From: Candidatus Calditenuaceae archaeon
GTDB taxonomy: Archaea > Thermoproteota > Nitrososphaeria_A > Caldarchaeales > Calditenuaceae
DNA length: 64,000 nt
Direction: 5' to 3'
Assembly: GCA_025058175.1 (NCBI GenBank)
Contig: JANXED010000004.1
Coordinates: 1-64,000 of the forward strand
Shown here: piece after piece, positions 1-64,000 of the stretch
How positions within the stretch are numbered: position 1 is the stretch's first letter
Layout: each line of letters starts with the position of its first letter
The notes under the pieces: generated by a model
What the model was told of the DNA's origin: nothing
The model's input: the letters and a program-made list of their open reading frames with translations, nothing else
Database searches by the model: none
Made by a program: the position numbers and the translations under genes

Positions 1-207
1 CTGGTGGTGTGCGTGACCGCTATGGGGATAACCTATGAGAGGCCCTTACCCGTGATACAGGGAGTCCAATACGTCCCCTCGGCCTCCGGAGGGGACCGGG
101 TCGGAGTGCTGGTCGAGATGTCGGGAGGGAGGGCCTCGGTCAGGCTGGTCAACGTCGGTAATGACGGAAACCTGATCTCTGACAACCCCGGCCTCTGCCT
201 GAGATGA
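1..207 (+). CDS. C-terminal end of an unidentified protein (partial)
   Basis: The frame is open from the first base and ends at a TGA at 205-207, so this is probably the 3' part of a gene that begins before the window rather than a small gene starting at position 4. The visible 68 residues are beta-rich with many Val, Gly and Ser and no recognisable motif. The stop overlaps the ATG of the following secreted metallopeptidase (ATGA at 204-207), so the two genes are probably co-transcribed and translationally coupled. I do not recognise the family. Confidence 0.55.
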   Translation: MVVCVTAMGITYERPLPVIQGVQYVPSASGGDRVGVLVEMSGGRASVRLVNVGNDGNLISDNPGLCLR

Positions 208-1682
208 GCCTCAAGGGCCTCGCAGTGGTCGCGCTCCTGACGGCCGTCCTCCTCCTCCAGTCAGCCGGTGCAGCGGAGACTGCGGTCCGCGAGGCCCCGA
301 CCGTCGTCAAGGCTAGGTTGGCAGTTGACGCATCGTGCTCCGGTGTTATGACCTACGTGGTAGACGCGGAGGAGGCCAAGAGGGCTGGGCTCTGGAGGCT
401 CTGGCTCCTCCTGCCCAAGGAGCCACTGAGGTGGAGCGTGGAGCCGCACGCGGTCCACGAGGTCTCCGATCTACCGGAGGGATCAGAGGGCAGAAGGGTC
501 TACAGCAACGTGACCTTCGACCTCAGCTCAATCGAGGGCCTCCTGACGGTCTCCTTCAGGATGGACCACGCGTGCCTCGTGAACGGGGACCGGGGCCTAT
601 TACTGACGCCGCTGGTCTCTTACGGACCGCCGATCAGGGGCGAGCTAGAGATCACCTTAGAGGGCCTCGTGGAGGGGGTTAGGTCCGTCGAGCCGTGGTC
701 GCCTCACGTAGAGGTCCACAACCGGTCGCTCTCCGTTCGCCGCGAGCTTCCCCTCACCGTCAACAGGGTCGCGATCGACTTCAGGCCCGTGGAAGAGCCC
801 TTCTACCTCGTCTCTTCAAGGGGGTTCAGCGTCAAGACCCATCAACGCTACGCGCAGGTCGCCGCAGCGGTCATCGACGCCCTAGCGAACGCCAGCGACT
901 ACCTGAAGGCCGTCTTCGGCGAAGACGTCCCGGATGTGACGGTGGAGTTCTTCCTGCCCCGAGACTACCGGTCCGGCCCCGAGGGCTTCGCCCCCGTCCC
1001 GTCGGGCGGCTCGAGGGTTATCGGGCTCAACTTGATCCTCCTCAGGAGGCCGCAGGGGTACTTGGAGGTGATCGCGGTCCACGAGCTAGTCCACCATTAC
1101 CTCTTCGAGGTCGGCGTAGGTGCGGGCGCGACTTGGTTCCACGAAGGCCTCGCGGTCTACTTCTCCCTCGAGCTGGGGGAGCGGCTGAGGCTGGAGGGCG
1201 CGCGGGTGATGAGGGAGCTGATCATGCAAGAGGCGTCCCGTTCGAGGCAGATCAGGCTGAGCGAGTGGAAGCCCGGTGAGTCCAGAGACAGCGACTGGTA
1301 CGCGACCGCCTTCGCTCTGATCGAGGGGCTCTTCAGGCTCGACCCCGCAGGCATGTCTAAGGCCCTCCTCAGCCTGAGAGACGAGAGGAGATGGATATCA
1401 TCGGGAGAGGCTGCGGCCGAGTACCTCGCGAAGCACCTCAACGAAGAGGCGTTAGGGCTGCTTAGGGAGGCCGGACTTCTCCCAAAGGTGAGTAGGCACT
1501 CAGACGACGGATCGACGGCTTCGGCCACGACGGTCACTGAGACGCGCGGAGATGCTACAACCGACTCCGACAATCACGACCGAAGCGGGACGATTGCGAT
1601 TGACGAGGAGCTCCTTCTAATAAGCCTGGCGACCGCCGCTATCGTGGTCTCGCTCCTCGCGATCAGGGACGCAAAGTCCTAA
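204..1682 (+). CDS. Secreted, membrane-anchored zinc metallopeptidase (peptidase MA-like)
   Basis: 492 residues. An N-terminal signal peptide (about residues 1-23, ending near AGAAE) is followed by a beta-rich region. The metallopeptidase core has HELVHH at residues 293-298, in which H293, E294 and H297 form the HExxH zinc motif. WFHEG follows, with E314 the likely third zinc ligand, as in gluzincins of the peptidase MA clan. After a Ser/Thr/Asp-rich linker (about 430-465) there is one C-terminal transmembrane helix (about 467-487) and a short basic tail. The catalytic domain should therefore face outward. The gene starts on the stop of the preceding partial gene (ATGA) and converges on a membrane protein gene 25 bp downstream. 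The substrate cannot be read from the sequence. The peptidase fold is fairly secure; the exact family is less so. Confidence 0.75.
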   Translation: MSLKGLAVVALLTAVLLLQSAGAAETAVREAPTVVKARLAVDASCSGVMTYVVDAEEAKRAGLWRLWLLLPKEPLRWSVEPHAVHEVSDLPEGSEGRRVYSNVTFDLSSIEGLLTVSFRMDHACLVNGDRGLLLTPLVSYGPPIRGELEITLEGLVEGVRSVEPWSPHVEVHNRSLSVRRELPLTVNRVAIDFRPVEEPFYLVSSRGFSVKTHQRYAQVAAAVIDALANASDYLKAVFGEDVPDVTVEFFLPRDYRSGPEGFAPVPSGGSRVIGLNLILLRRPQGYLEVIAVHELVHHYLFEVGVGAGATWFHEGLAVYFSLELGERLRLEGARVMRELIMQEASRSRQIRLSEWKPGESRDSDWYATAFALIEGLFRLDPAGMSKALLSLRDERRWISSGEAAAEYLAKHLNEEALGLLREAGLLPKVSRHSDDGSTASATTVTETRGDATTDSDNHDRSGTIAIDEELLLISLATAAIVVSLLAIRDAKS

Positions 1683-1707
1683 AACAACCGGTTTGACCAG
1701 CGTCGGT

Positions 1708-2532
1708 TCAGCTCGACGAACTCTCCACTTGATACCCTAGCTCGAGCAGCCTGTTCACGTACTCGTTCTTGAGCTTGTTGTAGACCTGCTCGTTGATCTT
1801 CCCGGTCCTGTAGTTCTCCTCGAGGACCCTGAGGAAGTTCAGGTACCTGACCACCTCAGCCGGGAGCTGTTGGGGTTGTCCGGTCGGGGGCTCGCCGGCA
1901 GGCACGATCATCGGCCTGACCTCGACGGCGGGTTCGCGCCGCTCAGCGAGATCGGGGGCCTCAGCCTCCCTCCGGGTCGCCTCTTCCGTGACACGCTGAA
2001 CGCCGATCTCCCATGACGACCGAATGCGGGACACGAGAACGTTCAGTCCCATCTTAGGCTTTGTCAGCAGCAAGTAAACGACGTAGAGCGAGATTGCCCC
2101 GCTCCACGCAAGCAGACCCAAGAGGGCCGCCGTCGCGGCACCCAGGGCAATCAACCCGAACGGGTGCGGGACGACTCCATAGACTACCGAGGGGACTGCA
2201 GCGATCACGGCCAGCCTGATCAAGTTGTCCCTCTTCAGAGGTATGTTCACGAGCCCCCTAGTGGCGAGGAAGAGGGCCACTGCCAGGACGATTACCAACC
2301 CGGCAACCCCGGACGCTAACTGAGCGACCGCGACGAGGAAGAGAGAGAAGACGAGATAGATGATGAGGACGTCCACTCCCTTAACCATCGAGACGAAAGC
2401 CGCCAAAACCCCGATGATGATCAGCGTGAGGATCAGACTCAGGACGCCGCCCGTGGCATAAGCGGCTGAGGTCAACAGGGCTATGAACGTCGCAACGAAA
2501 ATGTCCCGCCTCAGGAATTGCTTGAGTTTCAA
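1708..2532 (-). CDS. Polytopic membrane protein with SHOCT-like C-terminal tail
   Basis: 274 residues, start TTG. The first 155 residues contain about five or six hydrophobic helices. A soluble, Pro/Glu-rich linker follows. The last 45 residues (from about NFLRVLEENYRTGKI to the end) are a short amphipathic helical pair resembling the SHOCT (short C-terminal) domain often found at the ends of membrane proteins. No catalytic motif is visible. A TATA-like TAATTAAA at 2563-2570, read on the minus strand, lies about 26 nt before a start site near 2540, giving a very short leader. It is divergent from the second metallopeptidase. A role in the cell envelope is only inferred from its neighbours. 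Confidence 0.6.
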   Translation of the reverse strand: MKLKQFLRRDIFVATFIALLTSAAYATGGVLSLILTLIIIGVLAAFVSMVKGVDVLIIYLVFSLFLVAVAQLASGVAGLVIVLAVALFLATRGLVNIPLKRDNLIRLAVIAAVPSVVYGVVPHPFGLIALGAATAALLGLLAWSGAISLYVVYLLLTKPKMGLNVLVSRIRSSWEIGVQRVTEEATRREAEAPDLAERREPAVEVRPMIVPAGEPPTGQPQQLPAEVVRYLNFLRVLEENYRTGKINEQVYNKLKNEYVNRLLELGYQVESSSS

Positions 2533-2562
2533 AGGTGTTCACAGCGTCGAGCGCGGGGGACC

Positions 2563-2606
2563 TAATTAAACATTAGGAGAAAACCGGCTAGCAAACTAAT
2601 AATATG
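2563..2606. promoter_or_regulatory. Divergent promoter pair
   Basis: TAATTAAA at 2563-2570 suits the minus-strand membrane protein. CTAATAATATG at 2596-2606 is centred about 27 nt before the GTG at 2627, so the plus-strand metallopeptidase would be leaderless. The assignment rests only on TATA-like composition and spacing. Confidence 0.5.
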
Positions 2607-2626
2607 AAGGTTAGGGATATCCAGAT

Positions 2627-4858
2627 GTGAAGGTGAGGACTTTCTCCCCAATATTCGTGATCGCTTTGGTGGTCTCCAGCTTCGCGGTGATTTGGACGCC
2701 GGTGGGGGCTGAACCGTCAAAGGCGCCCATAGACCTGCCGATCAAAGCACCGCTGGAGGTCAACGTGATACTCGCGGGGTTCTCAAGTCGGGACCTCGGG
2801 GTGACGCCCGCGGAGTTAGAGGGACTACTCTCGCGCCTCGTCAGGAGCGAGGCCGTCGCCTACGCGGGCTTCTTCATGGAGGATCCCTATGTGGTCGCGC
2901 TCTTCGACGTCGAGCTGACGGTGATCGAGGCCGACGCCAGGCTGAACTCGGAGATACGGGCGCTGTTCGGACGTGTCTCCTATGACCCCGCTGCCTTGCC
3001 GATCGACGTGAGGAACAGCTTCGTGAGGTACGTGTCGTTCGTTAGGGAGTACTATGGAACTACGTTCGCGATCCGGTTGAACGACAGGATGACGGACATC
3101 GCAGCGCTCACCCTCGGATTAGTCTCGCTCACGAACAGGTTCCTCCCACAGATCACCGACGGATACAACATTTACCTGATTTGCGGACTGCCCTTCACTG
3201 GCAATAAGTTTCCCGTATACTTCTCCGCCGGGCAGACTGTCGAGCGCGGAAACGGCATAGGAGCGGTGGGTATGAACCTGTACGGCGGGATAGGGACATA
3301 CAGGTACGTCGTCCTCGACATTTGCGCAATCCCAAACCCATTCGGCAACTTCGCGCCGAAGACGGAAGAGGACGTCGAGAAGTATTTGCCGCCAGCGCTC
3401 TACAGGGGCCCGCGAGACCAGATCCAAGCGATCGCCATGTACGTCGACGAGATAATAGACAACCTATTCGTTAAGAGTCTCATCTATGTCCCGAGGTATC
3501 AGGTGACCTTTCTCTTCGACGTAGTGGTGATAGACATGACCACGACCGGAGGAGGACTGCAGTTCATAGTCTCAAACTTCATACCTGAGATATTCGAGTC
3601 GGCGATGAAGTGGCTGATGCCGTACAACTTCTACACGAGCAGGTTTCACTACAGGACTATTGCGGAGGCCGCGGTGATGAGGCAAGCCATCTCCGTCCAT
3701 AGGGGCATTCAGATAATCGACGTCGAGAGGGCCTTCACGCTTGCCGAGAGGACGGGGCTGATCCCCCCGGCACCGTCTGGAGTAACGAGGATACCGGTGT
3801 TGATCTTCCTCTCCGACGCCGACATCTACCCGAGCTCGCCTGGAACGATAGGGATAGCGTGGCCCGACCTTAGCGACCCGAGGTACCCGAGGGGTGCAGT
3901 CGTGGGGTTGAATTACAGGTTCGTCGAGAGGGAAGGGCTGACCTTGGTCACGATTCACGAGGCCGCCCACACCCTCGGGCTGGCCCATCCACACGACGAC
4001 CTCGACGAGACTGATCAAGAGGTCATTCGACCGGGCAAGTCGAAGCCGCAGGTCAAGACGAGATGGGTCTTCAGCTGGGCAGAGACCGCGATGTCCTACG
4101 CAGACGTCCCCCAGGTCGTCAATCAGAGGGTGATCTACCCGGGAGCGTATCCGTTGAGGACCTACTTCAGCGCCTTCGACCTCGACGCGATCGACAGGGC
4201 GGTCGTGACGCTGCTGCTCGGGTACTACCTGAACTACAGGGAGGAAGTCATGAAGAAGCTGAAGGAGTCGGGTCTCCGACTGGAGGACATACCTGAGGCC
4301 GAGAAGCTCCTGAGGGAGGCCGACAAAGCGGCTGTTAACGCGGTCAGCCTGTTCAGGGACCACAACTACTTCGACAGGTTTGGGTTCGCGGGACTCGGAG
4401 CCCAACTTGAAACGGCCTTCGACTACGCGTGGAAGGCCTTGACCGACGTCATCGAGCTCTACGACAATGTGGAGGGCGCGAGGCAAGCGATCGAGTCTAC
4501 TCGGCCGTTGATTAGGAAGCTCGAGAGCGAAATCAGTGATCTGAGGTCGACGGTCGAGAGTCTGAAGGGGAGGCTCGATGCTGCCACCGCCCGTGCCGAA
4601 CAGTTGCAGAGGTCCCTGAGCCAAGAGGCGCAGGAGAGGCAGAGGATCCAACAGGAGCTGGAATTAACGAAGAGCGACCTCACCAGGGCGAGGACGGAGC
4701 TTGAGCTGACCAAGAACAACCTCTCAGCCGCGAGGTCCGAGGTCAATACCTACCTCATGCTCGCAGCAGCGGGAATGGTGGCGGCAGCCGGATCGGCCGC
4801 TTTCGCGATAGCGAGCAGGCGCGGATCAAGGCCACGCGTCCTAACCTCGTCCACCTAG
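2627..4858 (+). CDS. Large secreted metzincin-type metallopeptidase with coiled coil and C-terminal anchor
   Basis: 743 residues, GTG start, preceded by a TATA-like box at leaderless spacing. A signal peptide (about 1-28) leads into a long ectodomain. The zinc motif HEAAHTLGLAH at residues 444-454 matches the metzincin consensus HExxHxxGxxH, with H444, H448 and H454 as ligands and E445 catalytic. Residues of about 620-710 form a strongly heptad-like coiled coil rich in Glu, Leu, Lys and Arg. A Gly/Ala-rich transmembrane helix and a basic tail end the protein. This layout suggests a protease head displayed on a stalk at the cell surface. It is the second surface metallopeptidase within 5 kb. 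I do not recognise a named family beyond the metzincin motif. Confidence 0.75.
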   Translation: MKVRTFSPIFVIALVVSSFAVIWTPVGAEPSKAPIDLPIKAPLEVNVILAGFSSRDLGVTPAELEGLLSRLVRSEAVAYAGFFMEDPYVVALFDVELTVIEADARLNSEIRALFGRVSYDPAALPIDVRNSFVRYVSFVREYYGTTFAIRLNDRMTDIAALTLGLVSLTNRFLPQITDGYNIYLICGLPFTGNKFPVYFSAGQTVERGNGIGAVGMNLYGGIGTYRYVVLDICAIPNPFGNFAPKTEEDVEKYLPPALYRGPRDQIQAIAMYVDEIIDNLFVKSLIYVPRYQVTFLFDVVVIDMTTTGGGLQFIVSNFIPEIFESAMKWLMPYNFYTSRFHYRTIAEAAVMRQAISVHRGIQIIDVERAFTLAERTGLIPPAPSGVTRIPVLIFLSDADIYPSSPGTIGIAWPDLSDPRYPRGAVVGLNYRFVEREGLTLVTIHEAAHTLGLAHPHDDLDETDQEVIRPGKSKPQVKTRWVFSWAETAMSYADVPQVVNQRVIYPGAYPLRTYFSAFDLDAIDRAVVTLLLGYYLNYREEVMKKLKESGLRLEDIPEAEKLLREADKAAVNAVSLFRDHNYFDRFGFAGLGAQLETAFDYAWKALTDVIELYDNVEGARQAIESTRPLIRKLESEISDLRSTVESLKGRLDAATARAEQLQRSLSQEAQERQRIQQELELTKSDLTRARTELELTKNNLSAARSEVNTYLMLAAAGMVAAAGSAAFAIASRRGSRPRVLTSST

Positions 4859-4894
4859 GGATCCTCATGAGAGGATGATTCTACAGGGCGCTCC

Positions 4895-5599
4895 GTGAGG
4901 ACCGGGATGGAAGCAGACGACCTCATCTCGAGGATAGTCGCCTGCAGAAGGTGTCCCAGGCTCGTCCTCTACCGGGAAGAGGTCGCCAAGAACCCGCCCA
5001 AACGGTTCAGGGGCTGGACCTACTGGGCAAGGCCTCTTCCGGGGTTCGGAGACCTCACTGGACGAATCCTGGTGGTCGGGCTCGCACCTGCGGCCCACGG
5101 CGGCAACCGGACCGGCAGGATGTTCACCGGCGACTCCTCCGCGAACTTCCTGATGTCGGTGCTTCACGAGCTCAAACTAGCCAACAAGCCGACCTCTGAG
5201 TCCGCGGACGACGGCCTCGAGCTCCGGGGAGTCTTCCTGACCGCTCCTGTGCGCTGCGCGCCACCGGAGAACAGGCCGACTAGGGAGGAGGTGGAGAACT
5301 GCTACCCGTTTCTGCTCGAAGAGGTGAGGCTGTTGACCCAGCTGAGGGTCGTCGTGGCCTTAGGCGCGATAGGGTTCCGAGCTTCGGTGAGGCTGCTGAG
5401 AGACCTCGGCTTCAGGTCCGACGTCCAGTCGAAGTTCGGGCACGGCGCGACCTACGCCTTCAGGTCCGAAGACGGACGGGAGGTCTTCCTCCTCGGGTCC
5501 TATCACCCTTCGAGGCAGAACACGCAGACGGGAAGGCTGACCAGGCAGATGCTCCTGAAGGTCTTCAGGAGGGCGAAGGAGCTCGCTGGCTACTCGTAG
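4895..5599 (+). CDS. Family 5 uracil-DNA glycosylase (UDGb type)
   Basis: 234 residues if the GTG at 4895 is used; the ATG at 4907 is an alternative. Four cysteines placed as in 4Fe-4S uracil-DNA glycosylases (C17, C20, C121, C136) frame the fold. Motif 1 is GLAPAAHGGNRTGRMFTGD at 62-80, which has Ala where family 4 enzymes have Glu/Asp in GE(P/A). The C-terminal motif SYHPSRQNTQTGR is at 202-214 with H204. This combination is that of family 5 (UDGb), which removes uracil and other deaminated bases, an expected activity in a thermophile. The 3' end overlaps the convergent PhoU-like gene by 10 bp. Assignment to family 5 rather than family 4 rests on the HGGNRTG motif. Confidence 0.88.
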   Translation: MRTGMEADDLISRIVACRRCPRLVLYREEVAKNPPKRFRGWTYWARPLPGFGDLTGRILVVGLAPAAHGGNRTGRMFTGDSSANFLMSVLHELKLANKPTSESADDGLELRGVFLTAPVRCAPPENRPTREEVENCYPFLLEEVRLLTQLRVVVALGAIGFRASVRLLRDLGFRSDVQSKFGHGATYAFRSEDGREVFLLGSYHPSRQNTQTGRLTRQMLLKVFRRAKELAGYS

Positions 5600-6630
5600 T
5601 CGATCGTTACTACCTCGTTCGGGACCCTGACGAACTTGTTGATGCCGGTCATTGCGATCAAACGGCAGTTGTCGATGACCTCAGTCAGGCTCTTGAGGAC
5701 CATCCTGTACGAGAGGGCCCTGTTCTGGTCCCTGACACCTTCGATGACCTTGATCTCGAGCGCGTTGATCTCCTGGATCAGCTTCGGGATGAGCGACATA
5801 GAGTCCTCCAGGAGCTTCAGGTCGCCGACGAGGTAGCCGTTCAGCGCCATTCCGAACGCGGTCGTGATCTCGGTCGCGAGGTGTGAGAGCTCCGCAGCGA
5901 GCCCCTTCGGGTCCCTCTCCCTGGTCCCGGCCCACTTCACCGCCTCCCTCGAGATCTGGAGAGCTTGGTCCGCGATCTCCTCTACGGCCGAGAGGATGAC
6001 CCTCAGCCCCAGGAGCGCGATCGGGGACTCTATGCCCAGAGTCTTGATCAGCGACTTGTCCCTTCCGGCCATCAGGAGCTGCCTGAGGCAAAGGAAGTAG
6101 TAACTGTCGATCCTCTGCTCCGCCCTCGCGACCTCGGAGGCCCTCTCGGGGAGGTTCTCGGCGAACGCGTCGACCGCGGACTCTAGCATCGAGGCGATGA
6201 GGACCTGCATCCTCCTCACCAGCTCCTCGATCGTGTACTTGCTGGAGTCGATGATCACCCTCAGCTCTAGCTCGAAGTCGTCTTGCCTGATCACTTCTAG
6301 GCCCGGGAGCCTGTCGACCTCCGCGATGACCTCGTCGAACATCCAGGAGTTCGCGCCGCTCACCGACCTCACGGTGATCCTGTCGACGCCCTGCAGGTAG
6401 CAAGCGGTTACTATCCTCTGGAGGGAGTCCACCGACTGGAGCCTGTCGGCCTCTATCTTGGCCACTAGAGACCTCTCGGGCCTGAGGGCGGTCCTGATCA
6501 ACACGCCCTCGTCCGAGACCTCGACGTAGACCTGGTCGCCGGCCTTTAGGCCCTGCTCCGCGACCCACTTCCTCGGCAGCGAGACCACGAGGGTCGTCGA
6601 GCCGAGCCTCTGAAGCCTCCTGACCTCCAT
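5590..6630 (-). CDS. Phosphate uptake regulator-like protein (AbrB domain plus PhoU helices)
   Basis: 346 residues. Residues 1-45 are a SpoVT/AbrB-type beta-barrel (LGSTTLVVSLPRKWV then GDQVYVEV), a DNA-binding fold. Residues of about 120-340 are two all-helical PhoU-like repeats. This AbrB-PhoU fusion is common in archaea and is thought to regulate phosphate transport or act as a metal-binding regulator. No pst genes are in the window, so the target is unknown. The ATG at 6628-6630 is preceded by a TATA-like ATATAT at 6650-6657, consistent with leaderless transcription. The 3' end overlaps the convergent glycosylase gene by 10 bp. Confidence 0.8.
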   Translation of the reverse strand: MEVRRLQRLGSTTLVVSLPRKWVAEQGLKAGDQVYVEVSDEGVLIRTALRPERSLVAKIEADRLQSVDSLQRIVTACYLQGVDRITVRSVSGANSWMFDEVIAEVDRLPGLEVIRQDDFELELRVIIDSSKYTIEELVRRMQVLIASMLESAVDAFAENLPERASEVARAEQRIDSYYFLCLRQLLMAGRDKSLIKTLGIESPIALLGLRVILSAVEEIADQALQISREAVKWAGTRERDPKGLAAELSHLATEITTAFGMALNGYLVGDLKLLEDSMSLIPKLIQEINALEIKVIEGVRDQNRALSYRMVLKSLTEVIDNCRLIAMTGINKFVRVPNEVVTIDYE

Positions 6631-6639
6631 GCCCCTGGG

Positions 6640-6658
6640 GTATATGCGACATATATCG
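6640..6658 (-). promoter_or_regulatory. Promoter of the PhoU-like gene
   Basis: Two TATA-like elements (TATATG at 6641-6646 and ATATAT at 6650-6657) lie just upstream of the ATG at 6630. The distal one is about 24 nt away, the usual distance for a leaderless archaeal mRNA. Confidence 0.45.
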
Positions 6659-6732
6659 GATATTAGGGTGTTTGCGCCAACGTCAAGGCCGCTCCAGGGG
6701 GAACCCCTCGACCGGGCCTGCCCGGTGATGCA

Positions 6733-7674
6733 TCAGTACATCTCCCTCAGCTGCTCGGCGGGCAGGAACTCCTCCTCGAGCCTCCGGTACCTCTCGATTC
6801 CCACCAGGGAGTGGTGGTCCGCGGTCGGGAGACCCTTCTCCTGAAGCTCCAGCTCCCACTGGGCCTCCTCCTGACGCTCGGCGAGGGCCTTCGCGAACTT
6901 GTAGACCGCCATCATCTCTGCGTGGAGGGCGCCCATGCTCACCACGATCAGCTTGTAGCCCCTCGAGGCGACCTCGGAGAACCTCAGCGGCCGCTTCGAC
7001 TCGGTCCACTTGAAGCTCGAGGAGTAGTTGAAGACTAAGGGGACGTCCGGGTACTCCCTCTTGACGCGCTCGGCGAACTCCCAGGCCAGCTCGTCGTCGG
7101 GCCTCCTGAACTCCGCCCAGAGGGCGTCGGCCCCCGCGTCCCTGAACGCGACAGCCCTTTTGACCGCCTCCTCGAGCGTCCCGCCCTTCGTTCCCAGCAC
7201 GTCGGTCCTCGCGATCAGGAAGAAGTCCGGGTCGACCGCGTCCCTCCTCCTCGCGAGGGATTTCACCTTCAGCACGGCCTCCTCGAACCCGATCACCCTC
7301 TTCCCCGCCAGGTGGCCGCACCGCTTCGGGAACCTCTGGTCCTCGACGTGAATGGCCGCGACTCCTGCAGCGACGAACTCCTCAACGGTCCTCGTCGCGG
7401 TCACGGCGTTACCGTAGCCGTCGTCCGCGTCTGAAATCACGGGGATGCTCACCGCCCTCGCTACCCGGCCCGCGAACTCGACCATCTCGGGGAGCGTGAG
7501 GAACCCGATGTCCGGTCTCACCAGGTACCCAATCGAGCAAGAGTACCCGCTGACGTAGACCGCCTTCAGCCCCACCATCTCGACGAGCTTCGCCTGGATC
7601 GGCGTGTAGACTCCGGTCGTCCAGACGTAGTCCTCCTGCCTGAGGAGCCTCCTCAGCTCCCTGCTCCTGTCCAC
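6733..7674 (-). CDS. Isocitrate lyase/PEP mutase family enzyme, likely (methyl)isocitrate lyase
   Basis: 313 residues, GTG start, with a TATA-like box (GGATAAAG at 7695-7702) 25 nt upstream. The TIM-barrel signature SDADDGYGN is at 81-89 (metal-binding acidic residues) and KRCGH is at 117-121. C119 corresponds to the catalytic cysteine of isocitrate and 2-methylisocitrate lyases, which separates it from PEP mutases and oxaloacetate decarboxylases. Its length fits 2-methylisocitrate lyase (about 290-310) better than long isocitrate lyases. The likely reaction is cleavage of a C6/C7 tricarboxylate into succinate plus glyoxylate or pyruvate. A thiolase and an MDR dehydrogenase are divergently placed beside it, consistent with short-chain acid metabolism. 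Substrate specificity is not decided. Confidence 0.78.
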   Translation of the reverse strand: MDRSRELRRLLRQEDYVWTTGVYTPIQAKLVEMVGLKAVYVSGYSCSIGYLVRPDIGFLTLPEMVEFAGRVARAVSIPVISDADDGYGNAVTATRTVEEFVAAGVAAIHVEDQRFPKRCGHLAGKRVIGFEEAVLKVKSLARRRDAVDPDFFLIARTDVLGTKGGTLEEAVKRAVAFRDAGADALWAEFRRPDDELAWEFAERVKREYPDVPLVFNYSSSFKWTESKRPLRFSEVASRGYKLIVVSMGALHAEMMAVYKFAKALAERQEEAQWELELQEKGLPTADHHSLVGIERYRRLEEEFLPAEQLREMY

Positions 7675-7770
7675 GTGGGGACTCAGGCTCGTCCGGATAA
7701 AGAGTTCGACCCGACCGGGTCCAATGGGACGCCCACGAAGGTCGGCCGTACCCCGTTACGTAGCACAACA

Positions 7771-7777
7771 ATTATTA
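7771..7777 (+). promoter_or_regulatory. Promoter of the thiolase gene
   Basis: An AT-rich block ATTATTA inside the 7767-7800 AT-rich stretch is centred about 30 nt before the TTG at 7805. It supports that TTG as a leaderless start. Confidence 0.45.
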
Positions 7778-7804
7778 TCACGCTTAACTGTAAAATAAAT
7801 CGAG

Positions 7805-8983
7805 TTGGGTAGGAGGGTCGCGGTAGTAGGCATCGGTATAACGCGGTTCGGCAGGAGGTCCGACGCGTCGCTCAGCGAGCTGGCCTTCGAGGCCGGCAGG
7901 GAGGCAATTAGGGACGCGGGGATAGAGCCGAAGGACGTGAGGTTCCTCTCGGTGGGGAACGTGGGCGCGTGGAGCGCCGAGCCCCTTCCGGCGGTTCTGG
8001 TCGCGGAGTACCTCGGGCTGGACAACCCAGGGTCGATGAGGGTAGAGGCGGCCTGCGCTTCGGGGAGCGCGGCGATCAAGGTCGCCTACGACGCGGTCGC
8101 CTCCGGATCGGTCGACGTCGCGATGGCCTTAGGCGTCGAGAGGATGAACGAGTCACCGACGCCGAACGTCGTCGAGCTGATAGGCCGCGCGGGGAACTAC
8201 TTCTGGGAGTTCGAGAACTTCGGGCTGACCTTCCCGGGATACTACGCGATCTACGCCACCGCGTACATGGACAAGTACGGCGCGAGGGAGGAGGACATCG
8301 CTGAGGTCGCCGTGAAGAACCACTACTACGGCTCGATGAACCCTTATGCGCAGTTCCAGAGGCCGGTGAAGCTCGAAGAGGTGATGTCATCGCGGTACAT
8401 CGCGTGGCCCCTGAAGCTCCTCGAGTGCTCCCCGATCACCGACGGGGCTGCAGCGGCCGTCCTGGCCTCGGAGGAGGTCGCGAGGAAGCTTACCGACTCG
8501 CCGGTCTGGATCAGGGGGATGGGCTACGCGACGGGGACCTCAAACCTCTCGAAGAGGCAGGACTTCCTGGGGCTCGAGCCCGCGGCGAGGGCAGCCAGGC
8601 AGGCATACGCGGAGGCCGGAATAGACCCCGAGAGGCCCTACAAGCAGATAGACGTCGCGACCGTCCACGACTGCTTCTCGATCGCGGAGATCCTGGCTTA
8701 CGAGGACCTCGGCTTCGCGAGGAGGGGAGAGGGCTACATGCTGCTGAAGGAGCACCAGACCTACATCGGCGGCTTGGTGCCTGTCAACCTCGACGGAGGC
8801 CTGAAGGCTAAGGGTCACCCGATCGGCGCGACGGGCGTCGGGATGGCGGTCGAGGCGGTCAAGCAGCTCCGGAGGAAGGCCGAGCCCGGAAGGCAGGCGG
8901 ACATAAGGAACGGCGTCGCGCTCACCCACAACGTCGGCGGGACCGGTCATTACGCCTACGTGACCGTCTACTCGATCGACTGA
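7805..8983 (+). CDS. Thiolase family protein (acetyl-CoA acetyltransferase), catalytic residues intact
   Basis: 392 residues, TTG start. Archaeal/SCP2-type thiolase fold. The nucleophile is in EAACASGSAA (C84), the second region is TVHDCFS, and H338 lies in the KGHPIGATG motif. All the residues expected for Claisen condensation or thiolysis of acyl-CoAs are present. This is unlike the two thiolase-fold proteins near 50-52 kb, which have lost them. In many archaea such enzymes are encoded beside a DUF35 partner; none is adjacent here. An MDR dehydrogenase gene follows in the same direction but has its own TATA box. The likely role is acetoacetyl-CoA or longer 3-ketoacyl-CoA turnover. Confidence 0.87.
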   Translation: MGRRVAVVGIGITRFGRRSDASLSELAFEAGREAIRDAGIEPKDVRFLSVGNVGAWSAEPLPAVLVAEYLGLDNPGSMRVEAACASGSAAIKVAYDAVASGSVDVAMALGVERMNESPTPNVVELIGRAGNYFWEFENFGLTFPGYYAIYATAYMDKYGAREEDIAEVAVKNHYYGSMNPYAQFQRPVKLEEVMSSRYIAWPLKLLECSPITDGAAAAVLASEEVARKLTDSPVWIRGMGYATGTSNLSKRQDFLGLEPAARAARQAYAEAGIDPERPYKQIDVATVHDCFSIAEILAYEDLGFARRGEGYMLLKEHQTYIGGLVPVNLDGGLKAKGHPIGATGVGMAVEAVKQLRRKAEPGRQADIRNGVALTHNVGGTGHYAYVTVYSID

Positions 8984-9016
8984 CCTCCCGGAACTCCCCG
9001 GACCTCGACCGGTAGA

Positions 9017-9024
9017 TTTATAAT
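9017..9024 (+). promoter_or_regulatory. TATA box of the MDR dehydrogenase gene
   Basis: TTTATAAT centred about 27 nt before the ATG at 9047 implies a leaderless transcript separate from the upstream thiolase. Confidence 0.6.
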
Positions 9025-9046
9025 TCGTCCACTCGGTCCGCGCAGG

Positions 9047-10051
9047 ATGAAGGCCGTAGTTCTCAGGAGGTTCAACGAGTCGCCGGTCTTGGAGGTCGTC
9101 CAGCGGCCCGAGAGGGCACCCGAGGGGTTCGCGCTCGTCGAGGTGGAGGCCGCGGGCGTCTGCTACAGGGACCTGCTAGTGACCGAGGGGAAGTTCCCGA
9201 GGGCCAGACTTCCTGTCGTGCTGGGACACGAGTTCTCCGGGAGGGTCCTCCAGGTGAGCGGCGACTCGGGGATCAGGGAGGGGGACCTGGTCGCGGGGCT
9301 CCCTCACGCAGTGTGTGGCTCGTGCGAGTACTGCCTGACGAAGCGGGAGAACCTCTGCGTCAACAGGCTCTGGTACGGCGAGGCGATCGACGGGACCTTC
9401 AGGGAGGTGACCGCGGTCGACCTGAAGACGGTCGTGAAGGTGCCGGACGGAGTTGCGCCTGAGGCCGCGGCGATCTCGAGCTGCGTCGTCGGGATGCTCA
9501 TCCACGGGATCAGGGACGTGGGGGAGGCCAAAAGGGGGGAGAGGGCCCTAGTGACGGGGGCTGGGGGAGGCGTCGGGATCCACGCGGTCCAGGTCGCAAA
9601 GGCGATCGGGTGCAAGGTCGTCGCGGTCACGAGGTCTGAGTCGAAGGCCGAGACGGTGAGGAGGGCGGGGGCGGACGACGTGATCGTCGGGAGCTCCTTC
9701 TCCGAGGAGGCGAAGAGGAGGTGGGACGGGGTCGACTTGGTCATGGAGTGCGTCGGCGAGCCGACCTTCGGCGAGAGCATCAGGTCCCTGAGGTGGGGAG
9801 GGAGGATCGTGCTGATAGGGAACGTGACCGCAGGGACGTTCCCGCTTCCCCTGGGACTGGTCATCCTGAAGGGCCTGAGCGTGAGGGGGGTCGTGGGGTC
9901 GACGATGTCAACGCTCCGGGATGCGCTCGAGATGATCGCCCGGGGCGACGTGAGGCCGGTCGTGAGGACGCTCCGGCTTGAGGAGTTCGCCCAGGCACTC
10001 GAGGCGCTGAGGGCGGGGGCTGCGCTGGGGAGGTTCGTGCTCAAGCCCTGA
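9047..10051 (+). CDS. Zinc-dependent MDR alcohol dehydrogenase / acryloyl-CoA reductase-like
   Basis: 334 residues. Medium-chain dehydrogenase/reductase with catalytic-zinc positions C39 and GHE (H61, E62), the structural zinc set C90, C93, C96 and C104, and a Rossmann motif GAGGGVG in the middle of the protein. The N-terminal pattern VCYRDLL and the ALVTGAGGGVGIHAVQVAKA segment resemble the archaeal acryloyl-CoA reductase branch of the MDR family, as known from Sulfolobales. A role in propionyl/acryl-CoA metabolism is therefore possible, but a generic alcohol dehydrogenase cannot be excluded. The gene ends with an 11-bp convergent overlap with trm1. Confidence 0.8.
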   Translation: MKAVVLRRFNESPVLEVVQRPERAPEGFALVEVEAAGVCYRDLLVTEGKFPRARLPVVLGHEFSGRVLQVSGDSGIREGDLVAGLPHAVCGSCEYCLTKRENLCVNRLWYGEAIDGTFREVTAVDLKTVVKVPDGVAPEAAAISSCVVGMLIHGIRDVGEAKRGERALVTGAGGGVGIHAVQVAKAIGCKVVAVTRSESKAETVRRAGADDVIVGSSFSEEAKRRWDGVDLVMECVGEPTFGESIRSLRWGGRIVLIGNVTAGTFPLPLGLVILKGLSVRGVVGSTMSTLRDALEMIARGDVRPVVRTLRLEEFAQALEALRAGAALGRFVLKP

Positions 10052-11210
10052 GGAGCCCAATTACCTCCGAGGCCGGCGCGTCGGTCTTCACCGCAGAACC
10101 GTCGTAGTGGACCCTGGAGGCCCTGAACCCCAGTGACCTCAGCTGCTCGATCAGCCACGTGACGCTCGGCGGGGAACACCTGGCCCTCCTCGCGAGCTCC
10201 GAGACCGGATAGGAGTACGGGACGTCGGGGAGCTCCTCCCGGACCCGCTTCAGGACCCTGACCGCCTCACCGAAGCCCGGGTCCTCTGCCAGCTCGGAGC
10301 TCAGGGCCTTATTAACGAGAGAGTCGTCCTTCAGCGGCCCCAGCCAAAGCGGCCCGAGCGCCCTGACATCCGAACCGCACGAGGGGCACCGGCCTCCGAG
10401 CCCCTGTAGGTCCCCGATGACCTCTACGGAGAGGCATGAGTCGCAGTAGCGGAGGTACCCGAGCGCCGAGACCGCCTCGAAAGCCCTGAGCTTCCCCCTC
10501 TCGATCCTCGCGAAGACCCTGACGAAGTGGGCCTTGACGACCGAGAGGACCGGGACCGCGGACCTCGAGAGCCTCCCCGCAGTGACAGCGCAGATCGCCG
10601 CGAGGGCCCTCATCGCGACCTCCTTCCCGAAGACGGTCCTCGAGAGGTTCAGCGAGTACCTCCACCTAGCGGTCCTCTGGGAGGCCCCCGTGAGGGCTGC
10701 GAGGTCGGTCGCCGAGACTCCGATAAGGCCCTCGCTCCTCACGGCCCTGATCGAGTTCTCGAGGAACCTCGCGGGCGAGCCCGACGGGTCCAAGTCGACG
10801 TAGTGGACCCTCGCGCCCTCCGCGGCGAGCTTGACCAGCAGGAGGTTCCCGTCCATGTGGTAACCCCTCAGGGAGCCCTCGAGGCCGTTGAGCCTCGCGT
10901 TCAGCTCGATCAGCCTCGCAGACCGCTCGTTGATGTCGCTCGCGAAGCCCTCGGAGAACCTCGAGGCCTCGAGCATCAGCCTCACCGCCCTCGCGCCCAG
11001 CCCGGCCAAGGGCTCCGCGAAGGTCCTCCCGGAAGAGTCGAAGTAGGCCGCCGTCGTCAGGACCGCGAAGTCCCTCGATATCTTGGACGCCGGGTTGTAG
11101 AACGCCGGGAGCTTCGAGGGCTCGATCCTCCCAACGCCCTCGGGGACCATCAACCTGGCCTTGCCCTCGACCAGCTCGATCGTCGGGAAGTCCAGCTCCA
11201 AGCGCTTCAC
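10041..11210 (-). CDS. trm1: tRNA (guanine(26)-N2)-dimethyltransferase Trm1
   Basis: 389 residues. The N-terminal class I methyltransferase domain has the Trm1-specific FYNP motif (37-40), the SAM-binding region FAEPLAGLGARAVR, and motif IV at 139-146. The C-terminal part has a zinc-binding CDSC...CPSC set and a winged-helix-like end. Trm1 makes m2,2G26 in tRNA. Motif IV reads DLDPSGSP where the family normally has DLDPFGSP, so the usual Phe is Ser. The gene is last in a minus-strand run with THEP1 and rnhB, overlapping THEP1 by 4 bp. Confidence 0.92.
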   Translation of the reverse strand: MKRLELDFPTIELVEGKARLMVPEGVGRIEPSKLPAFYNPASKISRDFAVLTTAAYFDSSGRTFAEPLAGLGARAVRLMLEASRFSEGFASDINERSARLIELNARLNGLEGSLRGYHMDGNLLLVKLAAEGARVHYVDLDPSGSPARFLENSIRAVRSEGLIGVSATDLAALTGASQRTARWRYSLNLSRTVFGKEVAMRALAAICAVTAGRLSRSAVPVLSVVKAHFVRVFARIERGKLRAFEAVSALGYLRYCDSCLSVEVIGDLQGLGGRCPSCGSDVRALGPLWLGPLKDDSLVNKALSSELAEDPGFGEAVRVLKRVREELPDVPYSYPVSELARRARCSPPSVTWLIEQLRSLGFRASRVHYDGSAVKTDAPASEVIGLLRA

Positions 11211-11734
11211 CCCAACAGGTGATTCACGGCCTCCCTCGCGACCCTCTCGGCCTCTCCGAACCTCACCACGAGCCTCAGCGTCGCAGAGGAGTTCAGCCTC
11301 TCAATCAGGGGATGCTTGGCCCTGAAGTGGACCGTGAAGAGCGACCTCTCGAGAGAGCTCACGGAAGACCCGACCGCCTCCACGAACCTCCTCGACATCA
11401 GCTCCATCGGCCCGACCTCGTCGACGATCAGCACCGCTCCCCTCTCCACCGCTGCCGTGATCGCGGGGATCCCGAGCTCCTCAAGGTTCTCGGGGAAGAC
11501 CGCGTATGACCCGAGTCTGTGCGGGCCGCTGGGCCCCTTCCTCGCCAGGGGGACGCTCGACGCGCCGGAGAGTTCCACGACGTCGAACCCTATCCTGGCT
11601 CCTCCCTCCCTCACCTCCCGGGTGACGAACCCTCCGACCTCAAGGCCCCTAGACCTGAGCTCCTCTGCGACCCTGATCGCCGCGGTCGTCTTCCCGGACC
11701 CCGGAGGGCCCGTGATCACGACGAGCCTCCTCAT
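11207..11734 (-). CDS. THEP1-type nucleoside-triphosphatase
   Basis: 175 residues. P-loop GPPGSGKT at 9-16 and Walker B VLIVDEVGPMEL. The GGFVTREVREGGARIGF segment is typical of the THEP1 (NTPase_1) family. These enzymes hydrolyse NTPs slowly in vitro and their cellular role is uncertain. The gene overlaps rnhB and trm1 by 4 bp each, so it is part of a tight RNA-processing operon. Family assignment is secure; function is not. Confidence 0.88.
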   Translation of the reverse strand: MRRLVVITGPPGSGKTTAAIRVAEELRSRGLEVGGFVTREVREGGARIGFDVVELSGASSVPLARKGPSGPHRLGSYAVFPENLEELGIPAITAAVERGAVLIVDEVGPMELMSRRFVEAVGSSVSSLERSLFTVHFRAKHPLIERLNSSATLRLVVRFGEAERVAREAVNHLLG

Positions 11735-12372
11735 CCCTCATCGAGGTGACGGTCGGGGGTGCCCAGGGACCTGACAGTCCTCCACGACCTCCTCACGTAA
11801 TCCGGGAGGCTTCCGGAAGCCGCGAGGGCCCTCAGGTGTCCCATCGTCCTAGGATCGCTGGGGTACCCGGATCCGACGTCGCCCAGCCCCCTCACCGCCC
11901 TGTCCCTGGTGACCTTCGCGACGATCGAGGCGGCCGCGACCACCGGGAACCTCACGTCTGCCCTCACTGCGAAGCGGACGTCGACGCCCTCAACGCGCCC
12001 CATCAGCTCGCGGGCCCTCGTCGGGTTCCTGTACGGAGAGTCGACGTAGACGACCCGTGGCTTCACCTCCTCGATCAGCTCCCTAATCGCCCTCAGCTCG
12101 AGGGCGTTGAGGCCGATGCCGCCCCTCGACCTCGCGGAGCGGTCTATCGACTCGGGCTCCAGGAGCTTCACCCTGATCACCGCGCCCCTCTCCACCAACG
12201 CGCCGAAGAGCCGCTCCCTCGCCCGAGGCGTGAGCGACTTCGAGTCCCTGACGCCCATCGCACTCAGCTCCTCGACAGTCTCCTCCTCGACCGCGATGAG
12301 CGCGATCACCAACGGGCCGAGGACCGAGCCCCTTCCGGCCTCGTCGACGCCGGCGACCAGCGACCGGACCAT
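11731..12372 (-). CDS. rnhB: Ribonuclease HII
   Basis: 213 residues, the usual archaeal size. Signature VAGVDEAGRG at the N-terminus gives catalytic D10 and E11. VVYVDSPYRNP and SIVAKVTRDR supply the remaining acidic and basic active-site positions. The enzyme removes ribonucleotides from DNA and RNA primers. It overlaps the upstream fibrillarin gene by one base and THEP1 by 4 bp. Confidence 0.94.
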   Translation of the reverse strand: MVRSLVAGVDEAGRGSVLGPLVIALIAVEEETVEELSAMGVRDSKSLTPRARERLFGALVERGAVIRVKLLEPESIDRSARSRGGIGLNALELRAIRELIEEVKPRVVYVDSPYRNPTRARELMGRVEGVDVRFAVRADVRFPVVAAASIVAKVTRDRAVRGLGDVGSGYPSDPRTMGHLRALAASGSLPDYVRRSWRTVRSLGTPDRHLDEG

Positions 12373-13073
12373 CAGCCCCTGAACCTCGCGATGACCATGA
12401 CGTGGTCCAGCTCGTAGGGCTCGAGGTCGATCCTCCGCTCGACGACCGCGCCTCCCCTCTCCATCACCTCGATCTCCCTCCTGAAGACCAGCTCCGGGTC
12501 CTCGGTGCTGTCGATGCTCCTCGCCTTGATGGCCACCATTACTCTCCCCCCGGGCCTGAGGAAGTACCTCGCGTTGTCGATCACGATCCTGGCTTGGTCC
12601 GGCTGAGCGACGTCGCAGTAGATCACGTCGACCTTGCCGACGAGGTAGGCGTACCTCTCTGGGAGCCTCGCGTCCCCGAAGATCGGGACGACGTTCCTCC
12701 TCCGCTTAGCGACCCTCTCGACGAACTGTGCCAAGACCCTCGGCGAGTACTCGACCGAGTAGACCATGCCTCCCTCGCCGACGACGTCGGAGACGTGACT
12801 GACGGTCGTCCCCGAGGCCGCGCCGAGGTAAAGCACCCTCGCGCCCGGAGAGATCGGCATCCGGTCCAGGCCCTTGAGCAGGGCCGCGGCCAGCTTGCTC
12901 CTGTACGGCACCCACTCCCGGAGCTCCTCGCCCTGATGCCTGAATAGCTGCTCGCCGTAGACCGAGAAGCCCCTGTCCAGGTTCCTGGTGCAGAGGTACC
13001 TCTTGGTCCCGTCCCACACCCAGTAGACGTTCTCCGCCGACTCGTGGGGCTCGACCTTCAGAGTCAACTCCAC
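12372..13073 (-). CDS. flpA: Fibrillarin-like rRNA/tRNA 2'-O-methyltransferase
   Basis: 233 residues. N-terminal beta domain, then the SAM-binding motif VLYLGAASGTTVSHVSD and the downstream VDVIYCDVAQ and VMVAIKARSID strands typical of archaeal fibrillarin. It is the methyltransferase of box C/D sRNPs. Although nop5 lies directly upstream, a TATA-like GTTTAGAT (minus strand, 13097-13104) about 27 nt before the ATG suggests its own promoter. The gene order nop5-fibrillarin is conserved in archaea. Confidence 0.96.
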   Translation of the reverse strand: MELTLKVEPHESAENVYWVWDGTKRYLCTRNLDRGFSVYGEQLFRHQGEELREWVPYRSKLAAALLKGLDRMPISPGARVLYLGAASGTTVSHVSDVVGEGGMVYSVEYSPRVLAQFVERVAKRRRNVVPIFGDARLPERYAYLVGKVDVIYCDVAQPDQARIVIDNARYFLRPGGRVMVAIKARSIDSTEDPELVFRREIEVMERGGAVVERRIDLEPYELDHVMVIARFRG

Positions 13074-13126
13074 TCGGTTAAGGGCCCCGTTCTATCTAAA
13101 CGGTTTTCCCGGGGATTCGGGACCGA

Positions 13127-14314
13127 TCACTTGCGCCTCCTGACCCCCTTCGGGGGCCTGACCGGTCTCCTGACCTCGACCCTCTCCTTCGCCGGCGGCG
13201 CCGGGTACTTCTCCCTGATCTCGCGGACCCTCTTCTCGAGCTCCTCCCTCAGCTGCGCGGACCTGTCCTCCCCAGAGAAGTAGTCGATCTTCGCGGCGAT
13301 CGAGATCTTCGCGGCCAGCGCCCTCGCGACCTTCCCCCTCTGCCACTTGGGAGACCCGTGGACGTACGGGTGCTGGAAGATCACGCCGTGCTTCGGGGCG
13401 CCCCTCCCCGTCCTGAGGAACCTGAAGAGCGCCTTCTCCGCGCCCAGGAGCTGAACGAGGCTCGCCGGGGCCCTCGCGAGCCTCTCGAGCCCGCCCGCGA
13501 GCGTTATCAGCCTCGCGCCGACCATCGGACCCGCGATCGCAGCGACGTTCGGTGCCTCGAGCGCCATCAGCTGCCTGACGTAGGACTGGAGCCTGTCCCT
13601 GTACCCCATCAGGTCGACGGCCCTCCTCGCGAGCTCGAGTATCTCGTTCATGTCCGCCTCCGAGACCTCGACGCCCAAGCTCCTCCTCGACGCCTCGACG
13701 ACCCTCTCGGCTTCCCTCCTGTCCAGCACGCCGGAGAGCGCCTCCCTCGACGCGTTAGACCTCGGCCCCATCGCGAGCACGACCTTGACGTACTTCTCGG
13801 GGTCGCCCACGAGCTCCTTCAGCTCAGGGAAGTGGATGCCGTACCAGTCGGACAGCCTCGAGTAGAAGGAGTTCAGCGTCTTCTGGACGTCGTCGAGCGT
13901 CCTCACCGCTTGGACGATCATCTGGTCCCTCCTCAGGACCGCCTCCTTGATCGCGAGCTCCGTCACCCTGATCGCGACGCTCCTCAGGCTCTGGTCGTAG
14001 GCCTCGAGGGAGGGGAACGCCCCCGAGCTCAGGGCGAGGTCCACCCTGTCGCCCGGCAGCTGCTCGGGCCCGATGAGCTGGCACCCGTAACCCATCGAGC
14101 GGATCGCCTCGTGGAGAAGAGGGTCGGGCGTCGCGAACTCCTCGAAGCCCCTCGACTTCAGCCCCTCCAACAGGGCCCTCAGCCACGCCGCCGCGCCCGG
14201 CGACCTCAACCTCGCAAAGGCCTCTCCCGCGTCCCCGGGGACCGAGTGGTGCTCGGTCAGGCCGTCGGACGTCACGAGGACGCCGGCTGGCGTGAGCATC
14301 AGCGTCGCCCGCAT
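13127..14314 (-). CDS. Nop5/Nop56 box C/D sRNP core protein
   Basis: 395 residues. The central coiled coil and Nop domain are recognisable, including the GPMVGARLITLAGGLERLA and GAEKALFRFLRTG segments that contact the kink-turn RNA-L7Ae complex. It ends in a very basic tail (RPVRPPKGVRRRK). It scaffolds fibrillarin on guide RNAs. A TATA-like GTTATAAG (minus strand, near 14336-14345) lies about 26 nt upstream, consistent with a leaderless start at 14314. Divergent from trm5. Confidence 0.95.
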   Translation of the reverse strand: MRATLMLTPAGVLVTSDGLTEHHSVPGDAGEAFARLRSPGAAAWLRALLEGLKSRGFEEFATPDPLLHEAIRSMGYGCQLIGPEQLPGDRVDLALSSGAFPSLEAYDQSLRSVAIRVTELAIKEAVLRRDQMIVQAVRTLDDVQKTLNSFYSRLSDWYGIHFPELKELVGDPEKYVKVVLAMGPRSNASREALSGVLDRREAERVVEASRRSLGVEVSEADMNEILELARRAVDLMGYRDRLQSYVRQLMALEAPNVAAIAGPMVGARLITLAGGLERLARAPASLVQLLGAEKALFRFLRTGRGAPKHGVIFQHPYVHGSPKWQRGKVARALAAKISIAAKIDYFSGEDRSAQLREELEKRVREIREKYPAPPAKERVEVRRPVRPPKGVRRRK

Positions 14315-14401
14315 CGACCTCCATCACCGACCGGCGTCTTATAACGTGATGGTCTGGGTCCCGACGCTCGGTTTTTCGGGCCCGCAGCCGTTCGAGGGCC
14401 G

Positions 14402-15445
14402 ATGGCCGAGTCCGAGCTGCCCTGCGTGAGGGTCAGGAGGGAGAGGGCTGAGGAGCTGAGGAGGGCCCTAATGAGGGAAGGGCTTCTGGTGAGGGGCGCG
14501 AGGCCGCGCAAGGTCGGCGACGACGTCCTCTTCCCCGTGACCGACCCGGAGAGGGCCTCGAGGCTCGCCGAGAGGTTCGGCGCCGAGCTGGGGTCCTACG
14601 TCTTCGAGGTCGTGGAGAGGCCGAGGGACCTGAAGGAAGCCCTCAGGGACCTGCCCGAGGAGCTGCGCGGCCTGCTACCTTCGTCCTACGACGTGGTCGG
14701 CGATATCTCGGTCGTCCACGTCCCGGAGCCCCTCTGGCCCCACAGACGTCGAATCGGCGAGGCGATCATGAGGGTCAACAGGTCGATCAGGGTCGTGCTG
14801 GGCGAGGCGGGGCCGGTGAGCGGCGAGTTCAGGCTGAGGGAGTTCGAGTGGCTCGCGGGCGAGAGTAGGACCGTGACCGTCCACAGGGAGAACGGGTGCG
14901 AGTTCGAGCTGGACATCGCGAGGGTCTACTTCTCGCCCAGGCTCTCCGGCGAGAGGTGGAGGGTTGTGGGACTGGTCGGCCCCGGCGAGAACGTCCTCGA
15001 CATGTTCGCGGGCGTCGGGCCCTTCGCGATCGAGATCGCGAGGCACAAAGGGGTCAGGGTCACGGCGGTCGAGCTGAACCCGGTCGCGTACGAGTACCTG
15101 GTCAGGAACGTCGAGCGGAACCGCGTGAGGGGGCTGGTTGAGGCGATCAACGACGACGCGCGCAGGGCCGCGGAGTACTTGAGCCGCTCCTACGACCGTG
15201 TGATAATGAACTACCCTGCGGCGTCGCTAGAGTTCCTCGACGCAGCGGTCTCCGTGGCGAGGGAGGGGGCGATCCTGCACGTCTACGGCTTCGCGTCCAG
15301 CCCCGAGGACTGGAGGTGGAAGGTGGAGGAGGAGCTCAGGGAGCTCTCGGCGAGGGCCGAGGTCGTCTCGGTCAGGAAGGTGAGGGAGGTCTCGGCGTCG
15401 AGGGTGATCGCGGTCGCTGACGTGAGGCTCTCGGGGAGCGCGTGA
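14402..15445 (+). CDS. trm5: tRNA (guanine(37)-N1)-methyltransferase Trm5
   Basis: 347 residues. An N-terminal D1-like domain, the middle segment with YFSPRLSGERWRV, then the SAM site VLDMFAGVGPFAIE and VELNPVAYEYL. The catalytic motif is NYPAAS where most Trm5 proteins have NLP. It makes m1G37 next to the anticodon, which prevents frameshifting. It is divergent from nop5, and its stop codon region leads directly into the GTPBP-like GTPase gene. Confidence 0.92.
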   Translation: MAESELPCVRVRRERAEELRRALMREGLLVRGARPRKVGDDVLFPVTDPERASRLAERFGAELGSYVFEVVERPRDLKEALRDLPEELRGLLPSSYDVVGDISVVHVPEPLWPHRRRIGEAIMRVNRSIRVVLGEAGPVSGEFRLREFEWLAGESRTVTVHRENGCEFELDIARVYFSPRLSGERWRVVGLVGPGENVLDMFAGVGPFAIEIARHKGVRVTAVELNPVAYEYLVRNVERNRVRGLVEAINDDARRAAEYLSRSYDRVIMNYPAASLEFLDAAVSVAREGAILHVYGFASSPEDWRWKVEEELRELSARAEVVSVRKVREVSASRVIAVADVRLSGSA

Positions 15446-15472
15446 GGCGGTCTCGGCCGGCTCCGGGTAACC

Positions 15473-15480
15473 GATATAAC
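15473..15480 (+). promoter_or_regulatory. TATA-like box that decides the GTPase start
   Basis: GATATAAC at 15473-15480 is about 28 nt before the GTG at 15505. It lies inside the first 21 codons of the longer reading frame beginning at 15442. This argues for initiation at 15505. Confidence 0.45.
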
Positions 15481-15504
15481 CCGCTCGGAGCGCGTAGCCG
15501 CGGC

Positions 15505-17079
15505 GTGGGCAGTAGGGTCTCCCTGCCTCCCTCGGAAGAGGGACACATCGAGTTCAAGTCGAGGCTGCTCTCTTCGGTCCACCTGAGGCCCGAGAGGAGG
15601 CAACAGCTCGTGGCCCAGATGAAGTCGAGGCTGATAGAGGGGGGCGGCGTCGCGGTCTACGTCCTGGGGGTAGAGGACGACGGCACGCCCGCGGGGCTGA
15701 CTGAGGTGGAGCTGGAGGAGAGCGTCGCGGTGATCAGCTCTCTGGCCGCGGAGTGTGGGGCGAGGGTGAGGCGGGTCGAGAGGGCCTCGACGGAGGGAGG
15801 CATCGTGGCGAAGGTCGTGATCGAAAGGGTCTCGACCTCCCCGAAGAGCCACCTGACCGTAGGGGTGGCGGGACACGTCAACCACGGGAAGTCGACGCTC
15901 GTCGCGTGCCTCGTGACCGGAGAGAGGGACGACGGGACCAAGTGGCTCTACATGGACACGCTCCCCCACGAGATCTCGAGGAACCTGTCTGCTGACTTGC
16001 ACTTCACGGTCCTCGGGTTCAGGGAGGGGAGGCCGGTCTTCCTCAGGAACCCCAGGGACAGGGAGGAGAAGGCGAGGGTCGTCAGGGAGGCCGAGAGGGT
16101 CGTGAGCATCGTCGACACGGTCGGACACGAGCCGTGGCTCAGGACGACCATACGTGGGCTCCTCGGACAGGGCCTCGACTACGGGATCCTCGTGGTCGCG
16201 GCCGACGACGGGCCCACCTACATCACCAGGGAGCACCTCGGCGTGATGTTCGGTTCGCAGCTCCCGGTCATCGTCTGCATCACGAAGGTCGACAAGGTCG
16301 GGAGGAAGAGGCTCGAGGAGGTCAGGGAGGAGGTATCGAGACTGATCAAGCGGGTTGGCCGGGTCCCCTATCAGGTGAAGGACAGGTCTGACGTTGACGT
16401 GGTCGTCGACAAGGTTAACCCGGTCGTGCCGATCGTGGAGGTATCGTCGGCGACGAGGCAGGGCTTCGACCTCCTCTATGGGCTCCTCTCCTCCCTACCT
16501 CCTAGGCCGAAGAGGGTCAACGGGCCGTTCCTGATGTACGTCGACAGGGTCTACAACGTCGAGGGCGCGGGGACGGTCGTCTCAGGGACGATCCTGCAGG
16601 GGACGCTGAGGAGCGGGGACGCGCTGCTGCTCGGCCCGGACGACAAGGGGAGCTTCGCGGAAGTGAGGGTGAGGAGCATAGAGGTCCATCACTCTAAGGT
16701 CGAGGAGGCCTACGCGGGTCAGCTCGTCGGCGTGGCGATCAGGGGGGTCCCTCAGGGCTCCGTTAGGAGGGGGATGGTCCTCTCGGGCTCGGAGACGAGG
16801 CCGAGGGCCGTTAGGCGGTTCGACGGAGAGTTCGTCGTCCTTAACCACCCCACGAGGGTCGCGACCGGTTACGAGCCGATATTCCACTGCCACACGATCG
16901 CCCAGTCGGTCAAGACCTTCGTCCACGAGAACGGTTTCGTCGCGCCCGGAGAGCAGGGGACCGCGACGTTCTCGTTCAAGTACAGACCCGAGTTCGTCAG
17001 GGAGGACGACGTCTTCGTCTTGAGGGAGGGCAGGGTCAAGGGGATCGGGAGGATAACGAGGGTGCTAGAGGACAGTTGA
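15505..17079 (+). CDS. GTPBP1/2-like translational GTPase
   Basis: 524 residues from the GTG at 15505; the frame is open from 15442, but the TATA-like box at 15473-15480 falls in the extra part. About 110 N-terminal residues precede an elongation-factor-type G domain with G1 GHVNHGKS, G3 DTVGHE and G4 TKVD, followed by EF-Tu-like beta-barrel domains. This is the archaeal relative of eukaryotic GTPBP1/GTPBP2, factors linked to mRNA surveillance and ribosome rescue. It follows trm5, so the two may share transcripts in addition to the proposed internal promoter. Confidence 0.85.
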   Translation: MGSRVSLPPSEEGHIEFKSRLLSSVHLRPERRQQLVAQMKSRLIEGGGVAVYVLGVEDDGTPAGLTEVELEESVAVISSLAAECGARVRRVERASTEGGIVAKVVIERVSTSPKSHLTVGVAGHVNHGKSTLVACLVTGERDDGTKWLYMDTLPHEISRNLSADLHFTVLGFREGRPVFLRNPRDREEKARVVREAERVVSIVDTVGHEPWLRTTIRGLLGQGLDYGILVVAADDGPTYITREHLGVMFGSQLPVIVCITKVDKVGRKRLEEVREEVSRLIKRVGRVPYQVKDRSDVDVVVDKVNPVVPIVEVSSATRQGFDLLYGLLSSLPPRPKRVNGPFLMYVDRVYNVEGAGTVVSGTILQGTLRSGDALLLGPDDKGSFAEVRVRSIEVHHSKVEEAYAGQLVGVAIRGVPQGSVRRGMVLSGSETRPRAVRRFDGEFVVLNHPTRVATGYEPIFHCHTIAQSVKTFVHENGFVAPGEQGTATFSFKYRPEFVREDDVFVLREGRVKGIGRITRVLEDS

Positions 17080-17201
17080 GCGGGATCGCGGCCTGCTCTG
17101 CATCTCCGAGCGGTGCTATGAGCCGATCTCGGGCGCGAGGCGCACAGGAGACAAAGATGTCTCCATTCGAATAACCGTGAGGGTCTCACTACACACTTTC
17201 C

Positions 17202-17211
17202 AAAAACTTAT
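17202..17211 (+). promoter_or_regulatory. TATA-like box of the TAXI-TRAP operon
   Basis: AAAAACTTAT lies about 30 nt before the ATG at 17237, in the only sizeable gap (17080-17236) of this part of the window. Nothing else was recognised in that gap. Confidence 0.45.
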
Positions 17212-17236
17212 CTAGGTCAAAGCTATTTACAGATGT

Positions 17237-18232
17237 ATGAACAAGACCCGAATCAGGCTCTTAGTGGTCGTCGGTGTGGTGGTCGTTGCGGCGATAATCA
17301 CCGCGACCTACTTCACCACGGTCGCGAGGCCTCCCGAAAGAGTGACGCTCAGCATAGCAACGGGAGGTGTGGGAGGAGTCTACTATCCCGTGGGTGGGGC
17401 CTTCGCGTCTCTCTGGAACAAGCACCTCGGGCCGACGGTGACTGCCACCGTTGAGGCCACGACGGCCTCCGTGGACAACATCAAGCTCCTGAGGGACGGG
17501 AAGGTCGAGGTGGCCTTCACGCTGCCTGACACAGCTTACGATGCCTACAGGGGGACTGGAGCGTTCTCGGACTCGAGGGTCGAGGTCAGAGCACTCGCGG
17601 TGTTGTACAACAACTACCAACACATAGTGACCCTTGAGGGCAAGGGCATCACGAAGATCTCCGACCTCAGGGGGAAGAGGGTCTCGACGGGCGCTCCGGG
17701 GAGCGGGACCGAGGTGATAGCCCTGAGGATCCTTCGGGCGGCGGGCATCGACCCCGACAAGGACATCGTAAGGGAGAGGTTGGGGGTGAGGGAATCCGCT
17801 GACGCGCTCAAGGACGGGAAGATAGACGCGTTCTTCTGGAGCGGGGGGATACCGACCGCGGCTGTCGCAGAGCTGGCTTCTGCGCCGGGCCTGAAGGTCG
17901 TCCTCCTGCCGAGCGCCGAAGTCGTCGACAAGCTGAGGGAGCAGTACGGGCCCATTTACTTCGTCGCCAAGATACCCGCCAGGACGTACGCGGGCCAGGA
18001 CAGGGACATCGAGGTCCTGACGGCCACGAACCTCTTGGTGGTCCACGCCCGAATGCCCGAGTCTCTTGCCTACCAGTTGACGAAGACCCTGTTCGATAAC
18101 ATGAATGAGATCATGGGAGCCCACGCCGTCATCAAGGACATCAAGCTTGAGTTCCACAAGTCAATTTACTCGCCGATACCCTTCCACGAGGGCGCGATAA
18201 GGTACTACAGGGAGAAGGGCGTCTGGAGATAG
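17237..18232 (+). CDS. TAXI-family TRAP transporter solute-binding protein
   Basis: 331 residues. An N-terminal hydrophobic helix (about 7-27) serves as signal or anchor. The TAXI signature follows: SIATGGVGGVYYPVGGAFA, then ATTASVDNIKLL and the phosphate/carboxylate-pocket region RVSTGAPGSGTE. TAXI proteins capture carboxylates outside the membrane and deliver them to a fused TRAP permease. Here the permease lies two genes downstream with a DUF1850 gene between, a conserved arrangement. The ligand is unknown; glutamate and 2-oxoglutarate are typical of the family. Confidence 0.92.
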   Translation: MNKTRIRLLVVVGVVVVAAIITATYFTTVARPPERVTLSIATGGVGGVYYPVGGAFASLWNKHLGPTVTATVEATTASVDNIKLLRDGKVEVAFTLPDTAYDAYRGTGAFSDSRVEVRALAVLYNNYQHIVTLEGKGITKISDLRGKRVSTGAPGSGTEVIALRILRAAGIDPDKDIVRERLGVRESADALKDGKIDAFFWSGGIPTAAVAELASAPGLKVVLLPSAEVVDKLREQYGPIYFVAKIPARTYAGQDRDIEVLTATNLLVVHARMPESLAYQLTKTLFDNMNEIMGAHAVIKDIKLEFHKSIYSPIPFHEGAIRYYREKGVWR

Positions 18233-18242
18233 CTCGTCGAAC

Positions 18243-18710
18243 TTGAGGGCCAGTCCGCTGGACCTACTGACCGGCTTCATGGCCCTGATGACCGTGATCG
18301 CTCTGGTTACGACGGTCGACGTGAACCGCGAGACCGTTTGCGTGAGGGGAGAACGGGGGAAGGCGCTGGTCATGGACGTACCCGAGAACAGGACCGTATC
18401 TCTTCGGTACACACACTCGGTGAGGCAGATGGTTACGATTGAGACTTACCACATCGAGCGGGGTGCGATCGTCCTGAGGAGCGTGAAGATGGGCGACGGA
18501 GCCTCGAGCGCCCTCTACGACGAAGGCATGTCCTTCATGGACGGTGGAGCCGTCAGGATCGAGGGGGTGAACGTCCGGCTCGGCGGGCTGAAGTTGAGGG
18601 TCGGCGACGTGGGAAGACCCGTGCTGACGGTTGGGAACACTCAGATCGACCTCTCCGACGTCTTCGGTCCGGGCGAGGGGGTCGAAATCAGCCTTGATGG
18701 ATGCGCGTAA
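18243..18710 (+). CDS. DUF1850 protein of a TAXI-TRAP transporter
   Basis: 155 residues from a TTG start. One N-terminal transmembrane helix (about 8-24) is followed by a beta-rich external domain carrying the DUF1850-type segment LRYTHSVRQM. DUF1850 proteins occur almost only beside TAXI-TRAP genes and are presumed accessory subunits. The 3' end overlaps the permease gene by 14 bp, so the two should be co-translated. Confidence 0.8.
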   Translation: MRASPLDLLTGFMALMTVIALVTTVDVNRETVCVRGERGKALVMDVPENRTVSLRYTHSVRQMVTIETYHIERGAIVLRSVKMGDGASSALYDEGMSFMDGGAVRIEGVNVRLGGLKLRVGDVGRPVLTVGNTQIDLSDVFGPGEGVEISLDGCA

Positions 18711-20646
18711 GCTCTTGACGGACGCCCTTGCGGCGGCCTTGGTCCTCTGGTCGCTGTACAGCGTGGCACCCATAAACCTAGTTCTGCCGGACTGGGCGAT
18801 TCAACTCCTGCCCCTCAGACCACCTGTAGAGACCTACAAGTTCAGGTGGGTCCACCTGACCTTGATACTTGCCCTAGCGGCGCTGACTTACACGAAGTCC
18901 AGAGCGGGGACGCTGCCGCTGCTTTTGCTGGCGTTCGGAGGCCTGTTCTACCAGGTCTCGCAGTTCGACAGGTTCGTTTACTCGGCCGCGACCCCCACCG
19001 CCATCGACGTGATAGTCGGCCTGATGACCGTCGGGCTACTGCTTTACGCGGTACTGAGGAGCAGCGGCCTGGCGGTCACCCTACTGCTGTTGTTCTTCAT
19101 GGTTTACGCGGTGACCGGGTATTACTGGCCCGAGCCCTTCACACACAAGGGCTACAGCTTCGAGAGGCTGATCGGACACCTGTACATGACTCTAGAGGGG
19201 ATATTCGGCGTCGCCATCGACGTCTCCGCCACGCTGGTGATCCTGTTCGTCGCATATGGGGCCCTAATGGACGCCTCAGGGGCCAGCAAGTTCTTCATGG
19301 AGCTGGTGTACCTGTCGATGGGAAGAAGCCCCTCTGCCGCCGGAAGGGCGACCGTACTCCTCACAGCGCTCATCGGCGGGCCCCAGGGCAGCGGGGTCGC
19401 CACGACGCTCTCCGTGGGGCCGCTGGTGAAGGAATACCTGTTGAGGGCCGGGTATCCGAGGGAGAAGGCCGCGGGGCTGCTGTCGGCCGGCGGAATGGGC
19501 GCCGTGATATCGCCCCCACTCCTAGGTGCGGCAGCTTTCCTGATGATGGAATTCCTGAGGATCCCCCTGATCAGCGTGATGGTCCTCGTTCTGGTCCCCA
19601 CTTTGCTCATCTACATCGTTCTCTACGTGACGGTCTGGCTCGAAGCGAAGGCCCTGGACCTCAAACCCGTTGAGCTCCCGAGGGTCGAAGCGCGCAAAGT
19701 GTTGAGGGGGCTCTATCACCTGCTCTCGATGGTGGTCCTGATAGCGGTCCTGCTAGTCGGACGCTCGCCCGGAATGGCCATAACGTCGGCGATATTCGTC
19801 CCGATCGACACGAGCTTCCTCAGCAGGGACAGGAGTGAGTGGTTGACTCCTAGGAGGCTCATCAGGACGCTCGTGGATGGGGGGAAGAGCTTCCTGCCGG
19901 TGGGGTGCATACTCGCGGGCGTGGGGATCGTGATCGGAGTCTTCACCCTCACGGGGCTGGGCCTCAAGCTCGCTGGAATCATCGTGGCCGCGAGCGGGGG
20001 AGTCAGGGAGGTAGCGGTCCTGCTCAGCGGGTTAGCGGTCATACTGGTGGGTCTGGCCGTCCCGATAACCGCCTCCTACGTGGTCACGGCTGCTGTCGTC
20101 ACGCCGGCCCTCGCCGCCCTCGGCATACCCCCACACGTATCGCACGTCTTCGTCTTCTACTACTCAGTGCTCTCAGAGGTCTCACCCCCAATAGGGCTGG
20201 CCCCCATGGCTGCTGCATCGATCTTCGGCGGGAACCCCTTCAGGACCATGATGGAGGCCTGGAGGTACACGCTCCCGGCGTTCATCATACCCTTCTTCTT
20301 CACCTTCACGGCGGACGGGGAGCGACTGCTGTTGCTGCAGGACCCGAGGAACGTCGTCTTCTTCGACCCACAGGGAGCGATCGTGCCCCTCACGGCATCG
20401 ATCGTAGGGGTGGTGTTGTTGAGCGCCGCCATAGCAGGACACCTGTTCGCCAACCTGAGCCCGACCGAGGTCGCGGCCCTCGCAGTCGCGGGCTCGATGA
20501 TAGGCCTCTACCCGGAGAACCAGCTCGCCGTCCTCTCCTCGCTGGTCTTGATCGCGGGGGTCTTGTCAGTTCAGATCGCTAAGACCAGGGTGGGAGCCCA
20601 GGTTCGGCACCGGCTCGAGCTGAGTCTTTCCAGGCCTCGTGGCTGA
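18697..20646 (+). CDS. TRAP transporter fused permease (DctQ-DctM)
   Basis: 649 residues from the ATG at 18697. The frame is open from 18631, but the extra N-terminus is basic and lies inside DUF1850. About four N-terminal helices (DctQ part) are joined to about 12 helices (DctM part). The signature regions GPQGSGVATTLSVGPLVKEYL and SAGGMGAVISPPLLGAAAF are those of TRAP large subunits. It imports the solute bound by the TAXI protein using an ion gradient. The 3' end overlaps the convergent dehydrogenase gene by 68 bp, unusually long for this window. Confidence 0.93.
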   Translation: MDARKLLTDALAAALVLWSLYSVAPINLVLPDWAIQLLPLRPPVETYKFRWVHLTLILALAALTYTKSRAGTLPLLLLAFGGLFYQVSQFDRFVYSAATPTAIDVIVGLMTVGLLLYAVLRSSGLAVTLLLLFFMVYAVTGYYWPEPFTHKGYSFERLIGHLYMTLEGIFGVAIDVSATLVILFVAYGALMDASGASKFFMELVYLSMGRSPSAAGRATVLLTALIGGPQGSGVATTLSVGPLVKEYLLRAGYPREKAAGLLSAGGMGAVISPPLLGAAAFLMMEFLRIPLISVMVLVLVPTLLIYIVLYVTVWLEAKALDLKPVELPRVEARKVLRGLYHLLSMVVLIAVLLVGRSPGMAITSAIFVPIDTSFLSRDRSEWLTPRRLIRTLVDGGKSFLPVGCILAGVGIVIGVFTLTGLGLKLAGIIVAASGGVREVAVLLSGLAVILVGLAVPITASYVVTAAVVTPALAALGIPPHVSHVFVFYYSVLSEVSPPIGLAPMAAASIFGGNPFRTMMEAWRYTLPAFIIPFFFTFTADGERLLLLQDPRNVVFFDPQGAIVPLTASIVGVVLLSAAIAGHLFANLSPTEVAALAVAGSMIGLYPENQLAVLSSLVLIAGVLSVQIAKTRVGAQVRHRLELSLSRPRG

Positions 20647-21508
20647 ATCGCAGGAGCGCCTCAAAGATCGCCTGCGTGCCGTGCTTGTCGAACCCCATTG
20701 CACAGAGGACCTTCGTCAGCTGGTGGACCGTCGAAGCGCCGAACAGCGGGACGCCCGTCCGCTCGGCGACCTCCAGCACGATCCTCAGGTCCTTTCTCAA
20801 GTGCTCGACCTTGAAGCCGGGAGCGTAGTCCCGCTCGATCATCTTCGGCCCGAGGTTGTTCAGCTGCCAAGATCCCGCGGCGCCCGACCCGATCACCTCG
20901 AGGACCTTTCGGGGGTCGAGTCCGACCCTCACCGCGAACGCTAGGGCCTCAGCGGCCGCGAGGAGCGTCCCCGCGACCGCGATCTGGTTCGAGAGCTTCG
21001 TCAACTGACCGCTGCCAGACGGCCCCATGTACTCGATCCTCCTCCCCATGCACTCGAGGAGCGGCCTGACCCTCTCGAAGGCCTCCCTCTCGCCTCCGAC
21101 CATGAAGGTGAGCGTCCCAGACTCGGCCGCGAAGGTGCTGCCGGTGACCGGAGCGTCGAGGTAGCTCGCGCCGACCTCCGCGAGCCTCGCGGCGATCTCC
21201 GCCTCGGTCGACGGGGAGACGGTGGAGCAGTCGACAACGATCGACCCGGACCTGACCCCCTTCACGACTCCCCTCTCGCCCAGGACGACCTCCATCACGT
21301 CCTTCGAGTCGGGGAGCATCAGGAAGACGAACTCGGACGCCCTCGCGACCTCCTCGGGGCTCGAGGCCGCTCGCGCGCCCATCGCGACCAGTTCCTCTAC
21401 CGGCGGCCTGCTCCTGTTGTGGACGGTCAGTTCGTGGCCGTGCTGCAGCAGCCTCTTCGACATCGGCCTCCCCATCAGGCCCAGCCCGATGAAGCCGACC
21501 TTCGCCAT
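20579..21508 (-). CDS. 3-hydroxyisobutyrate dehydrogenase-family NAD(P)-dependent oxidoreductase
   Basis: 309 residues. Rossmann motif GFIGLGLMGRPM at the N-terminus, substrate region DAPVTGSTFAAESGTL, and the catalytic lysine in GQLTKLSNQ. This beta-hydroxyacid dehydrogenase family includes 3-hydroxyisobutyrate, tartronate semialdehyde and related dehydrogenases; the exact acid cannot be read. A role in branched-chain amino acid or glyoxylate metabolism is inferred. The C-terminal 22 codons lie opposite the 3' end of the TRAP permease gene. Confidence 0.88.
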   Translation of the reverse strand: MAKVGFIGLGLMGRPMSKRLLQHGHELTVHNRSRPPVEELVAMGARAASSPEEVARASEFVFLMLPDSKDVMEVVLGERGVVKGVRSGSIVVDCSTVSPSTEAEIAARLAEVGASYLDAPVTGSTFAAESGTLTFMVGGEREAFERVRPLLECMGRRIEYMGPSGSGQLTKLSNQIAVAGTLLAAAEALAFAVRVGLDPRKVLEVIGSGAAGSWQLNNLGPKMIERDYAPGFKVEHLRKDLRIVLEVAERTGVPLFGASTVHQLTKVLCAMGFDKHGTQAIFEALLRFSHEAWKDSARAGAEPGLPPWS

Positions 21509-21575
21509 CGAGCATTGGTCTCGATCGGCCGGCTTTACCCGTTTCCCACGGCGGAGCTCCGATGTCAGGCGCGGC

Positions 21576-21583
21576 GTTTATGG
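21576..21583 (+). promoter_or_regulatory. Promoter of the pyrimidine-dimer glycosylase gene
   Basis: GTTTATGG is centred 27-28 nt before the GTG at 21608, consistent with leaderless transcription. Confidence 0.4.
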
Positions 21584-21607
21584 TGAGGGCGGAGGACGTC
21601 AGGAACG

Positions 21608-22159
21608 GTGCAGGTCTTCAGGCCCTACGTCGACCTGAGGAGGTCGGCCGTGGTGCTGGACGACAGGAGGCTCGGGAAGCAGCGGGTCGAGTGCAAGCAG
21701 GTCCTGAAAGCGATCCTCAGGAAGTTGGGCCTGATCGACGACGGCCTCAGGGGATGGCTCAACCACCCGGTCGTCCTCCTCTACTTCAACGAGGGGAGGC
21801 CCTACGTCAGGGACCTGGTCGGGTTCTTCTGGGCCTGCGTCGAGGAGTGGAGGATGAGGGGGTACAGCAGCTCGATAGGCCTCGAGGACGTAGACCCCCT
21901 TCTCGGGAGGATCGAGGTCACGGAGGGCACGCCGGTCACCCGGGTCCACGAGATCGAGTACCGGAGGATACTCCTGGTGAAGGACCCAGAGCACTACGTC
22001 AGGGCGTTCCCGAGGGAGGAGGTGATTGAGGTCCTCGAGACCGAGCCGGTCCTCGTGAGCGGGATCAACGGCTGGCTCTTCGAGGACTTGAAGAGCTACG
22101 AGAGGGCCGTGAGGAGGATCAGGAGGATGCTCGAGAAGAGGGTTGCTGGAGGGGCTTAA
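21608..22159 (+). CDS. Pyrimidine dimer DNA glycosylase (T4 endonuclease V-like family)
   Basis: 183 residues from a GTG start. The N-terminal pattern MQVFRPYVDLRRSAVVLDDR then RLGKQRVECKQ, and WLNHPVVLLY, match the Pyr_excise family related to phage T4 endonuclease V. That enzyme cleaves the N-glycosidic bond at UV photodimers and nicks the abasic site. T4 enzyme chemistry uses the N-terminal residue; here the second residue is Gln, so the mechanism need not be identical. A degraded ribonucleotide reductase remnant lies immediately downstream on the other strand. Confidence 0.82.
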   Translation: MQVFRPYVDLRRSAVVLDDRRLGKQRVECKQVLKAILRKLGLIDDGLRGWLNHPVVLLYFNEGRPYVRDLVGFFWACVEEWRMRGYSSSIGLEDVDPLLGRIEVTEGTPVTRVHEIEYRRILLVKDPEHYVRAFPREEVIEVLETEPVLVSGINGWLFEDLKSYERAVRRIRRMLEKRVAGGA

Positions 22160-22212
22160 GCCCCCTCCGGGCGCGTTGACGTCGAAGTCCCTCGGGAGGA
22201 CCCTCTCGGTCA

Positions 22213-22506
22213 GCCTGGTCTGGAGGGCTCCTTCTCCCTAACAGCCGGATTGTCGAGGTTCACCCTCCTGACGTCCTCTGGGACGGCCTCGAGCCCGGAG
22301 ACCTCGCCTTACCGCTCGACGAGCTCCTCCATGACCTCTTCCCAGACGCCTGCCTCCTTCAGGCCCCTCACCAGGTATCCGTTGCACTCGAAGAACTTCC
22401 CGGAGAGCTTCCGCCCGCTAAGGAGGTTGCTGAGGTACGGGTCGGGGTCCGGCGTCGTCCCGGCTGTGATCGAGATCGTCGCGGTCGGCGAGATCGCTAG
22501 GCGTGG
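22213..22506 (-). pseudogene. Remnant of class II (B12-dependent) ribonucleotide reductase
   Basis: Reading the minus strand from about 22506, the peptide AISPTATISITAGTT is followed by SGKFFECNGYLVRGLKEAG and VWEEVMEELVER. This recalls the IAPTGTISIIAG segment and the NPY...LKE.GLW.EE segment of class II ribonucleotide reductases. A TAA at 22309-22311 interrupts the frame. The same frame then continues GEVSGLEAVPEDVRRV, again matching the reductase (G.v.gi..vPEDvRRvF), until a TGA at 22210-22212. Only about 100 codons survive, with no start and no active-site cysteines. This fills most of the gene-poor stretch 22160-22544. I see nothing else convincing there. Confidence 0.65.
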
Positions 22507-22544
22507 TTGGCCGCCGAAGAGAGGACGGACCAGTGAAGCCCGCG

Positions 22545-23000
22545 TCAGAGGAGGGCGTCGACGATGTACGCGACTATCGTTCCGTAGAGAACGTGGAGCG
22601 CGACGCTGAGGGCCGAAGGCCTCCACCCGAGCGGGTGTTTGGTGATCGAGACCCCGGTGAGGGGCTTATGGATGAGCGCAAGCGTGAAGACCCAGAGGAA
22701 GACCCCGAAGGCGGGACCGAGGACCAGTGGGCCGAGCAGGGTGAATTGGGGCACTAACGCGATGAAGGCGCCGTAGGCCATCGCGGCGATGCCTCCGTTC
22801 GCGAAGTGGAAGAGGAACCCGATCGAGAAGGAGTCCTCCGGCCTGCGCCCCATCACCTTCGATGCGATCATCTGGTTCTCGTGCCACTCGAGAATTCCGA
22901 CAGTCGACCACCTTCGCCAGAAGAAGTACTGTGGCACGCTCATCACCGCGGTCGCCACGATGCCCGCGAAGAGACCGTATGCGGCGGCCTCGATGACCAC
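22545..23000 (-). CDS. Small four-helix membrane protein
   Basis: 151 residues with about four hydrophobic helices (near 5-25, 62-82, 86-112 and 130-150) and a conserved-looking loop with WHENQMIASKVMGRRPEDS. I do not recognise the family. The middle segment FHFANGGIAAMAYGAF resembles uncharacterised four-helix membrane proteins found in archaea. It lies between the ribonucleotide reductase remnant and the divergent hsp20 gene. Confidence 0.6.
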   Translation of the reverse strand: MVIEAAAYGLFAGIVATAVMSVPQYFFWRRWSTVGILEWHENQMIASKVMGRRPEDSFSIGFLFHFANGGIAAMAYGAFIALVPQFTLLGPLVLGPAFGVFLWVFTLALIHKPLTGVSITKHPLGWRPSALSVALHVLYGTIVAYIVDALL

Positions 23001-23069
23001 GGACTGACTCCGTGAGGCAAGAGGATAAGCCTAACCCATCCCGTGAGGTCCTGCGTCTTCCCGCGAAAG

Positions 23070-23075
23070 CTTTAT
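23070..23075 (+). promoter_or_regulatory. TATA box that decides the Hsp20 start
   Basis: CTTTAT at 23070-23075 is about 27 nt before the GTG at 23100. The longer frame from GTG 23043 would place this box inside the coding region. Confidence 0.5.
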
Positions 23076-23099
23076 CGATGGGTGGTACGGGAGAACGGC

Positions 23100-23669
23100 G
23101 TGAGCAGCGACTTCCCGCCTTGGTGGAGGAGGAGGTGGAGGACCTTTGAGCTCATCGACGAGATGATGAGGGAGTTCGAGAGGTGGTTCGAGGAGGAGTT
23201 CAGGAGGTTCGAGAGGGAGTTGCCCAGGGACCTGATCAGGGAGATCAGGACTCCGACCGGCATCAGAAGGGAGATCGGCCCGATAGTCTACGGCTACTCT
23301 ATCACGATAGGCCCCGACGGAAGGCCGGTGATCAGGGAGTTCGGGAACGTGAGGCCGAGCCGGAGGGGAGAGCCGCCCATGCTGACGGTCGAGAGGGAGC
23401 CGCTCGTAGACGTCCTCGACGAGGAGGATAAAGTCAGGGTGATCGCGGAGGTGCCGGGCGTCAACAAGGAGGACATCAACCTGAACGTCACGGACACCAA
23501 GCTGACCATCAAGGTCGACACCGAGAAGCGGAGGTACTACAAGGAGATCGACCTGCCGGCCGAGGTCGACGCCGAGAACGCGAAGGCCAGCTACAACAAC
23601 GGCGTCCTTGAGGTCACGCTCCCGAAGAAGGTCACACGAAGGCCCGTGAAGCAGATTAAGGTCGAATGA
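23100..23669 (+). CDS. Hsp20/alpha-crystallin small heat-shock protein
   Basis: 189 residues from the GTG at 23100; an in-frame GTG at 23043 would add 19 residues. The N-terminal arm is Trp/Arg/Glu-rich. The alpha-crystallin domain occupies about residues 95-175, with EVPGVNKEDINL and the signature YNNGVLEVTLPKK. A short basic tail with the KQIKVE end follows. It is an ATP-independent holdase chaperone. The start choice rests on the TATA box at 23070-23075 and on the usual short N-terminus of archaeal homologues. Confidence 0.92.
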   Translation: MSSDFPPWWRRRWRTFELIDEMMREFERWFEEEFRRFERELPRDLIREIRTPTGIRREIGPIVYGYSITIGPDGRPVIREFGNVRPSRRGEPPMLTVEREPLVDVLDEEDKVRVIAEVPGVNKEDINLNVTDTKLTIKVDTEKRRYYKEIDLPAEVDAENAKASYNNGVLEVTLPKKVTRRPVKQIKVE

Positions 23670-23726
23670 GGGCCGCACGGACCCTCGGCGTCGTCCCTCG
23701 TCTCACATTCATGCCTCTGAGGATGC

Positions 23727-23736
23727 GTTAAATAGA
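23727..23736 (+). promoter_or_regulatory. Promoter of the 2-oxoacid oxidoreductase gene
   Basis: GTTAAATAGA is centred about 27 nt before the ATG at 23759, supporting a leaderless start. Confidence 0.5.
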
Positions 23737-23758
23737 CGCGCGGTGCAGCAAACCGCAG

Positions 23759-25726
23759 ATGCGAGTTTCCTGGATGATCGGGGGGGCGCAGGGGAGCGGC
23801 GTTGACTCCTCCGCCAATGTATACGCGTATGCCGCCGCCTCCTCCGGTTACAACGTCTATGGGAAGAGGGAGTACTTCTCGAACATCAAGGGCAGACACA
23901 GCTACTTCACCGTCGTCGCGTCTGACGGTCCGGTGAGGAGCGTCACCGACGAGGTCCACGTCCTGACGAGTTTCGACGCCGAGACCGTATTCAGGCACGC
24001 CTTCGAGGTGATGAAGGGCGGCGTGCTGATCTATGACAAGTACCTCGAGGCTGAGCGGCTGAAGAACCAGTCGATGCTGGAGCCGGAGGAGATGGAGAGG
24101 CTGGAGCGCGAGCTCGAGGAGAGGGGCGTCTCGGGGACCGTGAAGGACGTCGTCAGGGCGGCTGAGGAGGGTGGGGCGCACGTGGTCCCGATGCCCTACA
24201 TGGACCTCCTGAAGAGGGTGGGTGAAATAATAGGCGAGAGCCAGCTCAGCGCGCTCACCCGAATGGTCAACACGCTAGCCGTCGCGGCCTCCTTCAAGAT
24301 CCTCAACGGAGAGATCGAGTACCTCGAGAAGGGGCTGAACTACGCCTTCAGGGCGAAGAGGGCGATCGTGAGGAACAACGTTATAGCGTGCCAGGTCGCA
24401 TACGAGTACGTCGGTTCAGAGTTCGACGGCGTCAAGCTCGACGTGAACATCAGGCCGAGGCCCAACGCCAACAACGGCCGCAGGGTCCTCATCACGGGGA
24501 CCTCGATGGTGGGGATCGCGAAGATCGCCGCGGGGTGCAGGGTGCAGGCCTATTACCCGATAACGCCCGCCGCCGACGAGAGCTTCTACCTCGAGGACGA
24601 GATGGAGTTCGGGGTCAATCCCGAGGCGGAGACGGACCTCCCGGCCCTGGCCGAGTCGAAAGTCCTCTCCGAGAAGACGAGCGTCGTGGTCTTCCAGACT
24701 GAGGACGAGTTGGCCGCGATAGACCTGGCCGTCGGGGCGGCCTTAGCGGGAGCTAGGGCCGCGACCGCGACCTCCGGACCCGGGTTCTCCCTGATGCCCG
24801 AGGGCCTAGACTGGGCCAGCATAAACGAGGTGCCGGTCGTGATCACGATCTACTCGAGGGGAGGGCCGAGCACGGGCCTTCCGACCAGGCACGAGCAATC
24901 AGACCTACTCTTCAGCGTCTTCGCGGGTCACGGAGAAGCGCCGAGGATAGTCCTCGCCTCTGGCGACATCGAGGAGGCCTTCTACGACACGATAAGGGCC
25001 TTCAACTACGCCGAGCGGTACCAAATGCCGGTAATTCACCTACTCGACAAGTCAATAGCCAACTCGACGCAGAGCGTACCGTTCCCGGACCTCAGCAGGG
25101 TCGTGATAGACAGGGGAATACTCCTCGATTCGGCCGACAGGGAATACAAGAGGTTCGAGTTCACCGACTCAGGCATCTCGCCGAGGATCCCCTTGGGGAC
25201 CAAGGACGTCGTATTCTGGAACACCGGCGACGAACACGACGAGCTCGGCCACATCTCCGAGGACCCCGTCAACAGGATCAGGATGATGGAGAAGAGGATG
25301 AGGAAGCTCGAGGTGGCCGCGAGGGAGATTCCGGCCGACGAGAAGATAGCCGTGTACGGCGACCCATCTGCGGAGAACTGGATCATCAGTTGGGGCTCCA
25401 CGAAGGGCCCGGTGCTCGACGGCCTCGACCTGCTGAGGGAGGAGGGCTTCGACCACAACCTGGCGTTCCTTCAAGTCAAGCTCCTCTGGCCGTTCCCCGG
25501 GGAACTGATCAAGGAGACGTTGAAGGGCGCGAAGAGGGTGATCGACCTCGAGCAGAACTACATGGGCCAGATGGGGCTGCTGATGAGGATGACTACCGGG
25601 ATGGAGCCTACGAACTTCGTCCTGAAGTACAACGGCAGGCCCTTCACGATGACCGAGGTCCGCGACGCGGTCAAGGCGGTCATCAGGACCAACGTCAAGA
25701 GGCTCGTCACGAACAGGGGCAGGTAG
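23759..25726 (+). CDS. 2-oxoacid:ferredoxin oxidoreductase, fused gamma-alpha subunit
   Basis: 655 residues. Residues 1-200 are the gamma domain (GGAQGSGVDSSANVYAYAA and SNIKGRHSYF). Residues of about 240-640 are the alpha domain with the hallmark YPITPAADES and a TSGPGFSLM region. The gamma-alpha fusion is the archaeal type that decarboxylates pyruvate or other 2-oxoacids to acyl-CoA and reduces ferredoxin. It needs a beta subunit carrying thiamine diphosphate and Fe-S clusters, but no such gene is adjacent or elsewhere in the window. The next gene encodes an unrelated Sm-like protein. The subunit must pair with a distant beta gene. Confidence 0.92.
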   Translation: MRVSWMIGGAQGSGVDSSANVYAYAAASSGYNVYGKREYFSNIKGRHSYFTVVASDGPVRSVTDEVHVLTSFDAETVFRHAFEVMKGGVLIYDKYLEAERLKNQSMLEPEEMERLERELEERGVSGTVKDVVRAAEEGGAHVVPMPYMDLLKRVGEIIGESQLSALTRMVNTLAVAASFKILNGEIEYLEKGLNYAFRAKRAIVRNNVIACQVAYEYVGSEFDGVKLDVNIRPRPNANNGRRVLITGTSMVGIAKIAAGCRVQAYYPITPAADESFYLEDEMEFGVNPEAETDLPALAESKVLSEKTSVVVFQTEDELAAIDLAVGAALAGARAATATSGPGFSLMPEGLDWASINEVPVVITIYSRGGPSTGLPTRHEQSDLLFSVFAGHGEAPRIVLASGDIEEAFYDTIRAFNYAERYQMPVIHLLDKSIANSTQSVPFPDLSRVVIDRGILLDSADREYKRFEFTDSGISPRIPLGTKDVVFWNTGDEHDELGHISEDPVNRIRMMEKRMRKLEVAAREIPADEKIAVYGDPSAENWIISWGSTKGPVLDGLDLLREEGFDHNLAFLQVKLLWPFPGELIKETLKGAKRVIDLEQNYMGQMGLLMRMTTGMEPTNFVLKYNGRPFTMTEVRDAVKAVIRTNVKRLVTNRGR

Positions 25727-25742
25727 CGCTCTACCTTCGGTC

Positions 25743-25753
25743 AACATATATAA
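25743..25753 (+). promoter_or_regulatory. TATA box of the Sm-like protein gene
   Basis: ACATATATAAC at 25743-25753 predicts a transcript start near 25774. That is downstream of the TTG at 25763 and 22 nt before the GTG at 25796. Confidence 0.5.
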
Positions 25754-25795
25754 CGTTACGTATTGGTGATTTCAGAGCAAGTCGGGTGCGGGATC

Positions 25796-26242
25796 GTGTC
25801 GGCTGTCGCCGCGAAGAGGTTCGCTGAGGAGTTCGCCTCGACCCTCGACAAGTCGGTCTCGGTCTCCCTCAAGTCGGGAGTCAGGCTGATAGGGAAGCTG
25901 GTAGCCTTCAACCAGTCCGACTACAGTCTCTGGCTGGCCGACGTCACCTCATCCGACGGGAGGACCGCGAAGAAGCTCTTCGTAGCGGGCAGCGAGGTCT
26001 CCTCGATCGAGGTGCTGGAGAGGGGGCCGGAGCTCGACTCCCTCTACGAGAGGCTCAGCAGGACCTTCCCGAACATGGTCAAGTACCTGAGGGACGTGGG
26101 CGTCATACTGGTCATGGACAGGATCAGGGTCACGAAGGACGGCGTCGTCGAGGGGACGGGCACGGCCGCCCAGAGGGTCCAGAAGATCTGGGAGGAGTGG
26201 AAGAAGGAGGAGGCGGAGAGACAGCAGGCCGCGGGGACCTGA
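25796..26242 (+). CDS. Sm-like (LSm) archaeal protein with C-terminal domain, SmAP3-like
   Basis: 148 residues from the GTG at 25796. The frame extends to a TTG at 25763, but the TATA box at 25743-25753 predicts transcription starting between them. Residues of about 10-75 are an LSm fold (Sm1: SVSVSLKSGVRLIGKLVAFN with DYSLWLADV; Sm2: KKLFVAGSEVSSIEVL). A second domain of about 70 residues follows, as in SmAP3 of crenarchaea. Such proteins form rings that bind U-rich RNA. The stop is 1 bp from the convergent PAC2 gene's end. Confidence 0.85.
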   Translation: MSAVAAKRFAEEFASTLDKSVSVSLKSGVRLIGKLVAFNQSDYSLWLADVTSSDGRTAKKLFVAGSEVSSIEVLERGPELDSLYERLSRTFPNMVKYLRDVGVILVMDRIRVTKDGVVEGTGTAAQRVQKIWEEWKKEEAERQQAAGT

Positions 26243-26243
26243 G

Positions 26244-26972
26244 TCAGGACTCGAGGCGCGCGATCGTCCTCGTGGAGACCGAGATCACGTCGTCAACCGA
26301 GACCTCGCCTATCCCTAGGTCAGCCAACCTATCGAGGACCTGCACCGCCCTCCTGCACGCGTAGTAGTCCGGGGTCGACTCGGAGACCTCGATCAGCATC
26401 CCCATGTTCTCCATCCCCGCCATGCCTGCGAGGTTCATCAGTATCCCCGCTGCCCCCACGATCTGCCCAGAGTAGACCTGGCCGTCTATCAGCTTGACGT
26501 ACTTCTGGAGGACCGCTTTGTCGGTGGAGGAGCAGTAGACCTCGCGCCTCGGCGAGACGCTCTCCCTCCCGCCCAGCCCTCCGACCGTGAAGGCCCTCGT
26601 CGCGCCCATTCCCTTCACGAGGTCTATCACCGTGCTGCAGAACTCGTACTGCCCGTAGCTCGACGAAGGCTGGGCGGTCCCGTACAAGACGAGCGTCGGC
26701 GATGGCTCCTCGACCGCGTATATGTCCGCGAAGTTGAGGACGATCCTGCCGTCCGAGACGAACGCGGAGGTCGGGAACTCCGGAGAGTAGAGCCTGCAGA
26801 CCCTCTTCGCCTTCACGACGCCGAGGATATGCGCGATCGCGACCTTAGACACCATCCCTATCCCAGGGAGGCCCTCGATGAAGGTCGCTCCCTCGAGCCT
26901 GTACTCCTTCATGCCCGGCTCGAAGACAACGAGCGTCCTGAGCGCCGAGTCCCCGAACTTCAGCGGGCCCAC
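26244..26972 (-). CDS. PAC2-family protein (proteasome assembly chaperone-like)
   Basis: 242 residues. Characteristic PAC2 pattern: EGLPGIGMVSKVAIAHIL near the N-terminus, TLVLYGTAQPSS, then AFTVGGLGGR and a C-terminal helical bundle. Archaeal PbaA/PbaB proteins of this family are ATP-independent chaperones connected to proteasome assembly. Which paralogue this is cannot be told. It is 25 bp downstream of dph6 on the same strand, so the two probably form an operon. Confidence 0.88.
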   Translation of the reverse strand: MGPLKFGDSALRTLVVFEPGMKEYRLEGATFIEGLPGIGMVSKVAIAHILGVVKAKRVCRLYSPEFPTSAFVSDGRIVLNFADIYAVEEPSPTLVLYGTAQPSSSYGQYEFCSTVIDLVKGMGATRAFTVGGLGGRESVSPRREVYCSSTDKAVLQKYVKLIDGQVYSGQIVGAAGILMNLAGMAGMENMGMLIEVSESTPDYYACRRAVQVLDRLADLGIGEVSVDDVISVSTRTIARLES

Positions 26973-26997
26973 CTTGGACGGAAATCCGGCGGCCGCG

Positions 26998-27690
26998 TCA
27001 AATACTTTCGGGGATCGGACGATCCAGTTCGGGTATCAGGTCGACGTAGTGGAACCTCCCGTCCCTCACCACGAACTCGCCGAGCCTGAACCTAACGGGC
27101 CTGCTGAACGTCGGGCCGTCGTAGACGAACGTGTGGTACTCTCCGCGTTCGCCCGCGGGGTCGATGCCCGCTGCCGAGGACCTCAGTAGTGCAGTGTCGA
27201 GCTCCTTGCCCAGCAGCGCAGAGGGGTCCGCGGCGTCTCCGTCGACGACGCAGATCACGGCCCTGTACCCGAGGCCCACGAACCTCTCGACGACCTTCGC
27301 GGGGTCCTCGCCCCACAGCGGGAAGAGCAGCTCGACGCCGGACCGGGCCATCCTCTCCTCCCTGTACCTCCGGACGTCCTCGAGCCAGATGTCGCCGAAC
27401 GCGACCGCGTCGACGCCGAACTCGGTCCTCAGCCGCTCGACCGCCTCCGACATCCTCCGCTCGTAGACCTCGTTCGGTGCGTTTGGAGGAATCCAGACCT
27501 CGAGGACCTCAAGCCCGAGCGACTCCGCCTGCCTCAGGAGAAGCTCTCGCCTCACGCCGTGCATCGTCACCCTGTTGAACCCCTCAGTGAGGGTCGTGAG
27601 CAGACAGGCCACCTCATGGCCGCGCGAGATCACCTCGTGGAGCGTCAGGGCGCTATCCTTCCCGGTGCTCCACGATACAGTGACCCGCAA
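26998..27690 (-). CDS. dph6: Diphthine--ammonia ligase (Dph6-type PP-loop ATPase)
   Basis: 230 residues. PP-loop SWSTGKDSAL at the N-terminus, the family signature GVRRELLLRQAESLGL, FGDIWLEDVRRYRE and the C-terminal GERGEYHTFVYDGP (GGEYET-like motif). It converts diphthine on elongation factor 2 to diphthamide, so it acts on aEF2. The upstream region (27691-27757) is shared with the divergent CinA-like gene. Confidence 0.9.
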   Translation of the reverse strand: MRVTVSWSTGKDSALTLHEVISRGHEVACLLTTLTEGFNRVTMHGVRRELLLRQAESLGLEVLEVWIPPNAPNEVYERRMSEAVERLRTEFGVDAVAFGDIWLEDVRRYREERMARSGVELLFPLWGEDPAKVVERFVGLGYRAVICVVDGDAADPSALLGKELDTALLRSSAAGIDPAGERGEYHTFVYDGPTFSRPVRFRLGEFVVRDGRFHYVDLIPELDRPIPESI

Positions 27691-27723
27691 CCGCTCAGTC
27701 GACTCGGACGCACCTCAAAAAGG

Positions 27724-27734
27724 AGACGATAATA
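27724..27734 (+). promoter_or_regulatory. Promoter of the CinA-like operon
   Basis: The AT-rich GACGATAATAG block is about 27-30 nt before the ATG at 27758, which supports that codon rather than the longer open frame from 27575 as the start. Confidence 0.4.
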
Positions 27735-27757
27735 GGACCTGGGCAGGTGGTCGGGGG

Positions 27758-28606
27758 ATGGGCAGGCCGAGGGCTTCGACGGCTGAGATCGTGGTCGTGG
27801 GCAACGAAGTCCTGAACGGCGAAGTCCTCGACACCAACAGCAACTGGCTGGCGAAGAGGCTCTATGCCTCGGGGCTCGTCCTGAGGAGGGTCACGGCGGT
27901 TAGGGACGACTTAAGGGAGATATCGGCCGCAGTGAGGGAGGCGCTCAGGAGGAAGACCGAGTGGATCTTCACCACGGGCGGGTTGGGGCCGACCGACGAC
28001 GACATGACCCTGAGGGGCGTCGCGTTGGCGACGAGAAGGAGACTCGTCTTGAACTCGGAGGCGCTCGAGATGCTCCGGGACCGGTACTCGAGGCTCTACG
28101 AGATGGGCGTGGTGAGGGAGAGGGAGCTTACCCCCTCCAGGCTGAAGATGGCCATGTTGCCGAGGGGCGCGAAGGCCCTGCGGAACCGAGTCGGGTCGGC
28201 GCCTGGCTCCTTGCTCAAGCACGGCAGGTCCTGGATAATCTCGCTTCCAGGGGTCCCATCGGAGATGAAGGACATCTACGAGAACGAGGTCGAACCTCTC
28301 CTGCTGAAGAGCGCGAGGAGGACCTTCAGGAGCGTCGGAGGACTGGTGGTGAGGGGCGTCCCCGAATCGGCTCTCGCGCCGGTGCTGAGCGCGGTCAGCA
28401 GGAGGCACAAGCAGACGTACGTCAAGTCCCACCCGAAGGGCATCGAGGCCGGCCGATCGGTGGTGGAGATCGTGGTCCACGGCGAGGGAGGGAGCGAGGA
28501 GGAGGCGAGGAGGGTCGTCGAGGAGGTGCTGCGGGAGCTCCAGGAGCAGGTCAAGGGACTTATGCCGGCCTCCCTCGAGAGGATCGAGGCGAGGGAAGGG
28601 GGTTGA
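27758..28606 (+). CDS. CinA-like molybdopterin-binding domain protein
   Basis: 282 residues from the ATG at 27758. The frame is open from 27575 but the extra part lies opposite dph6. The MoCF-biosynthesis (COG1058) fold is clear: VVVGNEVLNGEVLDTNSNWL at the N-terminus, then FTTGGLGPTDDDMTLRGVA and LPGVPSEM. Stand-alone archaeal members have uncertain function; bacterial CinA proteins act on ADP-ribose and nicotinamide nucleotides. Its TGA overlaps the TTG of the next gene (TTGA), indicating coupling with the sugar-phosphate isomerase. Confidence 0.87.
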   Translation: MGRPRASTAEIVVVGNEVLNGEVLDTNSNWLAKRLYASGLVLRRVTAVRDDLREISAAVREALRRKTEWIFTTGGLGPTDDDMTLRGVALATRRRLVLNSEALEMLRDRYSRLYEMGVVRERELTPSRLKMAMLPRGAKALRNRVGSAPGSLLKHGRSWIISLPGVPSEMKDIYENEVEPLLLKSARRTFRSVGGLVVRGVPESALAPVLSAVSRRHKQTYVKSHPKGIEAGRSVVEIVVHGEGGSEEEARRVVEEVLRELQEQVKGLMPASLERIEAREGG

Positions 28607-29637
28607 GCCGCGAGCTCAGCGCCTCGGAGCTGATCGGCGACGAGCGGTACGGCGCCATGCTCAAGCAGATCTCCGACCAGCCGGTCCTCTACAGAGTTGG
28701 CCTCGCGAAGGGCGTCAAAGTCCCGGTCCCTGATAGGCCCGTGAGGGCCTTCGTTGTGTATGGCCTTGGAGGGTCGGCCATGCCGGGCGCGATGCTGGCC
28801 TCGCTCGCCTCGCTTCACGCCGACGTCCCGGTCGTGGTCTCGAACGGCTCCCATCCGCCAGCGTGGATTCGCGAGGACGACTTCGTGGCCTTGGTGAGCT
28901 ACTCGGGGAGGACGACTGAGGTGATTAGGGCGCTGGACGTCCTGTCGAAGAGGAGCATCAAGCCATTGGTACTGGCTAGCGGCGGGAAGCTCCTGCAGTC
29001 AGCGGAGGAGATAGGGCTGCCGACCGTGAGGCTCACTCCCGAGATGACCCCGCGGATGTCGGTCCCCGAGATGTTCGGGGTGCTGGTCGCCGTATACCAC
29101 AGGGTCTCCGAGTGCGAGGCGTTCTCGCCCGAGTCTGTGTCGTCCGCGGCGGAGAGGCTTTCGGCTTTCTGGAGGAGGATCTCCCCCGAAGTGAAACCCG
29201 AGGAGAACGACGCGAAGACGTGCGCCCTCCTAACCTCCGAGGGTACGCTCAGCGTCTTCGGGTGGGGACACATGCACATAGCTGCCCTGAGGCTGAGGAA
29301 CCAGCTCGCGGAGAACGCGAAGCTCCCCTGCGTCGTCAACGAGGTCCCTGAGAACCTCCACAACACCGTCGAGTCCATGGGGGCCTTCAAGGGCCTGAGG
29401 CACGTGGCCCTCAGGTCGAAAAACGAGCCCCAGGACGTAGCGCTGCAATTCAGTGTCCTCGGTTCAATTCTGGAGCTCACGCTGACGGTCTCGTTCGCGG
29501 GCGGCCCCGTTTACGAGCTGATGTCCTCGGTGATGTGGGCAGACGCGGTCAGCATCTACGCCGCGGCCCTGCGCGGTGTCGACCCGAGGGAGATACCGAC
29601 GATCTCCAGGATCAGGCGAGCAGTGGAGGGAGCGTGA
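28603..29637 (+). CDS. Bifunctional phosphoglucose/phosphomannose isomerase
   Basis: 344 residues from the TTG at 28603 that overlaps the preceding stop. The reading frame is open much further upstream, but that part is opposite-phase to CinA. SIS-domain signatures: GLGGSAMPGAMLA and the sugar-phosphate loop SYSGRTTEVI, then MSVPEMFG and ENLHNTVESM. This matches the archaeal PGI/PMI family that interconverts glucose-6-P, mannose-6-P and fructose-6-P, filling the isomerase step of gluconeogenesis/glycolysis. It is followed by an overlapping SpoIIM-like gene. Confidence 0.9.
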   Translation: MSRELSASELIGDERYGAMLKQISDQPVLYRVGLAKGVKVPVPDRPVRAFVVYGLGGSAMPGAMLASLASLHADVPVVVSNGSHPPAWIREDDFVALVSYSGRTTEVIRALDVLSKRSIKPLVLASGGKLLQSAEEIGLPTVRLTPEMTPRMSVPEMFGVLVAVYHRVSECEAFSPESVSSAAERLSAFWRRISPEVKPEENDAKTCALLTSEGTLSVFGWGHMHIAALRLRNQLAENAKLPCVVNEVPENLHNTVESMGAFKGLRHVALRSKNEPQDVALQFSVLGSILELTLTVSFAGGPVYELMSSVMWADAVSIYAAALRGVDPREIPTISRIRRAVEGA

Positions 29638-30170
29638 GCTTGTGGGCGATTGAGAGGCTGAAGTGGGCAGCAATAACCACAGCGATACTTTACGTGGTCT
29701 TCGCTGCGGCAGCGCACGTGCCCCTCGGACGGGAGGAAGCGCGCCGGATGTCCGAGGAGCTCTCGTCAATCGCAGCATCGATAGACTCGCCGCTGAAGAT
29801 CTTCGCGAACAACGCAGCGATTGCCTTGCTGATGGTCGTGCCCCTGCTAGGCGCAGCTGCTGGACTGTACGTCATCTATAACACAGGCCTCTATCTCTCT
29901 GCGCTCGCCATAACTTCTGGCACCCCTCCGGCTCTGCTCGCAGTCGTCCCCGTCCTCGCGGTCTACGGGGTCCTCGAGTTCTTCGGTTACGGGATTTGCT
30001 TCAGCGAGGGCATCAGGCTTCTCCTCGCGATCGCGAAGAGGAGACTTAGGCCAGAGATCAGACCAACGTCGTTTATGGTCGCGTTGGGGCTGCTCGTGCT
30101 ATTCGTGGCCGCGCTTCTAGAATTTCTGATAATTCAGTCCCTCCAGACCTTTAGCGCGTGGTTCTCCTGA
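29634..30170 (+). CDS. Stage II sporulation protein M-like membrane protein
   Basis: 178 residues from the GTG at 29634 (GTGA overlap with the isomerase stop). One N-terminal helix, a short extracytoplasmic loop, then the SpoIIM/DUF95 signature FANNAAIALLMVVPLLG with YVIYNTGLY and further helices, about five in all. Archaeal members are common and uncharacterised. The last 12 bp overlap the open frame of the next gene, but not its likely start at 30230. Confidence 0.8.
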   Translation: MSLWAIERLKWAAITTAILYVVFAAAAHVPLGREEARRMSEELSSIAASIDSPLKIFANNAAIALLMVVPLLGAAAGLYVIYNTGLYLSALAITSGTPPALLAVVPVLAVYGVLEFFGYGICFSEGIRLLLAIAKRRLRPEIRPTSFMVALGLLVLFVAALLEFLIIQSLQTFSAWFS

Positions 30171-30197
30171 TATCTGAGAGTAGAGGTGACCAATTAG

Positions 30198-30207
30198 AAA
30201 TATATAG
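30198..30207 (+). promoter_or_regulatory. TATA box that decides the start of the HTH gene
   Basis: AAATATATAG is about 27 nt before the ATG at 30230. The longer frame from 30158 would include the box. Confidence 0.55.
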
Positions 30208-30229
30208 CAGCTTAACTGCGTCTATATCG

Positions 30230-30574
30230 ATGGCGAGACGGCTTAAGAGAAATCCTAAGGGGTATTCGGAACCGATAATATTGAAAACTCTCCTGAAATC
30301 ACCAATGACGGTATCGCAGCTGGAGAAGGCGACTAAGATAAAGAAGCCAACCCTCTACCTCTCCCTCAACAGGCTCATCAAGAACGGACTGGTCACCAGC
30401 GACAGGGCGAAGAGGAACAGGAAGTTCAGCCTGACGAGGCGGGGCCGGGTCATCGCGAGGAACAGGGCGAAGGCCGAGAGGATGCTGGAGTCGATAATGC
30501 CGAGGCTAAGGGAGGTCCTGAGGCTCGGGATAGGGAAGAGGGAGATAGAGAAGGCTATCTCGGCAGGGTCCTGA
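30230..30574 (+). CDS. Winged helix-turn-helix transcriptional regulator
   Basis: 114 residues from the ATG at 30230. A very basic N-terminus is followed by a winged-helix core: ILKTLLKSPMTVSQLEKAT as the first helices, KKPTLYLSLNRLIKNGLV as recognition helix, and RNRKFSLTRRGRVIA as wing. It ends in a basic helix likely used for dimerisation. It resembles MarR/ArsR/PadR-type regulators without a ligand domain. The gene has its own strong TATA box and overlaps the convergent prepilin peptidase gene by 20 bp. The target is unknown. Confidence 0.8.
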   Translation: MARRLKRNPKGYSEPIILKTLLKSPMTVSQLEKATKIKKPTLYLSLNRLIKNGLVTSDRAKRNRKFSLTRRGRVIARNRAKAERMLESIMPRLREVLRLGIGKREIEKAISAGS

Positions 30575-31277
30575 CCACTGGGAAGAGCAGGTCGCCGTAA
30601 AGAAGGTTGACGACGTGACCTACAGCGATGAAGACGATCAAGGGTATGCCCGGGGTCGCCCAGACCCTCTCGGAGGAGCTGGCCGAGGGGTCGGAGAAGT
30701 AGTCGTCGAGGGGCGGCGAGAACGAGAGCCTTTTGCCGCTCCCGACGGTCACCTTGGCCCAGAAGCTCTTCGGCCAGTCGACCCTTGTCCCTAGGAGAAG
30801 CGCCCCGAGCTTCAGGTGCGCCGGGACGCCCTCGAGCCCCTCGAAGACCCGCTCGCCCTTGAGCAGCGGCCTGACTAGGAGGTTGTAGGCCAGGAGGGCT
30901 GAGGGGACGGAGAGTGAGATCAGCAGCCCGTTGAGCAGGGAGGTGATCGGTACGAACGGGTGGAACCTGTTTCCGTCGAGGGAGACGGGGAGCGCGATGG
31001 CGATCGCGATGACGGCCTTCGCGTCGGCGCCGCCGTAGAACCCGAGCCTGTAGAAGAGCAGGGCCACGACAGTGGAGACGGCGATCGACGCGGTCGCCAT
31101 GAGTGGGTAGTCCGAGTCGTGCCTGAGGACGTAGAGGTATGCCGTCGAGGGCAGCGTGAGCGAGGCGAGGAGCAGCCAGACCCAGTCGTCCACCTCCCTC
31201 CGCCTCAGGTCCATGACCGAAGCTACGGCGAGCATCGCAGTCGTGACGGCCGCGTTGAGGGCCTCGAGGGGGCTCAA
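30555..31277 (-). CDS. A24 prepilin/preflagellin peptidase
   Basis: 240 residues from a TTG start. Six or so hydrophobic helices with the two catalytic aspartates of A24 peptidases: D23 in MDLRRREVDDW and D85 in GGADAK. It cleaves class III signal peptides of archaellins and type IV pilins at the cytoplasmic membrane face. A soluble insert lies between the later helices (about 140-205). It is 19 bp downstream of rpsB on the same strand, so it may be read from the eno-rpsB transcript. No pilin gene is in the window. Confidence 0.88.
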   Translation of the reverse strand: MSPLEALNAAVTTAMLAVASVMDLRRREVDDWVWLLLASLTLPSTAYLYVLRHDSDYPLMATASIAVSTVVALLFYRLGFYGGADAKAVIAIAIALPVSLDGNRFHPFVPITSLLNGLLISLSVPSALLAYNLLVRPLLKGERVFEGLEGVPAHLKLGALLLGTRVDWPKSFWAKVTVGSGKRLSFSPPLDDYFSDPSASSSERVWATPGIPLIVFIAVGHVVNLLYGDLLFPVVRTLPR

Positions 31278-31296
31278 GGCGTCGACGGTTGCGGGC

Positions 31297-31932
31297 CTAC
31301 TCCGCGACGCCCTCGACGGCCGCGGTCGTGACGAACTGCTCTAGCGTGACGTTCGCGAGCAGCTCTGGCGTAGCTTGGCCGCGCTCGATCAGGACCCTCC
31401 TGGCCAGGTACCAGAACCCGAACGGCAGCGAGAGCCTACCCCTGTTGTTGATCGGGATTATCAGGTCGACGTTGGAGGTCGTGTTGTCGCTGCTGCACAT
31501 CGCGATTATCGGGATCTTCGCGATCCGCGCCTCGTTCACCACTTGGGCGTCGAACCTAGGGTCCGAGACGACTATGATCTCCGGCTCCATGTAGTACCTG
31601 AGGGCCTTGTTGGTGAAGGCCCCTGCGGGGATCTTCCCGGAGATGGCGCGGGCGCCCGTGACCTCCGCGAACCTCTGGACGGCCTTCGTGCCGTAGACGT
31701 GTGTTGACACCGCGACGACCTTCTCAGGCGGGTAAAGGGCGATCAGCCTCGCGGCCAGGTTCAGCCTCTCGACGACCTTCTTCACGTCGAAGAGGTGGAC
31801 ACCGTCGGACCTCTGCCTGAACACGAACCTCTCCATGTGGGCGACCTTCACTTTGGCCCCGAGGTGGGCATTGCACTTCACGAGGACCTCGGCGATCTCG
31901 ACCTCAGGGGAGACGGCGACGTCGGAGGTCAA
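31297..31932 (-). CDS. rpsB: 30S ribosomal protein S2 (uS2)
   Basis: 211 residues. Typical archaeal uS2 features: HLGAKVKVAHMERFVF, DVKKVVERLNLAARLI, the EPEIIVVSDPRFDAQ strand and IPIIAMCSSDN. The TTG start overlaps the enolase stop (TTGA). The archaeal order rpoN-eno-rpsB is conserved here, although the usual rplM and rpsI genes upstream of rpoN are missing. Confidence 0.97.
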   Translation of the reverse strand: MTSDVAVSPEVEIAEVLVKCNAHLGAKVKVAHMERFVFRQRSDGVHLFDVKKVVERLNLAARLIALYPPEKVVAVSTHVYGTKAVQRFAEVTGARAISGKIPAGAFTNKALRYYMEPEIIVVSDPRFDAQVVNEARIAKIPIIAMCSSDNTTSNVDLIIPINNRGRLSLPFGFWYLARRVLIERGQATPELLANVTLEQFVTTAAVEGVAE

Positions 31933-33185
31933 GGCCTCAACCTCCTGATCCTCCCCTCACCAACCTCCTCCTCTGTCCTCAGCAGCTCGTTCAGCTTCGC
32001 CACCCTTTCACCGCCGATCAGGCCGCACTTTATAACCTTGCAGCCAGTTCCGACCGCGACCTGCGAGATGTAGGCATCGGTCGTCTCGCCGGAGCGATGG
32101 GACGCGACGGCCACCGCACCGTTCGACGCGCACGCCTTCACCGCCTCCAGTGTTAGTGTGAGGGTCCCGACCTGGTTGGGCTTGACGATCGCAGCCCTTA
32201 TCGCGCCCCTTCTCGCCATCTCCGATATCAGCTCTGCCCTGGTGACGACGAGGTCGTCGCCGCAGACCAGCACGGACTTGAGGTCGCGCTGGAGCTCCGC
32301 GTACAGCTCTGGCGAGTCCTCGGAGAAGGGGTCCTCGATGTAGACGAGCCCGAACTCGTCCGCGATGGCTGCGAGGTAGTCCCTGAACTCCTGACCGGTG
32401 AGGTAGAGGCCCTCGGACCTAAGCGCGTACTTCCCGGACTTCGGGTCGTAGACGTTGCTCCCTGCGACGTCGAGCCCCACTCCCACCTCGACGCCGGTCT
32501 CATCGGAGGCCTCGTCGGCCGCGGCCCTCACGAGCTCGAGGGCCTTCCTGTTCCCGATCGGGGGCGCGTAGCCGCCCTCGTCGCCCTTGCCCAGGGGGAA
32601 CCCGGGCAGCTCGCGCTGGAGCAGCCTCCCGAGCCTCCTGTACGCGATGACGTTGACCTCAATCGCCTCCTTCATCGTCCTCGCGCCCAGCGGTATCAGC
32701 AGGAACTCCTGGATCTCCGGAGCTCCGGGGCCGGCGTGCGCACCTCCTCCCAGGACGTTCGAGAGCGGTAAGGGTAGGGCCGGAGTCTCCCCGGTCAGGT
32801 GCGCGAGGGCCTCGTGGAGCCTCTTGCCCTCCGAGGCAGCGTAAGCGGTGGCAGCCGCGACCGAGAGCGCGATGGCCGTGTTACCCCCGATCGCCGAGAG
32901 GTCAGGGGTGCGGTCGATCTCGGCCAGCAGCGCGTCCATCGCCAGCAGACCGTCGAGCTCGCGGCCCAGCAGCCCAGCGAACCTCTCCCGGACGAGCCTG
33001 ACCGCGGCCTCCGGACCACCTTCCGGGAACGGGACGACCTCCCTCTTCCCCCTGCTCTTCCCCGACGGAGCTCCGGCCCTCGCTGTGTGGCCGTCGACCG
33101 TGACCTCGACCTCCACGGTCTTATCGCCCCTACTGTCGAAGACCACCCTCGCGGTCACCCGCTCGAGCCGCTTTGCCCTAGACAC
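31929..33185 (-). CDS. eno: Enolase
   Basis: 418 residues, GTG start. Active-site segments are intact: VFDSRGDKTVEVEV at the N-terminus, metal ligands in GLDVAGSNVY and YIEDPFSEDS, the catalytic Lys in VKPNQVGT, and SHRSGETTD. It interconverts 2-phosphoglycerate and phosphoenolpyruvate. It sits between rpoN and rpsB in a conserved archaeal operon. Confidence 0.97.
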   Translation of the reverse strand: MSRAKRLERVTARVVFDSRGDKTVEVEVTVDGHTARAGAPSGKSRGKREVVPFPEGGPEAAVRLVRERFAGLLGRELDGLLAMDALLAEIDRTPDLSAIGGNTAIALSVAAATAYAASEGKRLHEALAHLTGETPALPLPLSNVLGGGAHAGPGAPEIQEFLLIPLGARTMKEAIEVNVIAYRRLGRLLQRELPGFPLGKGDEGGYAPPIGNRKALELVRAAADEASDETGVEVGVGLDVAGSNVYDPKSGKYALRSEGLYLTGQEFRDYLAAIADEFGLVYIEDPFSEDSPELYAELQRDLKSVLVCGDDLVVTRAELISEMARRGAIRAAIVKPNQVGTLTLTLEAVKACASNGAVAVASHRSGETTDAYISQVAVGTGCKVIKCGLIGGERVAKLNELLRTEEEVGEGRIRRLRP

Positions 33186-33231
33186 GTCACGCTGCTCCCC
33201 TTCTCCTGATTTAACCCCTTCCTCCCCGGCC

Positions 33232-33450
33232 TCACCGCCTGAGAGGCCTCTGCCTCGAGTGGACCTCGAAGGCGATCAGCTCGTCGATGTACTCGACGTG
33301 GGAGAGGAACATCCTCCTGCAGCAGTACCTCTTGATCCCGAGCTCGTCGAGGACCTGGCCCGGGTGCCTACCCGACTCGACCTCGGACCTGTATCTCTCC
33401 CAGAGGTGCGCGAGGGGCTTCCCGCAGCTGAAGCACCTGATCGGGAACAT
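33232..33450 (-). CDS. rpoN: DNA-directed RNA polymerase subunit N (Rpb10 homologue)
   Basis: 72 residues from the ATG at 33450; a TTG directly upstream at 33453 is also possible. The zinc-binding set CFSCG and RYCCRRM is that of RpoN/Rpb10. It is a small structural subunit of archaeal RNA polymerase. Here it is the first gene of its operon and has its own upstream TATA-like element near 33485-33493. Confidence 0.96.
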   Translation of the reverse strand: MFPIRCFSCGKPLAHLWERYRSEVESGRHPGQVLDELGIKRYCCRRMFLSHVEYIDELIAFEVHSRQRPLRR

Positions 33451-33484
33451 CAAGGGCCCTGCTCCCGGCTTTCCGCACGGCCCC

Positions 33485-33493
33485 GTCTAATTT
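33485..33493. promoter_or_regulatory. Possible bidirectional TATA element
   Basis: TCTAATTTA is AT-rich on both strands and nearly symmetrical. Read leftward it is about 26 nt before a start site near 33463 for rpoN. Read rightward it predicts a start near 33515 for the MetE N-terminal gene (GTG 33528). No other TATA-like block is visible in the 77-bp gap. Confidence 0.4.
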
Positions 33494-33527
33494 AGTGTTC
33501 GGCCCCTGCCCGGTTAGGCGTGGTGAG

Positions 33528-34547
33528 GTGGCGGGCACACGGTTTTTGACGGGGAATCGGTCCGATGGCGGGGAGTTGAGGGTCGAGGCGCACCTCTCCG
33601 GAAACCTCCCCAGGGGTGATTCGGTCTTCAGGGTCCTCAGGAGGCACTCGAGGGGCAAGGCCGGATGGGAGGAGGTGAGGGCCGCGGCTGAGGCGGAGAC
33701 CGCCGAGTGGGTCAGGCTACAGGCGGAGCTAGGCCTGAGGCCTGTCACGGACCCGATGCTGCTATGGCACGACCACTTCAGGCCGTTCGCGGAGAACGTC
33801 AAGGGGATGGCCGTCGACGGGCTGAGGAGGTGGTACGACAACAACCTCTTCTACAGGGCTCCGGTGGTTTTCGGGAGGCTCGGGTTAGGAGACCCGTTCC
33901 TCGAGAGGTACCTCTTCCCCGTGGCCCTCAGGGGCCTCGAGGTCAAGCTGGTCATCCCCGAACCCCTCACTTTCGCTAGGCTCTCCGTCAACAGCGGCTA
34001 CACGGACCATGCGGAGCTCGCGATGGACCTAGCAGAGGTCACTTCGGCCGAGGCCTCTAGGCTGGTCTCGAGGCACGGGCTCAGCGTGAGTCTGGTCCAG
34101 CTCAGCGCGCCGGAGCTCGCGAGGGAGCTGAGGGCCGACGACCTCGAGCTGGTCAGGGAGGAGGTGGGACTCTTTAAGCGGAGGCTCGGGTGCAAGGTCC
34201 AGCTCCACACGTTCTTCTTCTCAGCGGCTAGGAGCCTCAGGTCGCTGCTCGACACCGGGGTTGACGTGATCGGGATAGACCTTCACGCGACGCCGGCCTC
34301 CGCGCTCAAGGGCGTGGACGTCGACAGGGAGCTTGCGGTCGGTGTGGTCGACTCGCGGAGCGTCGTCGTGGAGGAGCCCGGGTGGATGGCGTCGCTAGCT
34401 GAGAGGGCCGTCGAGGCGACCGGCGCGAGGGCAGTTCACGTCACCACGAACACGGACCTCGACTTCCTCCCCGCAGGCGTCGCGAGGGAGAAGGTGCGTG
34501 CGCTGTCGGCGTGTGCGAGGCTGTTGAGGGAGAGGTGGGGGACTTGA
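33528..34547 (+). CDS. Methionine synthase, N-terminal (MetE-N-like) protein
   Basis: 339 residues from the GTG at 33528 (open frame from 33495). It is a TIM-barrel related to the N-terminal half of cobalamin-independent methionine synthase: RPVTDPMLLWHDHFRPFAEN, YDNNLFYRAPVVFG and FYLIPEPLTF-like VIPEPLTFARLS segments. It lacks the zinc ligands of the catalytic half, which is encoded by the next gene. In split MetE systems this half binds the methyl donor. It overlaps the catalytic gene by 4 bp (TTGA). Confidence 0.8.
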   Translation: MAGTRFLTGNRSDGGELRVEAHLSGNLPRGDSVFRVLRRHSRGKAGWEEVRAAAEAETAEWVRLQAELGLRPVTDPMLLWHDHFRPFAENVKGMAVDGLRRWYDNNLFYRAPVVFGRLGLGDPFLERYLFPVALRGLEVKLVIPEPLTFARLSVNSGYTDHAELAMDLAEVTSAEASRLVSRHGLSVSLVQLSAPELARELRADDLELVREEVGLFKRRLGCKVQLHTFFFSAARSLRSLLDTGVDVIGIDLHATPASALKGVDVDRELAVGVVDSRSVVVEEPGWMASLAERAVEATGARAVHVTTNTDLDFLPAGVAREKVRALSACARLLRERWGT

Positions 34548-35668
34548 CCGGAGGCGAGGTCCTCTTCAGGACCCAGGAGGTCGGGAGCCTCTCGAGGGCG
34601 CCGTTCCTAAAGGGCAGCTTGGAGGAGAAGGCCTTCCAGGCCAGATACTGGGGGATCAGGCTTGGCGTCGAGGGACACGAGGAGCTGGTTGAGCTGATCA
34701 GGAGGGGCGCCGGAACGTCGGAACTGCTGCCGTGGGCCTCGCTCTACGGGATCAGGTTCCACGAGGCCGCGGGGCTCGACGTCGTCTGGGACGGGGAGCA
34801 GAGGAGGGTCGAGATGTACGAGCACCCCCTCATGCACGTCGAGAACTTCGAGTTCGTGGGGAGGGTTAAGGTCTGGGACGCGGAGACCTACAACAAGGCG
34901 AAGCTAGTGGGGCCTCCGAGGCTGAAGTCCAGCGCCTACCTCGAGGAGTTCCTCTTCGCGAAGTCTAAGGCCACGAAGGAGCTGAAGGTCCCGGTCACGG
35001 GGCCGTACACCCTGATGGACTGGAGCTTCGACGACTACTTCGCGAGGCGCTACGCCCACCTCGAGGACCCGCTGGAAAGGAGAAGGAGGTCGAGACTCGA
35101 CTTCCTCTACAGCCTGATAGAGGAGGTGATGAGACCCGAGCTGAGGGCGCTCGCGGAGGCCGGCGCGAGGAGGATCCAGGTCGACGAGCCAGCGCTGACC
35201 TCGAAGCCCGAGGAGGTGAGGGACTACGTCGAGGCCTTCAACGAGATGGTGAAGGGGTTGGACGTCACTCTCACGCTCCACGTCTGCTACAGCGATTACT
35301 CACTGCTCCTTCCCCACGTGGCCGAGATGAGGATTCACGAGCTCTCGATAGAGTGCGCCAACAGGGACACGACCGACCTCGGCCTAGACGCGAGGGCTAG
35401 GAGGGGCTACTCGATACTGAGGGAGTTCGGGGAACACGACGTCCCGTTCAAGATAGCGCCTGGCGTGATCGACGTCCACACGGACTTCGTCGAGCCGGCG
35501 GAGCTCGTGAGGGACAGGCTGCTCTACGCGGCCAAGCTCCTGGGAGACCCCGCGAAGGTGATTGCCTGTAACGACTGCGGCCTCAGGACGAGAGGGTGGG
35601 AGGTAGCGTTCGAGAAGGAGCGGAGCCTCGTCGAGGGCGCTGGGCTGGCGAGGAGGGCCTCCTCCTGA
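34544..35668 (+). CDS. Methionine synthase, catalytic (MetE-C-like) protein
   Basis: 374 residues from the TTG at 34544. The frame is open from 34511, and the TTGA overlap matches other operons here. Zinc and homocysteine-binding residues of MetE are present: His and Cys in TLHVCYSDY, Glu in ELSIECANR and Cys in VIACNDCGL. It transfers a methyl group to homocysteine. The methyl donor (a folate/pterin or a corrinoid protein) is not shown by the sequence. The separate N-terminal gene suggests the split crenarchaeal type rather than a stand-alone core enzyme. Confidence 0.87.
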   Translation: MTGGEVLFRTQEVGSLSRAPFLKGSLEEKAFQARYWGIRLGVEGHEELVELIRRGAGTSELLPWASLYGIRFHEAAGLDVVWDGEQRRVEMYEHPLMHVENFEFVGRVKVWDAETYNKAKLVGPPRLKSSAYLEEFLFAKSKATKELKVPVTGPYTLMDWSFDDYFARRYAHLEDPLERRRRSRLDFLYSLIEEVMRPELRALAEAGARRIQVDEPALTSKPEEVRDYVEAFNEMVKGLDVTLTLHVCYSDYSLLLPHVAEMRIHELSIECANRDTTDLGLDARARRGYSILREFGEHDVPFKIAPGVIDVHTDFVEPAELVRDRLLYAAKLLGDPAKVIACNDCGLRTRGWEVAFEKERSLVEGAGLARRASS

Positions 35669-35672
35669 AGGG

Positions 35673-36131
35673 TCACTTGGCCTTTCTGGCGACCCCGACC
35701 GGCCCTCCCTTCCTCCCGGTCGTCCTCGTCCTCTGTCCCCTCACCTTCAGGCCCAGCGCGTGCCTCACTCCCCTCCACGACCTGATCCTCTTCTCCCGTT
35801 CTATGTCCTCCCTGACGGCCAGCCTCAGGTCCGGGCCGATGAGGTGGAGGTTCTTCCCGGTCACCGGGTCGCTCCTCCTGTTGAGCATCCACACCGGGAT
35901 GCCGTACTTCAATGGGTTCCTGATCGCGTCCTCGATCTGGGAGAGCTGCTGCTCGGAGAGCTGGCCCAACCTCAAGGTCGGGTCTATCCCGAGGGCCCTC
36001 GAGATCGCGTATCCGAGGTTGATCCCGACGCCCTCGATCGCGGCAAGTGCGAACGGGACGTGCTTGGTCCCGTCCAGGTCGGTCCCCAGCAGCCTGACTA
36101 TCAGCTTCGCCTCCCTCTGTTGGGCCGCCAT
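35673..36131 (-). CDS. rpsM: 30S ribosomal protein S13 (uS13)
   Basis: 152 residues from the ATG at 36131; the frame continues upstream only as antisense of dnaG. Features of uS13: LGTDLDGTKHVPFALAAIEG, NRRSDPVTGKNLHLIG, SWRGVRHALGLKVRGQRTRT and a basic tail. In many archaea rpsM heads an operon with rpsD, rpsK and rpoD; here it stands alone, convergent with metE-C and divergent from dnaG. Confidence 0.97.
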   Translation of the reverse strand: MAAQQREAKLIVRLLGTDLDGTKHVPFALAAIEGVGINLGYAISRALGIDPTLRLGQLSEQQLSQIEDAIRNPLKYGIPVWMLNRRSDPVTGKNLHLIGPDLRLAVREDIEREKRIRSWRGVRHALGLKVRGQRTRTTGRKGGPVGVARKAK

Positions 36132-36164
36132 CCCCACCAGCTGCCGAGCAGGTCGTAAAAAACG

Positions 36165-36211
36165 TTCACGCCGCCGGCGTTCGTCCGGGAAGCCGTTCAA
36201 ACTTAAAAAAA
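36165..36211. promoter_or_regulatory. Divergent rpsM/dnaG promoter region
   Basis: A poly-A tract around 36165-36170 reads as TTTTTTAC towards rpsM. AACTTAAAAAAATG near 36199-36211 lies about 30-40 nt before the dnaG start. The spacing is plausible but not exact. Confidence 0.35.
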
Positions 36212-36242
36212 TGGACGGAGCCAATCCGGACAGGGTTAAGGC

Positions 36243-37409
36243 GTGACTTCGCAGCAGTCCTCGGTCAAGTACGTGATAGAGGCGAAGGTGGAGGTTGACG
36301 GCATCGTCGACAAGAACGACGTGATAGGCGCGGTCTTCGGGCAGACGGAGGGGATCTTCAGCGCCGACCTCGACCTGAGGGAGCTCCAGAAGACCGGGAG
36401 GATCGGGAGGATAGAGGTCCACATCCACGCCCAGGGCGACAGGACCGTCGGGAAGGTCCTGGTCCCCACGAGCGTCGACAGGTTCCACACCGCCCTGATC
36501 GCGGCTATGGTCGAGAGCGTCGACAGGGTAGGTCCGTACTCCGCGAGGGTCACGATCGAGAAGATCGAGGACGTCAGGGCCGAGAAGAGGAAGCGGATCA
36601 TCGAGAGGGCGAGGTCCCTGCTGATCGAGTGGGAGAGGAGGAGGGTGCCGGAGGTCGACGAGGCCCTGAAGGAGCTCGAGGAGACGATCGCGAAGTCCAG
36701 GGTCGTCGAGATAGGGCCCGACAACCTCCCCGCGGGGCCCGAGGCCCTGACCAGCGACGAGGTGATCGTCGTCGAGGGCAGGGCCGACGTCATCAACCTC
36801 CTCAGGCACGGCTATTTCAACGCGATCGGAGTCGAGGGCGTCAAGGTCCCCTACTCCCTTGAGGAACTGGTGAGCAGGAAGAGGGTGATCGCGTTCCTCG
36901 ATGGCGACAGGGGAGGCGACATGATCCTGAGGGAGCTGGCGAGGCGGATCAAGATCGACCTGGTCGCGAGGGCTCCTCCGGGCAGGGAGGTGGAGTCCCT
37001 GGGGGCCAAGGAGATCGCCGAGGCCCTCGCCAACGCCGTCCCGCTCCAAGAGGCCCTGAAGAGGATAGGGGTCCACATCGAGCACGAGAAGGCTGAGCAT
37101 GCCGCAGCGCCGTTCGAGAAGCTGAAGAGGTACGTCGAGGAGGTCGAGGGCAGCCTGATGGCGATAGGCCTCAAGGACGACCTCTCGGAGGCCTTCAGGG
37201 TCCCGGTAAGCGAGCTCTACCAAAGGCTCTCCTCCGATGGCGACGTGAAGTACGTCGTCTTCGACGGCGTCGTGACCCAGAGGCTCGTGGACCTAATGAA
37301 GGAGAGGGGGAGAGAGGTGCTGCTGGTCGGGGCGAGGGTCGCGGAGAACGTCCAGAGGGCGGGGAACGTGAGGGTCTACAACTTCGAGTCGGTCAAGAGA
37401 GCCGCGTGA
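36243..37409 (+). CDS. dnaG: Archaeal DnaG-type primase/exosome subunit
   Basis: 388 residues, GTG start. A central Toprim domain has the catalytic Glu in VIVVEGRADVINLL and the acidic pair in AFLDGDRGGD. The flanking N-terminal region (YVIEAKVEVDGIVDKNDVIG) and the C-terminal helical region are typical of archaeal DnaG. In Sulfolobus the protein is a constituent of the RNA exosome and can also make primers. Divergent from rpsM. Confidence 0.95.
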   Translation: MTSQQSSVKYVIEAKVEVDGIVDKNDVIGAVFGQTEGIFSADLDLRELQKTGRIGRIEVHIHAQGDRTVGKVLVPTSVDRFHTALIAAMVESVDRVGPYSARVTIEKIEDVRAEKRKRIIERARSLLIEWERRRVPEVDEALKELEETIAKSRVVEIGPDNLPAGPEALTSDEVIVVEGRADVINLLRHGYFNAIGVEGVKVPYSLEELVSRKRVIAFLDGDRGGDMILRELARRIKIDLVARAPPGREVESLGAKEIAEALANAVPLQEALKRIGVHIEHEKAEHAAAPFEKLKRYVEEVEGSLMAIGLKDDLSEAFRVPVSELYQRLSSDGDVKYVVFDGVVTQRLVDLMKERGREVLLVGARVAENVQRAGNVRVYNFESVKRAA

Positions 37410-37443
37410 CGGCGGACACGCTTGCCTGAACCGTTGGGTTACA

Positions 37444-37453
37444 CGTTAATAGC
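37444..37453 (+). promoter_or_regulatory. Promoter of the ubiquitin-like protein gene
   Basis: CGTTAATAGC lies about 27 nt before the ATG at 37475, giving the small Ubl gene its own leaderless transcript. Confidence 0.45.
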
Positions 37454-37474
37454 TGAGCGACCGACTGAGCCCGG

Positions 37475-37774
37475 ATGAGGGTAGAGCTCTTCAGCCACCT
37501 GAAGAGGGCCGCTGGCTCCGGGACGGTCGAGGTCAGGGTGGAGGGGGAGATGCCGTTGAAGGAGGCGCTCAAGCTCCTGCCCGAGGGCGTGAGGGAGCTC
37601 GTCATCGACGAGTACGGGTCCATCAGGTCTGGGCTACTGGTGCTCGTGAACGGGGTCGACGCAAGGACCGTCTACAACTACAGGGTCACCGTCAGGGACA
37701 ACGACGTGGTCTCGATAGTCCCGATGATCCACGGAGGCTCGACGGCGAGCGCCGAAATCCGTCCAGGGGGATGA
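37475..37774 (+). CDS. MoaD/Urm1-like ubiquitin-fold protein with C-terminal extension
   Basis: 99 residues. A beta-grasp pattern runs from MRVELFSHLKRAAG through VRVEGEMPLKEALKLL and LLVLVNGVDARTV to DNDVVSIVPMIHGG. The IHGG at residues 85-88 is where Urm1 (ends in HGG) and many MoaD/SAMP proteins terminate. Here 11 more residues follow, ending in RPGG. The functional C-terminus is therefore either the terminal GG or the internal HGG after processing. Roles may be sulfur carrier (molybdopterin or tRNA thiolation) or protein modifier; no E1-like, MoaE or JAMM gene is in the window. Confidence 0.8.
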   Translation: MRVELFSHLKRAAGSGTVEVRVEGEMPLKEALKLLPEGVRELVIDEYGSIRSGLLVLVNGVDARTVYNYRVTVRDNDVVSIVPMIHGGSTASAEIRPGG

Positions 37775-37781
37775 ACGCCCG

Positions 37782-38114
37782 ATGAGCGGCCCCGTCGCGG
37801 GTATTCCGGGCTACCCGTACTCGCTTATTGCGCTCCTCGCAGCCTCCTTCGTTGTGCTCCTCTTCGCGGGCCCGAGGACGCCGAAGCTGGAGCCCCGCGT
37901 CACCCCCATCCACAAGGTCTCCCGAGCGCTGAGGTACGCGCTGGGCGAGGAGGAATCGATCGACCTGAAAAGCGCTAAGTGGCTCTTCTACCGGCTGGGG
38001 CCGAGGGGCCCCGGGAGATTTTCTGGGCTCAGCATGAGGGCCCTCTTCGCCCTGACGTCAATGGCTCCCCGTGCCAGGAGGTGGTTGGTCAGGTGGGCGG
38101 CCAGGAGAGGGTAG
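37782..38114 (+). CDS. Small single-helix membrane protein heading the MoxR-DUF58 operon
   Basis: 110 residues. One transmembrane helix (about 15-30) is followed by a basic cytoplasmic-type tail rich in Arg and Trp. No family recognised. The 3' end overlaps the start of the MoxR gene, so it is probably translated together with the MoxR-DUF58 pair. It may be a membrane partner of that complex, an inference from position only. Confidence 0.5.
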   Translation: MSGPVAGIPGYPYSLIALLAASFVVLLFAGPRTPKLEPRVTPIHKVSRALRYALGEEESIDLKSAKWLFYRLGPRGPGRFSGLSMRALFALTSMAPRARRWLVRWAARRG

Positions 38115-39067
38115 AGCTGCTGAGCCTCCAGGAGCTGAAGGAGGTCGTCCATAGGGTCGTCAGCGAGATCCACAGGGTCATAGTCGGGATGGACGACGCG
38201 ATAGAGGCCCTGATCATCGCGCTCCTTACCGAGGGCCACGTGCTGATGGAGGGAGTGCCGGGACTCGCGAAGACCTACCTCGCCAAGTACTTCGCCAGGA
38301 CGCTCAGCCTCTCCTTCAGCAGGATCCAGATCACGAGCGACCTCCTCCCGTCCGACATCACGGGTTCCCTGGTCTACGACAGGGCCACCGGACAGTTCGT
38401 CTTCAGGAAGGGACCGATATTCGCGAACCTGGTCCTAGCAGACGAGATCAACAGGGGCCCTCCGAGGACGCAGTCGGCGCTACTTGAGGTGATGCAGGAG
38501 CGTCAGGTGACCGTCGAGGGCGTGAGCTACGAGGTCCCGAGGCCCTTCATGGTGATAGCGACCCAGAATCCTATCGAGCTCGAAGGGACATTCCCGCTCC
38601 CCGAGGCCCAGCTCGACAGGTTCCTGATGAGGGTCGTCGTCACCCATCCGGAACGCGACCAGGAGATCGAAGTCCTCAAGATGAAGCAGGCCTCCGGAGA
38701 GGAGCCCGACGTCAGCCCGGTCGTCAAGGCGGACACGGTGCTGAAGGGTATAGCCGCGATCTCGTCGGTGTACGTCGACGAGTCCATCATGGCGTACATT
38801 GTAGACGTCGTCAGGAGGACGAGGCAGATGCCGGAGGTCTACCTCGGTGCCAGCACCAGGGCCGAGGTCGCCCTGATGTACGCCGCGAAGGCCAAGGCCG
38901 CGATCTCCGGGTACCCTTACGTCACGCCGGACCACGTGAAGGCAGTCGCTCCCTTGGTCCTGAACCACAGGATAATCCTGAGGTCCAGGAGGAAGGGGCC
39001 CTTCTCCTCCTGGTCCGAGTTCGAGGTGATCCGCAGGGCCCTGGAGGAGGTGGACGTCCCGGTTTGA
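38093..39067 (+). CDS. MoxR-family AAA+ ATPase
   Basis: 324 residues from the GTG at 38093; GTG 38081 and an open frame from 37979 are alternatives. Walker A GVPGLAKT, Walker B VLADEINRGPPRTQSALLEV, sensor region IATQNPIELEGTFPLPEAQ and the ASTRAEV sensor 2 area are intact. MoxR ATPases act as chaperones that mature partner complexes, typically together with a DUF58 protein, which follows here with a 4-bp overlap. Confidence 0.95.
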   Translation: MGGQERVELLSLQELKEVVHRVVSEIHRVIVGMDDAIEALIIALLTEGHVLMEGVPGLAKTYLAKYFARTLSLSFSRIQITSDLLPSDITGSLVYDRATGQFVFRKGPIFANLVLADEINRGPPRTQSALLEVMQERQVTVEGVSYEVPRPFMVIATQNPIELEGTFPLPEAQLDRFLMRVVVTHPERDQEIEVLKMKQASGEEPDVSPVVKADTVLKGIAAISSVYVDESIMAYIVDVVRRTRQMPEVYLGASTRAEVALMYAAKAKAAISGYPYVTPDHVKAVAPLVLNHRIILRSRRKGPFSSWSEFEVIRRALEEVDVPV

Positions 39068-40323
39068 TGACGGTCCAAGCGAGACTGCTGCTGATCGAGG
39101 CCGCGGTCTCGTCCTTCCTCTTCGGGGCCGTCTTCCCGAACCCCGTCATGTTCCTCTCCATGGCCTTCCTGACGTTCTTCTTCGCATTCTACGTGCTTTT
39201 GACCTCTCGGAGGCTATCGTCGCTGAACCACTCCTCGATCGAAGTGAGGAGGGAGCTATCCGCGGAGGAGTTGCCCGAGGGCTCGACTGTGGAGGTCAAG
39301 GTGGAGGTGGAGCTGGGGTGGGAGGGAGGCGTGGAGGTCCGGGAGCTCTTCCCGAGCGGCCTCAGGCTGAGGGAGGGAGCGAGCTCGGCCAGGTCCACGC
39401 TCAACGGCAGGGGCAGGCTCGGCTTCTCCTACAGGGCCTCCCTCTGGAGGGGAGTGAGATCCGCGGAGTTCAAGGGGGTGGCCTGCACGCTCACCGACCC
39501 GTGGAGGCTCGTCAGCAGGACGGTCGTCGTGCCGTCTCCGGGCGTGGTCAGGTCATCGAAGGAGAGGACCAGGTCTAGTGAGTTCGAGACCGGCGGGAGG
39601 CTCCTGGGCCCGGTCTTCGGGACCGTGGTGAATCCGTTCGTCGGTGAGGACGCCCACTTCGTCGGGGTAAGGCCCTTCATTCCTGGCGACAAGCTCCGCA
39701 GCGTCCACTGGAGGAGCACGGCCAAGCTCACCGACAACGAGATTCTCGTGAAGAAGTTCGAGAGGCTCGCGAGGGGAAGGGTCGTCGCGGTGATCGACTG
39801 CTCGCCGGAGATGAGGTTCGGGACATCGCCCGACTACTTCGACGACGCGCTGGACTTCCTTGAGCCCGTCTGCGTCCAGTTCATCGAGCAGGGTAACTCG
39901 GTGAGGCTCTTCGCGGTGACCGGGGAGGGGCTCCTGACACAGTCGCCCAGGTCGCCCGCGGAGGTCGAGGGCTTCCTGAGGTCGCTCGAGGTCTCGGATG
40001 TCGGGAGGCTGAAGTACGCCCCCGAGGTGGCCGAGTCGCTCACGCCGGGCTCCTTTCTCATCGTCGTGACCTCCCTCGGATCGGCGCAGATCCCTGAGCT
40101 CTCGGAGCTCGCACGCGCGGCGGTCTCGATGGGATGCAGGGTCCTCGTGGTGTACCCGAGGGTCGCTTCGTACCTGGGCCGCGCGATGGACCTCGCGAGG
40201 GGCCTGCTCGAGGCCATCCAATCGAGGGACTTGGCAGCCTTCCCGGAGGAGTGCGCGATCGAGGAGCTGGAGGGCGTTCCGAGCATCAGGGCCGCAGGGA
40301 GGTCGGTCGCGCGTGAGGGCTAG
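39064..40323 (+). CDS. DUF58 protein with N-terminal membrane anchor
   Basis: 419 residues from TTG 39064 (TTGA overlap) or ATG 39067. Two hydrophobic helices at the N-terminus (about 8-45), a beta-rich middle (Ig-like), then the DUF58 signature VRPFIPGDKLRSVHWRSTAK. A von Willebrand A-like fold follows (VAVIDCSPEMRFG). DUF58 proteins partner MoxR ATPases. The last 11 bp overlap the next membrane protein gene. Confidence 0.92.
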   Translation: MMTVQARLLLIEAAVSSFLFGAVFPNPVMFLSMAFLTFFFAFYVLLTSRRLSSLNHSSIEVRRELSAEELPEGSTVEVKVEVELGWEGGVEVRELFPSGLRLREGASSARSTLNGRGRLGFSYRASLWRGVRSAEFKGVACTLTDPWRLVSRTVVVPSPGVVRSSKERTRSSEFETGGRLLGPVFGTVVNPFVGEDAHFVGVRPFIPGDKLRSVHWRSTAKLTDNEILVKKFERLARGRVVAVIDCSPEMRFGTSPDYFDDALDFLEPVCVQFIEQGNSVRLFAVTGEGLLTQSPRSPAEVEGFLRSLEVSDVGRLKYAPEVAESLTPGSFLIVVTSLGSAQIPELSELARAAVSMGCRVLVVYPRVASYLGRAMDLARGLLEAIQSRDLAAFPEECAIEELEGVPSIRAAGRSVAREG

Positions 40324-41029
40324 CGAGCTGGTCCTCGGCCTGATGGCCTTGTCGCCGGCGCTATACATGCTGGCGGCCACAGTCGTCGAGACGAGGTGGA
40401 CCCTGTTCTCGGCGCTCGGGTTCATCTCCCTCTCCACGACCATGCTCCCAGCGAGGATGCAGTCCCTCACCCTCGCGCTGATCTACGCCCCCGCGCTCTA
40501 CGCGGTCTACGACCTGGTCGCCTCCAACAACCTGTACCTCCTCGACCTCGCGGGGGGATACGTGGTCTCCCTTCCGGTCCTGATCGTGGCCTCGGCGCTG
40601 CAGGCGAGTTCGGTCGCGGGCCTCGTGGGGGCGTACGTCTCGTCGGTCCTGGTCTCGATGGTCGGCCTCTTCGGCGCCGAGATCTCGAAGGGAAACCCGC
40701 GGGCCTTGCTCCACGCGCTCATCTCCTCCTTCCTGAGGGGGCAGGAGAGGGAGCTGGGCGCGGTCGATCCCTCGCTGCTCGCGCCGGTGGTGCCGCTAAT
40801 GGCCGTCTCCCTGATATCGCTCCTGCTCTTCGCCCACCATAGGCTGGGGCTGAGGTCCGAGTCCCTCTACGGGACGCTGATCAAGTCCGGGGCGGCCTCG
40901 GTGGCCCTGCTCGCGCTGATCGTCTACTACTCGGCTGTCTTTCCAGACGGCGTCGCGGCCGGGACGCTCGCGGTCGCGCTCGTCGTCCTGTTGGGTGGTG
41001 CGTATGCGGCGGTCGCTGCTAGGCGCTGA
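40313..41029 (+). CDS. Polytopic membrane protein of the MoxR-DUF58 operon
   Basis: 238 residues, GTG start, about seven hydrophobic helices covering nearly the whole sequence and ending in AVAARR. No recognisable motif. It overlaps the DUF58 gene upstream and the secreted protein gene downstream, which suggests a membrane complex assembled with MoxR's help. Confidence 0.65.
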   Translation: MRASELVLGLMALSPALYMLAATVVETRWTLFSALGFISLSTTMLPARMQSLTLALIYAPALYAVYDLVASNNLYLLDLAGGYVVSLPVLIVASALQASSVAGLVGAYVSSVLVSMVGLFGAEISKGNPRALLHALISSFLRGQERELGAVDPSLLAPVVPLMAVSLISLLLFAHHRLGLRSESLYGTLIKSGAASVALLALIVYYSAVFPDGVAAGTLAVALVVLLGGAYAAVAARR

Positions 41030-42545
41030 GCTGCTGATCGTCGCGGTCCTGCTCTCGGCGCCCTTGCCGGCCGCCTCCCAGGCCACCGAGCCCTGTGCGC
41101 TGCTGGTCGGATACGGAGGTCAGGGGTTCCTGCCCTTCGTCGACGGGGGCGCCCTGAACTTCGCGGTCGGCGAGCGGCTCCACGTCCTCACCCCGGCAGG
41201 GGGCGCGACGGTCCAGCTGATCGACCCGCGAGGCAGGGTCGAACGTCACGAACTCGCAGGAGGGATTCAGACGAGGCTGAAGGAGTTCGGGCGCGGCGAC
41301 GGAGGCGTCTGGAGGCTGGTATCCGGCGACAGATGTGAGATGACCTTGACGGTCTCGGAGAGGGGTTCGGTGATCTACGGCGAGGTCGTGGTGGAGAAGG
41401 ACTTCAGGGGCGCGATCGTCCTGAGCATCAGGGGTCCGCCCTACATCGGCTTCAGCGTGGAGGAGCCGAGGGACGACAGGAACGTCCTCTGGACGAGGCC
41501 GGGCGGAGAGCTGCTCCTCGAGCTCGGGAGGCCCATCAGGTCGGTCGTCGTCTACCTGCTCTACCCCGACCGCGTGACGATCTCCGGTAAGGTTGGCGAG
41601 ACGCCGTTCACCTACACGATCGATCCGCTGGTCGGCGTCTACAGGTACGAAAGGCCCGTGAGGGGGACGCAGGTCCCGGTGAGGCTGCCGGAGCTCGGGA
41701 GCGTCGGCCCGGGCGGTACCTTCCCCCTCAGGTACGGCACTTACACGCTGAGGGTGATGGGGACGGCCCCCGACGGCCAGCAGTTCTCGATGACGTTCGC
41801 GGTCGAGGTCGCTCCCTTCGCGTTCAGGGCCCCGAGGCTCTCGACGTACTTGGTGACTGACGTCGACAAGTTGAGGGAGGGGATAAGGCTGGTCTTCCTG
41901 AACTACGAGACCGGGACCGTCGAGTCGATCGCCCTCAAGGTGCCGATGTACGAGGTTGTGGTCCTCGACGAGAGGACCGGCCAGCCCATCGAGGACTACT
42001 CGCTCTCGGTGGAGGGGATGATCGGCGTTAGGGACGGGGCCGCCACCGTGCTCCTCCCGAGGAGCTTCGACCTGCGAGAGGTCCAGGTCGGCGAAGACGT
42101 GCTGAAGGTGAAGCCGTCTCTGATCATCGAGGGCGTGAACTTGACCGGCGTGGTCCGCGAGGTCATTCTGAGGAGGGGCGAGCCGACCGTCCTGAGCGTC
42201 CCGATGTCCGAGGTCCAGCTCAGGGTCAGGCTCGCGGGTCACCAGGATGCCATAAGGGCCAAGGTCTCGCTGAACGGCTCGACCCCCCTTGAGCTCGAGG
42301 GCGCCGCCCGCATCAGGTTGCCGGCCTACCTTTACAACGCGACCGCAGAGACGCCCTGGGGAAGGGTCGGGGGGCTCTTCGACGCCTCCAGGGAGAGGGA
42401 GGTGGAGCTCGTCGTCTACGCGCCGACCGACCTGACGCTCGCTCTGGCCTTTGCGGCCGCCGCCCAGCTCGCGGTTCTCGCGGCGATCTCCTTAAGAGCC
42501 TACAGGGCCGGGTCCCGTCACAGGGTTAAGAGCGAGTCAGGATGA
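41004..42545 (+). CDS. Secreted beta-rich protein with C-terminal membrane anchor (MoxR-DUF58 operon)
   Basis: 513 residues from the ATG at 41004. A signal peptide (about 1-26, ending APLPAASQA) leads to a long beta-rich ectodomain, probably several Ig/carboxypeptidase-regulatory-like repeats. A single transmembrane helix (about 475-500) and a basic tail end the protein. No catalytic motif. The gene overlaps the upstream membrane protein by 26 bp. The operon resembles in outline the bacterial Bat-type MoxR-DUF58-surface protein sets, but the ectodomain is not recognised. Confidence 0.65.
   Translation: MRRSLLGAELLIVAVLLSAPLPAASQATEPCALLVGYGGQGFLPFVDGGALNFAVGERLHVLTPAGGATVQLIDPRGRVERHELAGGIQTRLKEFGRGDGGVWRLVSGDRCEMTLTVSERGSVIYGEVVVEKDFRGAIVLSIRGPPYIGFSVEEPRDDRNVLWTRPGGELLLELGRPIRSVVVYLLYPDRVTISGKVGETPFTYTIDPLVGVYRYERPVRGTQVPVRLPELGSVGPGGTFPLRYGTYTLRVMGTAPDGQQFSMTFAVEVAPFAFRAPRLSTYLVTDVDKLREGIRLVFLNYETGTVESIALKVPMYEVVVLDERTGQPIEDYSLSVEGMIGVRDGAATVLLPRSFDLREVQVGEDVLKVKPSLIIEGVNLTGVVREVILRRGEPTVLSVPMSEVQLRVRLAGHQDAIRAKVSLNGSTPLELEGAARIRLPAYLYNATAETPWGRVGGLFDASREREVELVVYAPTDLTLALAFAAAAQLAVLAAISLRAYRAGSRHRVKSESG
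42524..42532 (+). promoter_or_regulatory. Promoter of tRNA-Ser
   Basis: GGTTAAGAG, inside the last codons of the preceding gene, is centred about 29 nt before the first base of the tRNA at 42557. Confidence 0.45.
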
Positions 42546-42556
42546 CTCTCCGCAGA

Positions 42557-42670
42557 GCCGGGGTCCCATAGCGGCCATTGGGGCGGCCTCGAGATCGTGA
42601 AGGGTCTGGCCGGAACGCGAAAGCCGCTGCCCCCTCGGGGGGCGCGCGGGTTCGAGTCCCGCCCCCGGCG
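42557..42670 (+). tRNA. tRNA-Ser (CGA), with intron
   Basis: Acceptor stem GCCGGGG (42557-42563) pairs with CCCCGGC (42663-42669); G42670 is the discriminator. D-stem CCCA/TGGG. Anticodon stem GCGGC (42583-42587) pairs with GCCGC (42623-42627). The loop begins C-T-CGA-G, giving anticodon CGA at 42590-42592. A long variable arm with a 6-bp stem (GCCCCC/GGGGGC, 42629-42643) marks a class II tRNA, fitting Ser. T-arm GCGGG-TTCGAGT-CCCGC is at 42646-42662. No CCA is encoded. About 28 nt between positions 37 and 38 are excess and form an intron. Confidence 0.9.
42594..42621 (+). other. Intron of tRNA-Ser(CGA)
   Basis: About 28 nt inserted at the canonical archaeal site between tRNA positions 37 and 38, inferred from perfect pairing of the anticodon stem on either side. 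A perfect bulge-helix-bulge could not be drawn by eye, so each boundary may be off by 1-2 nt. Confidence 0.7.
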
Positions 42671-42774
42671 TTCTTAATAGACGAGTACAAAGTATCGCGC
42701 CCGCAATTGAAGCACGATGGTCTACAGAAATGATATTGACGATGTGAGGATGGTTACATGTTGAGTGGAGTGAA

Positions 42775-43484
42775 ATGATGGGGCCTGACTTCCGCGAGCT
42801 CACCGTGGAGGACCTCTTAGGCCAACCGCTCAACGGATATGAGCGCAAACACGCGCCAAAGAAGCTTTACCTGACCGGGACGTTGAGGGTCCCATTCGAA
42901 GCTCCGCGAATATCAGTAGTGGGAACTAGGTCGCCGAGTCGCGTGGGGGTCACGTTCACCCGTGAGTTGGTCAAGAGGCTCGTTGAGAGGGTGATCATCG
43001 TGGTGAGCGGGCTGGCCAGGGGAATCGACACTGAGGCCCACACGACCGCAATCGAGTCCGGAGGTCAGACCGTCGCCGTGCTAGGGACACCTCTCGACAG
43101 GTTCTAACCCCCGAGAACCGAAAACTGCAGCAGCTGATCATGGAGAAACACCTAGCGGTGAGTCAGTTCCCCTTCGGCCACAAGACGCATCGCTCTGACT
43201 TCGTCAAGAGGAACAGGACGATGGCTTTGATCTCTGACGCGACGATCATCGTCGAGGCCGAAGACGGAGGAGGGACTCTGTCGCAGGGATGGGAGGCGAT
43301 AAGGCTCAAGAGGCCTCTGTCTCTGGCTCCCTTCCTTCTCGAGAGGCGGGACTTGAAATGGCCCGATCGAATGCTCGACTACGGGGCTGAAGTCTTGAAC
43401 CTAGAGAACATCGAGGAGATCTGCGAGACCTTGCCGCTGTATCCAACCTCCAAATATGAAGACTTGCTCGCCCTTCTGAAGTAG
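42775..43484 (+). pseudogene. DprA/Smf-like SLOG-domain gene, frameshifted
   Basis: The first frame (42775-43107) encodes a DprA-type Rossmann (SLOG) N-half: SVVGTRSPSRVGVTFTREL, VSGLARGIDTEAHTTAIE and VAVLGTPLDRF, then TAA. The second frame continues the family sequence directly: PENRKLQQLIMEKHLAVSQF, then RNRTMALISDATIIVEA and GTLSQGWEA. The join is at about 43105-43110, where one missing base in the expected F-Y-P-P-E-N-R sequence explains the break. Restored, it would be a protein of about 236 residues. DprA-type SLOG proteins bind ssDNA or nucleotides; in archaea, which lack classical competence, they often appear in mobile or defence contexts. Base composition is clearly lower in GC than the neighbours. 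Confidence 0.8.
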
Positions 43485-43489
43485 CAGGG

Positions 43490-44142
43490 TTGATTGGTGA
43501 GATTAGCAGGCTCCCGTTTGGCCCACTTTGGTCTTGGACTAACAAACCGACAGACGAAGAAGGCCACAAGGCTAAAACACTTTGCTACGCCCTCAAGAGA
43601 TATCAAGTCTTCAACAAAGATTTAGATGCGATTAAGATGGCGGTCGATAGCCTTGACTCTAGGATGGGTTCCCTTCCCTTCAGCGACTTCTTCTCTGGCG
43701 AGGTAGCCCTAGTTCCCATTCCAAGCAGTAAACCAACGAGGCCAGACGATGTATGGGTATCCCGGGACATCTGCGATGAGATGGAAAAGAGGGGATTGGG
43801 CCTCAAGTTAGAGTTGTTAAAGCGGGCGTATCCAATTAGGAGGTCATCCCTCAGTCCTCCGGGCGAAAGACCTTCGCCTATAGAGCATTACAACTCTATG
43901 AGAGGCAGAAAGATCGAGCGAATACCCACAAGGGTCATCCTAGTGGATGACGTGATAACAAAAGGGCACACGATGCTCGGCTCTGCTTAGAGAGTCATAG
44001 AGTTATACCCTAAAGCAGACATCCGCGGATTCGCTGTCTTCAGGACAATAAGCAACACCTCGGAGTTCGTACGGATGGATGACCCGGTAAAGGGCGAAAT
44101 AATTTACGATCCCGAGTTAAGAACTGCGAGGAGAATACCGTG
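43490..44142 (+). pseudogene. ComF-like phosphoribosyltransferase gene with in-frame amber stop
   Basis: TTG start at 43490, 6 bp after the dprA-like gene. The N-half has a ComF-like layout (VALVPIPSSKPTRPDDVW) and the PRPP loop RVILVDDVITKGHTMLGSA. A TAG at 43988-43990 follows immediately. The same frame then continues sensibly (RVIELYPKADIRGFAVFRTI and on to RTARRIP) to a TGA at 44140-44142, as in intact homologues where an alpha-helix follows the PRPP loop. The full protein would be about 216 residues. Codon use (TTA, ATA, AGA, CAA) and GC differ from flanking genes. It ends 2 bp before tRNA-Trp. A sequencing error or suppressed stop cannot be excluded. Confidence 0.72.
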
Positions 44143-44144
44143 AA

Positions 44145-44241
44145 TGGGGCCGGTGGGATTCGAACCCACGACCTGCGGGTGACCTCTGACCAGCGATCTG
44201 CACCTGGAGCCCGCCGCCATACCTTGCTAGGCCACGGCCCC
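44145..44241 (-). tRNA. tRNA-Trp (CCA), with intron
   Basis: On the minus strand the acceptor GGGGCCG (44241-44235) pairs with CGGCCCC (44152-44146) and A at 44145 is the discriminator. D-stem GCC/GGC. Anticodon stem GCGGG/CCCGC, loop C-T-CCA-G ... A, giving anticodon CCA at 44207-44205. Variable loop of 5 nt; T-arm GTGGG-TTCGAAT-CCCAC. No CCA encoded. 23 nt between positions 37 and 38 are intron. Confidence 0.93.
44181..44203 (-). other. Intron of tRNA-Trp(CCA)
   Basis: 23 nt at the canonical 37/38 position, inferred from the perfect anticodon stem. It is far shorter than the tRNA-Trp introns of some archaea that carry a box C/D guide RNA, so no guide function is expected. Confidence 0.8.
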
Positions 44242-44263
44242 CTTCAGCTTTCGCGTCCCTACC

Positions 44264-44273
44264 TTTACTTAAC
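44264..44273 (-). promoter_or_regulatory. Promoter of tRNA-Trp
   Basis: On the minus strand GTTAAGTAAA is centred about 27 nt before the first tRNA base at 44241. Confidence 0.5.
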
Positions 44274-44357
44274 CCTAGCAGGCCCGCGACCCGGGAGACC
44301 ACGCCCCGTTGAGCTCGGACGATAAGCTAAATGGGGGCGAAGAGTTGACCCGATCGG

Positions 44358-44756
44358 ATGGACTACACCGAGACGATCGACGAGATCCTCGACCACTACA
44401 GGAACCCCAGGAACTACGGTGAGCTCCCGGACGCGACCGTGAGGGCGAAGGACTCGAACCCGCTCTGCGGCGACGTGATCGAGATGTCCCTCAAGATCGA
44501 GGGGGACAGGATCGTCGACGTGAGGTTCAGGGGGAAGGGATGCGCGATAAGCCAGGCCTCGGCCTCGATGCTCACCGATCGGCTGAAGGGCATGACCCTG
44601 GACGAAGCGAGGTCCTTGAACCGGGACTACGTCCTCGGGATGCTGGGGATTGAGCTGAGCCCCGTGAGGGTGAAGTGCGCAACTCTAAGCCTCAAGGTGC
44701 TGAAGCTGGGGATCTACTCGTACCTGGGGAGCTCCACGAAGGACCTGGAGGTCTAG
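44358..44756 (+). CDS. IscU/SufU-type Fe-S cluster scaffold protein
   Basis: 132 residues. The three cluster-ligand cysteines are present in NPLCGD, GKGCAISQAS and RVKCATLSL, with the SufU-like spacing between the second and third. The N-terminus YTETIDEILDHYRNPRNYG is typical. It assembles Fe-S clusters for transfer to apoproteins. No cysteine desulfurase or SufBCD gene is in the window. It follows tRNA-Trp divergently. Confidence 0.9.
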   Translation: MDYTETIDEILDHYRNPRNYGELPDATVRAKDSNPLCGDVIEMSLKIEGDRIVDVRFRGKGCAISQASASMLTDRLKGMTLDEARSLNRDYVLGMLGIELSPVRVKCATLSLKVLKLGIYSYLGSSTKDLEV

Positions 44757-44865
44757 GACGGGGTCCGTCGAATCCCTGCGCACACATTTCCGTATTACCG
44801 GAGTGATAGCGACCTAAAGGGCCGCTCTCAACCCACGAATACGGCTGTAGAGAGCGCGGCCGCGA

Positions 44866-45972
44866 ATGAGCGAGCTGGAGAGGCTTGCGGCCTCGAAGGC
44901 GAGGGAGGCGGTGCTGCTCGACAGGTCTGGTTCCAAGTCCGAGGCGATCAGGAGGTACAGGGAGGCGATCGGCATGCTCAGGAAGCTGATCGAGTTGACC
45001 GAGAGCCCGATCAACCGGGAGGTCTACAGGGAGAGGATCGAGGCCTACGAGCGGAGGATTATGGAGCTCCAGGAGGGAAGGGCGGACCAGGAGCCTGGGT
45101 CTGACGGCCCGTCTCAACCGCCGAAGGCCCCGGTCCAGGACTTCAGGCCGCCCGTGAAGTGGGACGACGTCGTCGACCTCGAAGAGGCGAAGAGGGCGAT
45201 TAAGGAGAGCATCGTCTACCCGGCGAGGAGGCCTGACCTCTTCCCGCTCGGGTGGCACAACGGGATCCTCCTCTTCGGACCACCTGGCTGCGGGAAGACG
45301 CTGCTAGTGGCGGCGACGGCCAACGAGATCGACGCGAAGCTCTACGTCGTCGACTCGGCGAGCCTGATGTCGAAGTGGCTCGGCGAGAGCGAGAAGAACC
45401 TACAGAGGGTGTTCAGCTCGGCGAGGTCAGAGGCTGCGCGGGGCAGGACCGTGATCGTCTTCATCGACGAGGTCGACTGGATAACGAGCTACAGGGCCGT
45501 CGAGGTTGGGGGAGAGGCGCGGGTGAGGGCCCAGCTCCTCTCGGAGATGGACGGAATCCTCAGCAAGTTCAACAAGTCCTTCCTCTTCCTGATGGCCGCG
45601 ACCAACAGGCCCTGGAGCCTCGACGAGCCGTTCGTCAGGAGGTTCCAGAAGAGGATCTACATCCCGCCGCCCGACAGGCAGGTGAGGCTGATGACCCTCC
45701 GTCACTACACGAAGCGGCTGAGGCTCGCAGCGAACGTCGACCTGGAGACGCTCGCGGACCGGCTGGAGGGCTACTCGCCCGCCGACATCTACTCGATCTG
45801 CCTCGACGCCCAGACCACCGCCCTCAGGAGGGTCTTCGAGGAGGGAGTGGAGGAGGTGCCGGAGATAACCCAGGAGGACTTCCTGGAGGCGGTGAAGAAG
45901 AGGAGGCCCTCGATATCCGCGGAGACGTTGAGACGCTACGAGGAGTGGAATAGGGCCTACGGCGCGGTCTGA
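44866..45972 (+). CDS. cdvC: CdvC (Vps4-like) AAA+ ATPase of the Cdv division system
   Basis: 368 residues. An N-terminal three-helix MIT domain (about 1-70) is joined by a Pro-rich linker to an AAA+ core: Walker A GPPGCGKT at 138-145, Walker B VIVFIDEVDW, sensor LMAATNRPWSLD and arginine-finger region FVRRFQKRIYIPPPD. It disassembles ESCRT-III filaments during cytokinesis. The gene converges on cdvB with 4 bp between the stops, instead of the cdvA-cdvB-cdvC operon of Sulfolobales. Confidence 0.92.
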   Translation: MSELERLAASKAREAVLLDRSGSKSEAIRRYREAIGMLRKLIELTESPINREVYRERIEAYERRIMELQEGRADQEPGSDGPSQPPKAPVQDFRPPVKWDDVVDLEEAKRAIKESIVYPARRPDLFPLGWHNGILLFGPPGCGKTLLVAATANEIDAKLYVVDSASLMSKWLGESEKNLQRVFSSARSEAARGRTVIVFIDEVDWITSYRAVEVGGEARVRAQLLSEMDGILSKFNKSFLFLMAATNRPWSLDEPFVRRFQKRIYIPPPDRQVRLMTLRHYTKRLRLAANVDLETLADRLEGYSPADIYSICLDAQTTALRRVFEEGVEEVPEITQEDFLEAVKKRRPSISAETLRRYEEWNRAYGAV

Positions 45973-45976
45973 CCCC

Positions 45977-46732
45977 TCAGCTGACCTCGGCGTAGGATAT
46001 CTCGATCAGGCCTTTCCTCGCGAGCCCTTCCAGTGCCTCCTCCACCACGTCCCTGGGCAAGCCCGTGACGCCGCAGACCGCCTCGACGTCGAACCCCGCT
46101 TGGTCCTCGATCGAGCCGATCGCCTCGTAGACGATCCTCTCCTTCTCCGTCATCACGGGCACCTCTGGGAAGGCCCTCCTCACCCTCTCCGCAGCGATCC
46201 TCTTGGCGTCCTCGAGGACCCTCAGGGCCTCGTCTTCAAGGGCATTGACTTGACCCGAGCTCGGAGTCGGGACGCCTGCGGAGGTCGCCGTGATGATCGT
46301 CTCGATCTCCTCCGAGAGCCTCTTCAGGTTCTCCGAGACCTCGGGCGAGACGGAGGCGACCTCGCTCGCGACCCTGGAGAGGAGCTGCCTCACCGAGACC
46401 ACTAGCGCCAGCACCTCGGTCAGATCCACGACGGTAATGAGCCGTACCTTCACCTGCTCCATCAAGAGCAGGTTGCCCATTATCACCTTGGCCAATCTCC
46501 TCAGATGCATGATCTCCTCTGCGTAGAGCTTCGCGTGCTCCTCGTCCCCGGACGAAAGGTGGTAGACGCAACGCTCGAAGTACTCCCTCGCCTTCTGCTC
46601 CAGATCGGAGTACTTCCTGTTGAGCCTCAGGATGCTCCCGTTCAGCACCGATATCGTCCTGTTCAGGCTCGCCTCGAGCGAGGAGACCCTCTTCGGTCCG
46701 TCGGCGTGCCGACCCCATAAGGCGAACCGCAT
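45977..46732 (-). CDS. cdvB: CdvB (ESCRT-III-like) division protein
   Basis: 251 residues from the ATG at 46732. The frame runs to 46843, but a TATA-like CTAATATC (minus strand, 46756-46763) is 28 nt before 46732. Residues of about 15-170 are the helical ESCRT-III/Snf7-like core (LEASLNRTISVLNGSILRLN, then LLLMEQVKVRLITVVDLTEV). A short proline-containing RAFPEVPVM segment may serve as the MIT-interacting motif for CdvC. The last 55 residues form a winged-helix domain like the one that binds CdvA in Sulfolobus. No cdvA is seen in the window. Confidence 0.86.
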   Translation of the reverse strand: MRFALWGRHADGPKRVSSLEASLNRTISVLNGSILRLNRKYSDLEQKAREYFERCVYHLSSGDEEHAKLYAEEIMHLRRLAKVIMGNLLLMEQVKVRLITVVDLTEVLALVVSVRQLLSRVASEVASVSPEVSENLKRLSEEIETIITATSAGVPTPSSGQVNALEDEALRVLEDAKRIAAERVRRAFPEVPVMTEKERIVYEAIGSIEDQAGFDVEAVCGVTGLPRDVVEEALEGLARKGLIEISYAEVS

Positions 46733-46755
46733 CGGCCGCATCCAACCCTTCGGCC

Positions 46756-46763
46756 GGATATTA
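46756..46763 (-). promoter_or_regulatory. TATA-like box of cdvB
   Basis: CTAATATC on the minus strand is about 28 nt before the ATG at 46732 and within the longer frame from 46843, supporting the shorter protein. Confidence 0.4.
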
Positions 46764-46932
46764 GCGATCGAGCCGCCACCTCCTCCGGCCAGCCCATGAT
46801 AATCTCGGGGTAATCCTCCGCCTGCCACGCGACTCGCGTTCAACGGTCTACGGTCACTCGACCGCTGACCCGTATCAGATGTTGACGCGACGAAAGCTAA
46901 TTACCCGCAGCCGAGCTCAAAGGAGGTGGGGG

Positions 46933-46977
46933 GTGGTGCGGATTCATCACCATATTGAGAGGGAAGGCCCCTCCTGA
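46933..46977 (+). other. Possible upstream ORF/leader peptide with strong Shine-Dalgarno
   Basis: AAAGGAGGTGG around 46919-46929 is the best Shine-Dalgarno match noticed in the window. It is about 5 nt before GTG-GTG at 46933-46938. That frame encodes a 14-residue peptide with three consecutive His (VRIHHHIE) and a TGA at 46975-46977, overlapping the first codons of the E1 alpha gene in another frame. It could be a translational leader or simply a misplaced start signal. Confidence 0.3.
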
Positions 46978-48019
46978 CCCGGAGACGCTCGGGCTCTCCA
47001 GCGAAGACTTGACGAGGATGTACAGGACGATGGTCCTGACGAGGGTCCTCGACAGGTACCTGCTGAGGCTCCAGAGGATGGGGAAGGTAGCGCTCTACGC
47101 CGAGACGATCGGCGAGGAGGCGGTCGGTGTGGGGACCGGTTACGCGTTGAGGCCCGAGGACGTGTTGTTCCCGTCCTACAGGGAGCTGGGGGCCTTCCTG
47201 ATGAGGGGGGTCCCGGTCTCCGAGATCCTCGACAGGATGCTGAACACCGTCGACGACCCGCTGAAGGGCCACGAGTTCGCGATCTTCGGCGACAGGAGGT
47301 ACAACATAGTGCCCGCGCCCACACCGGTCGCGACCCAGATACCCTTGGCCGTTGGCTACGCTATGGCGTCGAAGGTCAAGGGCGAGAGGATCGTTGTGAT
47401 GACGATCTTCGGGGACGGCGCGACCTCGAAGGGCGACTTCCACGAGGGCGTCAACTTCGCGAGCGTCCACAAGCCCCCCGTCGTCTTCGTCTGCAGGAAC
47501 AACCAGTACGCGATCTCGACCCACGTCAGCAAGCAGACGGGCTCGAGCACCATCGCCCAGAAGGCGGTGGCCTACGGGCTCGAGGGGATCAGGGTGGACG
47601 GGAACGACGTCCTCGCAGTCTACCTGACGACGAGGGCCGTAGTCGAGAGGGTTAGGGACGGAGGTGCACCGGTTCTGATAGAGGCCCTGACCTACAGGCT
47701 GGGCGCTCACACCACCAGCGACGACCCGAAGCGTTACAGAACCGAGGAGGAGGTACAGAGGTGGGCGAAGCTCGACCCGATAGAGAGGATGAGGGGTTAC
47801 CTGATCGCGAAGGGCGTGATCGACGAGGAACGGGACGTGGCGCTCAGGGCTGAGATAGAGGGACTGGTCGCGGCTGAGGTCGAGAGGGCCCTCCAGAGGC
47901 CGGGGCTCGAGCCGGCGGTGATCTTCGAAGACGTCTACGCCTCGCCTCCCTGGACCCTGCTCGAGCAGGCGGAGGAGCTCAAGGAGCTCTCGGGCCTCCA
48001 GAAGGTGACCAAGGGATGA
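46955..48019 (+). CDS. 2-oxoacid dehydrogenase E1 component, alpha subunit
   Basis: 354 residues from the TTG at 46955, the first start in frame. Thiamine-diphosphate motif [20 protein letters not shown] and the downstream [12 protein letters not shown] are typical of branched-chain/pyruvate E1 alpha chains, as is the phosphorylation-loop-like [14 protein letters not shown]. It decarboxylates a 2-oxoacid (pyruvate or branched-chain) for transfer to a lipoyl E2. The stop overlaps E1 beta (ATGA). No E2 or E3 gene is present nearby. TATA-like AGCTAATTAC near 46895-46905. Confidence 0.9.
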
Positions 48020-48990
48020 CCGTGATGACTTTCGCCAAGGCGATCAACGACGCCCTCCGGCACGAGATGAAGCGGGACGAGAGGGTCGTGGTCTTGGGCG
48101 AGGACGTCGGGGTCAACGGAGGCGTCTTCAGGTGCACGGAGCACCTGCTGATGGAGTTCGGGCCCTCGAGGGTGATAGACACGCCGCTCTCCGAGTCGGC
48201 CATCATCGGGGTCGCGATAGGGATGGCGATGAACGGCCTCAGACCGGTCGCGGAGATCCAGTTCTCCGACTTCATCTTCGGCGGCTTCGAGCAATTGGTC
48301 TCCAACCTCGCCAAGATCAGGTACAGGAACGCGGGCCACTACTTCGCACCCGTCGTGGTGAGGGCCCCTGTAGGGGGCGGAGTGAGGGGAGGCATGTACC
48401 ACTCCCAGAGCCCCGAGGCCTACTTCGCCCACACGGCCGGCCTGAAGGTCGTGATACCCTCGACCCCCTCGGACGCGAAGGGGTTGCTTATCTCATCGAT
48501 AAGGGACGAGGACCCGGTGATCTTCTTCGAGCCGAAGAGGCTCTACCACTCGCTGAGGGAGGACGTCCCCGACGGCGACTACACTGTCCCGCTCGGGAAA
48601 GCGAGGCTCGTGAGGGAGGGCGATGACGTATCCGTGATCACCTACGGCGCCACGGTCTACGACGCCCTCGAAGCGGCCGAGAGGGCGGCGAAGGAGGGGG
48701 TGAGCGTCGAGGTGCTGGACCTAAGGACGATAGTTCCCTACGACTGGGAGGCGATATCGAGGAGCGTGAGGAAGACCGGTCGACCCGTGATCGCCCACGA
48801 GGCCCAGAGGACCGCGGGCTTCGGGGCCGAGATCGCCGCGATGATCGCAGAGAGGGAAATCTACAGCCTGGAGGCGCCCGTGCTCAGGGTGACAGGCTAC
48901 GACACGCCGTTCCCGCTCGTCCACGAGCACCACTACCTCCCGAACCCGGAGAGGATTCTCAGGGCGATAAGGAGGTCGGTCGCGTCGTGA
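48016..48990 (+). CDS. 2-oxoacid dehydrogenase E1 component, beta subunit
   Basis: 324 residues. N-terminal [38 protein letters not shown], the [19 protein letters not shown] segment and the C-terminal transketolase-like domain ([15 protein letters not shown]) define the E1 beta chain. It forms an alpha2beta2 enzyme with the upstream subunit. Overlaps both neighbours by 4 bp (ATGA, GTGA), so E1 alpha, E1 beta and the acyl-CoA dehydrogenase are one translational unit. Confidence 0.93.
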
Positions 48991-50165
48991 GCGCGGTCAG
49001 GGTCCTCTCCCACGACCTGCTCAGCGACGAGGAGAGGTTGGTCCTGAAGGCGGCTAGGTCCGTCGCGGGCTCCTTCGGGAGGAAGTACTGGCTGGAGAAG
49101 TGGTCGCTTGGTGAGGAGCCGAGGGAGCTCTGGAAGAGGATGAAGGATGAGGGACTCGCGGGGACCGGCGTCCCGGAGGACCTCGGGGGCTCCGGAATGG
49201 GCCTGATGGGGGCGGTGCTGGTCCAGGAGGGCTTCGCGCTGGAGGGCCTCCCGATGATCCAGTTCCTCGTGACCCACTTCGTCAGGGACATCATCCTGAA
49301 AGCTGGGACGAGGGAGCAGAAGGAGAGGTTCGTCACGCCCACCTGCGTCGACGGGAAGAGGTTGAGCTTCGCCCTGACCGAGCCCCAGGCCGGCTCGAAC
49401 ACCTGGAGGATCTCGACGTTCGCGAGGAGGGAGGAGCGCGGCTACGTTCTCAGGGGCCAGAAGGTCTTCATCAGCGGCGCAGGCGAGTCCGACTTCATGA
49501 TGGTCGTCGCGAGGACCAAGAGGTACGAGGAGGTCAGGGACAAGCGCGACGGGATATCGATCTTCGTCGTGGAGACCGACAGCCCGAACCTCAGGCTCCA
49601 GAGGCTGAACATCGACACGAAGTCACCGGAGTGGCAGTACATGGTCTACTTCGACGACGTCGAGGTCCCACCGGAGAACCTCATCGGCAGGGAGAACGAG
49701 GGCTACCGGGCCCTCTTCCACGGCCTGAACGTCGAGAGGCTGATGATAGCCGCGATAGCCGTCGGGCTCGGGACCTATGCGCTCGCCAGGGCCGCGGAGC
49801 ACGCGAGGCAGAGGGTCGTCTTCGACGTCCCCATCGGATCCCATCAGGGCGTCCAGTTCCCGCTCGCGAGGGCCCTGATCAAGCTGGAGGCCGCCAGGTC
49901 CCTCATCTATTCAGCGGCCCGACTCTACGACAACGACGCCGGGAGCGTCGAGCTCGCCAACGCCGCGAAGTTCATGGCTTCCGAGGCGGCCGTTGAGGCC
50001 CTGGACGCGGCGGTCCAGACCTTCGGAGGGTACGCGTGGGACTTCGAGACCGACGTCCTCAACCTCTACCCGATCGTGAGGCTCTTCAAGACGGCGCCCG
50101 TGACCAACGAGCTGATCCTGAGCTACATCGCCACCCACGTCCTCAGGCTCCCGAAGTCCTACTGA
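48987..50165 (+). CDS. Acyl-CoA dehydrogenase
   Basis: 392 residues, GTG start overlapping E1 beta. FAD/acyl-CoA signatures: [34 protein letters not shown], and the C-terminal helical domain with [20 protein letters not shown]. It oxidises an acyl-CoA to the 2,3-enoyl-CoA using an electron-transfer flavoprotein. Coupling to E1 suggests the chain branched 2-oxoacid to acyl-CoA to enoyl-CoA, as in Val/Leu/Ile breakdown; that is an inference from the operon. Confidence 0.92.
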
Positions 50166-50190
50166 ACCCCCGACCCTCCGAGGAATCCGT

Positions 50191-50198
50191 TTTATAAT
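50191..50198 (+). promoter_or_regulatory. TATA box of the degenerate-thiolase/DUF35 operon
   Basis: TTTATAAT at 50191-50198 overlaps an ATG at 50197, which therefore cannot be the start. The next in-frame ATG at 50221 is at leaderless distance. Confidence 0.6.
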
Positions 50199-50220
50199 GC
50201 CCCTGGACGCTAACCGCGAG

Positions 50221-51342
50221 ATGAGGCGAGTCCTAGTCGTGGGACTCGGCGAGTTCTCACCGAAGGCGCGCGAGACCGGTCTCGAGATCAGGGAGATGAC
50301 CTTCGAGGCGGCTGAGAGGGCGTACCTGGACGCGGGCCTAAGGCCGGAGGACGTGCAAGGGATCGTCTCGTCGGGGCTCGACTTCAACGAGGGCGTCAGC
50401 ATCACCGACTCCTTCACGCCCGACCAGGTCGGAGGCAGGCTGAAGTTCAACATGCTGGTCTCAGGGGACGCGCTGGAGGCAGTCTATCACGCGTTCATGA
50501 TCGTGAGGTCAGGGATGCTGGACGTCGTCCTGGTCGACGGACACGCGAAGCCCTCCGAGATCGAGAACTACGGGGACGTGCTGCGGTGCTCCCTCGATCC
50601 TTACTGCTCGAGGCCCCTCGGCTTCGACCCCTATGTGATAGCGGGCCTCGAGGCCAGAGCCTTCCTCGCGAGGACCGGGACCGACCCTGTGGCGTTCTCG
50701 AAGGTCGCCGCCAAGAACATCAACAGGGCCGCGCTGACGGGAGGGCCCTACGGCGAGAGGGTCTCACCGGAGGATCTCGAGTCGGACGGCTACCTCTATG
50801 CGCCGCTCAGGAGGAGGCACGTCGCGAGGCCTTCGGACTACGCCGGCGTGGTCCTACTCGCGGCTGAGGACGCGGTCCCCGTGCCCGAGGAGTGCGTCGA
50901 GCTGGTCGCCGTGGAGAGCGCGGGCTCCAGCTCAACCCCGCACTTCTGGCTCAGGGACTGGGGCAGGGCGAGGTGGGTCGGAGCGGCCTTGAAGAGGATC
51001 GAGTCGAGGCACGGAGCAGACCCGAGGGACGTCGACTTCGTCGAGATGACCGAGTTCTTCGCGCACCAGGAGCTCATGATAGCCTCGGAGCTCGGGATCG
51101 ACCCTGGAGTCCACCTCGACGGCAGGTCGGGGCCGGTCGTCAACCCGTCGGGAGGTTGCCTGGGGAACGGGAACTCCCTTACGGCCTCTGGGATGAGGGC
51201 CTTCATCGCGTCGGTCAAGCAGCTGAGGGGGGAAGCGGGGGCGGTCCAGGTCAGGGGCGCGGAGAGCGGGCTGGTGGTCTCGACGCACTCGGAGATAGCC
51301 GAGATCGGGACGGTCGCGCTCCTCAGGAGGTCGGGAGGATGA
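50221..51342 (+). CDS. Thiolase-fold protein lacking catalytic Cys and His (first of a pair)
   Basis: 373 residues from the ATG at 50221. The overall thiolase fold is clear: RRVLVVGLGEFSPKARETG at the start, KVAAKNINRAAL and a DAVPVPEE region in the middle, NPSGGCLGNGNSLTASG near the end. But the nucleophile region reads NMLVSGDALEAVYH, so the Cys of C-A-S-G is replaced (Leu by my alignment). The His of GHP(I/M)G is Asn in GNGNS. It cannot do standard thiolase chemistry. The next gene encodes a second such protein (ATGA overlap), followed by two DUF35 proteins. Confidence 0.8.
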   Translation: MRRVLVVGLGEFSPKARETGLEIREMTFEAAERAYLDAGLRPEDVQGIVSSGLDFNEGVSITDSFTPDQVGGRLKFNMLVSGDALEAVYHAFMIVRSGMLDVVLVDGHAKPSEIENYGDVLRCSLDPYCSRPLGFDPYVIAGLEARAFLARTGTDPVAFSKVAAKNINRAALTGGPYGERVSPEDLESDGYLYAPLRRRHVARPSDYAGVVLLAAEDAVPVPEECVELVAVESAGSSSTPHFWLRDWGRARWVGAALKRIESRHGADPRDVDFVEMTEFFAHQELMIASELGIDPGVHLDGRSGPVVNPSGGCLGNGNSLTASGMRAFIASVKQLRGEAGAVQVRGAESGLVVSTHSEIAEIGTVALLRRSGG

Positions 51343-52493
51343 GGCGGGTAGCGATAGTGGGGGCGGGGATGACCGACTTCAGGTCGATGCTCCCGCTGAC
51401 CTCGCCGGAGATGATCAGGCTCGCGGTCAAGAGGTGCCTCGACGACGTCGGCGGCCTCTCGATCAGGTACGTCGACGGAGTCCTCGCGACCTCTGCTCCC
51501 GACGCCTTCGACGGGTACCACGATAAGGGCGCGATCGCGGTCGAGGCCGCGGGCGCCATCGGGAAACCCATCACGAGGGTCTTCGTCGGCGGGGGGAGCG
51601 GCGTGGCCGCGGGGGTCGCGGGCTGGTACCACGTGGCCTCCGGAGCCTTCGACACCCTGCTGGTGGTCGCGTGGGAGAAGATGAGCCACCCGTACCCGCA
51701 CGCGCAGAAGCTCTTCCAGACGATCTTCGACCCCGTCCTCGAGAAGCCCCTCGGCCCCAACCTCATCTGGATCTTCGCGCTGGAGATGATGCGGTACATG
51801 GAGGCCCACGGTCTGAAGAAGGAGCTGATCGCGGAGGTCGCGGTGAAGAACAAGAGGAACGCGCTCGACCACCCCCATGCCCAGCTAGGTGCCAGGATCA
51901 CCGTCGACGACGTCCTGAACTCGGAGGTGCTAGTCTGGCCGGTGAACAGGTTGGACATCAGCCCGACTTCGGACGGCGCGGTCGCTCTCCTGCTAGCCTC
52001 CGAGGAGGTAGCGAAGAAGCTCACCGACAACCCAGTGTGGATCGAGGGCGTCGCAACCTGTCTCGACTCGCAGTTCTGGACGATGAGGGACCTCGCTTAC
52101 CCGTACTACGTCTACTTGGCCGCCCAGATGGCATACAGGATGGCGAAGATCACGTCGCCGCTCAAGGAGGTCGACGTCTGGGAGCCCTACGACCCGTTCA
52201 CATACAAGGAGCTTCACCACATGGACGGGCTGCTCGGGAGGCCGGGCCTCGCGCCGAAGCTACTCGCCGAGGGGCAGATGGAGAAGGACGGTGACTGCCC
52301 TACGACTCCCTCGGGAGGTCTCCTCGGCGTGGGGAACCCGATAGCGGCTGCGGGCCTGATGAAGGTCGCCGAGCTCTACTTCCAGCTCTCGGGGAGGGCT
52401 GGGAAGAGGCAGGTGCCCGACGCGGAGGTGGGAGTGGCCCAGGCGTGGGGAGACCTGATGCAAGTCGGGACTGTGGTGGTGTGCAGGAGATGA
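51339..52493 (+). CDS. Thiolase-fold protein lacking catalytic Cys and His (second of a pair)
   Basis: 384 residues from the ATG at 51339; the frame is open further upstream only inside the previous gene. The start RRVAIVGAGMTDFRS and VAVKNKRNALDHPHAQ are thiolase-like. The nucleophile loop reads VFVGGGSGVAAGVAGWYHV with Gly for Cys. The second active-site region is EPYDPFTYKELHH, with Tyr residues instead of the HDCF motif. The last motif is GVGNPIAAAG with Asn for His. Together with its neighbour it may form a heteromeric thiolase-like enzyme. Overlaps DUF35 gene 1 by 4 bp. Confidence 0.82.
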   Translation: MRRVAIVGAGMTDFRSMLPLTSPEMIRLAVKRCLDDVGGLSIRYVDGVLATSAPDAFDGYHDKGAIAVEAAGAIGKPITRVFVGGGSGVAAGVAGWYHVASGAFDTLLVVAWEKMSHPYPHAQKLFQTIFDPVLEKPLGPNLIWIFALEMMRYMEAHGLKKELIAEVAVKNKRNALDHPHAQLGARITVDDVLNSEVLVWPVNRLDISPTSDGAVALLLASEEVAKKLTDNPVWIEGVATCLDSQFWTMRDLAYPYYVYLAAQMAYRMAKITSPLKEVDVWEPYDPFTYKELHHMDGLLGRPGLAPKLLAEGQMEKDGDCPTTPSGGLLGVGNPIAAAGLMKVAELYFQLSGRAGKRQVPDAEVGVAQAWGDLMQVGTVVVCRR

Positions 52494-53137
52494 GCGCGAG
52501 GGTCGTGAGGTACGGACCGGAGCAGCTCGAGGGTCTCCCGGCATCGTTCGCGGGGTTCCTGAGAAGGGCGACCGAGGAGGTCGGATCGGGCAGGGAGCAG
52601 TCGTGGTCTAAGGCCGTCTCCGAGTTCAACGAGAGGGTCCCGGAGATGGCGCTCCCGGGCTTGGTCGTGCAGCCCTGGCTCTTCGACTTCAGGTACAGGA
52701 GGGCGACCGGAGAGGCGGTCGGGAGGTTCCTCGAGGGCCTTAAGGAGGGCAGGATAATCGGGACCAGGTGCGAGGGGTGCGGGAGGGTCTTCATTCCTCC
52801 GAGGTCCTTCTGCGAGCTCTGCTTCAGGCGCGTCAGGACCTATGTCGAGCACAGCGGCGAGGGCGAGGTCGCTACCTACTCGGTCGCTTACATCGGCACC
52901 AACCCGAGGGAGAGGCTCGCGAGGCCCGAGGTCGTCGCGGTGATCTGGTTCGAGGGAACGAAGGTCGTCAGGCCCAACTCGCACCACGTCTTCCACGCGG
53001 CAGGACTGATGCACAAGCTCGGCGAGGTCGAGCCCAGCGAGGTCAGGATCGGGATGAAGGTCAAGCCGGTCTGGAGGCCGAAAGAGCAGAGGAGGGGCGA
53101 GATCACCGACATATTGTACTTCGCTCCGGTGAGGTGA
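52490..53137 (+). CDS. DUF35 zinc-ribbon/OB-fold acyl-CoA-binding protein (1)
   Basis: 215 residues from the ATG at 52490. An N-terminal helical region of about 70 residues precedes the DUF35 domain: a rubredoxin-like zinc ribbon (CEGCGRVFIPPRSFCELC) and an OB fold (GEVATYSVAYIG, VIWFEGTKVV). DUF35 proteins are obligate partners of archaeal thiolase/HMG-CoA synthase complexes and of Ltp2-type aldolases, channelling acyl-CoA. It is translationally coupled to the degenerate thiolase gene. Confidence 0.9.
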   Translation: MSARVVRYGPEQLEGLPASFAGFLRRATEEVGSGREQSWSKAVSEFNERVPEMALPGLVVQPWLFDFRYRRATGEAVGRFLEGLKEGRIIGTRCEGCGRVFIPPRSFCELCFRRVRTYVEHSGEGEVATYSVAYIGTNPRERLARPEVVAVIWFEGTKVVRPNSHHVFHAAGLMHKLGEVEPSEVRIGMKVKPVWRPKEQRRGEITDILYFAPVR

Positions 53138-53138
53138 G

Positions 53139-53531
53139 ATGGAGTACCATCACACGGTTGAGAACGCCTACGAGTACCCGGCTGGCAGGGGGATGACCGC
53201 CTACCTCGAGGGGCTGAAGGAGGGGAAGCTGGTTGGGATGGAGTGTGAGGGCTGTGGAGAGCGAATGATACCGCCGCTCGGGTTCTGCACCAAGTGCATG
53301 TCGCACGACGTCAAGTTCGTTGAGGCGCCACAGGTCGGAACGGTCTTGACTTGGACGACGGACCCGGAGGGCCTGAAGTGGGTCTTCGTCTGCTTCGAGG
53401 GCTTCGAGGGAGGGATCCTCCACAGGTTCGTCGGGGACGGCGAGCCGCGGGTCGGGATGAGGGTGAGGCCGAAGTTCAGGGGCAGAAGGGTAGGAAGCGT
53501 CCTGGACCTGCTGGGCTTCGAGCCCGTCTGA
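53139..53531 (+). CDS. DUF35 zinc-ribbon/OB-fold acyl-CoA-binding protein (2)
   Basis: 130 residues. Zinc ribbon CEGCGERMIPPLGFCTKC followed by an OB fold (GTVLTWTTDPEGLKWVFVCF and GMRVRPKFRGRRVG). Shorter than its neighbour, lacking the long N-terminal extension. One base pair separates the genes. Two DUF35 proteins with two thiolase-fold proteins suggests one DUF35 per thiolase chain or two alternative complexes. Confidence 0.88.
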   Translation: MEYHHTVENAYEYPAGRGMTAYLEGLKEGKLVGMECEGCGERMIPPLGFCTKCMSHDVKFVEAPQVGTVLTWTTDPEGLKWVFVCFEGFEGGILHRFVGDGEPRVGMRVRPKFRGRRVGSVLDLLGFEPV

Positions 53532-53543
53532 GCGCCACCGGAC

Positions 53544-55532
53544 CTACTGCTTCTTTCCCCTCATCTGCTCCGCGAACCTCTCGTAGAACTCGAGGCACTC
53601 GGCGTTCACTATCGCCTCCCTGTTCGTGACCGGCCTGCCCCTCAGTATGTTCGCGACTGCTATCTCCACCTTCTTCAGGTTGAAGGTGTAGGGGATGTCG
53701 GGAGCCTGGACTATAAGGTCGGGGACGTGCCTCGGCGATGCCTCCTCCCTCAGCCTCCTCCTGATCCTCTCCTTCAGCTCCTCAGTGAGCTCCTGGCCCT
53801 CCCTCAGCTTCACGAAGAGGACCACCCTGACGTCGTCGCCCTCGCCGTAGCCGACCGCCAGGCTGTCCGCGACCTCCGGGACCGTCTCGACGATCCTGTA
53901 GATCTCCGCGGTCCCTATCCTCACGCCCTTCACCTTGAGGGTCGCGTCGGACCTCCCGTGGATCACCGTGCTCCTCGTGTCTGAGAAGATCGTCACCCAG
54001 TCTCCGTGCCTCCAGACGTTCCTCCCGACGTGCCTGAAGTGCTCGAAGTAGCTCTCGAGGTACCTCCTGTTATCAGGGTCGTTCCAGAAGTAGACGGGCA
54101 TCGACGGCGAGGGTGCCTCACAGACCAGCTCGCCCTCGACGTCGTAGACCGGGTTGCCGCGCTCGTCGTAGGCCTTGACCTTCATCCCCAGAGCTGGGGC
54201 CTGGAGCTCGCCGGCGTAGACGGGAAGGGTCGGGCTGCCCGCGAAGAAGCACCCGTTGATGTCGGTCCCGCCGGAGATCGAGTTGAACCAAAGGTCGCGC
54301 TTGACGTGCTCGTAGGCCCAGACGAAGCCCTCCGCGGACAGAGGCGAGCCCGTCTGGGAGATCTCCCTGAGTCCGCCCAGGTCGAAGGCCTCGCCGGGCT
54401 CGGCGTTGGCAGCCCTGAGGGCGTTGACGTAGCTCGCGCTGCATCCGAGGACGTTGATCCCCTCCTCCTCGACGACCCTCCACATCGTCCTCCAGTCGGG
54501 GTGGAGCGGGTTACCGTCGAAGACTACCAGCTTCGACCCTACCGCGAGCGAGCTCGTGACCCAGTTCCACATCATCCAGCTCGGCGAGGTGATGTAGGTG
54601 ATTGCGTGCTCAGGCCTGAGGTCGTGGTGGAGGACGAGCTCCTTCAGGTGGTTGACCAGGACGCCGGCGACGCTCTGGACCATGCACTTCGGCCTCCCAG
54701 TGGTCCCGGAGGAGAACATCACGTAGACCGGGTGGTTCGCCTCCACCTGCTCGAACCTCAAGGCCTCGGCCTCCCCCTTCCCGGAGAGGACCTCCGTCGT
54801 GGCGATGGCGTTCGGTATGCTGGAGACGTCGACCCTCTCCTTCCTCCTGCTGATCACCAGGACCCTCCTGAGCGAAGGCACGGCCCTCGCGATCCTCGTG
54901 ACGGTCTCCCTCAGGTCCGTCGTCCTCCCCTTGTACGTCGAGCTGTCCACCGTGACCAAGACCTTCGGCTCGAGCTGGCCGAGCCTGTCGACGACCGCGG
55001 TGTAGCCCATCTCTGTCCCCGTGGAGGCCCAGATGGCGCCTAGGCTCGTGGCGGCGAGCATGCAGATCACGGTCTCGGCGACGTTCGGCATGTAGGCGAC
55101 GACCCTGTCACCGACGCCGACCCCCTCCTCCTTCAAGAACTCCCTGTACCTCGCGACCTCGAGGTGTAGGTCCCTGTAGGTGTAGACATCCCTCTCCAGG
55201 GACTCGTCCCGCTGGACGATCGCGACCCGACCGTCGTCATGCCTGAGGAGGTTCTCGGCGAAGTTGAGCCTCGCCCCGACGAACCACCTCGCGCCGGGGA
55301 ACTTGCTGAGGTCGTCGACGACCGCGTCGTAGGGCCTTGAGGACTTGATCCCCAGGAAGTCCCAGGCGTCTGACCAGAACTGCGGAACGTTCTCTATCGA
55401 CCAGTCGTAGAGCTCGAAGTAGCCCGTGAGCTCCAGGGACCTCCTCCTGTTCACGAAATCGATGAACGCGGAGACGTTCGAACGGCTGACGTCCTCCTCG
55501 GAGGGCGACCAGAGGAGCCTGTGGGACGGCAT
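53544..55532 (-). CDS. Acetoacetyl-CoA synthetase-like acyl-CoA ligase
   Basis: 662 residues. An AMP-forming ligase with P-loop FSSGTTGRPKCMVQS, the ISGGTDINGCF motif, GELVCEAPSPSMPVYFW and the C-terminal KVKGVRIGTAEIY hinge. The ISGGTDI and N-terminal FIDFVNRRRSLELTGYFELY regions point to the acetoacetyl-CoA synthetase branch. It activates acetoacetate or a related acid to its CoA ester with ATP. Convergent with the DUF35 genes, so it may feed the same pathway. A TATA-like CTTATATG (minus strand, 55556-55563) lies about 27 nt upstream. Confidence 0.9.
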   Translation of the reverse strand: MPSHRLLWSPSEEDVSRSNVSAFIDFVNRRRSLELTGYFELYDWSIENVPQFWSDAWDFLGIKSSRPYDAVVDDLSKFPGARWFVGARLNFAENLLRHDDGRVAIVQRDESLERDVYTYRDLHLEVARYREFLKEEGVGVGDRVVAYMPNVAETVICMLAATSLGAIWASTGTEMGYTAVVDRLGQLEPKVLVTVDSSTYKGRTTDLRETVTRIARAVPSLRRVLVISRRKERVDVSSIPNAIATTEVLSGKGEAEALRFEQVEANHPVYVMFSSGTTGRPKCMVQSVAGVLVNHLKELVLHHDLRPEHAITYITSPSWMMWNWVTSSLAVGSKLVVFDGNPLHPDWRTMWRVVEEEGINVLGCSASYVNALRAANAEPGEAFDLGGLREISQTGSPLSAEGFVWAYEHVKRDLWFNSISGGTDINGCFFAGSPTLPVYAGELQAPALGMKVKAYDERGNPVYDVEGELVCEAPSPSMPVYFWNDPDNRRYLESYFEHFRHVGRNVWRHGDWVTIFSDTRSTVIHGRSDATLKVKGVRIGTAEIYRIVETVPEVADSLAVGYGEGDDVRVVLFVKLREGQELTEELKERIRRRLREEASPRHVPDLIVQAPDIPYTFNLKKVEIAVANILRGRPVTNREAIVNAECLEFYERFAEQMRGKKQ

Positions 55533-55555
55533 TCACGATCAGTCCCCGAGGCCCG

Positions 55556-55563
55556 CATATAAG
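55556..55563 (-). promoter_or_regulatory. TATA box of the acetoacetyl-CoA synthetase gene
   Basis: CTTATATG on the minus strand is about 27 nt before the ATG at 55532, implying a leaderless transcript. Confidence 0.5.
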
Positions 55564-55581
55564 CGGTTCCGGGCGACGGCG

Positions 55582-56955
55582 CTACCTCCTCCTCGACCTT
55601 CTCCTCTCCCTCCTCCTGCCCCTCACCGCGACGAGCGCGAGGGCGGCCAGCAGGACCGCGAAGAAGGCCAGCTCGACCGAGAAGGCCAGGAGGTCTGAGA
55701 GGGGGAGCGGGGCTCCGGCCTGAGGGGAGGTCTGGCCGGTTCCAGCAGCTTGGGTTGGAGTCGTGACCACCACGGCCGACTCCCCTTTCACCTCGATCCT
55801 CTGGGGCTGGCTCTCAGCCTCGTTGCCCTCACCGTCGACCGCAACCACCACTACCTCGAGCTCTCCGGTGTAGCCCCTCAAGTCGACCGTCGCGGCGAAG
55901 CGTTCTCCGCCGATCGGCCGCATCGCTGCCACAATCGGTCCACCAAGTGTGTTCAGGCGGACCGAGACGCCACCCTCGAGGAGGTCGCCGTCCAAGTCCC
56001 TCACGGTCGCCTCCACGTGCACCGACGGCCCGCTCTTCGCCTCCAGCTTGACGCCGCTGACCTCCGGCTTGAAGGTCATGTCGTAGTAATCGGCCTTCAT
56101 CTGGGAGACGTCGAAGACGTAGACCCTCGAGGGCGACGGCGAGGCGACGAGGTCGGGCTTCACGCCGGTCAGCGAGTGCCACTTGACGCCTCCCCCCACC
56201 ATCCCGATCCTCCCCTCGGCCTGGTCGACGAAGACCACCCTGCTGGCCTTCGCGGGCAGGACCAAGACCCTCGAGGAGACGCGGTACGGGAGCTCGAGGG
56301 CCCGCGAGGACCCATCGATACGGTAGACCCCGATCCAAGCCTCCGATGCGACGGCCACGGCCTCCTCCGAGAGTGCAGCGATCGAGGATATCATGCCCTG
56401 GTGGGTCGCGACCCTCCTCACCTCCCACCGCTCCAGGTCGAGGGCGTGTATGCTCCTAAGGTCCTCGCCGACGAACCAGACCGTCCGGCCCGAAGAGCTC
56501 ACGTGCCACGGGATCGACGAGGCCCCGACCCTCAGGTACCTGAGCTCCTCGCCGTCGAGGTCCAACAGGCTCAGCCCCGCGCCCTTGTGGACCAGGAAGC
56601 CCCCCGGGACCGGCCACACGCCCTCGATCCTCGTCCTGAACTCCCTCAACGGTGTCAGACGTTCGACGTCGACGACCACGTAGACGCCTCCGAGCCTCGA
56701 GTATGCCAGCGCCCTCGACCCAGAGACCGCGAGCCCGTCCGGCGCGAACCCGAGCTCCACCTTCCAGAGGCTCCCCGAGCCGATGTCGAAGACGGCGACC
56801 GACCTCTCTGCCGGAAGGGTCAGCAGCGCCCTTCCGTCCCGAATGACGGCGATCGAGGAGGGCGTCGACTTAACAGGCGGGTAGGCGACCTCGCTGGGGT
56901 AGAAGGAGACCAGGGCCACGACGAGGAGGGCGGCCAGCGCGGCTGTCGGGTGCAT
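55582..56955 (-). CDS. Secreted beta-propeller-like protein with Ig-like domain and C-terminal anchor
   Basis: 457 residues. A signal peptide (about 1-24) is followed by about 270 residues of short repeated beta motifs like a YVTN/WD-type propeller (SVAVFDIGSGSLWKVEL, VYVVVDVERL and LSLLDLDGEELRYL). An Ig-like domain follows (about 300-390, with VEATVRDLDGDLLEGGVSVR), then a Thr/Pro/Gly-rich linker, a transmembrane helix and an Arg-rich tail. No catalytic residues are evident. It is probably a cell-surface protein. Family not recognised beyond fold type. Confidence 0.65.
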   Translation of the reverse strand: MHPTAALAALLVVALVSFYPSEVAYPPVKSTPSSIAVIRDGRALLTLPAERSVAVFDIGSGSLWKVELGFAPDGLAVSGSRALAYSRLGGVYVVVDVERLTPLREFRTRIEGVWPVPGGFLVHKGAGLSLLDLDGEELRYLRVGASSIPWHVSSSGRTVWFVGEDLRSIHALDLERWEVRRVATHQGMISSIAALSEEAVAVASEAWIGVYRIDGSSRALELPYRVSSRVLVLPAKASRVVFVDQAEGRIGMVGGGVKWHSLTGVKPDLVASPSPSRVYVFDVSQMKADYYDMTFKPEVSGVKLEAKSGPSVHVEATVRDLDGDLLEGGVSVRLNTLGGPIVAAMRPIGGERFAATVDLRGYTGELEVVVVAVDGEGNEAESQPQRIEVKGESAVVVTTPTQAAGTGQTSPQAGAPLPLSDLLAFSVELAFFAVLLAALALVAVRGRRRERRRSRRR

Positions 56956-57045
56956 CCCCGGGGTCTCGCGGTCGGCGGTTAAAATCCCTAAAACCTCCTA
57001 AGCCCTGAGGCGAGCGGTTTTTAGCGGACAGGCCGATCGAGGGCC

Positions 57046-57285
57046 GTGAGCGGAAAGCCGGAGATCCACGACGTCTCCCTCAGGGTCAGGGGAGGTAACG
57101 AGGCCCTCATCAAGACCTTCGTGCTGGTGAAGCAGGGGAGGCTGGAGGTCTTGGAGGCCCGGATCTCGAGGGACGGCGAGCTCCACGAGGTCGCGATGAG
57201 GCTATCGGGGCCCGAAGCTAAGGTCAGGTGGTTCGTCGAGAAGGCCAGGGGCCTGCCCTACTACCTCGAGGTGAGGAAGCTCTGA
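57046..57285 (+). CDS. Small conserved-looking protein of unknown function
   Basis: 79 residues, GTG start, with predicted beta-alpha-beta character (HDVSLRVRGGNEALIKTFVL, LEVLEARISRDG, KVRWFVEKARGLPYYLEV). A TTTTTAG block near 57017-57023 could serve as TATA. Size and fold suggest a small alpha/beta RNA- or ligand-binding domain, but I do not recognise it. It lies 72 bp upstream of the DNA ligase gene on the same strand. Confidence 0.55.
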   Translation: MSGKPEIHDVSLRVRGGNEALIKTFVLVKQGRLEVLEARISRDGELHEVAMRLSGPEAKVRWFVEKARGLPYYLEVRKL

Positions 57286-57357
57286 GCGCGGGCCCCTGAA
57301 CTCTGCCCCCGGCCGCGAAGTTCGCTTTATCTCGGACGCCGGAGCACGTGGACCGGG

Positions 57358-59139
57358 ATGGAGTTCAGGAGGCTCGCGGAGTACTACGAGAGGCTCGAGG
57401 CGACGACAAAGAGGCTCGAGATGAGGGACATACTCGTCGAGCTGCTGAGGGAGGCGACGCCGGAGGAGGCACAGAGGATCGCGATGCTCTCGCTCGGCCG
57501 GCTCTATCCACCCTACGTCGGCATCGAGCTGGGCATGGCGGAGAAGCTCGCGATAAGGGCCATCAGGTCGGTGACCGGCGCCTCCGAGGCCGAGGTCGAG
57601 AGGCTGCTCGCGAAGAGAGGAGACTTGGGACTGGTGGCCGAGGAGCTCATCTCGAGGAGGAAGGCCCAGACGATCCTCCTCCAGGAACCCCTCACGGTCG
57701 AGCAGGTCTACGCCACCTTCGAGAGGATAGCCCGTGAGACCGGGGAGGGCGCGGTGGAGAACAAGGTCAAGCTGCTGACTGGCCTGCTCGCGAAGGCGGA
57801 CCCCAAGGAGGCGAAGTACATCGTGAGGCTCGTGACGGGGACCATGAGGCTCGGGGTCGCGGACATGACGTTCATCGACGCTGCCTCCGCGTTGCTCGGG
57901 GACGTGGCGGCCTACAGGGACGAGATCGAGCGGGCCTACAACATATCCTCGGACATAGGTCAAGTCGTGAGGCTCGTGAAGGTGGGCGGGATCGAGGCGG
58001 TCAGGTCCGTGAGGCTGAGGGTCGGAGTGCCAGTGAGGCCGATGCTCGCGGAGAGGCTGACCTCCGCGGCCGAGATCCTCGAGAAGCTCGGGGGTAGGGG
58101 GCTCGCGGAGTACAAGTACGACGGCGAGCGGCTCCAGATCCACAAGGACGGGGACCGCGTGATGATCTTCTCCAGGAGGCAGGAGAACATCACGCACCAG
58201 TTCCCCGACGTCGTGAGGATGTGCTCCGAGAGGCTCCGCGTCAAGCAGGCGATCGTGGAGTGCGAGGCGGTCGCGATGGACCCGGACACGGGCTCGATGC
58301 TCCCGTTCCAGGAGCTGATGCACAGGAGGAGGAAGTACGACGTGGAGAAGGCCGCGGAGCTCTACCCGGTCGGGCTGTTCTTCTTCGACGCGATCTACGT
58401 CGACGGCCAGGACCTGATGGACAGGCCGCTCCCGGAGCGGAGGTCTGTGCTGGAGGAGATAGTCGAACCGTCGGAGGCCTTCGGGCTCACGGTCGCGAAG
58501 CTCGTGGACGACCAGGGAGACCTGGACTCCTTCCTGCAGAGGGCCGTCGAGGACGGATGCGAGGGCGTGATCGTGAAGGACGTCTCGCCGAGGTCCGTGT
58601 ACAGGGCCGGCGCGAGGGGCTGGCTCTGGATCAAGTACAAGCGGTCCTACGTCTCGAAGCTCACCGACACCCTCGACCTGGTCGTGATAGGGGCCTTCCA
58701 CGGGAAGGGGAAGAGGAGCGGGTGGTACGGGACGCTGCTGATGGCCGCCTACGACCCGAAGACCGACACCTTCAAGAGCGTCTGCAAGGTGGGAACAGGG
58801 TTCAAGGAGGAGGACCTCGAGAGGCTGAAGTCGATGATCGACGAGCGCGTCGTTCCTGAGAAGCCCGCGAGGGTAGACTCGCTCATGCAGCCCGACGTCT
58901 GGGTGAGGCCTGAGATCGTGCTGGAGCTGGTGGGGGACGAGATCACGGTGAGCCCGATACACACCTGCGGCTGGGGGTCCGTCCAGCCCAACGCGGGCCT
59001 CGCTATCAGGTTCCCGAGGTTCACGGGCAGGTACAGGTTCGACAAGGGTCCAGAGGACGCCACGACCGTCGAGGAGATCGTCGAGATGTACAGGTCCCAG
59101 CTCAAGACCGTCGTGCCTGAGGAGGGCGAGGTGGTCTGA
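57358..59139 (+). CDS. lig: ATP-dependent DNA ligase
   Basis: 593 residues, the usual archaeal size. An N-terminal DNA-binding domain is followed by the adenylation domain with nucleophile K253 in EYKYDGERLQIH, then VECEAVAMD, the ILPVGLFFFDAIYVDGQ-like YPVGLFFFDAIYVDGQ segment, EGVIVKD, and WIKYKRSY (motif V), then an OB fold. It seals nicks in replication and repair. A TATA-like CTTTATCT around 57323-57330 is about 30 nt before the ATG. The MeaB-like gene follows directly. Confidence 0.96.
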   Translation: MEFRRLAEYYERLEATTKRLEMRDILVELLREATPEEAQRIAMLSLGRLYPPYVGIELGMAEKLAIRAIRSVTGASEAEVERLLAKRGDLGLVAEELISRRKAQTILLQEPLTVEQVYATFERIARETGEGAVENKVKLLTGLLAKADPKEAKYIVRLVTGTMRLGVADMTFIDAASALLGDVAAYRDEIERAYNISSDIGQVVRLVKVGGIEAVRSVRLRVGVPVRPMLAERLTSAAEILEKLGGRGLAEYKYDGERLQIHKDGDRVMIFSRRQENITHQFPDVVRMCSERLRVKQAIVECEAVAMDPDTGSMLPFQELMHRRRKYDVEKAAELYPVGLFFFDAIYVDGQDLMDRPLPERRSVLEEIVEPSEAFGLTVAKLVDDQGDLDSFLQRAVEDGCEGVIVKDVSPRSVYRAGARGWLWIKYKRSYVSKLTDTLDLVVIGAFHGKGKRSGWYGTLLMAAYDPKTDTFKSVCKVGTGFKEEDLERLKSMIDERVVPEKPARVDSLMQPDVWVRPEIVLELVGDEITVSPIHTCGWGSVQPNAGLAIRFPRFTGRYRFDKGPEDATTVEEIVEMYRSQLKTVVPEEGEVV

Positions 59140-59204
59140 CCGGCGAGCCGGTCAGAGACCTGGAGGCCCTCGTCACGGGCGTTCTCGCGGGGAGCAGGGT
59201 CCAC

Positions 59205-60110
59205 GTGGCGAGGGCTCTCTCGCACGTCGAGTCCGGCGACTCCGTTGGGCTGGAGCTGCTGAGGAGGATAGGGCCGTCGGTCAGGGGGATACCTGTAATT
59301 GGCCTTGTAGGGCCGCCGGGAGCCGGGAAAAGCACGCTGGTCGCGAGGCTTGTCGCGGAGTTCATGTCGAGGGGCAAGAGGGTCGCGGTGCTGGCCGTGG
59401 ACCCGTCGAGTCCGATCACGGGCGGCGCGGTCCTGGGCGACAGGGTCAGGCTGACCGGAGTCGTCTCCCACGACCAGGTCTTCTTCAGGAGCCTCGCGAG
59501 CAGGGGCGCACTCGGCGCGATCGCGAGGAACGTCAGGGCGATGACGAGGGTCCTCGACGCGGCGGGGTTCGACGTGATCCTGATCGAGACGGTTGGGGCC
59601 GGGCAGTCCGACGTGGAGATCATGAGCGTCGCGGACCTCGTCGTGGTCGTGGTCACCCCTGACTTCGGAGACAGCATACAGGCAGTAAAGGCGGGCCTCC
59701 TCGAGATCGGTGACCTCTACGTCGTCAACAAGTCCGACAACCCGGCGGCGAACGCGATGAAGATCACGCTGGAGAGCATGCTCACGGGGAGGAAGGGTGC
59801 GGTCGTGCTCAAGACCGTTGCAGCGACCGGGGCTGGCGTATCCGAGCTGGCGACGAGGATGCTCGCCCAGTTCGAGGAGCTCTCGAGGTCCGGCGAGCTG
59901 GAGAGGAGGAGGGCCAGGATCTTCGAGAAGGAGGTCGTCGAGGCCGCGTTGTCCGAGCTCCAGGAGTCGCTGAGGGAGCTGATGAGGTCCGAGTCGGTCA
60001 CCGAGTGGTTGGGGTCAGAGATCAAGGCCGGAGCGGAGCCGAGGGACCTCGCGAGAAGGGTGATAAGGACGCTGCTGGAGAGGAAGACCGCGGAGCTCAG
60101 AGCGGGCTGA
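59205..60110 (+). CDS. MeaB/ArgK-type P-loop GTPase
   Basis: 301 residues from the GTG at 59205. Walker A GLVGPPGAGKSTL, the LAVDPSSPITGGAVLGDRVR segment, ETVGAGQSDVEI and base-recognition NKSD define the MeaB/ArgK family, which protects and loads methylmalonyl-CoA mutase. The frame upstream encodes a peptide resembling the normal family N-terminus (LEALVTGVLAGSRVHVARAL). It is open to a CTG at 59136 that overlaps the ligase stop, so the true start may be that CTG. No mutase gene is in the window. The 3' end overlaps the convergent asparagine synthetase gene by 14 bp. Confidence 0.9.
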   Translation: MARALSHVESGDSVGLELLRRIGPSVRGIPVIGLVGPPGAGKSTLVARLVAEFMSRGKRVAVLAVDPSSPITGGAVLGDRVRLTGVVSHDQVFFRSLASRGALGAIARNVRAMTRVLDAAGFDVILIETVGAGQSDVEIMSVADLVVVVVTPDFGDSIQAVKAGLLEIGDLYVVNKSDNPAANAMKITLESMLTGRKGAVVLKTVAATGAGVSELATRMLAQFEELSRSGELERRRARIFEKEVVEAALSELQESLRELMRSESVTEWLGSEIKAGAEPRDLARRVIRTLLERKTAELRAG

Positions 60111-61068
60111 CGATCCCCGGTATCCTGGGGAAGGGCTGGACCTCTGCGACGTGCCTCGCGCCGACGACGTAGGCGACGAACCTCTCAACCCCTAGCCCCG
60201 CGCCCGCCGACGGCTTCAGCTTCCCCTCCATCGCGAGCCTCAGCAGGACCTCGTAGTCCTCAGGCCTGAGGCCGTCCCGCTTGATCTTCGTGAGCATCTT
60301 CTCGTAGTCGTGCTCCCTCTCGGCGCCCGAGAGGACCTCCCCGTAGCCCTCGGGCATGTAGAGGTCGTAGTTCCTCCAGGTCCCGGTCTCGAAGTCCTCG
60401 AAGTCGTAGAACTCCCTGGGTATGTCGGTGACCCAGACCGGCTCCTCGATCTTGTGGGGCAGGACCCTCTCCCACTCGGGACCATAGGCCCTCTCGAGCT
60501 CCCTCCTGCTCACGACCCTGAAGGGCGTCCCGAAGTCCCTCAGCTCCCTCCCGATCTCCCTCAGATCCTCTGAGAGCTCCGACCTGACGGCCCTGATCGC
60601 GCTCGTCACGAGCCTCTCGTACACCCTGAAGACGTCCTCCATCCTCCCATAGGCGATCTCCGTCTCGAGCTGGGTGAACTCGTAGAGGTGCCACCCCGTC
60701 TTTCCCCTCTCCCTCTTCTCGATCCTTATGTTCGGGGAGAGGATGAAGAACTTCGGCGGCCCGAGCGAGACCAGGACCCTCTTGTGAACGATCATCGACT
60801 GCATCGTCCTGACCCTCACCCCGTAGACTTCGAGCTCCGGCCTCGTCTCGATGCTCGCGCCGGGATCCGGCCAGAGCGGGTCGGTCGTCCTTGAGAGCAT
60901 CACGGGGAGCACCCACTCGAAGCCCATGTCGAGCAGCTCCTCGACCATCGACCTCAGCACCACGGTCCCCGCCCTGTAAGCGATCAATCTCCGCCTCGCG
61001 CCCATCGACTCGACCTTAGTCAGCTCCTCGAGGAGCCCGTCGTCGACCGTCTTGGGCTTCAGCATCAC
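60097..61068 (-). CDS. Archaeal asparagine synthetase related to AsxRS (AS-AR type)
   Basis: 323 residues. A class II aminoacyl-tRNA synthetase catalytic core without the N-terminal OB anticodon-binding domain: FILSPNIRIEKRERGKTG, the motif 2 area LYEFTQLETEIAYG and motif 3 GAGLGVERFVAYVVG. This matches the archaeal stand-alone AspRS/AsnRS paralogue that makes asparagine from aspartate, first described in Pyrococcus. A TATA-like GTATATTAAAG (minus strand, about 61091-61101) precedes the start at leaderless distance; GTG 61068 and ATG 61065 are adjacent candidates. Confidence 0.85.
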   Translation of the reverse strand: MMLKPKTVDDGLLEELTKVESMGARRRLIAYRAGTVVLRSMVEELLDMGFEWVLPVMLSRTTDPLWPDPGASIETRPELEVYGVRVRTMQSMIVHKRVLVSLGPPKFFILSPNIRIEKRERGKTGWHLYEFTQLETEIAYGRMEDVFRVYERLVTSAIRAVRSELSEDLREIGRELRDFGTPFRVVSRRELERAYGPEWERVLPHKIEEPVWVTDIPREFYDFEDFETGTWRNYDLYMPEGYGEVLSGAEREHDYEKMLTKIKRDGLRPEDYEVLLRLAMEGKLKPSAGAGLGVERFVAYVVGARHVAEVQPFPRIPGIVSPL

Positions 61069-61090
61069 GTCCCCTCCCTGAACCGACTCT

Positions 61091-61101
61091 TTAATATACG
61101 T
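61091..61101 (-). promoter_or_regulatory. TATA box of the asparagine synthetase gene
   Basis: On the minus strand GTATATTAAAG is about 27 nt before the GTG/ATG start at 61065-61068. Confidence 0.5.
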
Positions 61102-61145
61102 GTCGTTTGATCGGAGTTTGGCGCAAATTCACGTTGATGCAAGCC

Positions 61146-61290
61146 TCAAAGCCCTACTTCCTCCGGTATTTTGACGAGATCTATGATCATTTCAGTCAGA
61201 TTGACAACAATCGTCGGGCATCCAACGAATGAACCGTCCAGGTGACGAAGGGCCAGGTAAGCCACCGGGAAGTGACGCAGCTGGACTATT
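61146..61290 (-). other. Possible small ORF or gene remnant antisense to the infB leader
   Basis: In the 246-bp gap between the asparagine synthetase and aIF5B genes, one minus-strand frame encodes about 48 residues with protein-like composition (VAYLALRHLDGSFVG and NLTEMIIDLVKIPEEVGL) ending in TGA at 61146. The frame continues upstream only as antisense of infB, and no convincing start is seen. The region is less GC-rich than its surroundings, suggesting a decayed gene or recent insertion. Confidence 0.25.
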
Positions 61291-61295
61291 AATGA
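61288..61295 (+). promoter_or_regulatory. TATA box of infB
   Basis: CTATTAAT at about 61288-61295 is about 24-30 nt before the GTG at 61315 and ATG at 61321. Confidence 0.5.
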
Positions 61296-61314
61296 CTCGG
61301 CGGATGGGACGGGA

Positions 61315-63108
61315 GTGGGCATGGGAGAGAGGTGGGTGAGGGAGCCGATAGTGGTGGTCCTCGGGCACGTCGACCACGGGAAGACCAGCCTCCTAGACAG
61401 GATGAGGGGGACGATCGTCGCGGCGAGGGAGGCCGGAGGGATCACGCAGCACATAGGCGCGAGCTTCTTCCCCTACGACGCGATCCTCGAGACCTGCAGG
61501 ATGCTCCTGGGCGAGGTCAGGGCCGAGATCAAGCTGCCGGGCCTTCTCTTCATCGACACGCCTGGCCACGCGGCCTTCGCTAACCTGAGGAGGAGGGGAG
61601 GCTCGGTCGCGGACATGGCGATCCTCGTGGTCGACGCGATCCAGGGCGTCCAGGAGCAGACCGTCGAGAGCGTACAGCTCCTCAGGTCGAGGAGGACGCC
61701 GTTCGTCGTGGCGCTCAACAAGGTCGACCTGATCCCGGGGTGGAAACCGGTCCCGGGCGCGCCGCTGAAGGAAACGCTCTCGAGGCAGCACCAGAAGGCC
61801 GTCGAGGAGCTCGAAAAGAGGACCTACGCGCTGGTCGGCGAGCTGGCGAGGTACGGCTTCACCGCGGACCTCTACACCAGGATCAGGGACTTCACGAGGA
61901 CGCTCGCGGTGGTCCCGGTCAGCGCTAAGACCGGCGAGGGCGTACCAGATCTCCTCCTCCTGATGATCGGACTGGCCCAGGCCTACATGACCAAGAGGCT
62001 AGAGGTCTCGGAGGACGAAATCGAGGGCGTGGTCCTCGAGGTCGTTGAGGAGGTCGGGCTCGGGGCGACGGCGAACGTAATCCTCAGCTCCGGGGTCCTA
62101 AGGGAAGGCGACAGGGTCGTGATGATGGGGAGGAGGGGCCCGGTCGTCGCGAAGGTCAGGGCCCTTCTGCTCCCCAAACCCCTAGACGAGATGAGGGACC
62201 CGCGGGACGTCTTCAAGCGGGTCGAGTCGGTCAGGGCAGCGGCGGGCGTGAAGTTAGTCGCCGAGGGTCTCGACGAGGTCTACCCTGGCTCACCGGTCTT
62301 TGGGCTGAGGCGCGACGAGGACCTGGGCGCCGCGGTCGAGAGGCTACAGGAGGAGCTCGAGGAGTTCAGGATCACGACCGACAGGATAGGTGTCGTCGCG
62401 AAGGCTGACACGCTCGGGTCGCTGGAGGTCCTCGTCAACTACCTGAGGGAGCGCGGGGTCCCGATAAGGCTGGCGGACATAGGCGACGTCTCGAAGAGGG
62501 ACGTAGTCGAGGCGGAGGTGGTCCACATGAAGGACAAGTACCTCGGGAACGTGATCGCGTTCAACGTCGACGTCGACAAGGAGATCGAGCTTGAGGCGAA
62601 CAGCAGGGGCATCAGGATCTTCAGGGGCGAGGTCCTCTTCAGGCTGGTCGACGAATACCTGAACTGGGTCGCGGAGAGAAAGAGGGAAGAGGAGGAGGCG
62701 GAGTTCGGGAAGCTCGTGAAGCCGGGGAAGATCAAGTTCCTCGAGGGCTTCGTCTTCAGGAGGAGCGACCCCGCGATATTCGGCGTCGAAGTCCTCGCGG
62801 GCGAGATCGCGCCCGGCGTGAAGCTGGTCAACTCGTCCGGAAGGCAGGTCGGCGACGTGCACCAGATCCAGGAGATGGGCAGGCCGCTCCCAAGGGCCAC
62901 CGCGGGCATGAAGGTCGCGATCTCGATCAGGGGCGTTACCGTGGGCAGGCAGGTGAAGGAGGGCGAGACGCTGTACGTCCTGGTCCCGGAGAGGGACGCC
63001 AGGCTCCTGGTCACGAAGTTTTCGTCTAAGCTCGACGAGCATTCCCTGAGGGCGCTCGAGGAGCTGATCGGGCTGATGAGGAAGGTCGACCCGCTCTGGG
63101 CAAGGTGA
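61315..63108 (+). CDS. infB: Translation initiation factor aIF5B
   Basis: 597 residues from GTG 61315 (or ATG 61321). G domain: GHVDHGKTSLLDRMRG, switch region GGITQHIGASFFP, DTPGHAAFANLRRRGG and NKVDLIPGW. Domains II-IV follow with KADTLGSLEVL. The factor joins ribosomal subunits at initiation. There is no intein, unlike some archaeal homologues. The cca gene follows 2 bp later. Confidence 0.97.
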   Translation: MGMGERWVREPIVVVLGHVDHGKTSLLDRMRGTIVAAREAGGITQHIGASFFPYDAILETCRMLLGEVRAEIKLPGLLFIDTPGHAAFANLRRRGGSVADMAILVVDAIQGVQEQTVESVQLLRSRRTPFVVALNKVDLIPGWKPVPGAPLKETLSRQHQKAVEELEKRTYALVGELARYGFTADLYTRIRDFTRTLAVVPVSAKTGEGVPDLLLLMIGLAQAYMTKRLEVSEDEIEGVVLEVVEEVGLGATANVILSSGVLREGDRVVMMGRRGPVVAKVRALLLPKPLDEMRDPRDVFKRVESVRAAAGVKLVAEGLDEVYPGSPVFGLRRDEDLGAAVERLQEELEEFRITTDRIGVVAKADTLGSLEVLVNYLRERGVPIRLADIGDVSKRDVVEAEVVHMKDKYLGNVIAFNVDVDKEIELEANSRGIRIFRGEVLFRLVDEYLNWVAERKREEEEAEFGKLVKPGKIKFLEGFVFRRSDPAIFGVEVLAGEIAPGVKLVNSSGRQVGDVHQIQEMGRPLPRATAGMKVAISIRGVTVGRQVKEGETLYVLVPERDARLLVTKFSSKLDEHSLRALEELIGLMRKVDPLWAR

Positions 63109-63110
63109 CC

Positions 63111-64000
63111 ATGCGCCGGGCCGATCCGGAGGTCCTGGCAGAGGTCCTGAGGGCCGCCGAGGGGATTGCTGTCCCAACCCGCGATGAGGAGGAGAGACTG
63201 AGCTCGGTCGCGGAGAGGGTCCTCGGGGCCGTGAGGTCTTCCTTCTCCGGGGTCGAGGGTTACCTCGGGGCTTCGGTGGAGGGGTCGGCGGCTAAGGGCA
63301 CCTGGGTAAGGTCGAGGCCCGAGGTCGACGTCTTCGTGATGTTTTCTCCCGAGATCCCGGGGGAGAGGCTCGAGGAGCTGGTCGTGACGCGCGGTATCGC
63401 CGCGCTCGAGTCTGTCGGGGCCTCGTGGAGGCTCAGGTACGCCGAGCACCCCTACGTCGAGGGCTTCCTCTCCGGCGTCGGTGTGAACGTGGTCGGGTGC
63501 TACGAGGTCGAGAGGGGGAGGTGGATAAGCGCGGTCGACAGGACCCCCTACCACACCGCGTACGTCTCCTCGAGGCTCGACGAGAGGCTCAGGAGGGAGG
63601 TGAGGCTCGCGAAGGCCTTCGCGATGGGGATCGGCGTCTACGGGGCCGAGATCAAGGTCGGGGGGTTCAGCGGGTACCTGATGGAGCTGCTGGTCCTGAG
63701 GTCCGGAGGTTTCATCGAGCTGCTCGAGGACGCCTCCCGTTGGAGGCCGCCGAAGGTGATCGAGATGACCGGCGAGCTGAGCGAGGAGAGGGCGCTCGTG
63801 CTCTTCCAGAACAGCCCGCTGATAGTCACGGACCCCGTCGACCCCAGGAGGAACGTCGCGTCCGCGGTCACCCTTACAAAGCTCTCGGAATTCGTCCTCG
63901 CGGCGAAGCTCTTCCTCGCGAGGCCCTCGCTGGATTTCTTCGCACCTCCGAGACCTAGGCGCCCAGAGGCTTGGAGGGAGGTGATTGCGATCAGGTTCGA
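63111..64000 (+). CDS. cca: CCA tRNA nucleotidyltransferase, archaeal class I (partial at window end)
   Basis: About 296 residues are visible and the frame is still open at the last base. The nucleotidyltransferase motif is EGSAAKGTWVRSRPEVDVFV, with the GS..KGTW and D/E-x-D pattern of class I archaeal CCA-adding enzymes. The downstream HPYVEGFLSGVGVNVVGCYE and TPYHTAYVSSRL match the family. It adds CCA to tRNA 3' ends, needed since neither tRNA gene in this window encodes CCA. Full length is usually about 440 residues, so roughly a third is missing. Confidence 0.93.
   Translation, partial: MRRADPEVLAEVLRAAEGIAVPTRDEEERLSSVAERVLGAVRSSFSGVEGYLGASVEGSAAKGTWVRSRPEVDVFVMFSPEIPGERLEELVVTRGIAALESVGASWRLRYAEHPYVEGFLSGVGVNVVGCYEVERGRWISAVDRTPYHTAYVSSRLDERLRREVRLAKAFAMGIGVYGAEIKVGGFSGYLMELLVLRSGGFIELLEDASRWRPPKVIEMTGELSEERALVLFQNSPLIVTDPVDPRRNVASAVTLTKLSEFVLAAKLFLARPSLDFFAPPRPRRPEAWREVIAIRF

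Follow-up and report, generated by a model that had tools for sequence, protein, structure and literature searches.

A low-GC insert between two tRNA genes of a Calditenuaceae archaeon is very probably a recently inactivated ShosTA-family toxin–antitoxin module

Does a short stretch of unusual composition between two tRNA genes in a Candidatus Calditenuaceae archaeon encode a working conflict system, and how did it come to lie there? We addressed this question in a stretch of 64,000 nucleotides (the window), which is contig C81 of a fragmentary 933-kb genome bin (G000) that is 57% complete. The tRNA-Ser(CGA) gene (positions 42557–42670, forward strand) and the tRNA-Trp(CCA) gene (44241–44145, reverse strand) both match the Rfam tRNA model and, as the original prediction had it, contain introns, which measure 28 and 23 nt, respectively; with ARAGORN at its default setting, in which introns are off, no tRNA was called. 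The intervening 1474 bp (42671–44144) have a GC content of 53.1%, the lowest among 1251 sampled windows of this length within the 64 kb (mean 64.1%, s.d. 2.7%). Third-position GC is 0.745 in the dprA-like gene and 0.566 in the phosphoribosyltransferase (PRTase) gene of this stretch, compared with 0.87–0.94 in the flanking genes. Both the low GC content and the deviant codon use that had been predicted were accordingly confirmed, and the predicted distance of 2 bp between the insert and tRNA-Trp was corrected to a 1-bp gap after the PRTase stop codon (44141–44143). The left neighbor (40995–42545, forward strand) is kept beside tRNA-Ser(CGA) in three relatives (G001, G002 and G003), and the right neighbor (44358–44756, forward strand), named an IscU/NifU-like scaffold gene from its sequence without a profile, is syntenic with tRNA-Trp in the sister species G002.

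Both genes of the insert are broken. The dprA-like frame opens at 42775 and hits a TAA at 43105–43107, after which coding resumes in the –1 frame (about 43104–43484), so that the shosA-like pseudogene spans 42775–43484 on the forward strand. Alignment with intact relatives of the same order located the lesion, one base fewer, within the conserved D-x-F-Y-P-P-E-N motif. The two halves match the PADLOC ShosA profile (PDLC03961) at 4.5e-33 and 3.2e-26, and a weaker match to the PsyrA profile was also obtained. The PRTase frame runs from about 43490 to 44143 on the same strand, with an in-frame TAG at 43988–43990; it matches the PADLOC ShosT profile (PDLC03962) at 1e-15, and the alignment shows that it retains the PRPP-binding motif VDDVITKGHT. 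At the position of the TAG, same-order relatives (G001, G008, G021 and G027) encode Trp and the codon of the sister species G002 is TGG; the lesion in the window is a TGG-to-TAG nonsense mutation. Because TAG terminates the neighboring scaffold gene, it is a normal stop here, and its use as a sense codon was ruled out. The identities of the predicted genes therefore stand and their intactness does not: given the frameshift in shosA and the nonsense codon in shosT, single-base lesions that could be assembly errors in such an incomplete bin, we regard the window copy as a pseudogene copy of the ShosTA family and not as a working system. For the window itself, the value of this result lies mainly in the annotation of two pseudogenes.

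The assignment to ShosTA (PDLC03961/PDLC03962; PDB 8zvb, 8zvc, 8zvd and 9vzo) is based on a DprA-fold gene followed on the same strand by an adjacent PRTase gene with a PRPP-binding motif, and on profile matches for both genes, as predicted for a DprA/SLOG and PRTase conflict module; the window copy differs from ShosTA in that both genes are broken. Intact relatives score higher than the window copies on both profiles. Across the phylum, the ShosT profile alone is uninformative, as general PRTases match it in 277 of 300 genomes. In the 12 best genome hits, which belong to Bathyarchaeota, Nitrososphaerota, Aenigmatarchaeota, Planctomycetota, Bacteroidota and Pseudomonadota, the shosT-like gene, whole or broken, lies directly downstream of the shosA-like gene on the same strand, and the pair is present in plasmid and viral records too. 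The ShosA profile matches PDB 9vzo, ‘DprA-like antitoxin protein ShosA’, and an AlphaFold model of the ShosT of a relative (pLDDT 93.7) matches ComF and the solved ShosT structures 8zvb, 8zvc and 8zvd. However, the archaeal ShosT is about 217 aa long, compared with about 400 aa in the solved chains.

Similar pairs have been characterized in bacteria. The DprA and PRTase defence system of P2-like phages, which protects E. coli against T7 and lambda (Rousset et al. 2022, PMC9122126), resembles the present one in its two components and in its carriage by a tailed virus, as in a relative described below, whereas here the host is an archaeon, protection against viruses would be a presumed function and the copy in the window no longer sits in a viral genome. 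In RqlHI and PsyrTA, a DprA-like protein restrains a PRTase-domain toxin (PMC4670107), and the same partnership of a DprA-like antitoxin with a PRTase-containing toxin would apply here; in RqlH, however, the PRTase is joined to a helicase domain of the RecQ type, which the present shosT-like gene lacks. ShosTA calls in Asgard archaea have already been published (PMC11291487). The module in the window is accordingly the relic of an established type of system and not a new one, and it documents a bacterial-type toxin–antitoxin/anti-phage pair in this archaeal group.

We considered whether the pair might be functional, or might serve a different purpose. If both lesions were assembly errors, a working ShosTA would stand at a tRNA hotspot; the bin is fragmentary, the conserved motifs are kept in the frames apart from the two lesions, and the end branch of the window ShosA in the tree is short (0.069). 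However, two independent lesions lie within 1.4 kb, and the sister species, from a separate assembly, shows decay at the locus too, which makes a functional pair quite unlikely. Programmed recoding, that is, a ribosomal frameshift in shosA and TAG readthrough in shosT yielding full proteins, is scarcely credible. Another shosA-like gene (G233:C62) does break in the same part, but there a different single base is lost, within an A-rich run, and the toxin gene is absent, by which a programmed frameshift was ruled out; moreover, reading through the shift in the window would replace the conserved Y-P with other residues, a plain open frame is already seen in relatives of the family, and the TAG is a normal stop where the sister species has TGG. 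A role in DNA uptake, with the two genes as DprA and ComF homologs acting in transformation, draws on the shared fold of each protein and a weak sequence likeness to both, and is nevertheless highly improbable. The intact relatives fall far below the curated NCBIfam cut-offs (139–155 bits for dprA with a cut-off of 191, and about 20 bits for comF with a cut-off of 234), whereas the ShosA and ShosT profiles fit, and unlike the competence genes they form a tightly linked, co-encoded pair that is found on mobile elements, including plasmids and viruses.

We then asked where relatives of the module occur. ShosA is patchily distributed in the phylum (28/300 genomes, 16/127 genera), and its loci are unrelated. 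In the tree, the window copy groups with the copy of a same-family archaeon (G008) and with a shosA remnant of the same genus (G003), the latter being a short sequence on a long branch, within a well-supported clade mostly of the same order (99/99). The G008 pair (loci L294 and L065; G008:C9, about 72200–87200), in which shosT is frameshifted, lies inside a tailed provirus between the tape-measure and terminase genes, downstream of the head-protease, major-head, adaptor and minor-tail genes. The G003 remnant (L299; G003:C16:1–18000) is on a contig with an integrase, directly downstream of an MCM-like ATPase gene; the GC content of this contig is 47.8%, compared with 58.0% in another contig sample, and the contig is probably a mobile element. 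This contig also carries a MoxR-like/VWA gene pair. In addition, the pair of G216 adjoins type I restriction genes, and in the higher-GC genomes G001, G008 and G021 the GC content of the pair is below that of its flanks. An archaeal tailed provirus and an integrase-bearing contig are thus carriers of the pair, and proximity to defence or mobile genes holds for these relatives but not for the window, where no mobile-element genes remain at the locus. Because of these contexts and the low GC content relative to the flanks, mobile-element transfer is the likely source of the module. We rejected the idea that the pair is generally enriched next to tRNA genes, as an informal count found a tRNA gene close by in few loci only (G021 and G094).

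The same locus was then compared among close relatives. In the sister species (L286, G002:C16), the tRNA-Trp, scaffold and AAA genes are syntenic with the window, but tRNA-Trp and tRNA-Ser are 384 bp apart, and all that is left of the same shosT gene between them is a 3′ remnant, with a junction to tRNA-Trp identical to that of the window. In the other family relatives in which tRNA-Trp was found, no PRTase-like gene lies beside it. The locus is therefore variable, as had been anticipated, and an intact and syntenic pair common to all close relatives, which would have spoken against an insert, was looked for and not seen. The tRNA-Ser beside the remnant in G002 is the GGA isoacceptor and not CGA. 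In G002 (L288, G002:C39) and G003 (L289, G003:C26), the left flank of the window and tRNA-Ser(CGA) are followed by a different gene, which is the gene that follows tRNA-Ser(GGA) on another contig of the window’s own bin (L290, G000:C48) and which we take, from the way it reads, to encode an aminoacyl-tRNA synthetase. In yet another relative (L104, G001:C3), two frames downstream of tRNA-Ser(CGA) read, by eye, like a toxin–antitoxin-like HEPN/nucleotidyltransferase pair.

The synteny of the left flank with G002:C39 and G003:C26 stops at the tRNA-Ser(CGA) gene of the window. The alignable sequence exceeds 10 kb on the left flank, runs without a break for about 13.5 kb on the right and exceeds 8 kb on the side of C48, and all three alignments stop at tRNA-Ser genes or at the adjoining remnant; upstream of tRNA-Ser(GGA), the G002 contig stops after 235 bp. 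The downstream flanks of tRNA-Ser(CGA) and tRNA-Ser(GGA) are thus exchanged between G000 and G002/G003, for which recombination between the two tRNA-Ser genes is the simplest reading, and because G002 and G003 agree, the rearrangement would be derived in G000. This provides a case of two tRNA-Ser genes swapping their downstream flanks. A misassembly at the tRNA-Ser edge is possible, but it presupposes two false joins that match each other, both at repeats of about 33 bp.

These observations bear on the suggestion that the pair is cargo integrated at tRNA-Ser or tRNA-Trp by an integrase. The site between two tRNA genes, the foreign composition, the drop in identity that coincides exactly with the tRNA-Trp gene and the integrase on the contig of the G003 remnant are all consistent with such an element. 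However, in agreement with the original prediction, a search of the window’s own bin (57% complete) for a tyrosine integrase (PF00589) gave no match, and neither a copy of either tRNA 3′ end at the locus nor an att-like direct repeat joining the two insert edges was found. With these negative results, and with recombination of two tRNA-Ser genes accounting for the insert edge at tRNA-Ser, we consider tRNA-directed integration unlikely.

The 3′ end of the shosT pseudogene (43959–44144) displayed a different pattern. These last 186 bp are 93% identical to G002:C16 (L004), compared with 71% for the part of shosT just before, 83% for the scaffold gene, 80% for the AAA gene and 57–60% for intergenic stretches. 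Across about 25 kb of synteny with G002 (mean 75%), no other stretch of 186 bp is as well conserved as the tail, and the next highest value outside the locus is 88.7%. Only 5 of the 62 third positions of the tail differ, whereas the flanking genes differ at 210 of 500 (Fisher’s test, P = 2e-8); the differences within the tail show no third-position bias, and therefore protein-level constraint does not account for its conservation. A non-coding RNA was considered and rejected, as no Rfam match rose above noise and folding of the two strands gave non-significant z-scores of –1.5 and –1.6. No further copy of the block was found in 61 genomes except in G002. Simple vertical decay does not explain the identity of the tail, and the most economical reading is a recent short-tract exchange between the lineages, anchored in tRNA-Trp. 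There is a slender chance that the tail, directly 3′ of tRNA-Trp, has come under selection for a function of its nucleotide sequence, such as in the processing of tRNA-Trp or as a site of recombination; its top conservation in about 25 kb, even though it encodes no whole protein, would then be accounted for.

Taken together, the insert is very probably a recently inactivated ShosTA-family toxin–antitoxin/anti-virus module. In its working form, the DprA-fold ShosA would be encoded just upstream of ShosT, a small PRPP-binding PRTase, and by analogy with characterized relatives ShosA would restrain ShosT. Infection or foreign DNA might then disturb ShosA, upon which ShosT would attack nucleotide or DNA metabolism and the infected cell would stop. 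Lineages of the module appear to be carried by archaeal viruses and by elements with an integrase, and one copy may have stayed behind in the chromosome, between a tRNA-Ser and tRNA-Trp, before the divergence from G002 or at about that time. Decay would have followed, through the shosA frameshift and the shosT nonsense mutation, and recombination of two tRNA-Ser genes would have swapped the flanks, so that the module now stands behind tRNA-Ser(CGA).

Finally, we compared the state of the two genes across archaeal loci. Both genes are damaged in the window, G003, G233:C62 and G263. In six loci (G008, G017, G104, G147, L161 and L162) shosA is intact and shosT is broken or missing, and the reverse was seen in none (sign test, P = 0.016, or P = 0.031 with G104 and G147 counted once, in a comparison that omits contig-edge cases and was chosen after the loci had been seen). 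This tendency is suggestive and fits a toxin–antitoxin pair, and these loci may provide a natural record of module death in which the presumed toxin goes first.

Follow-up and report, generated by a model that had tools for sequence, protein, structure and literature searches.

A conserved four-gene cassette of a hot-spring archaeon as a candidate Cys-free acyl-CoA aldolase

Two thiolase-fold proteins (T1 and T2) and two DUF35 proteins (D1 and D2), encoded together in a hot-spring archaeon, probably make up a heteromeric, CoA-thioester-dependent retro-aldolase that cleaves 3-hydroxyacyl-CoA, to judge from their sequences. Since the residues of a thiolase are gone while the tyrosine of the aldolases is kept invariably in T2, the cassette is most likely an overlooked C–C-cleaving enzyme of acyl-CoA breakdown.

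The operon and its products

The window, that is, the whole stretch of DNA analysed, comprises 64,000 nt (JANXED010000004.1, positions 1–64,000, forward strand) from Candidatus Calditenuaceae archaeon (GCA_025058175.1). The genes concerned are:

46955..48019, plus strand: E1 alpha subunit gene of a 2-oxoacid dehydrogenase, first in the operon (TIGR03181 414.8 bits, cut-off 411.35)
48016..48990, plus strand: 2-oxoacid dehydrogenase E1 beta (PRK09212 317 bits, below the cut-off of 321)
48987..50165, plus strand: acyl-CoA dehydrogenase, same operon as T1 to D2; GTG start overlapping the E1-beta stop
50221..51342, plus strand: T1, 373 aa, thiolase fold; the degenerate partner (217.5 bits in NCBIfam PRK06066, below the cut-off of 516)
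51339..52493, plus strand: T2, 384 aa, thiolase fold; proposed to be the catalytic chain of the aldolase (566.8 bits in NCBIfam PRK06065, above the cut-off of 455)
52490..53137, plus strand: D1, DUF35 protein (zinc ribbon and OB), 215 aa, with an N-terminal extension
52769..52822, plus strand: D1 zinc ligands C94, C97, C108 and C111, each kept in at least 75 of 76
53139..53531, plus strand: D2, second DUF35 protein, 130 aa
53244..53297, plus strand: D2 zinc ligands C36, C39, C50 and C53, kept in 68–72 of 72
53544..55532, minus strand: acetoacetyl-CoA synthetase, convergent neighbour (TIGR01217 765.6 bits, cut-off 520.9)

T1, which starts at the ATG at 50221, forms a tight operon with T2, D1 and D2 downstream of the E1-alpha, E1-beta and acyl-CoA dehydrogenase genes. 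The coordinates given in the first-pass annotation are correct, as is its description of the four genes as overlapping or abutting: T1 and T2 overlap by 4 nt (ATGA at 51339), as do T2 and D1 (ATGA at 52490), and a gap of 1 nt separates D1 from D2. All four are under purifying selection (dN/dS about 0.04–0.17 against the close relative L008), and both their order and their key residues are conserved across many phyla, so that the cassette is not a chance assembly.

In Pfam, the thiolase C-terminal domain is found in both T1 and T2 and the thiolase N domain in T2; D1 has zf-ChsH2 and OB_ChsH2_C above cut-off, and D2 has zf-ChsH2 above cut-off and a weak OB match below it. T2 is a member of PRK06065, while the T1 of the window falls below the PRK06066 cut-off that a relative in locus L012 exceeds (517.9 bits). 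The closest PDB relative of D1 is SSO2064 (3IRB; E 1.2e-17). AlphaFold2 modelling, run with archaeal and other fetched sequences, gave T1 and T2 the thiolase fold (mean pLDDT 90 each), with Foldseek TM values of 0.8–0.93 to thiolases. Because the best structural matches are thiolases, comparison of folds is uninformative for telling an aldolase from a thiolase.

Active sites of the two thiolase-fold chains

The active-site positions, taken from alignment to the archaeal acetoacetyl-CoA thiolase 6ESQ, are these:

50461..50463, plus strand: T1 Ser81, position of the nucleophilic Cys; variable in the T1 family (S, A, T, G, C, P)
51049..51060, plus strand: T1 T277-E-F-F, HDCF position by alignment
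51172..51174, plus strand: T1 Asn318, position of the GHP His; variable among T1 relatives (Y, N, H, V, W, D, F)
51591..51593, plus strand: T2 Gly85, position of the nucleophilic Cys; Gly at 98/98 loci
52188..52199, plus strand: T2 Y284-D-P-F, HDCF position; YDPF at 98/98 loci, Tyr284 being the proposed catalytic base
52335..52337, plus strand: T2 Asn333, position of the GHP His; Asn at 98/98 loci

The nucleophilic Cys is missing from both chains, as had been noticed at first reading, and a Tyr does occupy the HDCF site of one of them, T2. The further claim that Asn replaces the GHP His in both chains is true of the window, but within the T1 family it applies to some lineages only, whereas in T2 it is invariant. 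The same asymmetry extends to all three sites, which do not vary in T2 and drift in T1. To call the pair two degenerate thiolases is thus half right: both have lost the Cys and the His, but they are not equivalent, the site of T2 being fixed and repurposed and that of T1 changing fast. T2 is also the slowest-evolving of the four proteins (mean pairwise identity 71%, compared with 49% for T1). The invariance of its sites, set against the drift in T1, suggests that catalysis falls to T2, with T1 as a likely pseudoenzyme partner.

Could these nevertheless be ordinary thiolases, or partners of an HMG-CoA synthase, with their catalytic residues elsewhere in the sequence? The automatic name ("thiolase domain-containing protein") and the fold matches would suit such proteins. 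However, neither the nucleophilic Cys nor the GHP His is present in any of the 98 T2 sequences (0/98 for each), and the operon has no HMG-CoA synthase gene, which leaves this explanation scarcely credible.

A non-catalytic role is also conceivable, with the cassette serving as a scaffold or acyl-CoA carrier for a separate canonical thiolase, much as PhlA and PhlB aid PhlC. The PhlABC acyltransferase and the BbsAB benzoylsuccinyl-CoA thiolase are likewise complexes of thiolase-fold and DUF35 proteins, and T1 resembles the dead partner PhlA; both complexes work through a nucleophilic Cys, a residue that neither T1 nor T2 has at that position. The original proposal for DUF35 was that it carries acyl-CoA (PMC2954200). 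A canonical thiolase with the Cys and His, together with a DUF35 gene, divergently adjoins the cassette at about 16 loci of Bathyarchaeia. But at most loci (the window included) the operon contains no canonical thiolase, and the fixed active site and slow evolution of T2 would be unexpected in a scaffold. Such a role is therefore quite unlikely.

Relatives and gene neighbourhood

The first-pass annotation proposed a heteromeric acyl-CoA aldolase or lyase, and that proposal gains some support: T2 combines the Gly-for-Cys replacement with the Y-D-x-F motif of proven thiolase-fold aldolases. Its choice of nearest relative, its restriction to archaea and its link to the synthetase, on the other hand, have to be mended. 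In TcLtp2 (Y294DHF) and CtSal (Y302DCY), the motif Tyr acts as the base and the backbone amide of the Gly binds the 3-hydroxyl (PMC12329534). Like T2, the Ltp2–ChsH2(DUF35) steroid aldolase (6OK1) has Gly for the nucleophile, Tyr in Y-D-x-F and a DUF35 partner, and the Sal–Shy(DUF35) bile acid aldolase (9MYR) has the Gly and a Tyr base in Y-D-C-Y. Unlike the cassette with its T1-T2 pair, each of these systems has a single aldolase gene, and the two lie in a clade apart from T1 and T2. The second proton donor of these aldolases is missing in T2, where Asn333 stands at Tyr344 of Ltp2 and Pro286 at the acid Cys304 of Sal.

In the tree, a branch supported at 100/99 separates T1, T2, Ltp3 and Ltp4 from the thiolases and Ltp2/Sal; Ltp2 and Sal group together, also with 100/99 support. 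The tree thus rejects a place for T2 in the clade of Ltp2 and Sal, so the Tyr they share could be convergent and differently used. T2 joins T1 and Ltp4 (96/82) rather than Ltp3, and a direct sister relation of T2 and Ltp3 was not recovered. By the 100/99 branch, the nearest system is not Ltp2, as first supposed, but Ltp3/Ltp4 with a double-DUF35 locus of the Rv3521–Rv3523 type.

That arrangement is found in three actinobacterial loci (L117, L118 and L120), where a double-DUF35 gene is followed by an Ltp4-like (PRK07937) and then an Ltp3-like (PRK08313) gene, the same order as in Rv3521-ltp4-ltp3 (PMC6429209). As in the cassette, two Cys-less thiolase-fold proteins are paired and two DUF35 modules accompany them; one chain carries Gly, Y-x-P-F and N-P (T2 here, the Ltp3-like protein with AGSVGG, IYVPF and SNPIGASG in L118) and the other is degenerate, although the residues of Ltp4-like proteins and T1 differ. 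The bacterial DUF35 modules are fused and their gene comes first, whereas the archaeal ones are two genes that come last. In PMC6273163 and PMC6593523, which cite Wilbrink 2012, ltp3 and ltp4 are reported to be aldol-lyases essential for C24-branched sterol side chains. That role rests on genetics, the only kind of evidence found for the Ltp3/Ltp4/double-DUF35 enzyme.

PRK06065, to which T2 belongs, PRK06066 and SSO2064, the closest match of D1, seem to represent this cassette in Sulfolobales, where its parts are uncharacterised. The names of the two families and the 2010 paper, by contrast, suggest thiolase or polyketide roles. A literature search on SSO2061–2063 gave nothing useful. The genome G081, which we take to be S. 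acidocaldarius, carries T2; a link to the Sulfolobus FadR fatty-acid cluster was rejected, as the T2 gene lies at 2.07 Mb and the cluster at 903–932 kb.

Of the 88 loci besides the window where gene order could be tested, 80 preserve T1-T2-DUF35-DUF35; they belong to Thermoproteota, Bathyarchaeia, Asgard archaea and some bacteria. The cassette is thus not archaeal only, as had been assumed: Chloroflexi-type MAGs, Symbiobacterium, Cupriavidus and Rhodococcus have related sets. The evolutionary distances of the four genes are correlated with one another (r = 0.79–0.88), which partly mirrors shared descent. Genes for acyl-CoA dehydrogenases, acyl-CoA ligases and 2-oxoacid oxidases recur near the cassette elsewhere. 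Of the two adjacent enzymes with which it was thought to work, the acyl-CoA dehydrogenase is among those that recur, but the acetoacetyl-CoA synthetase is specific to the neighbourhood in this family.

The complex might instead be an active enzyme for another non-covalent reaction of acyl-CoAs, such as decarboxylation of malonyl- or methylmalonyl-type CoA, hydration or dehydration, or thioester hydrolysis. T2 is strongly constrained and lacks the second aldolase acid; TbSLP, another protein with Y-D-C-F that is devoid of the nucleophilic Cys, shows slow decarboxylation of malonyl-CoA (PMC12329534); and at about ten loci of Bathyarchaeia the cassette is followed downstream by genes for methylmalonyl-CoA mutase and MeaB. 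However, TbSLP is itself proposed to be an aldolase by the same authors, the neighbouring genes in Thermoproteota encode dehydrogenases, ligases and 2-oxoacid oxidases rather than carboxylases, and the genetics of Ltp3/Ltp4 indicates aldol cleavage. A different reaction is accordingly unlikely.

Proposed reaction and its meaning

How would the retro-aldolase work? T1 and T2 probably form a heterodimer flanked on both sides by a DUF35 protein, the placement seen in Sal–Shy, as a four-gene form of the DUF35–aldolase–aldolase–DUF35 arrangement of Sal and Ltp2. T2 would do the chemistry and T1, as a pseudoenzyme, would complete the dimer and may shape the pocket. Tyr284 of Y-D-P-F would take the proton from the 3-hydroxyl, and breakage of the C2–C3 bond would release an aldehyde or ketone and leave the enolate of the acyl-CoA, presumably bound by Asn333 and the main-chain amides near Gly85/Gly371; Asp372 is a candidate acid for its reprotonation. 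As T2 lacks the nucleophilic Cys, no acyl-enzyme would be possible.

The pathway would start from a 2-oxoacid (through E1, or IorAB elsewhere) or a free acid (through an acyl-CoA ligase), giving an acyl-CoA that the dehydrogenase would oxidise, an enzyme encoded elsewhere would hydrate (there is no hydratase gene within the operon) and the retro-aldolase would cleave. The most reasonable substrates would be tertiary 3-hydroxyacyl-CoAs from beta-branched, leucine- or isoprenoid-derived chains, since these cannot be oxidised to 3-ketoacyl-CoA. A route from leucine via 3-hydroxyisovaleryl-CoA to acetone, with carboxylation to acetoacetate for the adjacent acetoacetyl-CoA synthetase, was considered and is unsupported because the acetone carboxylase gamma subunit is scarce: a search of four genomes of the genus, including one that is 91% complete, did not find it, and only 1 of 11 genomes in the family has it.

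Could the enzyme run the other way, with an aldehyde or ketone accepting acetyl- or propionyl-CoA in an aldol addition that makes 3-hydroxyacyl-CoA for biosynthesis? The reaction is reversible in principle, and such archaea often do without acyl carrier protein-based fatty acid synthesis (PMC6449355). Yet breakdown is what the nearby genes for acyl-CoA dehydrogenase, acyl-CoA ligase and 2-oxoacid oxidase suggest, and the known relatives are catabolic, making a synthetic role highly improbable.

A broader and tentative idea, unlikely as it stands, is that archaea generally break down beta-branched acyl-CoAs derived from leucine or isoprenoid lipids with a heteromeric, Cys-free thiolase-fold aldolase whose signature is ancestral to the bacterial Ltp3/Ltp4 sterol enzymes. 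If so, the cassette would supply the missing retro-aldol step for chains barred from normal beta-oxidation, including pieces of archaeal-type isoprenoid lipids. Because their products carry the name of thiolase-domain proteins in many archaea, they may be mistaken for the final step of beta-oxidation or of the mevalonate route. Should they be aldolases, pathway reconstructions of that kind hold a wrong step, and archaea gain a means of cleaving branched chains without the thiolase route. The operon would also offer a thermostable, genetically accessible model (S. acidocaldarius has T2) for the Ltp3/Ltp4/double-DUF35 enzyme.

The cassette and its operon

Four genes in the window form a cassette in which two thiolase-fold genes (T1 and T2) are followed by two DUF35 genes (D1 and D2). 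The gene positions agree with the set and coordinates proposed in the first-pass annotation, and domain searches bear out the thiolase-type and DUF35-type identity of the proteins.

Genes of the cassette and its surroundings (window coordinates)
46955-48019: E1-alpha, upstream of the cassette, 4 nt overlap with E1-beta
48016-48990: E1-beta, upstream of the cassette, 4 nt overlap with the dehydrogenase
48987-50165: acyl-CoA dehydrogenase, upstream, 55 nt gap before T1
50221-51342: T1, 4 nt overlap with T2
51339-52493: T2, 4 nt overlap with D1
52490-53137: D1, D2 starts after 1 nt
53139-53531: D2, last of the four cassette genes
53544-55532: acetoacetyl-CoA synthetase, convergent to the cassette

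Because the upstream genes overlap by 4 nt and the gap between the dehydrogenase and T1 is only 55 nt, the seven genes from E1-alpha through D2 are probably on one transcript. Among sequenced relatives, Candidatus Calditenuis and other Calditenuaceae are the closest. Elsewhere in the window are an archaeal thiolase (7805-8983), placed by the tree described below among the canonical thiolases and distinct from T1 and T2, and an adjacent gene pair resembling cobalamin-independent methionine synthase (33495-35668; both far under the curated cut-offs).

T1 before T2 and two DUF35 genes after it, on the same strand, are found in the window and in 80 of the 88 loci that have enough flanking sequence on either side of T2. 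Host lineages range over Bathyarchaeia, Asgard archaea, Geothermarchaeota, Sulfolobales-type and other Thermoproteota; there are also bacterial MAGs, with names such as Anaerolineales and Symbiobacterium. T2 exceeded the family cut-off in 34 of 151 genomes of the phylum and in one of 14 control genomes (Sulfolobus acidocaldarius only). T1-T2 pairs that lack adjoining same-strand DUF35 genes occur at locus L043, where two DUF35 genes sit close by in the opposite orientation, and at L056, L061 and L101, where no DUF35 gene was found nearby.

Active sites of T1 and T2

Which of the two chains is catalytic? In an alignment with the archaeal acetoacetyl-CoA thiolase 6ESQ, Gly85 of T2 occupies the nucleophile site, Y284-D-P-F replaces HDCF, and Asn333 replaces the GHP His. 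All six columns (G, Y, D, P, F and N) are invariant in 98 of 98 T2 loci, at least five of which repeat a contig already counted; the loci were chosen by similarity to T2, using six search peptides, none spanning the invariant columns. In the 92 T1 partners, on the other hand, the Cys position holds S, A, T, G, C or P, the HDCF His position D, S, E, H, N, T or C, and the GHP His position Y, N, H, V, W, D or F. Mean pairwise identity is high in the slowly evolving T2 (71%) and lower in the fast T1 (49%), D1 (51%) and D2 (40%). Between the window and the related locus L008, all four genes are under purifying selection, with dN/dS of 0.17 (T1), 0.04 (T2), 0.14 (D1) and 0.14 (D2), values that are rough since dS is about 1 or above.

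It had been suggested that both thiolase chains are degenerate. The canonical residues are indeed gone in both, but it is T1 alone that resembles a dead partner; T2 has another type of site, and that one is conserved. What the sequence says most firmly about function is that, since T2 has no Cys nucleophile, it cannot at that position use the acyl-enzyme mechanism on which thiolases, PhlC and BbsB rely.

Relationship to Ltp3/Ltp4, Ltp2 and Sal

A plasmid search led to the actinobacterial loci L118, L117 and L120 (Tsukamurella, Nocardia and Nonomuraea, respectively), which all carry, in this order, genes for a double-DUF35, an Ltp4-like and an Ltp3-like protein. Family assignments at L118 were PRK07937 ("lipid-transfer protein") and PRK08313 ("thiolase domain-containing protein"). 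The order matches Rv3521, ltp4 (Rv3522) and ltp3 (Rv3523) of M. tuberculosis (PMC6429209); the Ltp identity is taken from this order and the family name, rather than from comparison with the Rv sequences. At L118, the Ltp3-like protein (AGSVGG, EIYVPF, SNPIGASG) has the same three replacements as T2, and its Ltp4-like neighbor (ELHAPFTHQEL, GNPMFSAG) is comparable to T1 of the window (EMTEFFAHQEL). According to Wilbrink 2012, as cited in the sterol literature (PMC6273163 and PMC6593523), ltp3 and ltp4 encode aldol-lyases essential for C24-branched side chains. The archaeal order T1-T2-D1-D2 also occurs on Cupriavidus plasmid pBB1 (L112). On a Rhodococcus rhodochrous plasmid (L113), a T2-like protein (7092-8258) has F-N-P-L replacing Y-D-P-F and adjoins a strongly diverged T1-like protein; lacking the proposed catalytic Tyr, it may have another activity.

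In a careful maximum likelihood tree of 52 proteins, T1, T2, Ltp3-like, Ltp4-like, Ltp2/Sal and thiolases each formed one group (support at least 98/96), and a 100/99 branch separated the first four from thiolases and Ltp2/Sal. T2 joins T1 and Ltp4 at 96/82 instead of pairing directly with Ltp3, so the Gly/Tyr/Asn set was most plausibly present in the ancestor of the T1/T2/Ltp3/Ltp4 group and then lost in T1.

In the proven aldolases Ltp2 (Y-D-H-F) and Sal (Y-D-C-Y), the motif Tyr is the catalytic base, the Gly backbone amide is the proposed 3-hydroxyl binder, and DUF35 domains flank the aldolase dimer (PMC12329534, the structure paper on Sal, a bile acid aldolase). T2 shares the Gly and the Tyr, the latter being either homologous or convergent. 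However, the proton donors of Ltp2 (Tyr344) and Sal (Cys304) are replaced in T2, by Asn333 and Pro286 respectively.

Proposed reaction and substrate

The cassette would encode a T1-T2 heterodimer flanked by D1 and D2, in which Tyr284 of T2 would act as the base, in the retro-aldol direction, on a substrate of the 3-hydroxy-3-methylacyl-CoA type. The cassette often has a gene for an acyl-CoA dehydrogenase or ligase as its neighbor. The Calditenuaceae operon contains 2-oxoacid dehydrogenase E1-alpha/beta (an E2 gene was found in three other genomes of the genus), and an indolepyruvate-type 2-oxoacid:ferredoxin oxidoreductase lies near the cassette at two Sulfolobales-type and two Jordarchaeia/Freyarchaeota loci and in Nitrosocaldus. 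That two unrelated enzymes making acyl-CoA from 2-oxoacids adjoin the same cassette suggests, without proving, an amino-acid-derived branched acyl-CoA substrate.

Isovaleryl- and long-chain acyl-CoA dehydrogenases typically carry a Glu at the helix-G position. All Calditenuaceae cassettes have a dehydrogenase with this Glu (Glu250 in the window) and with Pro in place of the C-terminal Glu found in most relatives. As a pointer to substrate type this is weak evidence, because the dehydrogenases encoded at the corresponding place in Sulfolobales-type loci lack the pattern.

At about ten Bathyarchaeia loci (L011-L019, L029, L042, L103), genes for both methylmalonyl-CoA mutase subunits, large and small, and MeaB lie downstream of the cassette; propionyl-CoA may be a product there. 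Immediately upstream at L011-L021, L029, L030, L033, L039, L042 and L065, a canonical Cys/His thiolase is encoded divergently on the opposite strand, accompanied at most of these loci by a DUF35 gene of its own. Downstream at L022, L033, L038 and L106 are genes that, by sequence alone, resemble those of formylmethanofuran dehydrogenase.

The cassette is real and widely conserved, and its enzymes are misnamed. An aldolase of the Ltp3/Ltp4 kind is the most likely identity; as far as our searches show, this would be new for archaea.
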